64,000 nt of DNA from contig NC_091936.1 in NCBI RefSeq assembly GCF_041260155.1, forward strand, positions 44,428,930 through 44,492,929, read 5' to 3'. The notes under the pieces were generated by a model. That model did not search any database. It was not told the origin of the DNA and saw only the letters and a program-made list of their open reading frames with translations. Numbering within the stretch: position 1 is the stretch's first letter; each line of letters begins with the position of its first letter. The DNA is from Ptychodera flava. Its lineage: Eukaryota > Hemichordata > Enteropneusta > Ptychoderidae. A program made the translations under genes and the position numbers. Positions 1 to 64,000 of this stretch are shown one piece after another.

Positions 1-1128
1 AGGCTGACATGTAGTCTAGAGACGTTCGGAGTGAGCTATGGCATACCGCTAAGCATGAACGTAGCCTAATATTCGGTCCATGCGTAAGGCAGGCCCCAAA
101 TAACGTTCTGGATATCGACACGATGATCGTGTTGGTAAGCAAGAAAAAACACCTTATCGACACAATCATAATAACTTGCCATTAAATGCAAATTGTACAC
201 TTATGTCACCATTTTGCTGTATCAAGTGGTCTCAAATGTATGGCTTTCGTGTTGAAAGAGTTTCCACGTGTGACTAAAAGTGTGTTCTCCATAATTAGCC
301 TTAGACCCACGTGTTCAATTGACAATTGAATTGCTGACATAGCTTGCTAAAATCCTATCGCTGTTTCATAATAAACAACCAATGAAATCGTGTTCGCGAT
401 CTCAATTTTCACGTTTTCGAGACTCAAAGTGCCCCCCTAAAATGAATTCGAGAACATATACAAACAAAATTGCAGCTTCAAACATACAACAACATGAGGT
501 GTGTGGATTAATGCTTCCCCCCCCCCCCCCCAGCAAGTGTGTTCGAATCCCACTCCGGATGAACAATTTTTTTCTTTTTTCTTTCATTCTTTCCATTATT
601 TTGTAATTTTTCTCTTCTCTCACCCTCTTTTTTCCGATTTTTTCTCCTTTCTCGTTACAGTCATTGAATTTTGACAATGTCCGCTGATCTTTGATGGAGA
701 TTCAGAACTTTAAATTTACAAAGTATCATGCCTTTAGCTATAGGGAAGACAAGTGCGCGGATACACATTAAAGTAAATTTACTTGCCCAAAGTTCTGTAT
801 CCTTTGAAACACAGTAACAGTACGTTTTTGAAAAGAGGAGAACAAAATAAAATCATTCGCAGGTCATTCAGCCAGCGACCATGGACATTTGCCGGGCAGG
901 GCGCGGCATGGCCCCAGGAATTTTTTGGGACTGTTGGCTGATGAGAGCCTCTTATTATACGACACTTAACTATTCTAAGGTCTTAAAATACGTTAAGAAC
1001 ATTTCCTTTTATCGTTTCCTAGGAACGTTCCTTGTTTTAACTTAGTTATACCACTCTCCGCCTCGTGCCCATTGTTCTAACCATGCTTTCTAATTTCCAT
1101 AACCGAATATTTTATTATTACCACCTGG
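1..1128. other. Intergenic, no gene recognised
   Basis: I see no conserved protein, splice pattern or RNA gene here. Short open frames near 382-677 run through a poly-C tract and a tRNA-like fragment listed separately. The rest is AT-rich unique-looking sequence. Confidence 0.5.
440..600 (+). repeat. Possible tRNA-derived SINE relic with poly-C tract
   Basis: The sequence GTTCGAATCC at 541-550 is a perfect pol III B-box core, as in the T-psi-C arm of a tRNA. It is preceded by a run of C at about 517-530 and followed by a T/C-rich tail. No convincing A box or cloverleaf can be drawn upstream, so this is at most a decayed tRNA-derived repeat and not a functional tRNA. Confidence 0.3.
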
Positions 1129-1459
1129 CTTTCTTTTGTTTAAAAAATGTCCGATTTACAAGTTCTTTTGTTTAAAAGTGTCCGATTTGCTAATAAATCG
1201 GACAGTTCTTTTGTTAAAAACTGCGGCTGACTCGCAGCGTGTTTGCAAGGTTATATCTGATTGGTCGATTGTCACTATTCACAGCAACTTAGGGAGTTTA
1301 TTTGTATTGTTTTAATTATATTGGTAAGATTCAGCCAACCAATAGGATAACAGCTTCGAAATCGCTGCAAGTCGCCCCAAAAACTGTCCGGTTTACTAGT
1401 AAATCGGACACTTTTAAACAAAAGAACTTGTAAAATGGACACTTTTCAACAAAAGAAAG
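1129..1459. mobile_element. 331-bp MITE with ~100-bp terminal inverted repeats
   Basis: The left end begins CTTTCTTTTGTT and the right end finishes with an almost exact reverse complement, AACAAAAGAAAG. Each arm is about 100 bp and contains two direct copies of an AAGTGTCCGATTT-like motif. The roughly 130-bp centre carries ATTGGTCGATTGTCAC and CACAGCAACTTAGGGAG motifs that recur at 17.3 and 17.8 kb. The flanks CACCTGG (left) and CACGTGG (right) differ by one base, so any target duplication is imperfect. No coding capacity. Confidence 0.7.
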
Positions 1460-1630
1460 TCACGTGGCGACGAGTTAAAAAAACAAATGCGAGACATTAT
1501 ACCAGAAGAAATTTATTTCACCATCAAGTACAGAGTAAAGACACTTTAAAAGAATCACCGGACTGAATTAATTTTGCACGACTGTACATCTCAAAATCAA
1601 TAGGCCAAACCCGGAATTCGAATCGACCAC

Positions 1631-1717
1631 GGTACAAACAAAGCCATGTGCGCAAACGCGCACAGACGTACGTGTATTTCCATGCGCGTTCAGTACACAT
1701 GTGGGTTTGTTTGTACC
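1631..1717. repeat. Hairpin-forming inverted repeat
   Basis: GGTACAAACAAA (1631-1642) is matched by its exact reverse complement at 1706-1717. The pairing continues inward with mismatches (CCATGTG against CACATGTGG), enclosing CpG-rich sequence. It may be a small foldback repeat. Confidence 0.45.
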
Positions 1718-2500
1718 GGCATCACGTGATTATTTGGGCGTACTGAGTATGTAGAACGGCGTACGCATCGCGTCCTTTTTATTCCGGAGTAGAACCATTA
1801 CAGGTCACCGTGAAATAACGGTATTGATTGCAAATATCACTTCTGTGTTAAGGCTATTGTCATCACGATCATTCGAAGCTGAAATTTAAGACTTCAAAGT
1901 CAGTTATCAACACTGAATGTAGAGGTTTCTGTCGCCTTTGGTAAAGTTAAATCTAGCTACAGGCAGTTAAATTACGATATTCAATTACCATATTGTCGTT
2001 TTTCTGAAACCGTACGATGACGAGAGCTGTACTTCCATGCGAGCGATCCTTCCTGCGAGGCATGCTGCAAGACGTATACATGTGCGTGTCAACAAACCCG
2101 CGCGGCAATCCAACTCGATCGGGCAGTATTTAGCGTTTGTATGTCACTATATACAGAAGCACAAATTTGGCTTATTTCTTCACTGAACAAGATTTCAAGA
2201 TGGATGAAAGGGAATAACATGTAATTTCGAACAAAAAAGGATAAAAGTTAAAAAATAATGGGGCTTTAAGGCCTGGAAGAAAAAATAAAATAAAAATAAT
2301 CCACTGACAGAGTGTGTTAGTTGACGTAAACGCACTTGTTGTCGACGTAAAACTCAGAGGTCAAAGTAAATTTCGACCCCTTAGCATTCTAGTAAAAATT
2401 GACACCACAATTTTGTGACGACATTTGACGTAGGCATGACGCTGTGTGACGTAGGGTCTTGTTTCGTGTCATAAGTAGAAACTAATGAAGTTGAGCTTAG
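1718..2500. other. Intergenic, no gene recognised
   Basis: No ORF with a recognisable domain and no clear repeat architecture. CpG-rich stretches occur near 2030-2130, without an associated gene that I can identify. Confidence 0.4.
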
Positions 2501-2944
2501 GGAGTTCAGTACTTGAAGAATTCAGTGACTTGGTTCAGAAATCGCTAACCAGTTGAAGGATTCAGTGAGTGGGTTCAGAAATCGCTGACCACATGAAGAA
2601 TTCAGCGAGTGGGTTCAGAAATCGCTAACCACTTGGAGGATTCAGTGAGTGGGTTAAGAAATCGCTGACTAGTTGAAGGATTCAGTGAGTGGGTTCAGAA
2701 ATCGCTAACCAGTTGAAGGATTCAGTGAGTGGGTTCAGAAAACGGTGACCACATGAAGAATTCAGTGAGTGGGTTCAGAAAACGCTGACCACATGAAGAA
2801 TTCAGTGAGTGGGTTCAGAAAACGCTGACCACATGAAGAATTCAGTGAGTGGGTTCAGAAAACGCTGACCACATGAAGAATTCAGTGAGTGGGTTCAGAA
2901 AACGCTGACCACATGAAGAATTCAGTGAGTGGGTTCAGAAATCG
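2501..2944 (+). repeat. 40-bp minisatellite, about 11 copies
   Basis: A 40-bp unit beginning TTCAGTGAGTGGGTTCAGAA repeats head to tail. Early units carry scattered substitutions (ATCGCTAACC against AACGCTGACC). Units from about 2761 to 2940 are essentially identical, which suggests recent local amplification at the distal end. Degenerate copies continue to about 3000. Confidence 0.9.
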
Positions 2945-3602
2945 GCAAGCCGAATGTGGATGACTAGTGGAAAAATTCGGTCAGTGGTGTAAGAAAACGG
3001 ATGTTAATTTTGGCATGCATTACGCGCCATAGTACGTACACAATTACACAATACACAATTAACATATTGGTCACTAGCGCTAGCACATCACGTAGAAATG
3101 AAATTTGATCATTTCCCACCTTCCTTAAATCTTTATCTCTACGGTGCAGTCGTCGAGTCATCATGGTGCTCTCTCGAAAATCTGGATCTTGAGAAAATTA
3201 AAAGTCTGAAACATAAATTATGAGTAGTGAAACTTTACACACATTCGTGACGGCAACCCAATTAAGACATACATTGCTTGTAGATCTCGTTTCCCAAATG
3301 GAGAGTGGTGATATCACGAGAAACAACATGTGCAATTTATCTGGCTGCCTCGGGTTATGTTGCAATTTGTTCGACACTGAAAAGTTTTTAAGTCGACAGT
3401 GAATTACGGCTAGGCCTTGATTCACATTCCATGCAACGTCAAGTCAAGAATTCCCGCTATATGAAATCAGGAATCATACGGAATCCCAGTTTGTAAGAGT
3501 TTAGGGTTAGAGTTAGGAGTTTCAGCCTTAGCGTTCTGACATTTAAAACATATTTTTCTGAGAAGAGCCAAAGTATGGGAGTGGAGGGGCTTGTTGAGGC
3601 CT

Positions 3603-3905
3603 TGTTACAACCGATAACGTAGTAACTAACCGATAACGTAGCAAACCCGATAACGTAGTAAAAATTTACCGATAACGTAGTAAATCAACCGATAACGTAG
3701 TAACGAACCGATAACGTAGTAAATTTTCTAACCGATAACGTAGTAAAAATTTACCGATAACGTAGTAATTTTTCCTAACCGATAACGTATCAACAAATTT
3801 ACCGATAACGTATCAATGAACCAATAACGGATTAAATCAACTGATAACGTAGAAAAGTCAACCAATACCGCATCAAAACAACCAATAATATATCAATTAA
3901 CTGAT
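3603..3905 (+). repeat. Left arm: 16-bp repeat array (ACCGATAACGTAGTAA)
   Basis: About twelve recognisable 16-bp units with variable 2-8 bp linkers. The outer ten are nearly exact. Those beyond about 3810 degenerate (ACCAATAACGGATTAA, ACTGATAACGTAGAAA). Confidence 0.9.
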
Positions 3906-3967
3906 AATATCTGATTAAGTTTTTCATTAGGAGCGATAGATCGATCGATTTATAGATAAAGAAGTAT

Positions 3968-3982
3968 TAGATAGATAGACAC

Positions 3983-4045
<63 letters not shown>
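3968..4045 (+). repeat. (GATA)n microsatellite
   Basis: Uninterrupted GATA repeats sit inside the left arm of the foldback element. ATCGATCGAT-rich sequence surrounds them to about 4290 and is mirrored near 7210-7450. Confidence 0.95.
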
Positions 4046-4495
4046 GGAATAGGTCGAGCAATATATCGATAAATAAATCGATCACTCAATCGATAGATCG
4101 ATGGATCTATCTATCGATGTTTGATAGATGGTCGATCAATCGATCAATCGATCGATAGATAAATTAATGGGCAGATCGATCGATAGAACAAAGGATTCAT
4201 CAATTCGATAGCAAGATAGATGAATTAATCGATAGATCGATCGATCGGTTCGATAAATTGGTCAATAGATAGATAGATCGATTTGTTATCACATTGTCTC
4301 GTACGTAATTTTCTTTAATTCTATTTATTTTTTCCGTTTAGCATTAATTGTCACAAATTTCTGCAGCAAATTGTGTTTCGACTGTTTTCATGGTAGTACG
4401 GACGACTAAGTTGATCTAAATGTTGTTAAACTACTGGAATAGGTTTGGGAAGTTATTTCTAGTCTTGCTATAGTAGCTATACAGTTTAGTTCTAG

Positions 4496-5177
4496 CACAG
4501 AGGAACATAGACAGAGTGGCAACGGGTATTGTTTAAGGCGTGAAGCGGTTACGTAACCCATCCATGTTCGCCTCGCCTCAGGTTGCTCTCGCCTCTCTTT
4601 TCCGTAGAGTGCCGACCATGCATCCTTCGGTAATTTTCGGATTTTCGCCAATTGTTAAGCGAAAGTATGTTCGGCAAAGTTTGTGTTGTTGTTGTCGTGT
4701 GGTGCTGAGCGGAATTGACGTGCTGGCGAAAACGGGAGTGTTTTGAGCTTCAGGAAAGTGAGTTTTACCGTTTTAAAAATTCCTCTCATATTTTTATGAA
4801 TAAATAATGAGTGTGTTTGAACCAAATTTGAAAGTCTTTTATCGATACTGTCTGGTTTTACTCAATACCGTCTTTTACACGTGCGTCAAGGAAGGACATG
4901 TTTATGAAACTGCTGGCGTGTTATGTTTTGATTGGCGTGAAGCAGTGTTTCTGGCCTGAGAGCTCACAAAGAAACTATGGTTGCTACGCGACTGGCAGTA
5001 CGATGCCATCTCGTCGTATTTTTCGCATAATCTCGTGTAATTATCAACCACAAACAAAGCCTCCAAAAAGTTTAACACCTTTGAAGCTCATTTTAATATG
5101 AAAAGCCAATAGTCTACCGAGACGACCATGGAACAAAAGGCATGCAAGCGTTGCCACTCTGTCTATGTTCCTCTGTG
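4496..5177. mobile_element. 682-bp non-autonomous DNA transposon nested in the foldback element
   Basis: A perfect 29-bp terminal inverted repeat starts CACAGAGGAACATAGACAG at 4496 and ends with its reverse complement at 5177. It is flanked by the 7-bp direct repeat GTTCTAG (4489-4495 and 5178-5184). The interior is richer in G+C than its surroundings but has no recognisable transposase. A 7-bp duplication does not match the usual 8 bp of hAT or P elements, so I do not assign a superfamily. Confidence 0.85.
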
Positions 5178-6528
5178 GTTCTAGTTGGGTAAAATCCGAA
5201 GAGACAGTATAAGTACCGCAATCACCGACAGCCAACATCGCAAATTTCACACACATATTGTATACGTCACCGATAGAAGTAACTGCATATTAATGATTAG
5301 CCAAAGAACATTAATTAGTCATTCGTACAATTGACGATTTTTCGTGTTATTGAAAATTTCCATCGGGTGTATTTGAAAAAGGTAACCATATCAGTGATTA
5401 ATATGCAGGAACATGCAATATAAATGTATGAGTGAACTCTGGTAAGGCCAAGAAAAATAACAAGCTCGTTTCTCATCTTACACATATTGCAAAAATGATG
5501 CGGTGACGCGGGTTTCTTTTCTCCTCAATTTTTTTATTCTTCAACCAACAAGAACGCGCAAAAAACATGAAAACGACACAGGAATGCACGCAGAAATATA
5601 TGCACAGCTGTGTTGCTTTAGTATTTTTGTATAGCAACAGTTCTGTTGACTTTTAGTGCAGCAGTGCACAGTTTTGTCAATTTAATATAAAAGTGACGTA
5701 TGTGTACAGTTCTGAATGGAATGTTATAGTGTCAGTTATTTTGTTTACAGTTCTGTTTTATACAGCACTGTGTTATGCATCGCGTATTTTTGCGGGTTTT
5801 TAAAATTTTATTTCCTCATGAGCAGAAAAAAGGTTGACGTGGGGGTCTGAATTGACGCGCGCGAGGATGAGAAACAAACTTTTTATTTTAATTGGCCTAT
5901 GCGTTTTTTCTATCAGCTCTATAATATAATACTCAATAATTTTGCGATGTCCTCGTAATCCTAATTCAAATAAGATATGACGACGCGAATCACGACAGAA
6001 AGGATAAAAAGGAATGAAAAAGCAATATGTTGTCTACAAAATATGTTGACTTGGCTTGCTTACATGAGTAACTTGCAAAATTAATGAATACTGATTCTGA
6101 AGAATTCCATTGAACAATGAGTCAAGATTTACCTGTAATTCAGTCCCAGAATGAGAGTGACATTGTAAGCTTATTGTCATTTTGATATACTGACGTTGTA
6201 AATAACGAAATTTCATAATCGGTCATGTTGAAAACTTTTTTCCAAGTCCTACCACCTTAGAAAGTGTGTCGATAAAGACACTCACATGTGTGTTGTATCT
6301 TGAATTAAAAACTATCTACTGTTGATTGACCAATCAGAGTGCTCAATTCAGGGTGTTTTATCTACTCGTAAGCCTTGGTCACCAAATTCCAGAAACGAAT
6401 GACAGCGCCGTAGTAAAGTACTGTCCAATCAAAAGTGAACATGTCATATTCTGTAGACATCTGGTACGTTTTAATATTCAAATTTGGTAACACAGCGGAA
6501 ACCAGCTGCAACACAAAATCTGCTGTGC

Positions 6529-6569
6529 CCTAGGGCATTTATATAATGTGCCCTAGGGCATTTATAGGA
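6529..6569 (+). repeat. Duplicated palindromic motif TGCCCTAGGGCA
   Basis: Two direct copies of TGCCCTAGGGCATTTATA, each containing a 12-bp perfect palindrome, sit back to back inside the foldback element. Confidence 0.7.
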
Positions 6570-6728
6570 TGTTCCATTTCATTGGAAGGCTATTTCACAA
6601 GTGAAAGTTTTAATTCATATCCTAAACATGTTACATTGACAAAGGGGACGGTTGACGTAAACACATTGAAAACGAAAATATATCAGTTAGGGGCGATAGT
6701 TTTTAAGTTGGATAAAACCCTCGTACTC

Positions 6729-6829
6729 GGGCTCTTCTGGTATATAAAGTCCAACCCTACGATAAAATGTCTCGGCCTGCGGCCTCGACATTTTATCATT
6801 GGGTTGGACTTTATATACAAGAAGAGCCC
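6729..6829. repeat. 101-bp near-perfect palindrome
   Basis: Arms beginning GGGCTCTTCT and ending AGAAGAGCCC fold into one hairpin of about 50 bp per arm with few mismatches. The centre is around GGCCTGCGGCC. Direct copies of CCCTCGTACTCGGGCT flank it. It lies within the foldback element, off its centre. Confidence 0.85.
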
Positions 6830-7232
6830 TCGTACTCGGGCTTTATCCTATACTTCATCCTGCAGGAATATTTATTAATTATTTCGCATTTCCCCAATTG
6901 ATGAAATTCGATTCGTTATGTCTGAGTAATATCAAGACTAACTCTGAAGGTGTAACTGATTGACTATATATAAAAACGAAAGATACAACACTCATTAATA
7001 TTCAATTAGTTTCCATTTATTAATACATTATCGGTCGATTGATAATTTATTTGTTGACTTGGTGCATTTTCAGTTGATTGGAATCTGTACTCTTTGACTT
7101 GGCTAGGTTATTGGTTGGCTTGATACATAATTGGTTGATTTAATACGTCATCGGTTACTTTGATATGTTATTGTTCTCTTGGGCACATTATTGGTTGATT
7201 TGATACACTATCAATCGATCGATCTATCTATC

Positions 7233-7237
<5 letters not shown>

Positions 7238-7311
<74 letters not shown>

Positions 7312-7312
7312 C
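7238..7312 (+). repeat. (TA)n then (CA)n microsatellite
   Basis: About 30 TA units followed by a short CA run, inside the right arm of the foldback element between ATCGATC-rich tracts. Confidence 0.95.
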
Positions 7313-7499
7313 AATCGTTCTATTAGTCAAGCAATAGATCAATTCATTCAATCATTCAGTCGATAGAAAGATCGACCGATTGATATATCAGTACATCGAT
7401 AGACCAATCGGTCGATCTATCGATTGATCAATGGATTGATCGATCGATCGAGGATACATCTATCCCTAAGAATATATTCCCATGATTCATTTGATCCAA

Positions 7500-7730
7500 T
7501 ACATTGTCAGTTGATTTGATACGTTATCGGTAAATTTGTTAATACGTTATCGGTTAGGAAAAATTACTACGTTATCGGTAAATTTTTACTACGTTATCGG
7601 TTAGAAAAAATTACTACGTTATCGGTTCGTTACTACGTTATCGGTTGATTTACTACGTTATCGGTAAATTTTTACTACGTTATCGGGTTTGATACGTTAT
7701 CGGTTAGTTACTACGTTATCGGTTGTAACA
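7500..7730 (-). repeat. Right arm: 16-bp repeat array (TTACTACGTTATCGGT)
   Basis: This is the mirror image of the left-arm array, about ten clear units with the same linker order. One linker differs slightly, and one unit reads GTATCAA where the left arm has GTAGCAA. Confidence 0.9.
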
Positions 7731-7735
7731 GGCCT

Positions 7736-9406
7736 TTCCAATGTCGTATTGAATCATTCTCGCGAGCCAGAGCAATAATTTCCGCTCCGCTGACCTACGC
7801 AAAAATCAATCTCTTAACGGGTAGCGCTGAGCTTTTGCCGTAAAGAGGCGTGTGGTCTGCGACGATGTATTGAATTCAAACGGTAGCAGAAGAATCACGT
7901 ACAACGAGCTATGAAGACAGTGATACAATATAGTCAAGACTATAGCCATACTATGTTTCAGGTTCCGGAAAAACATAAACCCTCCAAAATATACAAACAA
8001 AGACAATTAAAATCAAAAGCAAAAGTTAACGCTATCGCAGATCAAATCAGAAATCTAATTGGCAATGTGCAACATACTCTCTGCGTAGCAAACAGTGAAT
8101 TCAACTTCTTCTATCAATCATTTGGTTCGCTGTTTTCCGTAATCTATTACACGTTTATCTTCAGCACGTTTTAGATTTTCGTAATCCGATAAAACAAGCG
8201 ACATGGTATTTTCAGTCTGGGTTCAACCTCCGTTGAGAATGTAGCTTGCAAAGGCAAATGCAGTAAAACTCAAGACCATAATCTGAAAATACAATGAATG
8301 ACACTGTGCTCCCATTTGTCCGGAGCTGATGTAAGGTTGTCCCAAATTTGAACAGCTAAAGTAGTTCAGAGAAGATGCTTTGACCATAAAAAAGATCATG
8401 AGAAAAATTCTGAGTTAAGTCACCTAGAGGATCCAACAAAAAACCAAAGGTTAAAGTGACAGGTCGACTATTTTTAAAAAACCTGAAATATTTTTATCAT
8501 ATATGAAAATAAAATATTGGAACTACAAATGTAAATTTGCGGGACGAGGTCATCCCTACGAGCCTGAAAACCAACGTTTAAACTATCGGACAAGTGCCTT
8601 CAGAGAAGATCATCTTTTGACCAAAATCCAGAAAATTTGCCGTAAAATACTCACATGCAAAATGTATCAACATTTCAACAGCTCCGAATTACGTATTTCT
8701 CAGGCGCCTACAAGTCAAGTTCAAACCTACAATTAGACGAGCTGCTTCATAGATTTTCAAAAATGTTCATACATTAAATAAAATGATAAAAAATTCATGT
8801 GCAAATTATATAGTACTTTGAATAGGCCTAATGAATTCTAAATAGGTACCAAACGTCTGAAAACTCGGAACAACAGTACTTCAGTTTTTAATTGAAGACA
8901 ATTTTCATATCTCCATTGGGTGTTTTCTCTGCATGTTCACCATTGTTCACTGAAGGGAAATTTTTGCCCAATTCATCAAAATTAGGGGTCAGACGACTTT
9001 TTAAGGGGGGGGGGGCAGTATTTTTTAATGCTTACCAATGACATATCCTATCAAAAATACATGAACATAAACTGGCACTAGTATCCATGGAGACTGAACC
9101 ATAACTATGTCTTTGACTGTTCTTTTGGATGTGGACAATCCACGTTATGCACGTCATCAAAGTTGAATGACATGACATGCCATATTTTGTCGTTTCCGAC
9201 ATCGTCGTAAATCACGGCCTCTTTACGGCAACAGCTAAGCTTAGCTCGCGAGAGTGCTTTCCCGAGGGGCATTATGACTATAAACAACATTATTTACAGG
9301 TCACTACACTATGCACATGGGTCACCATCATATGGGCGTACTTGCGTGCTGTGTTTTGTGCGCGATTTTCGCAGAAGGCAGAAAATGGCTCGAAATGCGC
9401 TGATTG
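7736..9406. other. Intergenic with probable 1.4-kb inverted-repeat element
   Basis: The 13-mer GCCGTAAAGAGGC at 7837-7849 has an exact inverted partner at 9217-9229. The similarity extends to about 40 bp (7827-7868 against 9199-9238, both ending ACGATGT). This suggests a decayed inverted-repeat element. An 87-codon frame at 7911-8174 shows no recognised domain. A poly-G run lies at about 9005-9015. Confidence 0.45.
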
Positions 9407-12397
9407 GGGACTGGACATAAATTAGGGGGGGGGGGGAATGGGCCGGTGTTTTTTGTGGGTGGGTCGCAAATTTTCGCGCAAGCATTTTGAAGGGTCATAA
9501 AATTTTGTGCAAGCCTATGGGGGAGGGTCACCTTTTTTTCATGCATCAAAGCTGAAATTGCATGTGCACGTATTGAAGAATATGGAATACTGAAAAAAGA
9601 AAAAATACCTCCTGGCACTTTCATTTTCTGCCATTACCATTTTCGGCGCGCCCTTCGGGTGCAAATTTCAGGTATAATAAACAATGTATTGATGATCCAA
9701 GCAGCCACATTGATTTATGTTGTCATGTTTTCTACTTATTCAACTCCTCTATTGTGCTTAACGGTCCCCTATAATGACTCTTTCAATAACAATTTGGGAG
9801 ATCACTTATTTGACATCATTCTCCCATTGACAATACATTGGGTATAGGTTGGTGTCAAACGTTCATGTCGCTGTATGTACATTTTTTATTTTTTGAGGAC
9901 ATTGACAGAATACAAACTATTCAGAATAGTGCATAGTTTGATCAATAACAACTGGAAGCTTCAGGTTGAACAACTTTTGAATAACAAAATAATCGCAATC
10001 ATACCAATCCATAATCCAATAACACTAGGTCAAAATTTGTAAGACAATAGTTGTAAACATAGACACAAAACAGCACAGAACAGACAGTAAATAGACGGTA
10101 CACAAACAAAGTCATAATTTAGGATCAGATAACCTATGAGTTACTTGTAGTTTCCTCACAGCCTACAATGTATAGTGAATCAACATTTTGGTGAAATTCT
10201 AAAAATCAAATTTCTTGCACAACCATTGACTTGAAACCCCTCTAGTCTAATCATGAATATTAATACTAATAATTAGGTGTACATAAATGCACAGGTCTAC
10301 CAAGTTTTGTATCGGAAAAAAATTATTCATAGTTTCATCATAGACTGCCATGTATAGTGAATCAACATTTCGGTGAAATTCCAAAATCAAATTTCTTGCA
10401 CACCCATTGACTTGAAACCACTCTAGTCTAATCATAAACATTAATACCAATAATCAGGTGTACATAAATGCACAGATTTACTTAGTTTTGTATTGTAAAA
10501 AAATTATTAATAGTTTCATCATAGACTGCCATGTATAGTGAATCGACATTTCAGTGATATGCCAAAATCAAATTTCTTGCACACCCATTGACTTGAAACC
10601 ACTCTACTCTAATCATGAACATTAATACCAATAATCAAGTGTACATAAATGCACAGATTTTCCTATTTTTGTATGGAAAAAATTGTTAATAGGGTTTCAT
10701 CATAGACTGCCATGTATAATGAATCAACATTTCGGTGAAATTCCAAAATCAAATTTCTTGCACAACCATTGACTTGAAACCACTCTACTCTAATCATGAA
10801 CATTGATACCAATAATTGAGTGTACATAAATGCACAGATTTTCCTATTTTTGTATTGGAAAAAAATTATTCATAGGGTTTCATCATAGACTGCCATGTAT
10901 CATGAATCAACATTTTGGTGAAATTCTCAAATCAAAGCTCTTGCACAACCATTGACTTTAAAGCATTCTAGTCTAATCATGAACATTAATACCAATAATC
11001 AAGTGTACATTAATGCACTGAGTTACCTAGTTTTGTTTTGGAAAAAAATTATTCATAGTTTCATCATAGACTGACATGCATAGTGAATTGACATTTAAGT
11101 GATATGCCAAAATCAAATTTCTTGCACAACCATTGTCTAATCATGAACATTAGTACCAATAATTGAGAGTACATAAATGCACAGATTTTCCTATTTTTGT
11201 ATTGGAAAAAAATTATTCATAGGGTTTCATAGACTGCCATGTATAGTGAATCAACATCTCGGTGAAATTCCAAATTCAAATTTCTTGCACACACATGGAC
11301 TTGTAACAACTCTAGTCTAATCAAGAACATAAAGATCAATAATCAAGCATACATAAATACACAGATTTGCCAAGCTTTGTATTTTAAAAAAATTATTCAT
11401 AGTTTCGTCATAGACTACGATGTATAATGAGAATGTAATGTGAATTTTATGCGAAATTCCAAAAACAAAGTTATTGTACACAGATGCACGTGTTACCACC
11501 CTCTTCTAATCAAGCACAATTATGTCAATTATTCAGGGTCCATATATGCACAAATAGTGCATATTTTTAATTCTGAAAATTTTTTTTTACAGTTTTGTCA
11601 TAGACTCCCATGTATAATGGATCAACAGTTTATGCAAAATTCCAAAAACAAAGTTATTGTACACAGATGCACGTGTTACCACCCTCTTCTAATTAAGCAC
11701 AATTATATCAATTATTCAGGGTCCATTAGTGCAAATTTTAAATTCTGAAAATTTTTTTTATTTTTTTACAGTTTTGTCATAGACTCCCATGTATAGTTTT
11801 GTCATAGACTCCCATGTATAGTGGATCAACATTTTGAGCGAAATTCCAAAATCAAATATCTTGTTTACATGTGCACTTGTAAACAACCCATGCTAATCAA
11901 GTATATCTATATCAGTTATTAAACATCTATATATGAACAGATATTGCTAGTTTTATACTGGAAAATACACGTTCGTAGTTTTCTTATAGTCGACTACCAT
12001 GTATAGTGAATCAACATTATCGATGAAAACTAAAAATTACATTTTTTGTACAGGCATGCACTTTTTACCTGCCACTTCCAGCAAAGTACATTTAGATGAA
12101 TTATCACACACATATGATTTGATATTTTTTGGACAACGTGTTATATCGGCCACATTTTGCCATCCTTTCGGGAGGGCGACTTAAAAAGTAAAGCAAGTCA
12201 GAAGGGACTCTTGAACACATTGCGGGTTTGTTGGGGGGGGGGGTATTGAGTAACAGGGGAGGGTCACTTATTTTCATGCACGGATAAGGGGGAGGGTCAC
12301 TAATTTTTGTGCATGAACTTTTGAAGGGTCACTATTTTTGATGCAGCGGTGTTTCGAAAAACACCGGCCCCACCCCCTGTAATTTATGTCCAGTCCC
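9407..12397. mobile_element. ~3.0-kb inverted-repeat element carrying an internal satellite
   Basis: The left end reads GGGACTGGACATAAATTA (9407-9424), followed by a poly-G run and CCGGTGTTTTT. The right end (12380-12397) is the exact reverse complement of the first 18 bases, and poly-G, GGCCGGTGTTT and GAGGGTCAC motifs recur inverted at 12230-12380. The interior is mostly a ~182-bp tandem repeat (listed separately). I see no transposase or clear target duplication. Confidence 0.75.
10140..12045 (+). repeat. ~182-bp tandem repeat, about 11 copies
   Basis: Units share TAGACTGCCATGTATAGTGA, then CAACATTTCGGTGAAATTCC, then TTTCTTGCACAACCATTGAC. Starts fall near 10160, 10343, 10523, 10707, 10891, 11068, 11227, 11409, 11590, 11800 and 11990. 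Copies after 11400 are more diverged. Confidence 0.9.
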
Positions 12398-14374
12398 ATG
12401 GTATACTTTTATCAACATGTTCATTTGAAGGAATTCCCATATTGAAACCAAAGATGCATCTCGCTACAAAATAGTTGGGTGAGGTGATACCTGCAGCAAA
12501 TCTAAAATTTTGTGATGGACGTACATATACAGATATTGTGACTGATCAAAAAAGCTCTATATGCTGTACATAAATACAGTAAATGAAAGCTAACAGTAAA
12601 AGCATAATTATTTCTGTAAAAATATAACCCTGGAAAAGAATCAGATTATATCTTCTATCTGTGACTTGTGAATGAATACATTCTGACAGGTAGCACACTC
12701 TGTTTTAATAAGGTGTATCACTTTTAATTTATAAAAAGAAGCAACTTTGTATAAAATACACAATAGGAAATTCATGACAGAAATGTTTTCTATTACAATA
12801 AACACATCCATGATGCAAACAAGCATGTATGCATGCATAGCTACATGTATCTCAGATATACATTAAAAAAATAGGAAGGATGGAAGATAACACAGTTAAG
12901 CTAAATAAGTATTATCACGAAAAATAGAATCACGAAATGAAACGGAGATGATGTGGCTGTATATGTATGAAGGTCGTTAAGTACAATTTCGGTTTACCTT
13001 CGTCATCATTTTCACTTACATTGTAACTCACACGGAATACCACTGGCAGTGGCTAAAAGTCTGACAGAAAATGCCAGAAAAGGAAAGAAGCGTAATTTTC
13101 CTCAAAGTGTTGTAAAATCTGCTGCGTTTTTGGTTGTCTACTGTACTTTATGAAGACAACCATTCTCCCCACATCCCCCCACTAAGTAATGTTGAATTGT
13201 GATATGTCTAAAGGGTAACCAAGTTCCTTTTAGTATCACAACTTTCAAATTTTGATTCGGAATAATGTGCGGCTGATCAGTTTCAGCATGTTCATTTGCT
13301 ACCATACTATCTTGTGAAAGTGTCAAAGCTTATTATTGGGGGATGAGATGATAAAATATTGCAGTCTTTTAAGAAAGTGTAATTGTTGAATGGATCTCAT
13401 TGATTGATTTTTACTACAACTTCCTTAAATTCTTTATGCATATGTTATTTTTAGAAGCATCCATTCAATAGCATCTAAGTTTCCCTTTAAAAAATTCCAA
13501 CAATACGAATTTGGATTCTGCAAATGCAAAATAGACCTAACTGGGAGGTAACTACATTCTGTTGTTGTCAGGATTTTTTGTTCATATTCACAGAAATAAT
13601 GCCAACTTATTAAGGTCGAAAAAATGCAAAGCAAACAGAATTATTGACATCATTCCGAGACTTCTATAAACAATGCAATGATTGATAACTAGCAAGTACA
13701 AAGCGGAATACTTTGAAAAGTTCCAATGACAGAGACTCTAACCAAACTTCCAGATGACAAACATGAATTCTATCTTCCTAAGGACTACAGTCACAACACA
13801 CCACTACTGTACACCATAGTCTGACATGAACAACTAGTCACATGACATGCTTTCTCAATCCTCCCTCTGCAGACCTTTTTTCAGGTTTCTTTTTGTTTCT
13901 TTTTAATGGGCCATGAAGACTTCTTTCAAATATACAAAATCATATCTGCTAAAGAACAAAGTATGTTTTTTTTTGAAAACTAATCAAGTGAATTCCCATC
14001 AAAACACTATGTTGTGATTAACAATAAATTAACAAGTACGAATCTTACATGAAAGTAAGCTTAAATACTTAAAATAGCTCAACAACAATCCAATTCTTTG
14101 TCAAGGTCTGGCCTAATATGAAATTGCTGTCACATCAATCTATTAATTCTTCATGTCTTGTCAGTGACAGTATTTCACAAACTTAATAACTTTCTGTATT
14201 GCTGTTGGCTTGTGACTGAGGTGGCTGCCTCCAGTGACCCTTCAAAACACAGTCTTCTAGTGTGAAAAAAAAAAACAATATCTGTGGTGGTGAGAATCTG
14301 GGATTCTTCAAAATGAGGTATGAGATTATTGCATTTTGATGTCATATGTTTCACAAGCGACCTAACGGCCGATA
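12398..14374. other. Intergenic, no gene recognised
   Basis: AT-rich sequence with short open frames on both strands. None shows a recognisable motif or paired splice sites. No tandem array is visible. Confidence 0.4.
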
Positions 14375-15864
14375 TAGCTCCGCTGTGTATATGTAGAGAA
14401 TAACTATTTTTGACACATGTTGATGAAGAAGGTGGAAATCTTTGATAGCTCATTTCAATGGCCAGAAAAAAGTGGCTAAAATAGCTGCAAAAATACACAA
14501 TTGAAGATTTCATCATAATTTGAATATATCACATTGGATCATCCCTGAGAACATGTCAACCAAAGCTATCTGACGAGTAGTTTTTTGAGAATGAAATTTT
14601 CTGACCAAAAATGGCAAAAATTGCCCCAAAAATAAAAATTGCAGATTTCACCATAATTTCAATATATCATATATTAAAATAATCCCTTGGAACCTGTATA
14701 CCAAATATCAAAGCTATCGACTTGCAGTTTTTGAGAAACAAATTTTTGACCAAAAATGGCAAAAATTGCCCCCAAAATACAAAATTGCAGATTTCACCAT
14801 AATTTCAATATATCACATTTAATTCATCTGTAGGAACCTGCATATCAAATTTCAAAGCTATCAGACCAGTACTTTTTGAGAAACACATTTTTTGACCAAA
14901 AATGGCCAAAATTGCCCTAAACATACAAAATTTCTTTATATATATCAAGATTTCTTTATAATTTTAATAAATATCATTTAGATCATCTGTAGGAACCTGT
15001 GTACCAAATTTCAAAGCTATCAGATGAGTAGTAATGGAAATACACGTTTTTTTACTAAAAATGGCAAAAATTGCCCCAAAAATACAAAATTACAGATTCC
15101 ATCGGAAATTCAATACATTTTACTAAGTTCATCTGTAGAAACCTATATATCAAATCTCAAAGTTATCAGACCAGTACTTTTTGAGAAATACATTTTTTGA
15201 CCAAAAATGGAAAAAATTGCTTCAAAAATACAAAATTGCAGATTTCATCACAATTTCAATAAATATCATTTAGTTGATCTGTAGAAACGTGTATACCAAA
15301 TTTCAAAGCTATCAGATGAGTAGTTTTGGAAATACAAATTTTTTGACTAAAAATGGCAAAAATTGCCTTAAAAATGCAAATTTGCATATTTCTGCACAAT
15401 TTGAAGAAATCTGAAATAGATCATCCCTAGGGACCTATGCACCAAATATCAAAGCTATCTGACTGGCAGTTTTGAATAAGAAGATTTTTAAAGATTTTTT
15501 TACCGAAAACGACAAAAATTGCCTTAAAAATACAAATATGCAAATTCCACCACGATTTGAAGAAATCTAACTGAGGTCACCCTAAGTAAACTGCATATCA
15601 AATTTCAAAGCAATCGGACTAGCGGTTTCAGAGAAGAAGATTTTTTTACCAAAAACAGTAAAAAAATGCCCCCAAAATACAAATTTCCAAATTTCACCAC
15701 GATTTGAAAAAAACTTAAGTGAGGTTACCCCAAGTGAACTGCATATAAACTTTCAAAGCAATCGGACTTGCGGTTTCAGAGAAAAAGGCAATTGTTGACG
15801 GACGCCGGACGACAACGGAAAATCAACCTATTTGATAAGCTCCGTGTCGCTGACAGCGGAGCTA
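14375..15864. mobile_element. 1.49-kb inverted-repeat element with ~149-bp internal repeats
   Basis: A 12-bp perfect terminal inverted repeat: TAGCTCCGCTGT (14375-14386) and ACAGCGGAGCTA (15853-15864). Between them lie about nine diverged copies of a ~149-bp unit containing GCAGATTTCACCATAATTTC, AAATTTCAAAGCTATCAGA and TTGACCAAAAATGGC. The right end also carries AGCTCCGTGTCGCTGA, which can fold against the terminal repeat. Related decayed sequence occurs near 21690-22330 and 24740-25560. Confidence 0.75.
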
Positions 15865-17315
15865 AAAAGTTGTCAAGTCAAAAGCTTATCTTCAATCTGT
15901 ACAATTTTTCCAAATGATGATTCAAGCTGAGAGGAGAATGTGTCTTTGTGAATCAACTTCTAAAACAGGGTAAATACACATTTTTCTACGTAATCTTTTA
16001 GAATGTGACTGGTAAACTCCAACATTGAAACTGGTTAAAATTGTGAGTTTGGCATAGCCTCTGCATTGAATCTCAATGACTAGTTGTGTGTGATGAATCA
16101 GTGATGTTATACAAATATTCAACAGCCCTTCCTGGATGTCTTACACTTCAAATACATTCGCTATTCATTTTTGTATCACTCCCACCGTTTTGCTGAGATT
16201 TTGGAACACAGATACATGATTTATGAACCCTTGTACTATCTCCAATGTCCCCTGACATAATTACATGTACATTGATACCCATGCACAAGAGTAACCTTAG
16301 TCACCATCTTTAATAAACACCCTTAACAAAGACTCTTAAACACCAGTTGAAATTAATTGTATACAAGTCATCAGATCTACAGGAACTGAATGGACTTAAC
16401 CACACCTGACTTTGAAAGCTATATGTACTTGGTCAAATATCTTGTGAGGTTGACGATACATGTCTACATCTCATTTGAAACCAAAATTCATGATGCCTTG
16501 CTTTTGCTGCTTTTTCATATTGAAAATTCACAGAACAGTTAAAGAATACTCCCCTTTCCAAAGATGACTTGTACGCCTGCAAATTTGCTAAATCACTTTT
16601 ATAAAATGAAACGTTTTTATAGCAGTCTTAACAACAATCATTAAGAAGGGGTAGTCACTTACACCAGACAAAGAAGATCCATGCCAGATGTGGGAAAAGA
16701 CATTTGGAAAGGTAAACGCCAGTTTGTGTGTTCCCATGAACACTTTTAATGCAAATTATTTAAACACTAAATATAAAGTAAAATGTTACATTAAAACTTT
16801 CGTGATTTTTAGTGTCCCTTCGTATTGCTTCACTGCATTTGGGTTTCAATCTGCCCACCCCTCTGATGCCCTGTAAAATAGAAGACTCCTATTATGACCA
16901 GGAATAACTTGATCATACCACACACTCTACAGGGAAAACAGGGATGGATGGATTGATGTAAATGTACAGACACTTCAAATCACATCACTTGACCTTTTGT
17001 TTTGTTGGCAGAAATTAAAAACAAAAATCAAAAAAATAATTTTAAAAGACCATGTCACTACACTTAAAAATGTTGAAGCTGACTGACACACAATTACAAA
17101 TACAGGTGAAATATCTGTAAATCTTAAATATTTCTCAAAATACTGATTTAAACCAAAAGTCTTTGATATTAAATGGAGCTATTTCTACTACCATATTCAT
17201 CTGGGCTGCAATATGATCTGAATTCCCTGTTAGCTGTATTTGATATAGAGGACTGACAATGTCCACTTTCTGATCAAAATATTGGACAAATTTGGGTCAA
17301 TAGGCCAGAAGGCTG

Positions 17316-17895
17316 TAGCTGATTGGTAGATTGTAATTACTCACAGCAACTTAAGGAGTCTGAAATGAAGGATATTTTGTAGTTGATTGGCTGTTTTGAA
17401 ATGATTCATTGATATCAATGATATGCAGCTAACCAATATCTGTTCAACACGGAAAGTTGTTCACCACACAAGGGATTAGCCTAGTATCTCATTATGGGCT
17501 GAAATCACCAATCTTAGTGTTTCACTACACACATGTTCTATGAATTGCTACAATTTTGATTTTAAAATGTTTCCTGATGTGAAAGCTTGATTGCTGTGTG
17601 AATTCAGACTGCAGTCACTGTCTGTCTTTCAATGCATATGCCCCTACATTGACAAATTCTGATTTTTGATTCAAGTTCTTTCTAGAATGGTAAAGAATTC
17701 TTTCTGATAGTTTGCCCTATCTACTGACAGGAAACTTGCTGTTGTACGAGCCTTGACCTATTTACACCTGGCATTGTGCAACGTTGAAGAGGATTGTATC
17801 TCATTGGTTAGCCGAGTACCATGGACATTAATGAATCATTTCAAATCAGCCAATCAGATACACAATAGCTTTAGCTTCAGACTCCTTAAGTTACT
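17316..17895. repeat. Inverted pair of a ~125-bp interspersed repeat
   Basis: The segment 17316-17440 (CACAGCAACTTAAGGAGTCTGA, then GATTGGCTG, then GAAATGATTCATTGAT) is matched in reverse complement at about 17785-17895. The ~340 bp between them is unrelated. A weaker relative lies in the MITE at 1258-1310. Confidence 0.65.
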
Positions 17896-20800
17896 GTGAA
17901 TTATTAAAATAAACTATTATTATTATTATTAAAATCATCAATAAGCTCTACCCATGTGAGCCACTGCACATTGGTCTGATATTTGCATACTTGTAGCAAA
18001 CAAATTTATACACACAGGAAAGTGTTTCAAATTTGCAACTTTTTCTGGCAAAGACGAAGTAGTCTCTTATACATGACATATGAATCCAGAACAAGTATGT
18101 TTATAACCTCTATGGAAACATAAGGATACATGACAACTGTCTCATTTATCTTTCCTAATGAAAGTTGATGATTTGTACATTTTGAAGGTTTTGAAAATTC
18201 AAATGATGACAAGTTCAAGTCTGAAAACAATGTGTGCCTTCAAAGAAGACGGCCATAATTTACAAAGATGATGTTGAACACTGCAAATAATTGTCTTAGA
18301 CATACAATGTAACAAATGTCATATGTAAAAAAGGATGCCATACATAAATTGATCCTTCACTTTCACCAAGATACATGCATGGCGGTCTAGATCTGTTGAA
18401 ATGGGCCAGCTGGTACAAATTCCCTAAGAAATGTGAAGTATGTTCATTCTGCATCAATGACATACCTTCAGAACGGCAGAAAATGACCACTTAAAAATTA
18501 AATGACCTTTTCCCATTGTGTGCAGGTCCAGCTCCACAGTGAGAATACTTAGGTTGCACCAATATTCTATGGAAGGCAGGACTCAAAGCATTGAGACATT
18601 CATTGTTTGTCACATTGCCGACCAAATGAACAGCCACACATTCATAGAATGGCCAAATGATTATAAAATTCTCCTTTTTGTTCACTAGTATCTGAATATA
18701 ATGTACTGTCCCTTGTTCTTCATTGCATATTTTGAATAAATATCTCATAGATCATACAGCCATGTAAGAAACTAGAGTCAGTGCAGAAGAAACTTGGATT
18801 GAAACTTGACTGATGGGTAACTTAGACATCCTAAACTCTTCACTTGAAAGATATACATGTATGCAGGGCAACCCAAAGCCCCTTCAAAGTTGTTCAATTC
18901 TTTTAAAATATATATTAATGACCGATCATTTCTGGCATTAGTCTCGCCGCCCAAATACTCAAGTTTCAAATGATAATACAGTCATTGTTTTTGACACACT
19001 GGAAGCGAAAACGTATAAAGAACATATTAACTTGTGATGGTTTACTTTATTACTTGAAATGGCATCACAAAATGTCATTGCTGTTTGATTTGCATCTATA
19101 TAGATATAAATCGGCCCAAAAATAGGCAAAAATAAATCAGTTGAACATAATTAAATATATTTATAGTTTTCATTGAAAGGTTACCAAACTAGACATACTT
19201 GAAAAAGTTCACACCTACATTTCTACACTCTAGTTACAGCTTTGGAAGCATCCGGAAAGAAAACTTTTAAAATGGACTTAGAAGTCGACACTCAGACAAG
19301 TTGCAACCAGTCAGAAACCAGAAATAAAAAAATGTCTCCAGCTAAAATAAGGGAAGACGTGAGACTTGCTTCAATAACTCACGGGGTATTGTTATAACTT
19401 CTGTAGCCAACAGTATTAACATACCCTAAATTTATGAAAAAAAGTCTCGTAAAAGATTTTTGTATGTACATGCATGGTTATAAGAACACAACATTTATCC
19501 GATATAAAGGCCACCAAACGGGAACAGCCACAAGATGTATCAAGATGCAGTTGTATTTCAGTCTGTTTATAAAGATAAGTTTTTCTTTTTGCAAGTATAA
19601 AAATGATTTTCTTTCTTTTTTTGGAGAAATCTGCCAAAATATAATACAAGTTTCTTCCAAACTGCAGCAAATAACTTACAAAGTATAAAAAGGTAGCATT
19701 CTAATCATCTTGTGACTGCTTTCCCATTTGCTGGTCTTTTCACACTACAAATTTACAGTACATCAACACAGAAATATCAAAGGTAATTTCTACTAAGAAA
19801 TTTCTCATTTCAAAAGTGACACTAGCATTTAATACACTTCATAAAAAATTGTCCTTATAATAAGTCTTTTAAAACAGCTAGGTATCCCTTCTTGTTTTTA
19901 CAGATTTCCTGATAAGGTTAAGTATGGGAAAATGTAGTTTTCTGCTTGTGGTGGTTTTCCATGATGAAACATCTTTAACCTTGCAATTATGACTGGAAAA
20001 TTGGGAAAAGGCCTCTGTAATGTCAAAAGATGGATGCATTGATGTGCTGTGCTTAAACTTGTGGCTGCTTAAGCAGGATTGGTAGATTCAAAGGTAACGA
20101 TAATACAACTGATAATATGACACTCGGCATGTATTTGGTTTTTCTAGATAAACAATATTTTGTGTTTCACCAAATTAAGTAATATACACCAACCCTAACT
20201 TTGATTGTATACACAAGAGTTTTCACCACTTTTGCATCTGTGTTTGCGTAATTTCACACTTTACCAACAAAATGAAGGCTGATGATACCAGTACATTGTC
20301 CATTGGCTTCAGGTTAGTCAGCCATGTTGTGCCGCATCTACAGCTATGTTCAGAATACTGAAAATGTTGTACACAACAAGTATTTTTTAAAACATTTGAT
20401 TATTGGCAAATCTTTACAGTGGACAACGACTACAGCCTTCAACTCTCTGATGCTCAGTGTACAACAAAACTGTAGCTCAGCATTCCTCAATGATCTGTTT
20501 ACAGAATGAACCTACTAATGTTAAGTAATAGGTGTTTCACAGTACCAAACATGGTAGCAAAATGGTTAAAAACATCCCAAGCTTTCTTCATAATCTTAGA
20601 CACATGATTCAGTTTCTACATTTCTATGTATGTGTTTGGTTCCTTAACTTTGGCATTGTTGGGAATGAAATCATGAATCCAGGATTCTTGATATGTCTCA
20701 TAGAATATCATCCAAATGGTGATTAGATTCCCACTGCCAACAGAGCAGGAATTCGTGATAACAATATGGAAAGGTTGTTAATGTCAATGTACTATTGTCA

Positions 20801-22399
20801 TGAGTGACGCAGCCAAAATGTAAACGTTATTTTGCAAAATAAATGTCCTAACTCATTCGCCAAAGTTCATGGCTAAAAATCTTAATTTGCCATACATATT
20901 GCTAAACCCATCTGCCATACTTGCACATAAATGCCTAACTCACCTGCCATTCAGGTACATACTTAACTCACCTGCTACACAAGTGCATTGCCTACTCCTC
21001 TGCACTATTACAAGCTGTAATGCATTTACTACAGCTGTATGGTGTAATAATTCAATAAAAAATGCACAACAAAACTGCTACAGACAAAAGTACCTCTGAG
21101 GTTGCCCTTTTCTGATTTTTTCTTCTAAAATAAATGTAAATAATTTTCATACAATCAAAGTTTTTGGACAAATGGTGCTACTCTACTCTTTATCTGTGAA
21201 AATATCAAAGTCCAACAATGATTCTTTCCTTCTGAGGTTTGGCAACAACTTTTTTCTTGTGGCCAGTGTGTTTCATCCTGATATGTAGTTTACATGAGGA
21301 TGGTTTTCATACAAGTAAAGATCAAATTTTAACCATTTTAAATTAAATTTTGACTAAAATGACAAAGTGTCAAAAATGGTTACAGCTTCAACCAAGACAC
21401 ATTCTTTGTTCTATGGTCGCACTTTTTTTCACTGCAATAAATTGAAAAAGTCATGCAAGGTTCATGACTTTGTTTTTGTAGTAAAATCTTTTTTCTTTGA
21501 AACAATTATTGATGATAACAGCACAATGTTAGCACTAGCTAAGCTTTACCTTATCTATAAACCATGTTCTTGTTTGCTGAATATATTGATTATGTCACCA
21601 TAATGCCATGATGCTAAAGTATCACATACACTGAAGTACAAACCTCATACTTTTCCTACTTTCTACATTTATATTTGATGACCTACCAGTAGTGGCCAAT
21701 ACAGCTCCGCAGTGCTTTTGTGATACACAAATTTTACAGAAACACTGGACATTTCGATTTTATGAAGTTGATAATTTATACAACTTTGAAAACAAATTAT
21801 GACACAATCCCTTTGCACTCGAAACAAAGACACATAAAAGCAACAACTCGGCTGTAGTGATAAGGAAGAATATAGACAGAACTTTCAAACCAAGAAAGAC
21901 AAGATTTCTTTCTCATAATTACTGCACACTAAATCTTGTTGCTACGTTTTTTCTATGCAATTGAAGGTGGTTGGTGTTGCTGTGGATTGAACAAAGACCC
22001 TAATGCTATTCATTTACACTGAGATCAACACGTACAATCCATTAACTCACAATTTGAACACATCTGAGTAAAGAGTCCTAAAAAACCCAGAAACTAAATA
22101 TTAGAGCTAATATGACCTTTAGAGTCTGAGAAGATTTTTCTGACAAAACATGACAAAAATATCCTCAAACATGCTACATTGTGAATTCAGTCACAATTTG
22201 CACAAACCTGTATGAGTTAATCCTGGACCTCTTAAACCAAACTTGAAGGTTATCACACAAGAATTTTTTGTGAAGACTCTTTGTCTGGAAATGACAGCAT
22301 AAATTGTGAGTGGTATAGGCAAATATTGGTGACCCCAAACACCATCTAGGCCACAAATTTGATTGATATTATACTTTAAAAATATGTTCCAATAATATG

Positions 22400-22740
22400 G
22401 TTTTCAAAAATAGGTAGGTTGGTAGAAATTTGTTTTCCAAAATATTTTTATTTTTAAATATGAATTTTTCAGGGGTTCGGGGGGGGGGGGGGGGGGGGTC
22501 AAGCACTGGCCATAACATTTCCAGAAAAATGTATCATACATATAAAGGAAAAAAACATAAAAGACATCCTTGTTCAAGCAAAAATCAAATGCCAAGTAAC
22601 GAACGCGTGGTTTTACGGGGTTTTTGTTTCCTTTTTTTAACTTCCGTGTTTACATAGCTCTAAAACGTTTTAGGGTCAGCAGGTAAAAAATAGGGTAGGT
22701 CGGGTTATCGGAACAGCACAATTTTTTTTTGTTCAGCCCT
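22400..22740. repeat. Poly-G-bearing repeat
   Basis: A run of about 19 G at 22480-22498 follows TTTTTCAGGGGTTC and is followed by AT-rich sequence and AGGGTAGGTCGGGTTATCGG. Its style matches the other poly-G repeats in the window (9005, 9425, 12230, 58825). The ends are not defined. Confidence 0.4.
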
Positions 22741-23077
22741 ATACCTTTATAACTGTGAACCAAATATTGAACCACTGTGACCTGTGATTTTTAAGTGACA
22801 CAAGTTGATAGTTAACAGCAGATAGACTGACAATAGTTTGCAAACCTGTTAATGAAGACAGTGCTGCCTACACGCGCATGCAATAGTACAGGTGTGTTGA
22901 TTTTCAGCCTGATTTAGGTTTGCTATCGATGAAGTACTGCTTATCAGTTATTTTGTTCACTGACAGTTCAACACTGTTTAAAGGGCCAAAAGCTATAACT
23001 TTGACAATTTTTTCATTATTTTTGAATTCTTTGCCGATTGCAAGTGTTGACAAGCTCAATAGTATGTGTTTCAATGT

Positions 23078-23143
23078 ACTTTGGTGAGAAGAATAAGAAC
23101 TTGATATACTTAATATACTTTGGTGAGAAGAATAAGAACTTGA
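23078..23143 (+). repeat. Short direct duplication
   Basis: ACTTTGGTGAGAAGAATAAG occurs twice, 39 bp apart, immediately before the large palindrome. Confidence 0.7.
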
Positions 23144-23531
23144 TGATTTTTTTCACATTAGTGTAGAGTGTCAACCACAGTTTCTTGTTCTACTCTTCAA
23201 AACAGGTTGAGATACAATATTCAGTTTGTCAACTTTACCTGTACATGTACAACTGTACAGACTGCTTTGTTGTTGTTGACAGTAAATTCTGGATGTCATG
23301 AGAATTAAAATGAAAACAAAGTGCATTTTGCATGTGTGTTGCTTACATGCAAAATGCACTTTCTTTTCATTTTAATTCTAATGACAACCAGAATTTACTG
23401 TCAATAATAACAATGCAGTCTGTACGTGTACAGGTAAAGTTGACAAACTGAATAGTGTATCTCAACCTGTTTTGAAGAGTAGAACAAGAAACTGTGGTTG
23501 ACACTCTACACAAATGTGAAAAAAATCATCA
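23141..23531. repeat. 390-bp palindrome (arms ~190 bp)
   Basis: The left arm 23141-23335 and right arm 23345-23531 are near-perfect reverse complements around a 9-bp centre (GTGTTGCTT). The arms differ by a few substitutions and a small indel near 23250. A diverged single-arm relative (CAAGAAACTGTGTTTGA and AAACTGAATATTGTG) lies near 60020-60110, so this belongs to a repeat family. A transcript would fold into a long dsRNA hairpin. Confidence 0.85.
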
Positions 23532-25996
23532 AAAAGTTACCGCATCTGGTCCATTAGTTGAGTACAGCCATTGTGGACGGTGAAAGTTGCCTGAATGAAC
23601 AACTCAGTGGATGCAAAATTGTCACAATACTAAAATAACAACAAAAATAAAGAACAAATATTGGCAAATATTGACTACACACTAATTATTCTGCTACAGC
23701 TAATGTATACTACTTGAAGGAAAAATACTGTCGGAAGACTTAATTTTTCATTTCATATCATGATAAAGTCATGTGGGGTCAAATCCACCTGCCATTTTGA
23801 ACAATGGTTGAGGCTTCTTCACAAAAGGGGTTAGGGGTAATTCTCTTATGTTTCCATTTACGTGAGATCTAAGCCACTCCTTGACATTACTTTAGTTATT
23901 GTAGAAATTAATATTGCTGGTGCAAAGTTGGAATCATCTCTTCAATTGGCTTCTTCGTGTTTTCAGTTACATGTACTTCGTCAATGCTAACAATTAATTA
24001 TCTGTCCAAGCCACCTAAGAATGATTTTCTCAGCAATTTGGCTTTAGACGCTTATCATGATTGCTGACTTAACAAATTAGTACACAGATTCCTCACACAT
24101 GTTTGTGTGCATGTGTGTGTGTACATGATGGGCATAATATTTCAGATGTGATACATGGATTCCATCATACACTTGGTTCAAGTACGTTACAAGAATGTCT
24201 TGGTCTGTGCTACTTGCTACTACACCTTAATAAGTCAGGGTGTTTTGTGTCAGGTTTATTTCAAGTACTTTTCCTTAAAAGTTTTTCATTGGCAGATGGT
24301 TCAAATTTCCTTTGCTCTGCAAAATACTGGCACAAAGTTTGTCTGTGAGACTGAGAAAGGCAAGAACAAACATATTTCTTTACTGGTTATGTTGTTTAAA
24401 AGTACCTGATACAGAAGCACCCTCACTTACAAAAACTGCAGTGTTTCAAAACGGACATATATATATAAATAAAAATATGTACAAAGTGTAATCTATCTAC
24501 AAAACATCTAGCAACTATTCAATTAATTTGTAAAAAACCAACAAACAGTGAATAGAACACTTTGATGGGAATTATTAACAAGTGATCAGTGTGTAGCTGC
24601 TGTGATATTTCACACAAAATAAAAACAAGGTAATTAAAATCTAATTTTTCCCAGTCTTAAACAATGCACAAGCATTATCTAACCAACAAAACAAATCCAT
24701 GATTTTGCTGACTTTACAAATTTCTAGTTTCACTCAAAATAATAAATACAAAGTCATCTCACTTTTTACCAAATATGATTGAAAAAATATCCTAAAAATT
24801 CAGTGTGTTTAATGAACAAATATAAATAAGGTCATCCCAAGGGTCACACAAGCCATTAATTACGCCAATCAGATAAAAACATTTGAAAGCAAATTTTGAT
24901 CCAAATTAGCCAAGGTGTCCGAGAAAATCATCCAACAAAATATTGGACAATCATCTTAAAAACACAAATATGATAGCTAATCACAATTTGAACAAATCTG
25001 ACAGAGACATCATAAAAATCTATGGATAATTGGTTTTCAGCCACGATTTGCCATACAAGTACCTGAATTAAGGCAACAGGAACTTGGTGAATGATATTCT
25101 ACAGCATGCTCTTGTGAATTTGTTTGCCACCTTGGACAACTTGAGATCTCCTATAATTTGAACTCAATGTTTAGATGCATATAATTTCCTCTAAACCTCT
25201 TCTCTAGCAGCTTTGAAATTTGGTTAGCTGGTTTGGTGAGATGTTCTGATTCAGATTTGTTCAAACTATGATAAAATTACAGACCCGTAAGTTTTTGAGT
25301 ATTTTTCTAGCTTTCATTGAAGTTTCTTCTTAGAAATTGTGAAATTCTGGTTGTCTAATCCATGGCATCTCTCATTTAAATTTGTGAAAACTATGATATA
25401 ATTGATGTTAAACCTCTTCAAAATAGAAAAAAATACAAAAAAACATTGCATTGTGGAGATTAATTTTGCAAGTTTTGTTAAAAAATCTTTGAGTAAGCCA
25501 AAGTTTGATTGCTTCAAATTTGCTTTGACTTGACATTCCATACAGACATGTTCAGATTTATAACTGAGGATGACAATAACTACACTGTATTTGTGAGGAT
25601 ATTTTTGTAATTTGGAAAAAAGTCATTTGTGTTTGCGTACCCATCATTGAGCTTTGAACTTTGGTTAGCAGATCCCAAGTTTTCAGTATGTCTTTTGTCA
25701 GTTATGACAAAATCGTTATGTTCTCATTAATTATGTGCATATCAAGTATTGGATTCTTCAGGATCTGTGTGAAAGTTGGCCGGTAGGAGTATGACATACA
25801 TACACTATGCATTAGTTGCACATTTACACATCAACGCTGATTAAAATGGGAGCACAGTGTCATTGATGCTATTTTTTTTCAGAAGCAGGTTCCAAGTTAC
25901 TGGATTCTGACAAATGATGACGATGGACAACCAGCCCCTTGATACTCTTTAGGTTTGTTGATATTGCAGCATACAAAAAACTGCAGAGGTTTTTCA

Positions 25997-28900
25997 TCAC
26001 TTTGTAGAGGGAGTAGTCGTGGCTTTACGGGCCATTATCTTCATGTATTCAAGTGCATTGTGGGCAGCTTCTGCCCTTGAGTCCTCAGCCGTTTGTCCTG
26101 TTCCTTGGCACACGGCCACGGGAGTTGTTGTGAGTTGGACCAGGCACTGATGCTGTCCAGTGTGGCTCAGTTCCTCTATGGCAATGTATCTTACCTCAAA
26201 GTTTTGCTCTTCAGCAATCTCTTGAAGTAGCTTGCAATAATTGGTATCTGGATAATGTGTGGGAAAACATCGATATAAATACACCAGATATGAATAAAAT
26301 TATCTTTACAGGCTACGTGTTGATAAGGGTGAGATGATGGAGAGCCGTTTGGATGGAATGATGGCTGGGTGGGTTGGTGAGTTGTTGTTGTTGTTGTTTC
26401 TTTATTCTTCCTCAAGAAAGAGAAGAGTGACAACACACAAATAAACTCATACAGATGCAAAGAAAATGAGAAAAAAAAGAGGTAAGTGAGTGGGTGAATG
26501 GGTAGTTGGTTGGATGGTTGGGCAGGTGAGTGAATGAGAGCACAGCTGGCATTTTGGTTGACCACATTGCCAACAGCATCTACTTTACCAGTACAACTCA
26601 CCTTGAAGCTCAAAATGCCTCCTTGGGTCAGTGTAAGCTTGTTATTGTGTCTGCACAGAGAAATACCTGTGAACCTGTGCTATTGTTTGAGCTCAATTAT
26701 TTTGATGTGAGTTTTGTGAGTTTTTGTTTTCTCAAATAAACAAGCGCCATGGTAACACCAAATGATGTCTCGAAATAACAAGGAAAATGGGATTCCAGAG
26801 TTGCAATATCCTGGCAAAGTCAATCAGACCAGGACTTGTCAAAAATAAAGTCTACTAGTCCTGAATAAAAATGTAATAGTGTTGAAACATCAAAATACAT
26901 CATGTACAATGTATAAAGGTCAAGCTCACATGATTTGGAATGTTTAATTACAATTTTATAAATATTCATTGGCCAATGGTTTGATTGCTTATATGTACCC
27001 GGTACTTTCTCACTGCAAAGGATTATTATTAGAGAATGATCTGATCACAAACAATGATCAAGAAGTTAGTGACCACGTACTCATACCATGAGCCAGAAAG
27101 TGAATGTCTAATTAGCTAACAGTTGGCTAGGTTGTAAATCATTCTTTTACTGAAGTTGGCATATCAGCATGGAATCACAGAAGGATATGCCACTCTTTGC
27201 TACAGCATAAGGAGATGGGGAAAAGTATTCTAAATTTGTCATTAGGGAAAGACTGCATTAACTTGCATGGTACCTGAAACCCGGGTCTTTGCCTGAACAA
27301 CTCGGGTGACAAACAGAAGACTTTTAATCCCCCCAAGGTGTGAATGTTCCATTGTTATGTTTATCTTATCCAGCTGGTGCCATTGTAGGAAAGGCAGGTC
27401 TGTGAAATTGATCCTCTGATAAGTAAGTAGGGAAGTAGGGTATTCCTAACTTAATGGAGCTTTCCCGTAATGGTTCAATGTGTTCCATTTGTCCATTGAT
27501 TCTTGTGATTGCCTTCCCTAATGGGGTCTCTGTTACATGTAATTGAAGCCTTGACTGTTATGTTTTTCTTCAAACATCACAGAAAATTATGGTGTGATGC
27601 AAGTACATCTTGCATACTCAACAGTTTTTTCCATGGGACTTCAGAAGGTCCATTTTAAAGTTCACAGTTCAAAAACGATGCCACCTCAAGCAATCTCAGG
27701 TTATTTTTGCAACAGTACAAGCTGAAGATTCTCTCTTAATCATATATAGCTGACCATGACCAAAGGCTATTATTAATGGGACCAGGGCGGCACAAAACAA
27801 CATTTACACTACAACTTATCATACTCTTCGTCCTTTGTCAAAGCATCTTAAGATGGTAATGTTGCGAAAGTTTTGTGATGATCCCGTCAACTTCGACAAC
27901 TTCGCTAGACAAGAAATCCTCCCACAAAACAGGGAAACTATTACTGATACACAAAACTAAAACAGCCATGCGGACTCATAAAATAATGAGAAGACAAGAG
28001 TCTGAGGAAGAGTGGAGTTGTCTTTTTGAAGTGTATCGATGTTGAAGCTCAGAGAGATATTGCAGTCCAGTGCCCATAACTGAATTGAAGCAAGAAGATA
28101 CAACTTTATAGTGAATGTGAGAACTAAATAGGCAGCCAATGTAGTTTTTGCAAAAGGGGTTGGACATAATCATACTTCTTAACATTACAGACAAGACAAA
28201 CGACAACAATCAGAACTCTTTGCAACTATAAGCTGTTTTAGGCAACCAGAATGGAGACAGTTACAATAGTCTAAGCAAGACAGAACAAATGCAGAGACAA
28301 GGATTTGAGTAGCTTGTGGAGAGATCAGGTGACGAACAGAGCTAATCAGTTCAAGTTGAATATACCGGTATGCAGCTTTGCAAATATTCTACACGTGTTC
28401 ACACATATTCATGTTAGATTCGAGTGTGACTTCTAAGTTTTTGACACTGGAGGCAAAAATTATATCAAAATCACCCAGAATTAATGACGAAAGAAGAGAT
28501 GATTTTGCAGCTTGTCTGGATGATGATATTAGTATTGCTTCAGTTTTATTGTCATTCAATTGAAGTTTAATAGATGTCATCCACTGCTTGATGTCAGATT
28601 TGCAGACGTAATTGAGGAACAAAAATTGAATTTGTTGGAGACTACCTGATACTGTCATACACAATGAGGCAGAGATTGACATCTATAATAAAATTGAAGA
28701 GTACCTGGTATACTTAGTGAGGAAGACTTTAACCTTGCGATCTTCTCTCCAGTTGGGTTAGGTAGAGATCCCCATAACATCATACCTTTCCCCTTTGGTA
28801 AGCTATTTGAAACCTGCCAATAACAAAATAAATATATTAAATCAATCAATCAATCAATAAAAATGCTGGTTTCAGTAAAGGTAACATTGACCAGGCTTAG

Positions 28901-31900
28901 ACTCGTATACCTCAGTAACAAACACAGTATTGATAAAATTATGACATACATATACAGAAAGCAACAAGAATGAAAGCCTTACCCCAACTCCAAGCTCTAG
29001 ATCATAATCTGCAGGGCCTATTTCCGCATCTGGTGGTAAATCTTTAATTCTTTGTAGCATGGCCCATGCAGCAGCTCGTTTCGCTATTTTCTTGGACCTG
29101 CCTTTACCTGTTGTTAGATCAAGGATATGAATATGTAATATCTTTACAATTTTAAAAACTAGTCTAGGAATTTGTCTACCCATTAGAGACACAGCAGACT
29201 TCCCTGAAGAATCTCCAATGATACAAATCATAATGAATCATGAGATATCTCCAGTACTGTGTACTGAACAATTTTGGTAGAATCAAGAGGTGGAGATGAT
29301 TTATCGCAAAATGCAACTATGTATAAAGATGCTGGGGTTTTGCTTACGTTGGGCATCATGTGTCATGTTATACCATGTGTCATGGTATTATGAACGCTGA
29401 GAGACACTTGTATACTTATACTAGAAACATGAAAGTAAATTGAAAATTTAATGTAGCAATATCTTCAGGCACTCAAAATTTAAAGATTAAAAGATTTGGT
29501 ATAAAAATTTGAAGATTAAAATCATACCCAGTGACAGAAATCAAAAATTAATATGACAAAATGACTCTTTGGCATTCAGTCACTTGCATGACAGTTTAAT
29601 GGTCCACAATACAGTTTTGTACTAGCATGTTCATTTTGGTGAACAAAGATGAGGGCGCTGTTCACTTTAGAAGTTGGATCAGCAATTACTAGTACTAGTA
29701 TATTCTAAAATGAGAGGTCAATGTCATCACTGGCAAAGCTAATTTGGCTAATGATGTACTGATATAATTTGGAGGAAGAGAAAGAAAAATTGAATGATAT
29801 CCTGAGAAAGAAAAGAGTTCATAAAAGCAGCAACACTGGCTTTAAATTTGTAATTGACATAATTTTATGGGAGAATACACTGGATACTACAATGTACTTC
29901 TCTAATCTTTGATCACTCCAGACTCAAGTAACCATTCTGTTCAGTTTCAGAATGTTTCAATCCCTTCCAGTGCATTACAAAGGAGTGAAAGGCAACAGAA
30001 AATAATGATATTGACCTTGTTCCTGAAAACTGTGAACTCTGCATGCGATGATAAATTCTCGGGAATGGGGAGGACCACATTCACTGAGTAAGATGTAGTC
30101 TGGTCTTCTCCAGTGCCTTGCCACGACCAATTCCTGTAGCTGTCCAACTGGATTTCCAGGTATGCCGTCATTGTAGGCGGCTGTGCCATCTGTTACTGTT
30201 GAAGTAGACCCAGTCGGGCTGCTATTTGACGTGAGATTTGAAACAAAAAGTGGAAAGGTGTGAGCTCACAGTGTCAGCAGTTGTTTTTATTCAATAGTCA
30301 CTGTGATACAAAATGATACCAATGTGTATAAATAAACTGATATTAAAATACATTGATCTGAGGTAAAAATACTGAAAATTTCCTGAGACATGGATGCAGT
30401 CTGTAGACTTTCTCACACCTCCTTGTTGGTTGTAAAGCAATGAGGCCAGCTCAAGTCAAACCACTGAGGGCGCAATCAGAGTGATCGGGAGATATGAGGC
30501 TGCACAGCAAACGTGAGGATGTCAGAATATACAGGTACACTGTACATTGTCTGATGTCATCTGATAAGCATTCACAGCTCTAGTTGACTGCAGAAGCTGT
30601 TGGCAACGTCTTACAACACAACTGTGTTTCAAACCACACAACGAAACGTACCACCATTCTCTTTAGCAGAGTTGATATCTTTTCACTCTCAAAATGTCGA
30701 ACTGAATGGAAGACGTCAGTAAAATTAAATATGTGATGGAATGTTCCTTTGGAGAATGTATTTGAGACTAAACAATGTGACAGGCTGTTCTCCTGTAACT
30801 CTCTCTCATACATTTTTTTAGTTGAAAAACTATAGTCACACTCAGTATATGGCAAGTATATGACAAAATTTGTCATATACTCATCACTCCAGCCTGATGA
30901 TGTTTACCATAAATTTTCAGACAAAATTTAAGATTTTTCCCATCATTTATGATATATGAGAAAACATCTGATCCTTGTGTTGTATCAGCATTCATGTCAT
31001 TTGTGCTACGTCAGACACTCGACTTTGTCTTATATCTGATGAGGCACAAATGACACTCATGCTGATATGACACAGTCACTGGTGATATTTGGTAATATTT
31101 ACTGATTATTAGTGAAAATTTGTTTTTGTCTTTCAGTTGTTAATTGATATATGCATGTGCCTTTCACTTGTCGATTGGATGTATGTCATTATACCGATAC
31201 CGTATGTACCATAACTCGTTCTCACGCAAATTTTCATGTAAGCAACTGTATGGAGAAGCAAAGACATGTCTTTTTACGGAGGAAGAGGAGGATATATGTA
31301 TTTTTCAGTCATTCAAGGGTTTAATCCCTAATGTTCTACACTTTTCCAACTACTTGCACATTGTTTAGGAGAGTGATATTAACAGGCAAACACCGTACAA
31401 TTCGTGACTTTGTTCTTTAGAATAACTGAAAATCATAAGGAAATCAACATGGTTTGGAATATATATCTTGAACTTGTCAATCAAATAGTCTGAAATCAAC
31501 AATACATCTGTGGCATGAATTTGTTGATATTCACACAAAGATTGGCAAATCAGCTGCACAACACTAATTCTTGTGATTGGTGAAAATATAAGCTTTGTAT
31601 GATGGCAACTGTATATTCATTACCTGGGTTCTTGTGCAGCAGGTGAAGGCTTGGGCACTTGTATGTTGAACTGCTGTAGGACATTTTCTGCAGCGTTGTG
31701 TTTAGCTTGTTTCTTGCTGGTGCCATCTCCATTGGCAGTGTGTTCACCCACTGTGACTCTGTACACAAACTTTGGTTGGTGCGCTGCTCCTTCACACGCA
31801 ATGAGGTCATACATTGGAGTCAACGACCTCTTTGTGCAGAGCTCTTGAAGTATACTGATGGGTGTTTTCATTGGTTTTGCGCCACTTTCACTCTGCTAAA

Positions 31901-33797
31901 ATATATCAAATATCAAAGTCAGAAATGTACATATGATAAATGTTACACTTACATCCATATACCAATATCTTTATACATCACTGAGAAATTGCAAATTTGG
32001 TAAATGATAGTTGTGTTTTGGAATGTTGCTGAGTAGATCAACATCAAAAGTATTTCATAAATCTATGTCAGCATCATTTGCTTCAACCTTTCAGGCCTGA
32101 ACCCTTATATATAGTAGAGGTAGCTGTGGGAAGTTACAAAATAAGTCAGGCATGAAAGGGTCAAGCCTAACCCTTTGATTTTGTATGGTGCATTCATGTT
32201 GACTCTGAATGCTTCAAATTTATGTTCCTAACATCAATAGTGAGCATGGATCAGCAGATTCAAAGCATGCAAAGTCTCTTCAATCTTTAGTTTTACAGGC
32301 TCCTTCCATGAACATGGTACACTAGTCATTTTGCTTACTAAAACCTTAATGGGTTGTTTTATTTTTAGTTACCAGTTAGTTGACAATGGTATTCTTGGTA
32401 ATACACAAACTATAACTTTATAAAGAACAACTTTTTGAAAAACCTTGAATGCACATGGTCAACCCCTTTACTTTGAATGGTCACAATCTAAATTAAATTT
32501 GCATAAACAGGAACACATTACAGGAAGTTGTTTGAAAATATCTACAAACTATTTCCCTCATTGGCAAAGCTCAACACAAATGGATTGTGCCATAATTACT
32601 TTTCTATATTTTAGCTCTGGTGAACAATAAGTTATGATGTTAGAAGTTTACAGCTGATGTTGGTAGATTTTCATGGTCAGTAATAGGATTTGTTGCAACC
32701 CTTTCTTGCCAATACAACGACTGAGGAATTTCTACTCTTGACATACTGTCCGAAATGATTTGTTTGTATCGAATTTAGAAATGTAATTATCTCAAGTAAT
32801 GAAGATCACTTTGATGAGCAAGGAGTAGTCTTAATACCGGTATACATGTATGTGTGAGGGTATTAATTGTGCAAAATATATTGAATTAAGTATCAAGGGA
32901 AAAAGCATTCATAGTATTAAAGGACCAGGATTGAACTCTTGGATTCAACAAAGGCTTTTTTGAGAAACTTTTTTTATATGCAACACAGCATGAAAATTTC
33001 CATGTACATGACTTTGGACTAATGGCATGCATATCAAAGTTTATATGGCAATATTAGAGTTATATGCATCGATTATGATGTTATCATTAATTTAATCACA
33101 GCAATGCAGTACACGTACTGCCATTGATTACTTTGGTATACAGTAAGTCTATGAATAAGATGACCGTGATCATGGGAAGAAAGAGGAAGAGCATAGTTAC
33201 CAAGTTGGTAGTAATTCCTAGCAAATTAAGAGCTGGGATATCACAAACCATCATGTCTTGTCAAAAATCTGACGCCTAAAATAAGTGGTATCTTTGACCA
33301 TGCTTTGACCAATATTATATAAAAGTCAAACTTGCATTTTCTAGCTTTTGACCATAATTTTTTGTCATCTTATTAACATGGTTTATCAAATCTTGTAGCA
33401 GTGGTGGGTAAAACGATACACAAATGTAGTAATAGGTGTAATGACAATTGCCGCTCCTATGCCCCACCCCCACACTAAATAAATGGAACGAGAAAATTGT
33501 AATTTTCTTTGTGAACCGAACGTATTTGGCTTGATATGAAATATAGATATTGCATGCATTCGAAAATACTGTTATATCGCAAAACAATATTATCAAGGTT
33601 GCCGTGACCCATAACGTGCGGGATTCCCCCAACGCCCTACAGTGAAGCCCTTGTGTGAGTAACTTTATTGTTTTCTGTGAACCATGTCACCATGTGCATT
33701 TCGCACGCCAAAAAAATAACACACATGCCGGAACAGAAATCTGTCTTTGCAGATCGCTTACCTGGCGTTCCGTAATCTCTGGCAAGACGGTCGTCAT
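25997..33797 (-). CDS. PRKRA: PRKRA/TARBP2-like dsRNA-binding protein (Dicer partner)
   Basis: Six coding exons (minus strand): 33797-33762, 31895-31624, 30221-30016, 29107-28983, 28813-28705, 26247-25997. All junctions are GT-AG and phases agree, giving 332 aa (human PRKRA 313). The start is the short exon beginning MTTVLPEITERQ, which joins in frame to the KTPISILQEL exon. There are three dsRNA-binding domains. The first (about residues 22-88) has SKKQAKHNAAENVL and the second (126-192) has SKKIAKRAAAWAML; both keep the KKxAK RNA-binding lysines. The third (251-320) lacks them and ends ALEYMKIMARK, as in the Dicer-binding and dimerising domain of the family. The linker NPTGEKIARLKSSSLSIP matches PRKRA more closely than TARBP2. 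Vertebrate homologues assist Dicer and microRNA loading, and PRKRA also activates PKR; a single ancestral-type gene is likely here. It is divergent from TACO1 across a shared promoter. A LINE fragment sits in the last intron. Confidence 0.95.
27955..28690 (-). mobile_element. Truncated LINE fragment (CR1/L2/Jockey-like reverse transcriptase, C-terminal part)
   Basis: Translation of the minus strand gives SDIKQWMTSIKLQLNDNKTE, then CKAAYRYIQLELISSVRHL, then FVLSCLDYCNCLHSGC. These are typical motifs of the palm/thumb part of CR1/L2/Jockey-type reverse transcriptases. Downstream pieces match the usual C-terminal stretch (KRQLHSSSDSCLL). The reading shifts between frames and has stops, so it is a dead, 5'-truncated copy. 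It lies in the last intron of the PRKRA-like gene in the same orientation and begins 15 bp past the exon-5 donor. Confidence 0.8.
28839..28862 (+). repeat. (AATC)n microsatellite
   Basis: A short AATC run next to exon 5 of the PRKRA-like gene. Confidence 0.7.
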
Positions 33798-34182
33798 TTT
33801 GGACGTAGTACTATATTGCGTTTTTTGTATTAAAGTTGTGGATTCCGGCCAGCAACACCGAATTCAACCCGGCTTCCTGCGGTTCTGAACTCGATCAGTC
33901 CAGGGCAGCGGTCGCCATCTCTGCGAGCTGATTGGCTAAATCCGTTGACGCCTGCGCAGGGCTGCTTCAAAAGACTGAGAAACGATATAACCAACAATCG
34001 CACTTCAAAGATGTCAGCCCCCTGTAGCAAACGTCGTGCGTTTAGTTACTGGTGAAGATCATCGTGACCCGAGGGGCTTAAAAGCAACTTCTACATGGGC
34101 GTTGCATGCTTATGTTCAACATATTTATAATTAGCTCTTGATATTTCGTAGCATATTGTCATCATTGGTACCAAAGTTGACC
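33798..34182. promoter_or_regulatory. Probable bidirectional promoter of PRKRA-like gene and TACO1
   Basis: Two divergent start codons lie 385 bp apart. The interval is richer in G+C and CpG than its surroundings. It contains an inverted CCAAT box (GATTGGCT, about 33930-33937), a YY1-like AGATGGCGAC on the minus strand (about 33911-33920) and CCTGCGCAGG (33951-33960), which resembles an NRF1 half site. No TATA box is placed for either gene, as usual for housekeeping promoters. The motif assignments are inference. Confidence 0.6.
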
Positions 34183-37100
34183 ATGGCATTTTGCCGACCG
34201 TGGCTGGTGCTATTTAACAGCAACGGAAACCTGTCCAAAATAATCTCAACAATGGCTGCACCTGTCGCGAAGCTGCATAGTTCTGGAAAACATCGACATC
34301 TGCATCTTATTTCGCCCTTGTACGCATGTACTTTGGTCAATGACGTGAGACCTCTGCCGTCTCAGACAGTGAATTACAACAGCGTGGTTGTAATGGCACC
34401 AATTCACACTGGCCAAATTAGACAGGCAGGCCACAATAAATGGTCGAAAGTGAAGCACATAAAAGGGCCAAAAGACCTCGCGCGGAGCAAGGAATTTGGT
34501 AAAATGATACAGAAAATAAAGTTTGCAGTTCAGAGTAAGTAATGTAACGCCGAGAAACAACAGGTTCACGTAATAATTGCTACCCAAGGGATTTACCATG
34601 AGTTCACAGGACTTTTGGAAGGAAATTGTCAAAAAAGGCTGAAGACGAAAATACTGAAAAAGAATATATAAATTGTCTCCTTTAAAGGGCAAACTTTCAA
34701 AAGAGAAAAAAAATCACAAAACTGAAGTCAAAAAGTGAGACTGAAAAACACTGTACGCAACATATCCATGCCCTACCTAGTTCTAAATCTCTAAAAATTT
34801 ACAAATCTTTACGGGCAAAAATATTGCATAACATTCTGAATACCCCTCCTACTATGTAATGATTCATCCCTGAGGAATAGTTCTCCTAGAAATTTGTGTC
34901 CTGTAGTGCAATGAAATGTTACATAAACGGGAGTGGGCATTTTAAGACACGTACTGCTGTATGGTAAAATGTATAGCTGGAAAGAACAGAAGAGGACCTT
35001 TCAGTCATTTATCATCTGTAAGCCTTGCCACTTTAAAGTCACAACTGCTTTGCAAAGGATTCAGAATAAGCTGGAACTGTGCTCTGCTGCATTTGGAAGA
35101 GAAGTAAACCAACAAGGGTCTTTGATAGAGTATACAAATTACCAACCGTTTGCATTATTTTGGTTATATTGTTTCATATTTTGTTGTAGGATGTTGAAAC
35201 TGTACTTGTGTAGCCACTAACAAATATAGAATTTTTTTTCAGTTTGATACCAATCAACAGTTTCTTTTATGCAGAAAAGGGAATTCAGAATGAGATGTTT
35301 ATGTTTTATGAATCCTTCTGCATGTTCCATGTCATGCTTCATATCATTATCATGAAATCTGTTGAAGATAGATTAATTGATTAGCTGTTTTATTTAATTA
35401 CAGGTGATGGCGCTGATCCTGAACTGAATTCTTCGTTAGCAAATCTAATGCAAATGGCAAGGTCTATAGGAATGCCCAAATCCACAATTGAAGGTGTAAT
35501 AGCCAAAGCAGGCGTAAGTGAAAAGAATTTAATAGAACTTATCCTTTTCACATTAGCCATTCACGATACTAATAATTTTTAATTACCTGTGTTTTGTTCT
35601 CTTCCAGTTGTCACATTCAAAGGAGAAATTCTAATATCCAACAAATGGCAGCAATAAACTTCAAGGTTTTGCTCCATGATTTAGGGCAGGCATTCATACA
35701 TCCGTCCAACCGTCCATCAATCAATCCAGCCATCCATAAGAAAGTGCATTTGTTTGGCTAAATCTACATTAGGTCAAGTGCAGAGCAGATGAAGAACAAC
35801 TTAACTTCAACAAATTTATGCAATAAATTTTTGACCCTCTATTACCCTAAGTTTCATGCACTCACTTTCATGATGCATGTAACTGTATTTTCTTATTTAT
35901 TTGCACAAAAAATATTGAATATTAATTGTATTAGTTTCTACTGCAGCATAATCCTTAGCATTTTTCATCAATTTCTAACATTTTTGAATCATGAATATTT
36001 CTTAAACTATCAACAAGAAAAAATACAGTTTTTCATCAGAAAGAGATGTTATTACAACCTCTTTTTCTGTTTTCCTTTCTTTCAGACTGGCTCTAAAGGT
36101 GTAGCATCAACATCCGTAATCTTTGAAGCAAGGGGACCTGCTGGCTCATGTCTGCTTCTAGAGGTACTCACAGACAACACAAACAGAACACGGCAGGAGT
36201 TACGGACAATACTGAGGAAGTTAGGGTAATTACCTTTGCTTGACTATATGCTAGATCAACCTATGTGCTTGTTTTTAATCAAGTCGTAACAGTTGTATAC
36301 CAGCCGTAGCAAATGTTTCGACATAAAAATGCATGATTTAACATAAAATTTGTGTAGGAGCTGTGATGGAATGTTTTCCCAATAATGGAAGACAGAAGGT
36401 GATCATTTTGACATTTACTTTGGCTATTTTTTTTAAGAAGTTCCTATCATTCTGCCCATTTAGACTTAAATCAGCAGCTGTTAGAGCTCTGCTCTCATAG
36501 TCATTGTCAATGGCAAGACACACACTTTCATCGTGTAACTTCAGGTATATACAAGTACATATTATCATGTCACAATGTCATCATAAGTATCTGCATTTAT
36601 CACTATACCACAGGCTTGAATAGCCCCTTGACAAACAACCATCATCTTCACTAGTGTTACCTCTATGCTGAATTGACACTCCACTGACCTAGCGGAAACA
36701 CTTCGCTGTGTTGCAAGAACATTTATTTATTACATTTATTACATGTAATATATAGAATCAAAGAAATTTCATAAAAAATCTGTAATCAACTCAAAGAGTT
36801 CAGAATTTTGTGTGGTTAAAAGGCTGAGTTTTGCACTTGAAACAAATATGCATAATGAAAAATATGTCAACAGATTGCAACTTTTACAATACAATGGTAG
36901 AGAAAATATAAACATATGCACTGCATGGTAGAGAAAATATAAACATACGCACACCATGACATGTACGTTCAGGCTATGATATGTCAATTTGTAGATGCTC
37001 TCTTGGTGAGCCAGGGACAGCGATGTATGCATTTGCTCACAAGGGAGTCATCAGGGTGTCTGGTCTTAAGGAGGATGGATCAACAACTCTGCTGGATGAA

Positions 37101-38446
37101 GCATTAGAGGTTGCCATAGTATCGGGAGCAGAGGACGTCATGGAAACAGAAAGTGAAAACGGAGAGCAGATATTAATGGTAAGTGGCATATATTGATATT
37201 GGTTTGTAATTCTTCTAGCATGCTTCAACCACAAATCGATTACCAGGTTTCGATCATTTAACTTGTGGCAAGTTTTTCAGTATTCTGCTTCTGTATATCA
37301 ACTACCATGTCTGACCCTAGTCCGTTTGTCGTGCTGAAATTTCGAGTATTCTTTTTGTCAACACAGCTTGTATGTGTGTAGTGATCATTGTTTATTGTTT
37401 ACAAATGAATTCTAGTCCGGACTTGAATACAATTTTCAACAATAACAATGTACATTATACTCATATAGGTTGTGTTGATATGTTAAATACTTGGCATTAA
37501 ATTACAGTTTAGGGATTCAATATAGAAAGTGTAGGGGAACCACAAAACAAAAGTTCTGAAAAAATAGCCAAAAGCTACATTGGCAGTGACAATATGTATT
37601 CAAAAACTTATCACATGCATAAGCCAAGTTTGTTATCTCTTGACAAAAATACAGGATCTATTCCCTGGTTGTTCTACGTTACAGCAATCCATGTCATCAA
37701 TTTTGGTGCATTGCAACATTTTTTGGATCAATATTCGATATGCTTGTCAATGTAATCAAACAACATGGCTGAAGGACGAAAACTATTTGGGAATAATATC
37801 TAAATGTCCATTCAGAATGTAAACTTGTGAAGCATGGACTTATAGCATCTTGTTAATTTCTTGGTAGTGTTGCTTGAGTAAAGGAGGGCCAGAGGAAAAA
37901 ATTAGTATCATAAATGCAACTGAAGAGAGATGCAGCTTTTAGATTTTGTTTGTCTGATCTGCACGAGGTGTATAAAAATTAACTTGACAATGCTGGATAT
38001 CTATTTCTAAGGCATTTACTGGATGGGGTGTTTGGGTAGAGGAAGCACGACAACTATCTGAGGAGACGGCACGCTAATCCAGCTTTTACTCAGTGTGAAA
38101 TATTTGCATAATTGCTTGTACCCAAGTGCTTCGCAAGGAATGTTATGTGTGTATCCAGCCACACAAAATCTATTGGCCTCTCTAGCCTATGATTTTTTTA
38201 TTTATTTATTTTCTCTTTTTCTTTCTGCTATTGCAGTTTGTATGTGATCCAAAGGAAGTTCGAAAAGTCAGAGAAAATTTGGAGTCTGAAAACTTTGTAC
38301 CAGTCTCAGTTAATCTTGAGTATCTTGCCCAAAGTTCTGTGACATTGAAGGACTCAGAACTAGAAAATGCTGCTGAGGTCATCAACCAGGTGTTAGATCA
38401 CATGGATGTGGTCAAAGTGTACGATAATATTGAAAGTGAAAATTAG
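34183..38446 (+). CDS. TACO1: TACO1, mitochondrial YebC-family translational activator
   Basis: Five exons: 34183-34534, 35404-35513, 36086-36225, 36995-37178 and 38237-38446 (stop TAG). All junctions are GT-AG with matching phases, giving 331 aa (human TACO1 297). The ATG at 34183 sits in a strong Kozak context (ACCATGG). Residues 1 to about 80 are basic and Ser/Leu-rich, like a mitochondrial presequence. The YebC core begins [17 protein letters not shown], continues with [39 protein letters not shown] and [11 protein letters not shown], and ends [15 protein letters not shown], all hallmarks of the family. TACO1 supports mitochondrial translation of COX1 at the mitoribosome. No frameshift or missing block is seen. 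It converges with receptor copy A downstream. Confidence 0.97.
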
Positions 38447-39832
38447 TTATTCTCTTCAAGAACCTGAAAAAGGTACAGACCTATGGTAGAAAATTCCAAA
38501 ACCAGAAAGGAAAATAAAAAGTGCAAATATTAGCGCCCTCATGTGACAGGATTTCCTAGTTTGCTTGCAGGGATTAGGCCTTGTCTGTATTTCACAGATG
38601 TGTGGCGTAAATGGTTTAAAATTCTGCTCAGTTTAGAGCAATTGGCTTACAAGTCAGTCTGTATTGGTCAATCCTTCTGATAAGTATGCACAATAATTTG
38701 GCTTATCCCGAAAGTTCATGAAAATTTACAGGAAATTTAACAGTACTGGATAATGATGCTCATCGTCCCTGTATCTTGATTGAGTGAGTTTTGTTTGTAA
38801 GATTTACTCATAAAATATGTTCATTTCTTTGGACTCTAATTCAAAATATACAAATGTAATTATGTGATCTGAGAAAAGTTGAGGTTTTAAGTGAATATTG
38901 TGATTTTTAGTGCCTGTTTTAAAGCAAGATCACAGCATCTTCCTAACAGCTTTTATTCAGAACTGCTCAGTGTGTTTTGTACTACTGCATCCTGATACGG
39001 TCTCCTTTGTAAAGGAAAGAGATGTGTAATTAAAATATTGCACATCAAGCATGATATAGTATATTTCATTCCTCAACTCATGAACTCAGTGTCCAGAAGT
39101 ATAATAATGACAATGGTGTTGAATAAACTAATAATCTACTGAAAACTGTAAGTGATAAAGCCAAGAGCAACATCAAAATATGTTTTGCAACATTGAAATA
39201 CATCCCATGGGCAATAAACAAGAAATCGATTTTTCATGTCTGCTCAAACAGTGTCAGATCCTCATTCAATTGCACATAGAAAAGGTATTTCTTCTTAATA
39301 ATGATAGAATTTGAAGCTCAAGTTGTTCTAGATGTCTAAGTCTTTTGATTTAAGTAATAAAATTGCAACCAGACAAAAATTATTTATTTTCATTCATCAA
39401 GCTTTCAAAATGAAAAGCGTCTTTCATGAAGCCACTGACTGTAAGTACATGGATGTGATAAGTTAAAAATTACTGTTTAGTTCTCTGTTATATCGCCCTC
39501 TATCAGAAGAATACACATCTTGGGCTTTTGTCTCCTTCATAAAAGGGAAAGTTAATCAAATCCGAAATCTATGTCATGCAAAAGAAAGTGCTTTTACATT
39601 TCATGACATGATGAAATATGTATTTAGTACCTCTACACTACTTAGTATGTTGACAGGATTTTATAACAAATAAATAAAGTGATTTCACAAATACATAGTT
39701 GTCATTTTTGCCTTCAATGATAAAGTAGTATTCCATCTTGTCAAATGATCAGTTATTTGTGACATGATATTATCCTGCTCAACGTGGAAAAGTCAAATTA
39801 CATGATATTTAGAGATTTGCTATCATGTTGAT
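38447..39832. other. Intergenic/3' UTR space between convergent genes
   Basis: Holds the 3' UTRs of TACO1 (plus strand) and receptor copy A (minus strand). AATAAA occurs on the plus strand at 38513-38518, 39122-39127 and about 39669. A minus-strand AATAAA (TTTATT on plus) lies near 39383. Which signals are used cannot be told from sequence. No other gene is seen. Confidence 0.5.
38513..38518 (+). terminator. Candidate TACO1 polyadenylation signal AATAAA
   Basis: The first AATAAA after the stop codon, 67 bp downstream. Later candidates exist, so this is a possible proximal signal only. Confidence 0.4.
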
Positions 39833-42800
39833 CTATGTTGTCTTCAAATCTGTTTCGGACAAAAGCTGCATACAGAGTTGCTTGTAAGATTTCTTCAGCA
39901 ATGCTAATGTCTGGAGTTTCTGAAAAATAGAAATGTATAAAAGAATGTTTCATTTGGTTGTATCCTTGATTTGATACACGAAAATAGCACAGACAAGTAT
40001 AAAAAACACCCCTAAACAAAACAACCAAATGAGCCAAACAGAGATAAAACCAAAAAAGGTTCAGCGTGCTACAGAGTAACCTGTGCTACGATTATCATAA
40101 GGTGTAGACGATATATTCAGCCGTAACTTCAACATACCTTTGTTTGAAAGGGTATATAATACATTAAAGTAGAACGCACCTCGGGGAGGGGGAGGCATAT
40201 ATTTGGGCTTTAATTTTTTATCAATTCTCTGCTCATCTACCACTTGTGGGGGCTGATTTTAAAGCTCTTGGAGAAAAAACTTCGTTTTAGTCTTTCAAAT
40301 ATCCAAAATTTTATTTTCAACGATAGAGTTAACACAGGGATGGCGGCAATTTTGAATTTCAAATATCGCAAAACGTTTGGTAATTTGTTTCGATAGTTCC
40401 AAACTTCGCTCGGCGACCCCTGACTTTTATTGATGATTTGGTAAGAGAATGGTTGAAAGTTTCATTTTGGAAAATTTGAGCAAAAGTTTGTCTTTCACTT
40501 TCGAGGCCCATACTACCTTGAGAACAGAGCCCATCTCAATTATGATCGTATTTCTACATTATTTGAACAGCATGGTCAATAATAAACGTACATACCACAC
40601 TGAGTGACTCCTTGAGTGTTTCCAATGTCGGCTTCTTCTCAGACTTGCGCCTGGATGAAAAGCGCCCTCTTCCAAGCTGAAACTTGTTCTGTTGACCAGA
40701 TTTTACTGTACTTGTATTCACGTCATGAGGGTTAAGACAAAGCGAGATTATCTGCAAAACGAAATGTATTCCAGTGAGGGTTATGGTACATTGAGATTAT
40801 CTGCCAGTTGTTGAAGTTATACGAAGCTAGACGAAGTATAATCTGGTAATGACTATGGAGCCTTCACTTCTTACGGGTGAGCGTTGAATTTTACAAAATT
40901 GTTATGGAGGGGTTCAAATTTTACAGTAGACACTTTTAGTGGGGGTTATATTTCATAAACATTTGAAATGTGGGAACGATACAAATATGGTTCTATCAGC
41001 AACAGTGCTGGTTTTAATGGTAAATAAACAACAATCTTGAAGCATAATGGAGACAGTAAATACTGGCATCTTGTGCCACTATAACGCTTCTGGCCCGACA
41101 AGGGGTAAATAGCCCACAATCTTCAAAAATCATAACATAAATATACTGAATATTTTAGAATTATTTGGGGAGTAGAACGAAAAATTCTGAAAATAGCCAA
41201 AAATTACAGATAGTGTCCATAGTGAAAAGTTTTGTGGTTTTGCTGTTAAATTCCACGCCACATCTTGATGTCACATCATGAATACATTATTTTGTTTTAT
41301 TTAATAATTTTGACCGGGGTTAACATTTTTACAATTGATGACATTGGGGGCATATTTAAAAATGAATACCATAGGGAGGGTCGAATTTCAAGTTTCTTGC
41401 TTTAAATTTAAGCCCCCCTAAATAATGAAGGCTTCCCTATTCAGAACGATGATAAACAAAAACAGAAACATTTCAGTTTGTGGCGTGTGGGTTGACTAGA
41501 TTTTAGGCTAGACTTCTTCTCATGCAAACAATACCTAGTAAACTTGTTTATCGATAAGATTGCAATGATGCAGTCAGTATATAATGTAATGTAATGTAAT
41601 ATAATGTAATGTAATGTAAAGTAATGTAATGTAATGTAATGTAATGTAATGTAATGTAATGTAATGTAATGTAATGCAATGCAATGCAATGTAATACATG
41701 TATAATGCACTGCAGTGCAATGTAATGTAACGAAATATATGTATTCAACGTAATGTATTGTAATATAATGCAATGTAATATAAACACAATTATGGGTATC
41801 GATTTATTTACAAGTATCGATAGACAGAGTACTGTTGACACGGGTATTGAAAAGGGACACACTGACCTTAGGTACAAACGCCAGACACAATACCAGGGTA
41901 TTGGCAAAAAAGATCCCCGACCCGGTAATGACGTACACAGTTGTGACCTTTGACTTCAAGAAATATTGTCCGAATGCAACGATGACGCAAACTAATGCCA
42001 CGACGTAAATTGATAAGGCTATCTGCCGGCCTGCGAAAAAACAAACAAAACAAGATAATAAACCAATGAGATCAAAGAACGCATTCAAAATGTAACCTAC
42101 AAATTAAACCTGACTTTTGGTTATCTTGGAAGTGTTCAACTGATTCTCCTCTCAACAGCAAACAAACAAACTAATACGTGTAAAGCAGATACCACGGAAA
42201 TCTCAGTACCTTATTTAATGTTTATTAAACTAGCCAATAAAGAAAAGTTGAAATACTTGAGTCGACTTGTGTACGAAGCTGCCTACTTGTGTTGGTCTTC
42301 ATGTTGTAGCCTACTTTCTCAGCGGAAATATCGACTGGTATGCTCAACTATATTAAATTTGGCGCTAAAATGATCTGACATTGATTTTAAGACATCATTT
42401 AACATGACCTGTGTCCGCAAATTATTAATCAAAAATGTTAGTTAAAGTAGCAAGTAGGACCTTCCTTCCTCAATGGTATAAATTAATTTCCTCTTTTTCC
42501 AATCCCCATATTGTTACCGAACGAGCATTTGAACGAGTTTCTTTCGAGTCTCGTCCGCAAGGGGTCTAGGTAACAACACTTTGTGACCCGATGTTCAAGG
42601 TATAGAAGACAACTTTAAAACGGTGAAAATACCGTGCTCTTACTTTCATTAAGTGCAGCAACCTGTACAGAGCGTATTGCCCAAGCCAGGAACACCCCAA
42701 GGAATAGCAGGATCCCTTTGATGACAAACAGACTTATAGTCCAGTATAGGGTATAGGCAGAATAGCAGTTGCGAGTTTGGTAAATGTAGAGAAAGTCGTG

Positions 42801-45800
42801 AGCATTTTCATCAGTTTGTGCCTGAGGAAAAATGGTGTGTACTTTGATATAATGCAAAACCCGGAAATTTAAGTTGTTCAAATCTCTGCACACATTTCGC
42901 TTCAGGAAACATCCAACGCTTCTCTTTCATGATAGAGAATAAAAATCAATGGGGGTGTGCCGCGAGAGCTGGGATTTAATAGCAATGAAGGCAATCTAAC
43001 GGGATTAAAAATGCAGAAACTATCAGCTACTGTACCCCCTGTGTGTTAACTCTACAGGAAATACCAGCAAATCTCCGGTTTTTATCAGAAACAAGAGAGT
43101 GTAAATAATTATCAACAATTCTCAGAACAAATCCACTCGTGACAAAGTACGAACGTGTCTCCCTAGGACGCATTTCGAGCTGTTTGCAAGTTCATGGAAT
43201 GGGTTTCTTCAAGTCGATCCGGTTTGAGTTGCAAAAGGAGAGAATGTTAGATTGTAAGCTGACACACAGTAATATGTTTTATAGCCTACGAACATGAACT
43301 ATGAAATCACGTGGAAATAAAGAAATAGCACATTTCACTTTGGAGTAGTTTGCGCGCGCATCTTCTTTGATAAATCACTATGTCGCTTTCCGGTCGTGGG
43401 ATAAATGAGATATACTGTGAAGTAGCACACACCAAGGAGATGAAAATGTTTAAACCTTTCATTTCGGTAAACCTTTGTTCCATCTTGTCAATGGAAAACC
43501 TTCGCCGATGAACAAATCCACTTGTTATTTGTACTTTTATTGTACTTTTATTGTATTTACTGTATTTGTACACATTACCATGCAGATCCAAATGTGAAAT
43601 CTTTTCAGTGAGATCCATTCAGGCAACAACGCGCTTCAACTAACTTTTTTTTTATTTAGAATCTCCCGCCTTGATTTAGAATCTTTCGCCTTTATGTTTC
43701 TGTGCCTTCTACCACGTTCATTGTTAACCTATTTTGTGGCAAATGATAGATAGCTACATCAGTTCTTGTCGTTATGTTTCTAGTCGTCCCACTTCTCATT
43801 GCTGCCTTTATCCACTCGTGTTCTTAGCAGATATAAACTTCCTGTTGCTTCTGTGTGTACGTGCTACCTTGAGTCCTGTATCACGAAAAGCTTACCCGGG
43901 TTTCCAAAACGTTGACTGTGCTCGAAATAGGGTCACACAAAATCCAGCTTGTGGAAATGACGACGTCTAGGATAACCATGGAAACAACACCCAGTATAAG
44001 TCTCGAATCACCGACACGCTGAAAGGGTATACGTTCATTATGTGAGAGTGCTTCTACGAGACATCGACACGTCTGCCTAGAGCATACATGAAATGTTCAT
44101 CCATGAATATGATCACATCTACCGGTATGTAATTACCTGGCATAATGTTAGAAAGACACTGGGTAGCCTTTTTAGTTTTCTGTTCTTAGCGGTCAATGAC
44201 ATTGTAAACCGACCTCTGAAAATATGAAATTTCACTTGGTGATATCTTTATTAAACGTTACATACGATTTCCATAAACTTTTCCATGGCGATTTTGAATA
44301 TGGCGTAGACTCGATAAGTCTTCATGAATAATGCACCGAAAGCGAGAGAAAGGCCGATGGACAGAAGTATTGGACGTGCCTACAGAAGAGAAAACTTCGT
44401 TTAATATTATAACTTACAGGTGATGATTTAAAGTGTAATCTGGGTTTGACTCAGATGTGTTTTGTGAACTGTCCACTCCCTTCTTACTCCAGGTCACAAT
44501 CAGCTGTAACATGATCCCTGTAGATTTCCTTCATCCAACCAGGCCCTCCTCTGTACACGGCACACAGCCTCAATCAGACTTTTTTTCTGTCACCTTTTAA
44601 TCGTTCAGTTCTCATTGTTTACCGTTCGCAAACTGTCGTCAATTCCACCTCCACTTATAACTTCGCTTTTCTCTCCCTCTGCCCTAAAGCCAGAGAGTAA
44701 TTGATTTGTTCATCATGCTAAAGGAAATTTTATTTTTAATGAACAGATGTCGCTCACAGTAGAGGAAAGCGAAAAATGCGAAGACACGAGACATCACGGT
44801 AACGATCTTTGCAATGATGCAACAGATATTGAAAAGGGATATGTTCTTACGTGACATTGGATGGAAAACTGTAGCGATGACATGCTAGATGTGTCAACTC
44901 CATAGAGGATGATTAAGACGTAGAGCAAAATGCAGCCGACGAGAATGAAGTTGTTCAAAAACGGACTTGAGATCTTGATAACTCTGATGAATGGGGTGCA
45001 CAAAAGGAAAATGGCGTGTAATTAGGCTACTTGGCTTCTGAAGTGGTTGCCATTAAACATGGCAAGACATAATGGTATCTCTCCACATTAGAGTACCTCG
45101 CCTATGCAATAAAAGCCCATGAGGGAGATTTTTGGCAGAAAAACAATACAATTATCTCGTGCGCACGAGACAGTATCTGGTGGGCACGAGATAGTAGCTC
45201 ATCAAAAAATACAGACGGCAAAAATTCATATTTGACGAAAGCCATAATTCTAGGTTTTTATACAACATGAGCGCTTTATCTAATATTTGGGAGTTACAAA
45301 CGAAACAACACGATACCCATCTCCAGTACCAATTTCTGTGTCGAAAAAATCAATATATCTCTCAAGACCACTTGCTTAGAAAATTTCCACTTTTATAATT
45401 TGTTGGAAAATGATAATTCCATGAACTACGCATGGAATTTCCGAACTTGGCTTAAGGCGTTCAATGCGTAGAGTTCTTTACTGACAAACAGGCGCAAACA
45501 ATCGCACATTGTGAGACAATTGGGGGAACTTAAAGTATAAAGATGGTAACGGACAACGCGAACTTTCTAGTAATACCTCGTTTTGACTGAACAAACACTC
45601 CATGTGTCTGCGTAAATATCATTTACAGTAAGGAGGACCTACTTCTGGTTTCGAAATTTGATATTCAATACCAGGCATAGTATAGCAAACAGAATACCAC
45701 AGCTAGCTAGAGTGTACATTATTAGTCGAGCAGTATAAGAAGGGAGGACAATGGATCGGATCTCCTTGACGCCGTCTGTCGGTGGTAGCTTCTCTGTGAA

Positions 45801-47395
45801 AAGAAAGCATAAATGCCCAGGGTAAGAGTCCGGGTATCTTTTCATCTTTTTAAAATTTTTAAAATGACAATTTTGGGTTCTGAAATAAGACAACTCTGCG
45901 AGTTATTCGATACTTATTTGGAGTCTGTGATTTACTGGTGATATGTTTTACCGAATTCAGTGACCGTCATGAAACGTCTTACTCATGTTGTCCTATGAAA
46001 TTGGAAACCATTGACATATAAGCTGTGCTGCGGTTTTCACTTGGCTGCTGAATTCAGTAAGAGGAAAGGCTTCTGAATTCAGGAAATTTTAAAGAAAAAC
46101 GGGACTTCAAAGGGGCATGATCGTAGGTGCTACATTTGTCGTACGATTTATCTCAGTTGAACTGCACGCATACAGAAGTTTGGCCCGTCTCTCGATAAAC
46201 AGTTTCGTCATCTCCCGGTGACTACCAAAATATATTCTTGAACTTTTAGAAAGTTGGTTTCAATTCAGACTAACATTTACCTTGCCACTGAATAGCTGTG
46301 TCATTACTCCATCTGAATTCGTCATGCCCGACATCGTAAACACCCACTTGAACCAATTTTTCATCTGAAAATTCAAAGATATACGTGGTTTGCACGCATC
46401 AATGATTCACAAAAAACTGTTGTCGCCTTTGCCATCAAGAGTCAGATGAAAATCTTCGATATATCGATGTAAAATCATGGCTACGATTCCCCTCGGGGTA
46501 AAGGCGTTATCTTCTCAGATTATTTTAGTAATATCTATTTCATGTATTAAATCATCCATATTATTCTGCTGATTTGTACAGAAACTTGCTATATATCCTT
46601 TTGGCTGCCTGAAGACTTCTCTCATCTTTTATATTGACATTAAATACAAAAATGGCATAAATTTTATTACTCACAAGAAAAGAAAAGATGAAATAAATCA
46701 TGTATGTGTTCTGCAGTACACGCAAGGTCCAAGGAAATGCTGGCTATACTCGTCAAAGAAGAGAGCTTCTTTATCCAAAATAAAATAAACGTTTTCCTAA
46801 TGTTTGTGACAAGATGTTTTCAAAGACACAGTTTAAGTCACAACAGGGGAATATCACAGTAGCAGTGCGAATATTTACTCCATCGACATGTACACAGCGC
46901 ATCAAGTCCCGTTCAGTCAGGCTTCCATCCCTCAAAGCAGCCAGACACTAAATTTGCAATTTATTCTCGACTATTTTGACAGATGCTGACTAAGACTAAA
47001 ATTTACAAAGAAACTCATCATAGAAGTTGAATCCCACATGTGACTTCCTGGTTAGCGACCTCCTTTCGGCTCCATCTCTCATCATGATCCCTTTTGTCAT
47101 GGGTCATTTATTTCTTGTAAAACATACCTTGCATCTGTTCGATGATTAATTCAGAGATCCTGTCACCAGTGGCTGTGAATTCTATTCTCCCCTTGAGAAA
47201 ATATAAAAGAAAAATGGCATCACTCGGTTTCACTGACCGTCATCTCAGAAATGTTCGTGGAGAATCAAGTGTTACTAATGAACTTGTCTTGTGCCATTCA
47301 TGTGACTAAATTACTCAACCTATCAGCCAAAAGTGCGCTTCGCTCTATCTGTCACTGAACACCTATTGCACTCTGTCTCTGTCTCTCTCTCTGTC

Positions 47396-47426
<31 letters not shown>

Positions 47427-47570
47427 GTCTCTCTGTCTCTGTCTCTTTCTCTCTCTCTCTCAATATAACACAAATTACTTCAAGTACAAAGTAATTTATG
47501 TTATTATTTATAACGCTCTGCTTTAGCATCGAGCACTTAAATTTCCCACGAGGACATCTCTATACTTCGA

Positions 47571-47603
<33 letters not shown>

Positions 47604-47704
47604 CATAAGAAAATTTAAAGTTAGATCTGTTTGAAGATTGCAAGATGCATGAAACATAATTGATATATATATATATATATATATATTATTACCTTGTACT
47701 TGAA

Positions 47705-47792
<88 letters not shown>

Positions 47793-50700
47793 ACTTTGTA
47801 CTTGAAGTAATTTTTGTTATTGTTTATAACGCACTGATTTTGGTACCGAGCACTGTAATTTCCCACGAGAACATCTGCATATTACTTGTGTGTGTGGCTT
47901 ACGACAGATAATATTAGACTTAAAGAAGAATGCAGACAGACATAGTCCTCAGGCACTTAGATTTCACAATGACTACTGTATTTCTGTAAGAGCATACACA
48001 CTGACAGATAACGACTTTACTCACAGTGACACCGTCCAAATGTAGATGTTGCACTGAATCTTTCACATAATGTGCCATTTCAGCATCCTGGTAGGTAAAC
48101 TCGAGCAACTGTCGAGGTGGGTCTAGCCGTGAAAGCAATGCCTCGGCATTGTCAAGTGCGATGGCGAGACTCACTATGGTATCATAAACGAATCCTGCAT
48201 AGTACGACTTTGATTGCAGTTGCTCATATACCTCTAAATCTTCCTGACTCGGTGTCTGGAACGGAAGTTATCCGAGTAAGCCGTCGGTGATCACATTGAT
48301 GTATCATTTGAAAATTTAGTTTTGGAGTGATTCAAACTGCACCATTGCAATGTAACTGCGTGCTGACGAAAATAGACACTGAAACAGACTCACAAATATG
48401 TACATCTCAGAAGATGCAACAGTACGTTTAACTACTGCCGATCTTAAGTTTTCTACCTATACTAGAGCTCCATTTAATGTGTATGGGCCTTATCAGCACA
48501 TTTACTCTAAATAGAAGAAAAGATTTGCGTATAGAAATTGTCTCGCTACAAAAAACCCATTTACCTGTTTTGTAGGGCAAAATGGAATACACTACAAATT
48601 GTGTTATACTACAAAACTTGTAGGCCTACCCGCCGGTTGGTGGTGCAGCTTAAGGTTGCTGTAAAGGCTTTAAGTCCCAGTAACAAAAAATGCATTCCCA
48701 TCGGTAACAATATACTGAGATACCAAATCCATCATAGCAACCAAATTACCTTCATTTTGGAGGAATTGAAAGAATTTTCGCGATTGCCGATTTCTTCTCC
48801 ATTTTTTCTCCGAAATGCATTGGCAGCTGGAAGCGTATATCATTCTACCTGTATCATTTTTTTCTTCTGACAAAAAGTGTTTTCATGATGGTTATGGTAG
48901 GCTCTGTCAGTTTCATATTGTTATCGCTGAATTTGTTGCCGATGTGAAAAAAAAGTCTTAGTGTTTTTAACTCACCACGCCATGATAATTAACTTGATTA
49001 AAGTCTTGCGTGTATGGCAGTACTTTAATACTGAGATAACCGTTGACAGCATGTTTCATATCAGTAATGCTACACGATACGTCGCCGCTACGTATAAACC
49101 ATTCATCATTTAACCAGCCCAGCATCATCCACACGTATTTCTTTCCATATAGGTTTGCTTTATAAGCCTAGAGAGTAAACATGCTTTTTAAAAAGTTTTT
49201 TTCCTATTCCATGTATGTAACTGTTCCACCTGTAATGATTTACTTTCCGTTGTCACATGCACATGACCTAATAATATGGAGAAATATTTGAACTTGAATG
49301 GATGTGGTCACGTGAATTAATATGATTTGTCTTTGCTTATTTGTGACTTGCTTACACTAAAATCCTTTTGTCATCAAAGACAGCGTAATACAATTTTGGC
49401 ATATTGTATGCCGTATGACAAAATAAGCTCATTCACAGTTTATAATATTCAAAAATAAAAGAAGACCGGCAAATTCAACACGATGCCTTGTCAGATGAAA
49501 ATGCCCTAAACACGACATAATATCCATTTAGTGGAAGAACATTACTTCACGCCATTATCTGACATAAAAAATCATTATCTGACATATGAAATCATTATCT
49601 GACATATGAAGTCATTACCTGACATATGAAGTCATTATCTGACATATGAAATCATTACCTAACATATGAAGTCATTACATGACATATGAAATCATTATCT
49701 GACATATGAAATCATTATCTGACATATGAAATCATTAATATGATGTCATTACCTGACATATGGTTTGTCTTGTCGTTTCCGGATATGCTAATAAAATGAT
49801 AATGCGGGCATTATGGCTCTGAAACGTATAATGGAAAAAAAGATTCTCACTGTAGCGAAACGTACAAACGTTACAGCTTCGCACAGACACGTAGTGTGAT
49901 CAATGACTGTCACACTCTTTGCATCACAGATGACAATATTATGTCCAACTTTCCTAGAAAACAAAAATTATTGACTAAGAAACAATGTGCGGTTTTCTTT
50001 GAGTAAATAGGTAATACAGGGGTCTTATCGAGAATCTCGAGAGACTAAGAATTCAGTAGAGATTTTTTCCAGATGTGAAATAAGTAAAGCTTTGTATGAC
50101 ATAGGTGTGTCTATATTATGTTCATTGCACACAATGTTAATTTCTTTTTCTGCAGTCTTGGCAGCCATATATGTCGGCTGTACCGGATGACACGAAATAA
50201 CTTTTGAAACATCAGCAAAAGGTGTTTTAAATGTCCAAGGTCTTCAGATGAACACTATTTGGTTATACCCAAGTGCGGAGTATACAGCTATATTTTACCT
50301 TCAAACTTTTTATCTGGTTCGTGGGTTCAAATTCAGTTTGCACGTGTTCTACAGTCAAGACATCATATCCGCCATGTTCTTCAAACAAAGACACTAATTC
50401 TTTCATAAGCTGTCCGAAGAGAAAGGTTATTAATACGAGTTTTATTCATTTCAAAATGCGATTACAAAGTTCGGTATTATGAAATAAAGTTGCCATCGTT
50501 TACGATATGCAATGTACATATGAATGTCGAAATGTGAACCTGTTTGAATCTGCAATTTTCACTGACTTTCACTTCCTGTGCAATGTTTTCCGTGTATTTT
50601 TTCACTTATCCAGGCAAGTTTACCGCCTTGACTTTCCTTAAAATGTGAAGATTTGCTAAGAAAATGAAATGATTGTAAGCAATAATGGAAATTTTCCTGG

Positions 50701-52441
50701 TGAATTGGAAGTAAACGTGATACAGCCACTGTATCTCATAGATAGTGCTAATCGTGTGCCAGTGGCTATAATTTTTGATGATTTGCTTTTACTATATAGT
50801 TTTGGTTTTATTAATCTTAATTCAAAGATGTTCTGTCCACCAAAGTACATTAAAATACCAGTATTTAGCTTATGCACACAGCGTCAATACAAGTAGAATG
50901 CACCGTTACATCACCTTGCCTTCAAGAGGTGAGAAGACGACGGAAATAAAAACGAGAAATTTGGAGAGCAAAACTATACGCCAGGGTTATCAAGTATTGA
51001 ACATTGAAGTCTTCTAAATAATTTCGGGATTGTTTTGCTCACCAGAGAAAATATCTCGATATCTTCGTACACGATTGCCACTCTTTTCCACTGAAAATAA
51101 CGCAACAGAGCCTCCCAACCTGGAACCAAAATCGTGTCGCTTGGATAGAATCTCAGAAACAGGGGATATCGATTTTTGTCCGAGAGACCAGGGGACGAGG
51201 CAAGACCTGAAACCTGTCAAGGAGTGAAAAAGAATACCAGGCTTAAAGAAACCAAACTGTATATGAATAAAACCATGCATTTCCGAGATTGTGTGTAGCT
51301 CCTCTTGAAAACGCGCAGAAAAGTGGACGAGGTCTTTTTTCATTTCTGGGAACTTCGAACCACGAAAAATGCAAAAAATTTGGCCATTTTTTATCCCATT
51401 TGCAGACATCAGAAAATGAGAGTTGCTCAATCATTCTACCATCAAAGCGTAGATATTATTATTCATTCAATTATTCATGAAAAGCGTATTAATAATTGAC
51501 ATTTAAGTATCAAAACTCAGATATATTGATTCATTGTCAATCGAGGATATTCATGAAATCGAATCGCGCACCATGCATTCGAATGGGTTGTGATTGCCAA
51601 TTGAACCAGCGCACTCTTTCTTGGCGATACTTCATTCAGAATCAACATCACACACGCACAAAACAATTCAATGTTTTTTCCAGAAATTCCACCCGTTTAC
51701 TTCTTCTGTTGACTCATTAATCAATAGTGAGCAACCCGTTAGAAATTAGATCGCATGCATCAAATTTTTATCCTAGAAAAAATGAATAGTTGAAAATTTG
51801 GGCGTAAAAAAACTTAAATTTGAAAACATATTAACACCAAACCCTATCAATTTAAGAGATTTATCCCCAGAATAAAAATAAGCATTTTGCGAAGTCGACA
51901 CTGTTAAAAAACTAAAATGCAGGGAGATTAACATTAAAGCGAAATCAACGTAGACTATGGCAACGATCTATATAACTGTCCTTTGAGTTTTTGATGTAAC
52001 CCAAATACACGGCTTACGGGCGGCTCAAAGATCACCGCATCTAATCTTGGAAAGCATTGACAGAAGTCTGCAAAAACCTCTTGACTTACGGACGAACAAG
52101 TCACCGGCATTTGAAGCATCCTACTCTATATACCTGATTATTCTATCGATATTAAATGACATCTGTTATTCTAATGACCAGAATGTTTTTTTCAGTGTAG
52201 ACAGGATTAAAAGATCTAGAAATAGAACTAATTGTATGCATAGGCCTCTGTTTTTTAAGTTTTGTATGATACTTAGCTATAGGAACTGGTCAGTTTTCGG
52301 CATGGGGGAGGGAGGGTGGTGGATTATGTTTTGCCGACGTCAAAAGTGGCTTCCACCCCAATTCCAACGTTTGGAAACACGGTGCCCCCCCTACAAAGGT
52401 AAGACAAAGTGAAGGTAAAACAAAGTGAAATACAATATATG

Positions 52442-52479
<38 letters not shown>

Positions 52480-52483
52480 TATA

Positions 52484-52551
<68 letters not shown>

Positions 52552-53682
52552 TGTGTATTTTAAACATTCAGTCATCCTGTGTTTTAATGAAATTGTTGTC
52601 ATGTCAATTGTAAGATAGGAACTTTAAACTGTCAATTTTAAAGTTTGAATACAGTATTTTGAATGAACAGGGAATGTATTTCACAGTTTCTATGCATAAC
52701 CAGATGTCCAGAACTGTTGTGCATAAATTGATGTCAATCATTAATATCAAAGAGAAAACAGCAATAAATCAAAAACTTTGATGGATGTTTAGACATGCCA
52801 GTCATCCAATTACATCTTCTGAGAAGCCATAGAGAGTTATTTCTATAAGTTGTGGCCAAATCTGATGTGCGCAGTATCTTGTAACGTTGAAACCGTAAAG
52901 GCACAGCTAATAATGACAAAACTGCCTTTTATTAACTACCATTTCAGTCATAAAAAACACCTTTTTGCTGAAAACCTGTGACACAAAGTTTATATGTCTA
53001 TGTATCAAACCTATTGTGAAATATTAGGGCATGTTGCTTTTGTATACTGAGACAGAGAAAACAAAAAAGAATCATGAATTTGTCATGCTTTTCATATGAA
53101 CTGCAGATGTCATGATTAGTACACTTTTCAAAACAAACTTTCAATTTGCAAACATCCAGATATCTCTAATATATCTTCGCGCTCAAAGGCTGGGACGAAA
53201 ACGGTGACTGAATCATACAATTTGTGGTGCGTATGATGCTTTGCAAAGGCAAAACAAAGTTCAAATATGCAAACATCCAGATATCGCTGATGTATATGTT
53301 TGATGTTTTAAAGCTACGCGCCCGCAGGGCACGTCGAAAAATGCAACTGAATGATGAAATTTAAGGCGATGTATTTAGTAGACATTGTTCTCCTCCCCGA
53401 CCATATCGTGTCCAACAATACACAGTCAAAGAAATACTTTAAAATTGAACTTACCTGTATAAGGTTGTAGTGGGAAGCGACTTCACATACAGGCTGTGCT
53501 ACCATGGATATTGTTGAGACAACCAGCATATGGAACTGAGGTTTCTCGTAGATGAAGTCATAAAGAATGCCGAGGGCATCGGCGGTCATCTTATTCTGTT
53601 ACGAACAGATACAGATGAGTGTGAATAGACAGTGAGATGCTGCTGACTAGAAAATGTTACAATCACACATTCTCATTTACTT

Positions 53683-53722
<40 letters not shown>

Positions 53723-55471
53723 ATCACTGTGATTCTAGCTATAGGCTCATGGTAAAAGGTTACGATTTTGATTTGAATAAAATGATTAGTGCCATTATAG
53801 ATTAGTAGGATTTCGTTTGATACTAGTACTGGCCATTGAAAACCTCTATACACAGACGGAGTGTGTGTCCTAAATACATTTTCCAATCCGTCGTATTTAT
53901 TTCAAGGTTTCAGTTATACACGCACGTGTCCGCAGAATAAACCCACCACTCTTGAAAAGAGCACAGTGGAATAGGTCACAAAATCATTTACCAGAACCTT
54001 TCGCAGATTAAAAAAGTCCAGGCTTGTAGCCTTCAATGCTGCAAGGCCCATTTCACAGATGCCTTTTTGTGAAATGAGGGTCGCGATAATATGAACATAC
54101 GGTATCGATTTACTATGCTATAAAATAAATTTTCTAAATAGAATCAGCCGAGAGGCAAGTCTATCAGAATATTTTGTGCTGATACCATTTTATTCAGATA
54201 TGCCAAAGAAACGATGGGTTTATCAAGACCACGAAAGAAACACTTATTCCGTTAACTCCAGCATTGACTAACCATCAGAAAGGATGATTCATTTTCATCA
54301 GAGCGATTGAAAGATGAATCATAACACTGTTCTGATTACTTCCCTGAAACAATCGTCATGTTTCCGACCAATAACAAAATTATCCTGTCAAAACAACCAC
54401 GTCTTCACAAGGAAAGTCGCAAATTTCCTATCGGGTATAGTTGACATTTTTATTTCGCGCAAAATTTGAAGAGGACTATATCGAATGTCTCACGTTTATA
54501 TTCTCCAGATTATTTCGTGCAATGTCTCTCGTGAGAAATTTATAACAAGATCCGCATGTGCGCTCTTCTCTTCAGAAAACGTGAAATAAATGGCTTAGTT
54601 TTGGAGGTTTGGAAAGTGTCCTGAAGGTCTTATCTCACAGAAAAGAAGATGAAAAGAACACCATCAAGCTTTAACCCTTTCACCCCTAGTTCCCCGGTCC
54701 TGTATACAGGTCGACCTTTACCATAGAAAACAATTGATTTGGAACAAACCATGGTGGTGAAAGGGTTAAAGGGATGCAGTCGTCGGAACTGCGCTCAAAT
54801 GTCGTATGGAACCCATACGACCAATGTAAACTCTGCAGCAAAGATACAATGGTGATTAATGAAAGTTAAAACGTGTCTGTCGTAATCTACATCCTATAAT
54901 TTCAATGTTGCAGCTATGATGATGAGGTGTATCTAGATATCATGCACGAAATACATTGTTTGTTAACAAGAAACTTGCACAGGCGCAGTTCCGACGACTG
55001 TTTCCCTGTAAGTCGTCTTTCTTTCTCTGTTTGCCAGTATCATCTGAACTTTAACACACCCAGATTTTTTTTGATGTACACATGTATATTTTTAAAACTC
55101 TGTGCTCATTCCGTCATTAATCGTTACAAGTGACACAAAAGCCACTCCAGGAAACAAGATTTTTGAACAACACAAATTCTAGGATAAAGTTTATACGGTC
55201 ATAATAGACAATTGGAACATTGTACAACAAGACGTACCACGTCAAAGCTGGTGTAGTTTGCGACCATCACTAAGTCGTATTCAGCTAGAATATCTTCATG
55301 CGAGTTGACGAACTCCAACGCACTCTTGGTCGCGTATGCCAAATTCTCGTTTCCAGATGGTGTTGGCATGGTTTGGAAAAGTCCTCCGATGCGTAAAACA
55401 GTTTTGTTGGCCACAAGTCGATCTGTGTAATAGCTTAGAGTTAGAAGGAAAAGGAACATATTCATCTTCAT
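39833..55471 (-). CDS. GABA-B-like class C G-protein-coupled receptor, copy A
   Basis: Seventeen exons (minus strand): 55471-55238, 53595-53455, 51213-51043, 50409-50299, 49953-49875, 49167-48976, 48255-48025, 47191-47128, 46364-46281, 45793-45643, 44983-44851, 44379-44266, 44018-43896, 42821-42644, 42030-41867, 40751-40596, 39919-39833. About 803 aa. The start follows an in-frame TGA and opens a signal peptide ([15 protein letters not shown]). Residues about 25-430 form a Venus flytrap domain ([42 protein letters not shown]). Seven transmembrane segments follow (exons 10-15), with the family motif around TM3 ([20 protein letters not shown] then [10 protein letters not shown]) and NPHDVNTS after TM7. 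The tail [16 protein letters not shown] is a short coiled coil. All phases agree except exon 4 to exon 5, where one extra base appears. The ligand is unknown, because several GABA-contact residues differ. Confidence 0.92.
40140..40520. repeat. Repeat shared with receptor copy B (3' intron, copy A side)
   Basis: The stretch from about 40140 to 40520 matches 62640-63000 in copy B. Shared landmarks on the plus strand are CACTTGTGGGGGCT, GATAGAGTTAACACAG, AATTTGAGCAAAAGTTTG and GTCTTTCACTTTCGAGGC. It contains an open frame (40252-40138) with apparent acceptor and donor that I do not accept as an exon. Confidence 0.7.
40850..41445. repeat. Possible decayed inverted-repeat element in receptor intron
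   Basis: GGAGCCTTCACTTCTTA near 40858 is loosely mirrored by TAAATAATGAAGGCTTCC near 41416-41434. G-runs and GTTAACCCC-type sequence lie inside. Similarity between the arms is weak. Confidence 0.35.
41580..41790 (+). repeat. (TAATG)n pentanucleotide microsatellite
   Basis: Long run of TAATG units with interruptions, in the intron after the TM6-TM7 exon of copy A. It creates artefactual LHYIT-repeat frames on the minus strand. Confidence 0.95.
47368..47462 (+). repeat. (CT)n/(CTCTGT)n microsatellite
   Basis: Polypyrimidine tract of CTCTGT and CTCTCT units in an intron of copy A. It produces an artefactual Arg/Gln/Glu-rich frame on the minus strand. Confidence 0.95.
47460..47890 (+). repeat. 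Intronic direct duplication bracketing (TA)n tracts
   Basis: The ~90-bp stretch around 47475-47560 (AAAGTAATTT, then TTATAACGC, then TTTCCCACGAGGACATCT) is repeated at about 47795-47880 with some substitutions. TA microsatellites occupy 47574-47600, 47662-47686 and 47706-47788 between and within the copies. Confidence 0.75.
49556..49765 (+). repeat. 20-bp minisatellite, about 10 copies
   Basis: The unit TCATTATCTGACATATGAAA repeats with small variants (GTCATTACC, ACCTAACATATG). It is in the intron between exons 5 and 6 of copy A. It has no distinct spacer sequences, so it is not a CRISPR array. Confidence 0.9.
52443..52548 (+). repeat. (TA)n microsatellite
   Basis: Long TA run with short interruptions in an intron of copy A. 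It produces artefactual Tyr-Ile repeat frames on both strands. Confidence 0.95.
53684..53722 (+). repeat. (GTT)n microsatellite
   Basis: Thirteen GTT units just upstream of exon 2 of copy A. The poly-Gln frame on the minus strand is intronic. Confidence 0.95.
54669..54771. mobile_element. ~100-bp MITE (TTAACCCTTTCACC ends)
   Basis: TTAACCCTTTCACC (54671-54684) and its exact reverse complement (54756-54769) enclose about 70 bp with no coding capacity. The arms extend to CTTTAACCC and GGGTTAAAG. It lies in intron 1 of receptor copy A. Confidence 0.8.
54771..55005. mobile_element. ~235-bp MITE (CAGTCGTCGGAACTGCGC ends)
   Basis: An 18-bp perfect inverted repeat, CAGTCGTCGGAACTGCGC at 54777-54794 and its reverse complement at 54983-55000, with outer GGG and CCC. 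The centre has a small palindrome (CGTATGGAACCCATACG). It abuts the preceding MITE with no spacer. Confidence 0.8.
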
Positions 55472-55570
55472 CTTGCTCAGATAATGTCATATTAAGAGCT
55501 CCTCTTACTGCTGAGAAGTTGTACTCGGTATGTTTTTGGCCAACACACTCAAAAAATGTTTCAAGTGTCA

Positions 55571-55616
55571 TTTTATAACATTCTTCTCTTCGTGAGTGCC
55601 GTTTATTTATGCAAAT
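55571..55616 (-). promoter_or_regulatory. Possible core promoter of receptor copy A
   Basis: On the minus strand an octamer motif (ATTTGCAT, 55616-55609) is followed by a TATA-like TATAAAA (55577-55571), about 100 bp upstream of the ATG at 55471. Spacing suits a TATA promoter with a short 5' UTR. This is motif reading only. Confidence 0.4.
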
Positions 55617-57539
55617 TCACTTCAAAAGGTGACGTCGAGCTAATTGAGTATCCAATCACGGTCTCTCCAACACATTTGTGATCCAATCGAGAAGAAGATT
55701 CACAGTCACTCTTCCAAAGGGGGCGTGGCCATTTTTGCAGTGCGGCTGACGCCTTCTTAGTTGTTACGAGAATTGCTGTAAATACAGTGTTTATGATAAG
55801 TTGGAATGGGCCTTCCGCAATATATGTTTACATATTCAGACTTCAATCGAGTCGATCGTGACTGCTCGAAACTCTCTTTCGACGACGTCTGCTTCGCTAA
55901 CAAATATGATACGTGTATCACCTGCCTTTAGCCTTGGGCATCGCTCAGAGACTTGATGTAATACTTTTTATAATGCCAATGAATCCTTCAAATGCATAAA
56001 CAGCACGTTTGTCTAAGCTTGAGAAATTGTAAGTCGAGTTTGAGATCACGAAATGTACTAAATAGACATATACACATGCATGTCGATCGATCAGATTAAG
56101 TTCTGTAGATGGAAGTGCCAACTTGAAGGTAGTAAGATATTGGCGACGTTATCAACACAGTAATGGGTGTACACATGAGATAGACTGCAGTTTGCGCTAA
56201 TTGCTCTGTGACTGCTCACCAATTTGCTAGTAAAATTATAAAATTCTAAGTTTTTAATCATGCTCAGCACCCATTGGATAAATCTTGATCTATCATTGTT
56301 CGTTGTCTAAAGAGAATAATGATATCATCAGGATTTTATTAAGTATTGCAATGTACTGCCTCCATGCATAAACCAACGTAATGTGAGATTTTATTACCGT
56401 AAAAATGCAAGTACAGTGATTTATTTTTCGTGAGTTTTAATCGCCCTGAATATAAGATATTTACTACATGGGATACTGTGAAATGTTAAATAGGGACACC
56501 ATTAGTTTTTCATATGATACCTGAGTTGTTAAGATCGGCACGTTTTTGAGTAGATCTTTGCATATTAATCGTCTTTTATGTCATGCTGTTTATTATTTTC
56601 CTGATGAATATCTAACAAACGTCACTTATTAGGAGAGAGACTAAAAGAGTCTACTCGTCCTTGTTATCTGATACGGTGAAAGTAAATGCGTGACATGTAT
56701 CAAGGTACTATCCGTCATCTAACAGAATTGATGGCGGGCGTAGCTGAGGGTCAATGACGCCGTTTTTTGACCAACTTTATCCTTTCATTCTCACCGCCAT
56801 TTTTGTTCAACTAGACATTCAAGTCATTCAAAAGCGTAAGCTAGTCTCGTGTTACACACAGCAAAACCTTGCTTCAATTGACGTCAATACGAGACGAATG
56901 ACCTAGGTAAGCCGAAAGCGTACAAATGTAGACTAAGCCATGTCTGTCGTTTCTCAGATCACGACTTCAAGTTTTATATTTTGTACACGGCGATATATGA
57001 GTAAAATAATCTGCATTCGCCTTCCGTTTATGCTAGAACCAGCCACAAAATTGAAAGACTTTCCTCAAGGAATAAAACTCAAGATTAAAAATCCGGGATC
57101 ATTTGATAACAGAGACAAAAATAACATAATATTTTCCGACGTTTGAAATTCGAAATGGCCGCCATCGCTGTGTTACATCTAACATAATGGGAACAAAACA
57201 TATTTTCGATTCAAAAAAGACGGTGAAAATTTTATGTGCTACAGAAACCTCAAAATGAGCCTCCGATTAGTATTGTGAAAATTAAGAGCCCGGATATCTG
57301 TCACCAAGGCGCATTCTATATTTTTGCTTATAACGATTTGAAAGATTGTAAAGTATGCATTCACTCTCCAGCTGAAATACCAGGAAATACAAATAATGAA
57401 TACGACAATTGTAATTGTATCTCACACTTCCATGAGTATGTACGATACTGTATTTTCCTACTGGTCCTCTGAACACCTTCAACACATACAAGAAAACGCT
57501 GCCTTGGGACGTTCATTTTGAAAATTTGTGTAAGAATAC

Positions 57540-57630
57540 AGTGTTTTCAATCAGGTTCGAACTCAAAACGTACGGCACCCAGTCATCTAGCGGAGAAGTC
57601 ACAGACAAAACCGCTCTGCTGAATCCCCAA
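57540..57630 (-). repeat. tRNA-derived SINE head
   Basis: The minus strand reads an A-box-like CAGCAGAGCGG (about 57620-57610) and a B box GTTCGAACC (57562-57554) about 50 bp apart, the spacing of a tRNA with a long variable arm. Acceptor and anticodon stems do not pair well, so this is a SINE head and not a tRNA gene. The SINE body would extend toward 57300, but its end is undefined. Confidence 0.5.
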
Positions 57631-58380
57631 TATGAATCCAGAGTGGTTCAATAACCGAGGTTATAGTTATTACAATTTTTCTGACTGCAACCCCTCCACA
57701 CGCTGTAGAGTTTGTGAAGCACTTCGCGCTTGTTCACTCACTATCACACTTCGCACACAAACTTTATCGAAGCAATGAATACATATCTTAAACTGGGCAC
57801 TGGGCAAAAGATAGCCTCGGGGACAATTATGTCCACCAGGTAAGAAATTTAGTACAGGTATTGGTCGTTTACGTAAATTGGGATCATATATTTGTATCCC
57901 CCATAAGTATTGTATGGGCTAGTACAGAATGCTCTTAACTATAGTTGTGTAGTTTGGGTAATACACCAGCAAAATCGTTGACAAAGTCCTCAGTTTTCAG
58001 AAATGAGCGTTGCGTACACCTATTGAACTCCCTTTTGGTTTTTCATTCAAAAAACTTACCATCATTTAATGTCATGCCGATTAGACAGCGCATTTTTTAC
58101 TTTACGGCAAATTTAATGTCTAAATGGAAAAAAAATGGGATTTGTCTATAATATTTATCTCTGAATTTATTTACTCTCAATCACAAGATACATGATCACT
58201 ATACACGGTCCCTACGTATCGCCAGGGCTGTAGATGTATTTCTAAAGCTGGCCCTGCAGGGTAGGTTTCACTTGAGACATAAAGGTTGGAATGTTGTACA
58301 GTACCTACAAAACAAATAAAGAACTAGTCTATATAGTTATTTTGAACCAGTAAATGGGACTAGATCCCGTATGCTTTTCC

Positions 58381-58406
58381 AATAAATAAATAAACAAACA
58401 AACAAA

Positions 58407-58445
<39 letters not shown>

Positions 58446-58464
58446 GTAAATAAATAAATAAATA
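58381..58464 (+). repeat. (AAAT)n microsatellite
   Basis: AATA/AAAT tetranucleotide repeats with a few AAAC and AAGT variants. Confidence 0.95.
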
Positions 58465-58807
58465 CCTTCAAATATAACTTGAAAGACTACACTTTTATCA
58501 AAAGGAATATACCCCTGTACTTTCTCTCGTCTCGTCCAGAATCGTATTTTGTGATTTGTAGTAAGCTTAGTTTATATTTTATTTGACGAAAATTATTGTA
58601 CAGTAGTTATAAGCATGCGAATTGGACATTGCCATAAACACTGGTGTAGAAATGATGAAGTCGATAAGAAAACTCTGCAAAACAACAGAAATATTGACGA
58701 ACGAACGAATAAAATAATGTACTAATTCTTTTACTGCCTAGTAAACGCGATAATTGTTACGAAATGCAATCAAGAGAATAAATTCTTTAATTTTTAGCCT
58801 TTAGGCT

Positions 58808-60413
58808 GCGTTCAAAAAATGGTGAAAGGGGGGGGGGTGGAGGATCGCGATTGGAATCGCGATTGAAATCTTATTTTTTTTCAGATCCTCCCTCAATACC
58901 CTCAAACATTTTCAAGTCCCCCCCAAATTACCATATAGCCGCATATTTATAGGGAATGCACGCAGAGTAAAAATAAACATGTAATGTGTCGTTCTGCATG
59001 CAGATGTTCAACACTACCTCTTATCAGCAGGTTTTAGAGCCATATACCTAAGGCAAGTTCTTAAATTGATTCATTTTTAAATGCATCAGTGGACTTTTTG
59101 GATTTCTCAGTCTAACCCTACTTAAGTTTATCCAACTCTGGCCAGGTCAATGTCACCAGCTGAAAAGCACACAAAATGACAATCATGAGAGAGTATGAAA
59201 AATTGTGTTTCCTGGCTACGTTTACCAAATTGTGAAAAAATGAGCACAGTGACCTACCGAAGATTTTTTTTAAAGTACAAGACATATGCAACTTAGATGC
59301 CACTTATAAATGTCTTACAAAATTGACTATACTAGAAGGACAAAATATTCCATGAAATTAGTGTTTTAATCTCAGAAATTTTGGGTGTAATAATGGCAAA
59401 TTTGATAAAAAATAAACGATTCCATTTAGTCACACATTTTTCCATTTAAATTAGAGTCTTTACTGTTCAAAGTTTTACTTTTATGGTATTGTACAATGAG
59501 ATGCGAAAATTTCATTCACTGCATGAACTTCAAATTAATGGCTTTAAATATTGATTTTAAGTGATTTTAGAAAAACTGAGTTTTCATCGTACATTTGTAC
59601 CAGATCAAATATGGTAACCCCATCTTTTTTCTCTAATATTTGATTGTTCTCATATTCCAGAATTCAAAAATCCATGGTAACTGTTAGTCCCCTGGTCTTC
59701 TATGTTTTGCTCTCTGGCTGGATCTTGTGTACAAGTAGATGTATGTTTCACCGTCAATTGAGTGTCCTATGACCGAAACTTTTCTTAAACTACATCAGAG
59801 TCAGAGCTACATGTATCACTATCACTGCCAGTATGTAGTAGCAGGGCAGTAGTTGTATTAACTTTTTATTTTGACAATATTTTTGTTCAGTTTATACAAT
59901 TGCGTTCTTGTTCTACTCCCTACAGCATATTGAGCTGTCTAGTATTCAGCTTGCCAACACAGCCTACGCGTACCGTGCATTTGTATCATTCAATTATCAC
60001 CAATATTTAGACAAATGGGCTTTGTTGACAAACTGAATATTGTGTTTTTCAGCATGCTGTAGAGAGACACCAAGAAACTGTGTTTGATACATTGCATAGA
60101 AATATTGAAAAATTATCAACAGTTGCAGCTCCTGCCCCATTACGAGGCCAACTTGTTTTATGAAAATTTAATGGCATTCATACATTTTTAGATTTTTCGA
60201 GATTAAAGACATAAAATGCGACAAAACGGTTCTAGATTTTGTTTAATTATTACTAACATTAGAACCATTGGACTACATCAAAATGTTGGTAGTCAAAATA
60301 TTTTCAGGTCCCCCTATAGGCAGGGCAAAACTTTCAAGTCCCCCCTCGACTACCCCAAAAAGTTTCGAATCCCCCCTGAATTCCTCTAGCCCCCTCACCA
60401 TGTTTTTGAACGC
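58808..60413. mobile_element. ~1.6-kb poly-G inverted-repeat element
   Basis: The left end GCGTTCAAAAAATGGTGA followed by a ten-G run is mirrored at the right end (TCACCATGTTTTTGAACGC, about 60395-60413), preceded by several CCCCCC runs and repeated TTTCAAGTCCCCCC motifs. The interior is AT-rich and includes a relative of the 23-kb palindrome family near 60020-60110. No transposase is seen. Confidence 0.6.
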
Positions 60414-61677
60414 GGTCTTATCCCGGCCTCAAAGTTTAGCTAATATATTACCACCTGAGAAATGATCTTATGCCCTCTAAGTGTTTCAGGAAAGCAAGGA
60501 ACTTGAGTTCTTCACATACAAGGACTGCATAAAATGAAAAATGGATGAGAATAATTACACTCGTTATTCAACCACGAGGATATTATATCGTATATATGTG
60601 ATGTGGCAGTTTGTAAAAACTTGCACATCAACTGAAAACTTTGGTAGTCTGCTAACTTTGTGTATTTTTCCGAACAGTGTTTCCTTTCACTTTCAACAAT
60701 TCGCCAATATATTCGACTTCAACCAAGACTGCAATGACAACGCCAATATTTTTGTGGTGTTGATTTGAAAGAAGTGTGGGCGCACTTTATTCATTAAAGA
60801 TGAAGATACGTCACAAGAAATACAGATAAATGTAATCTAATTGAAATTATGCCCTTTTAAAGAAACTTTGCAGCCATACGTTTTATTTTAAATTTGAAGT
60901 AGACATAAACGAGGCCATAATTGTGAAATTTACTTCTTTCAAGGCTTACCTGATTACATGAAGTGTGATATCAACGACTCATCACGAACTGTAAAATGAT
61001 GAATTTCACAATTTACTCGTCAATAAACATCATTGAGTATATATTTCCTTGCTCTTATTTATTTATAGAACATATTTTATGCCCAGTAGTTCCCTTGAAA
61101 TACAGTACAGTTCAAATAAGATAGGCATAAATAATGCGATACAAAGTTGTAATGATATTAAGCTACAACATTTACAATAAACGGACATCTTTCAATGGTT
61201 GTATTGAATCATCAACAGCACAACCAGACAATTGATTCAAACTATGAACCGACTGCAAATACTTTAATTTTAAGAACCACGATTTTCATTTTTTTAATCA
61301 TTATTACCGTTAGCCGCGCCGTGAGTTAGCTGGTCAAGTTTCATAGAAACAGTTGTGACACTCAATGAAGTCATAAGTGGAACGATATGAATAAAGTCCA
61401 AGCCTGATATGATTTGGTGTCACGTGTTTAAGGTGCTGCAGTGTTAGCAATGTATAGCTACATACAGTTTTAGGTTCAAAAAGTAATATTATATCATACC
61501 AGTAATATTGATGGCGCAAATACAGCGATCTGTTTGATCAAGACGTGAAAAGAACCGTGGTATATTCGCAATATAGCAAAGTTGGCACACGCGCGAGCTC
61601 TCAGCAAGAGCGAAAATCCTATTTTGACGTTCCATACCGGAATTTCAATATACTGTTATGATACAATAACAACAAAT

Positions 61678-61798
61678 CACACCGAGCGACGGTATACCAC
61701 TCGATTTTGACCAGTTCACTTCATATATGCATTCGCTATTGCTCGTGCATATATGCATGAACTGGTTAAAATCTCGTGGTATACCGTCGCTGGGTGTG
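61678..61798. mobile_element. 121-bp hairpin MITE
   Basis: Arms of about 54 bp, CACACCGAGCGACGGTATAC on the left and its imperfect complement ending GTATACCGTCGCTGGGTGTG on the right, enclose a 12-bp loop (TTCGCTATTGCT). A few mismatches only. It sits about 100 bp from the last exon of receptor copy B. Confidence 0.8.
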
Positions 61799-61893
61799 CT
61801 TTATTGCTTCCCTTAACTATCTCTGTCAAATAAGGTGTTACAGAACTGTGATAGACGATAGCAATTCCTCTGATATAGTGAGTTTCCGGTTCG

Positions 61894-64000
61894 TCATTCG
61901 CTTTTATTGTCCACTTTGTTAGGCAGCAATTCAGAACAAAGTTGCTCGTAGGACATTCTTAGCAAGGCCAACTTCTGAATTTTCTGGAAAGAAAGAGAGT
62001 GAAAATATCATTTTGGAAAGATAAACTTATCATTGCATTTCCCCTTAATGCATCAACAAAACGAAATAATTAGGCAATGCATTAATTTTCAATAGTGACG
62101 AACGTGAAATGCGCCTACCATTTTGAGAGTCTCCCTGAGGGAATCCGTTGTATCTTTCTGGTCTAAGTGATAACCTCCTGGGCGAGACTTGACGATATTT
62201 CGTTGCCCGGGTTTAACGATGCTTGTGTTCACATCATGTGGATTCTGGTACAGCAGAATCATCTGTGAATTAGAACCATATAGCAGAACATTCTATCGTG
62301 ACAGAGTCTTGAATTGCACAGTATATTTCAATTAGTTAAACCCAACACGAGGTCGTTAGTAAAGCTAAGAGAAAAACTGAACGCATATATTAAAGATTAC
62401 TTGTACACTGGGTATATTATTATCAAACTGACAGTGACTCTCCCTTTTTCAGTACACCAATCGAAGTCACTATGACATTGTGTGCGGACTCGGAAATGAA
62501 TTGTCGCAATGATTTTTTTCTAAAGCTGCCAATTATATCCTAATGGGAGATCTTTCAAATAGAACTTTTGCGCTGCTTCAGCGGTGTTTTCCACATCGTC
62601 TCTGATTAATTCGAGGAATGCGTGTTCTTCGTAGGTTTGTAAGGTAGAATACGTCTCGGGGACAGATATCTGGACTCTTAAACTTTTCCAATTCTTTACT
62701 GATTTACTACTTGTGGGGCTCATTTTGAAGCCCTTTGAATAATAAAAAACTTTCACAGTTTTAGTTTTTTGGAAATCGAAAATTTTATTTTACCCATAGA
62801 GTTAACACAGAGATGCATGATTGCCATTTTGAATCTTAAATATCGGTAAATCTAGGTTAATTTGTTTCTCTAGTACCAAAACTTGCACTGTGACCCTCGA
62901 TTTTATTCTTGATTTTGAAAGTAAATGGTTGAAAGATTCCTTGAGGAAAATTTGAGCGAAAGTTTAAGTCTTTCACTTTCGAGGCGCATACCACCTTAAC
63001 ATCGATGGTGACCCAACAGATGAAGTAAATATAACAAGAAAAGCGATACATATTTACTTTCGATGAGAGGAACATGTATTAAAACACATGACCAGCTATT
63101 GTCCAGTTCCCTGAATGTGCAAAATACAGAAAAGCAGAATGAACTTAAGTTACCTTATGGTATGTTGGCTCGGAAAGTGACGATAAAAGTCGAGGAAATG
63201 AGTCTGATTTACGACTCATTTCCTCCATGCGTTTACATACAATTACAACAATCTGAGATTATTATTCAATGAGACTCATCATCATAGAAATAAAAGCTAA
63301 AGATATGTAAGAAGTTACAGTGATATGATGCAAGACCAAATGACAAAGTATATTTTATCAGATGCTGCAAGGATGAGGTTAAGTCCACAATGCGCCTTTC
63401 CGTTCGCTGTTTTATACCTACCTTTGGTAAAAACGCCAGGCACAACACGAGGGTGTTAGAAAAGAAGATTCCTAGCCCAGTGATGACGTAAACCATGGTG
63501 ACCTTTGACCCCAAGAAGTACTGCCCCACGAAGACGATGACACAGACCAATGCCACAGCGTAAACTGACATTGCGATTTGTCGGCCTATAAAGGATCCAT
63601 TACGAAAATTATTCCAACATCAGGACAAACTGTGATGAAGCAACAGCTTTGACACAGTAACCTACTCGGGATATACACTTAATTATCTTTACTTGTTTAA
63701 TATTCAAGTTGGGGATTCCAACATGAACATTCACCATGCAATGATTGCTGTTTCCAGGTCGGATGCTAATCTTCGAAGTAAAGTATATCAGAACTTGTAC
63801 AGGTTGCGAAATATATTAAAAAGGCGAAAGGTCGGGTGAACGGAGCATGTTTGACGCTACAATAGACGAGTGATAACAAGAGGAAGACACGTATTCTTAC
63901 TTTCGTTAAGTGCAGCAACCTGTATTGAGCGTATTGCCCAAGCCAGGAACACTCCAAGGAATAGCAGGATCCCCTTGATGACGAACAGACTTATAGTCCA
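61894..64000 (-). CDS. GABA-B-like class C GPCR, copy B (3' part; continues beyond window)
   Basis: Four exons are visible on the minus strand: 64000-63901 (partial; TM5), 63585-63422 (TM6-TM7), 62262-62119 (cytoplasmic tail) and 61983-61894 (coiled-coil end, stop TGA). Exon boundaries, phases and order match copy A. TM5 reads [20 protein letters not shown], identical to copy A over that stretch. TM6-TM7 is about 45 of 55 residues identical. The tail keeps [14 protein letters not shown] and ends KIQKLALLRMSYEQLC, parallel to [16 protein letters not shown] in copy A. It is a tandem duplicate in the same orientation, about 6.4 kb upstream of copy A. The ligand-binding half lies outside the window. 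Confidence 0.92.
62640..63000. repeat. Repeat shared with receptor copy A (3' intron, copy B side)
   Basis: Counterpart of 40140-40520. In copy B it lies between the TM6-TM7 exon and the tail exon. In copy A it lies one intron later, between the tail exon and the last exon. The differing position argues for independent insertions of a mobile repeat and against inheritance with the gene duplication. A 78-codon frame (62520-62756) overlaps it and is not accepted as coding. Confidence 0.7.

Follow-up and report, generated by a model that had tools for sequence, protein, structure and literature searches.

The window, by which we mean the whole 64-kb stretch of DNA analysed, contains one foldback element, with a length of 4,126 or 4,128 bp when the duplication at its flanks is read as 7 bp or 5 bp, respectively. 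The features recognized are as follows.

3597..3603, plus strand: left flanking direct repeat AGGCCTT (target-site duplication), with the 5-bp core GGCCT at 3598–3602
3604..3816, plus strand: left outer array, an ordered terminal inverted repeat of ten 16-bp units resembling ACCGATAACGTAGTAA, with linkers of 1–9 bp (start 3603 under the 5-bp reading of the duplication)
3817..3915, plus strand: left inner array, decayed, with some five units spaced about 20 bp apart
3916..4290, no strand: left simple-sequence block (TAGA/ATCG)n, limits approximate
4291..7011, no strand: middle domain without a recognizable protein, longest stop-to-stop open reading frame 114 aa, limits approximate
4496..5177, no strand: an element of its own, 682 bp long, lying inside the middle domain, with a 29-bp perfect terminal inverted repeat (CACAGAGG...) and the 7-bp duplication GTTCTAG
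7012..7215, minus strand: right inner array, decayed, with ten register positions spaced 20 bp apart to within one base
7216..7495, no strand: right simple-sequence block (AT, ATCG)n, between the outer and inner arrays, limits approximate
7516..7729, minus strand: right outer array of ten units, inverted with respect to the left (end 7730 under the 5-bp reading of the duplication)
7730..7736, plus strand: right flanking direct repeat AGGCCTT, with the 5-bp core at 7731–7735

The element has long inverted arms built of tandem repeats and a target-site duplication (AGGCCTT) on both sides, which are the marks of the foldback class. As the original prediction held, the arms are arrays of one 16-bp unit in opposite orientation, with ten units mirrored in each arm, six of them exact and the remaining units differing by one or two bases; outside 3501–7800 of the window the unit has five matches at up to four mismatches. 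The claim that a common linker order makes the arms true terminal inverted repeats is borne out, as eight of the nine linkers are identical and in order, a result reached by one of 200,000 shuffles of the linker order. In the arm-versus-arm alignment 210 of 213 ungapped columns are identical, and the near-identical zone, which had been put at 240 bp, extends over about 213 bp (3604–3816 and 7516–7729). There is good support for a foldback transposon whose terminal inverted repeats are genuine and whose target was duplicated, and the inverted arms and target duplication also argue against Helentron-type elements with repeats.

The element had been described as 4,128 bp long and bounded by GGCCT direct repeats. 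GGCCT does flank the interval 3603–7730, but it is the core of a longer direct repeat, the 7-bp AGGCCTT, and a duplication of 7 bp fits as well as the 5 bp first proposed. Judged from the sequence of one copy, the duplication may be 5 bp (with ends TGTTAC) or 7 bp (with ends GTTAC); the match between the flanks stops at 7 bp, in a single copy whose outer base could have decayed. The 7-mer alone is not rare, with four occurrences in the window (at 3412, 3597, 7730 and 38576), and the weight of this evidence therefore lies in its exact abutment at both ends: of 59,401 control positions in the window, 6 have a 7-bp direct repeat adjoining an interval of 4,126 bp, and 65 do so when a one-base shift is allowed at each end. 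A minisatellite caught in an inverted duplication, which would not be a transposon, would be in keeping with the arrays and the simple sequence; however, we find it barely credible, as the repeat breaks off at one and the same base in the two arms, with the 7-bp direct repeat adjoining, and the order of units and linkers is mirrored.

Within each arm of the foldback transposon, the units are alike and the linkers are not, with a mean pairwise edit distance per base of 0.064 for the units versus 0.64–0.65 for the linkers. Of the 16 unit columns, 13 are invariant across the 20 outer units, in which all 40 CpGs are intact. On sequence grounds, the contrast between units and linkers is the pattern expected of constrained sites rather than of plain tandem copying. 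Identity between the arms falls sharply at 3816/7516, from 98–100% to 65–71%, which would suit the copying of one end onto the other by gene conversion or gap repair, in place of selection on both ends. Such copying is compatible with transposon status, and gene conversion could account for the arm identity as an alternative to selection or recent insertion, but it leaves unexplained why units are alike whereas linkers differ within one arm, and we consider it somewhat unlikely. The spacing of the units has no helical phasing (Rayleigh p 0.19–0.69; periods 10, 10.5 and 11), and the folded strand covering the array's first 117 bp is no stabler than shuffled sequences (z 0.45; 134 of 200 shuffles fold equally well or better).

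The inner arms had been regarded as a decayed inner part of the same inverted repeat. Decay is indeed seen, but these arrays are not merely a decayed continuation: they form a repeat of about 20 bp whose unit is common to both arms and whose order is not. As ordered inverted repeats they were rejected, 92 of the 120 possible orders of the left pieces (including that observed) aligning to the right array equally well or better. The decay falls mainly at CpG. Over all 16 register positions, changed bases make up 30 of 64 at CpG sites versus 17 of 128 elsewhere, and 25 of these 30 changes are C>T or G>A. Of the 32 CpG places, 11 now read TG, 9 CA and 6 CG, and the remaining 6 read another dinucleotide. 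The counts are 28 of 60 versus 13 of 120 for the 15 positions with at most five mismatches, and 22 of 52 versus 11 of 104 for 13 hand-listed units. Register positions in the 16- and 15-position counts were placed by best match with a one-base shift allowed, and the comparison is partly circular, since the outer units were taken as ancestral, the outer zone was chosen by arm identity and the inner units were placed by best match. With this proviso, the inner arrays appear to bear the marks of CpG deamination, and their decay is probably older than the last insertion. The simple-sequence inner domains that had been reported are present as blocks, but they lie at different depths, the left one after the inner array and the right one before it.

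In the middle domain, no Pfam family scored above the cut-off in 29 of the 30 open reading frames of at least 40 aa overlapping 4291–7011; the frame left out of the scan (4203–4337, minus strand) is mostly simple sequence. We consider it fairly probable that the element is a non-autonomous foldback (long terminal inverted repeat) DNA transposon, mobilized in trans, whose outer arrays serve as multivalent transposase-binding ends. A transposase presumably made elsewhere would cut at the observed TGTTAC/GTTAC ends, and the cut element would then be pasted into a new site, which would account for the duplicated AGGCCTT, or for that of its core GGCCT. Each end has ten near-identical 16-bp units, most likely repeated transposase-binding sites, and these candidate sites would raise the affinity of the ends and help to pair them; multivalent binding of this kind fits the contrast between units and linkers. 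Working order seems to have been kept only in the outer 213 bp of each end. The inner arrays of the roughly 20-bp repeat appear CpG-decayed and differ between the arms; their decay is therefore likely to precede the last jump, and they would be dispensable. A precedent is found in Galileo, in which the DNA-binding domain of the transposase binds sites inside the tandem repeats of the long inverted repeats; of its four long repeats, only the first two contain a site, and the sections of that paper used here report that no transposition was obtained (PMC3688188). The same sections, from 2013, state that a binding-array role of repeated arms was untested for Foldback and Phantom elements (PMC3688188).

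The elements FB of Drosophila and TU of sea urchin have short tandem units, mirror-image arms and distinct outer and inner domains, with duplications of 8–9 bp and units other than the present 16-bp unit. By this general description they resemble the present element in the short tandem units of the mirror-image arms and in the outer and inner domains. They had been named as the closest known architecture; according to the parts of the literature on which these comparisons draw, Tm1 (with repeats of 13–15 bp) and Galileo are at least as close.

Tm1 of Meloidogyne, a Mutator/Phantom foldback, has terminal inverted repeats that are tandem arrays of a 13–15 bp unit (16 bp here), non-coding members and arms that are slightly unlike within one element (mean identity 93%), but its duplications are mostly 9 bp (5–7 bp here), its unit differs, and asymmetric 7-bp terminal motifs lie outside its inverted repeat, whereas the present ends are symmetric (PMC3169594). 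Tetris of Drosophila virilis is likewise a non-coding foldback with several terminal inverted repeat domains including tandem repeats, but its repeats are about 220 bp and its duplications 8–10 bp; the same paper also mentions D. melanogaster and sea urchin foldbacks, and notes that most foldbacks seem to belong to Mutator/Phantom (PMC4079207). A mover of the Mutator/Phantom type, which applies to Tm1 and is suggested for Tetris by the authors of that paper, would accord with this and with the duplications of 7–12 bp given for Mutator in one review (PMC10741241). However, the duplications of Tm1 and Tetris are 8–10 bp and the match here is 7 bp only (PMC4079207, PMC3169594). No Mutator-type transposase was found in the 29 of 30 interior frames scanned, and we consider this mover unlikely.

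A P-superfamily (Galileo-like) mover, with the duplication read as AGGCCTT and the ends as GTTAC...GTAAC, is decidedly unlikely in our view; the direct repeat has the 7 bp that this reading needs, in a superfamily whose duplications are 7–8 bp, with 5 bp equally possible. P-type ends usually start with CA, and the present ends do not. Transposase and THAP domains are absent from the 29 interior frames scanned, although the mover may act in trans. Galileo of Drosophila itself belongs to the P elements, is foldback-like in form and has both 7-bp duplications and long, internally repetitive inverted repeats (PMC3573991, PMC4168063), and its ends are better conserved than the rest (PMC3573991, PMC4168063, PMC3688188). 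Some of its repeats hold secondary transposase-binding sites, which in the present element are putative (PMC3688188). In contrast, its repeats are about 140 and 210 bp versus 16 bp here (PMC3573991, PMC4168063, PMC3688188), AGGCCTT does not fit its target consensus GTANTAC (PMC4168063), and no transposase was found among the 29 frames scanned here.

An integrase-type (Ginger-like) mover would read a 5-bp duplication GGCCT and ends TGTTAC...GTAACA. TGTTA then matches the Ginger end pattern TGTNR, a match only five letters long, and Tdd-4 and Tdd-5 have 5-bp duplications with inverted repeats of 260 and 297 bp (PMC2836005); another review gives Ginger TG...CA ends and duplications of 4–6 bp (PMC10741241). 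The metazoan Ginger2 families of the former study, however, have 4-bp duplications and prefer RTATAY, and Ginger1 prefers CCGG or CCGT, so that GGCCT/AGGCCTT fits neither target (PMC2836005). An integrase domain is absent from the 29 interior frames scanned, and we regard this mover as distinctly improbable. We strongly doubt the fuller proposal of a foldback family on a transposase lineage not tied to foldbacks in the literature consulted, for example an integrase-type, Ginger-like one that has TGT...ACA ends and duplicates 5 bp. In such a family, each end would keep its ten 16-bp sites with their CpGs intact as a multivalent landing array, and the inner copies of the repeat would be lost to methylation-driven decay. 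Dada inserts in small RNA genes with a 6–7 bp duplication, and its U6 and U1 families are described as lacking terminal inverted repeats in the part of the source used (PMC3706591); it was rejected, as a long inverted repeat is present here and an Rfam scan of the window gave no match at the gathering threshold.

In IMG/VR the exact 16-bp unit occurs at 42 loci with a single match each, which, judged without a computed chance expectation, are taken as scattered chance matches, and neither two tandem units nor a 25-base piece of the end of the nested element has any match there. Two tandem units occur at three loci in prokaryote genomes, all short tandem repeats in contigs of bacterial metagenome-assembled genomes, which were rejected as relatives on finding no inverted partner in the contig parts examined. 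The left arm (3598–4070) gave one weak match to phage records (32 query bases, E 0.5), and the searches of viral and prokaryote contigs yielded no relative. In the literature searched, no paper contained the sequence of the unit or of the ends in any of five forms, and none matched an element with long inverted repeats of 16-bp units; foldback elements of marine groups were absent among the best matches, and a search for sea urchin FB/TU returned Tetris only. From one copy, the element looks like a new family of a known kind, the foldback transposons.

Several transposon lineages have given rise to foldback elements, and the present copy offers a clean natural contrast between intact outer and decayed inner units of one repeat in one element. 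If other copies in the host genome show the same contrast, it would reveal which part of a foldback arm movement requires; if not, the element would be an ordinary genomic resident. The search form for inverted-pair arrays of the family (pairs less than 10 kb apart) is TGTTACAACCGATAACG. Exon matches in the window, resembling TACO1, a dsRBD protein and a class C GPCR and mostly weak, suggest an animal host.

The 4,128-bp foldback transposon predicted at 3598–7735 was borne out by reading of the sequence, repeat finding and a scan for its 16-bp unit, and its structural class is foldback: both the mirrored unit arrays and a flanking direct repeat were found. Repeat finding paired 3603–3727 with 7606–7730, and 3724–3816 with 7516–7608, at 98–99% complementarity. 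The flanking duplication had been given as GGCCT, and this 5-bp reading is still possible, but the full direct repeat is the 7-bp AGGCCTT, at 3597–3603 and 7730–7736. The outermost T/A pair can be assigned with equal right to the inverted or to the direct repeat, so that this single copy is compatible with TGTTAC ends and 5 bp as well as with GTTAC ends and 7 bp; a third possibility is a duplication of 6 bp whose ends are uneven. As a control within this window, intervals of 4,126 bp adjoin a 7-bp direct repeat at 6 of 59,401 positions, or at 65 of the 59,401 when each end is allowed to move by one base, and AGGCCTT occurs four times. A scan of the whole window for exact 10-base inverted ends, at most 6 kb apart and adjoining 5–9 bp direct repeats, returned six rows, four of which cover three clear structures: the foldback element (as 5-bp and 7-bp duplication rows), a nested element and a palindrome. 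The two other rows, at 31,896 and 57,410, each with a 5-bp repeat, look like chance; their ends are short and imperfect. The internal features of the element are as follows.

4496–5177: nested 682-bp element within the middle domain (4291–7011); perfect 29-bp inverted repeat CACAGAGGAACATAGACAGAGTGGCAACG; 7-bp duplication GTTCTAG
6710–6848: near-palindrome of 139 bp; 68-nt arms, 85% complementary, with a 3-nt gap
3916–4290 and 7216–7495: ATCG/GATA-type simple-sequence blocks, one per arm

The outer arrays carry ten units per arm, six of which are exact to the 16-bp word, at a spacing of 17–25 bp (left-arm mean 21) in which no helical phasing was found. The linkers follow the same order in both arms, as predicted: eight of nine are identical in order, with a total edit distance of 2, and shuffling of the linker order reached eight identical in 1 of 200,000 trials and the observed edit distance in 0 of 20,000. 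When 3604–3816 is aligned to the other arm, 210 of 213 ungapped columns agree, with two gap columns, and further inward the identity falls to 65–71%. Within an arm, the edit distance per base is 0.064 among the units and 0.64–0.65 among the linkers, and over the 20 outer units 13 of the 16 columns show no variation. Since plain tandem copying would leave the linkers about as alike as the units, the units look to be under constraint.

Further inward, where the arms had been described as decayed, a weight-matrix scan did detect more, decayed units on the left (3820–3881) and on the right (7020–7200), the latter lying beyond the simple-sequence block and keeping, to within one base, to a 20-bp register, with some register positions barely recognizable (6/12 core mismatches at 7080). 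The inner arrays align with each other with a score of 68, compared with a mean of 26.5 and a maximum of 40 in 300 base shuffles, so that the repeat is common to both, but the unit order is not conserved between the arms: of 120 orders, 92 equal or exceed the score of the observed one. The ordered terminal inverted repeat is therefore limited to the outer 213 bp, and not the 240 bp originally held to be nearly identical. With the outer units as reference, the outer zone defined by arm identity and the inner positions free to shift by one base, CpG-site bases were changed at 30 of 64 places over all 16 register positions versus 17 of 128 for other bases (Fisher p = 8e-7); 25 of the 30 changes were C>T or G>A, and the outer units kept 40 of 40 CpGs. 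The 32 inner CpG places now read TG (11), CA (9), CG (6) or other (6), and the presence of both deamination products argues that CG was ancestral. The window as a whole has a CpG observed/expected ratio of 0.69 and a TpG+CpA ratio of 1.28, which matches a genome that has lost some of its CpGs. Given that little has changed in the outer parts and much in the inner ones, the inner decay probably preceded the last insertion. The simple-sequence blocks adjoin unit remnants, out of which they may have grown, and their depth relative to the inner arrays differs between the arms.

The middle domain contains no stop-to-stop open reading frame above 114 amino acids. Of its 30 overlapping frames of at least 40 amino acids, 29 were scanned against Pfam, and the few matches listed were all under the family cut-off (best E 0.022), with no transposase among them. 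The middle domain must be older than the 682-bp insertion, as it contains it; this nested element, a probable MITE, gave no Pfam match above cut-off, and among control positions 6 of 62,901 have a 7-bp repeat adjoining an interval of 682 bp. The near-palindrome is likely to be a palindromic MITE.

On our best reading, the foldback element would be non-autonomous, a transposase provided in trans cutting and pasting it, with the outer arrays serving as repeated candidate binding sites. The nearest experimental precedent in the passages cited is Galileo, the transposase domain of which binds sites within the tandem repeats of the terminal inverted repeats, although the site occurs in only two of four repeats and transposition was not obtained; the same source states that a binding role of the arm repeats in Foldback and Phantom elements is untested (PMC3688188). 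The comparisons with transposon superfamilies below go as far as the cited passages describe them. Tm1/Tetris-type Mutator foldbacks make duplications of 8–10 bp, for which 5–7 bp is too short (PMC3169594, PMC4079207), whereas the 7-bp reading lies within the 7–12 bp of Mutator elements generally (PMC10741241). On the 7-bp reading, Galileo agrees in duplication length but not in target consensus (PMC4168063); on the 5-bp reading, the TGTTA end fits the TGTNR of Ginger, but the target lies outside Ginger preferences (PMC2836005). IS3EU (TA..TA ends, usually 6 bp) and Dada (PMC3706591) do not fit.

The unit and end sequences were absent from the literature searched, and no relatives were found among the phage, viral and prokaryote records searched; on that coverage, the likeliest reading of the element is a new family within the known foldback kind. 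One Balneolales MAG contig (L044) terminates in a perfect 15-bp tandem array, ACCGATAACGTAGGG (3894–4014), which has 13 bases in common with the 16-bp unit, a likeness that is probably chance, selected by the search.

Ten open reading frames outside the element were scanned against Pfam, one scoring above cut-off. The matches and tandem arrays in the rest of the window are as follows.

2514–2944: tandem array, 40-bp unit, 10.8 copies
10148–11430: tandem array, 181-bp unit
14561–15712: tandem array, ~146-bp unit
28.9 kb: double-stranded-RNA-binding motif, E 0.002, below cut-off
34.1–34.5 kb: TACO1/YebC N-terminal domain, E 6e-7, below cut-off
35.8–36.2 kb: TACO1/YebC second and third domain, above cut-off
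47.9 kb: receptor ligand-binding region, E 0.18, below cut-off
63.3 kb: class C GPCR, E 3e-5, below cut-off

This set of proteins, with its exons split, suggests that the host is an animal. The five Pfam matches are likely to be host exons: one of a dsRNA-binding protein (28.9 kb), two of TACO1/YebC (34.1–36.2 kb) and two that belong to a class C GPCR (47.9 and 63.3 kb), which we take to be GABA-B-like.
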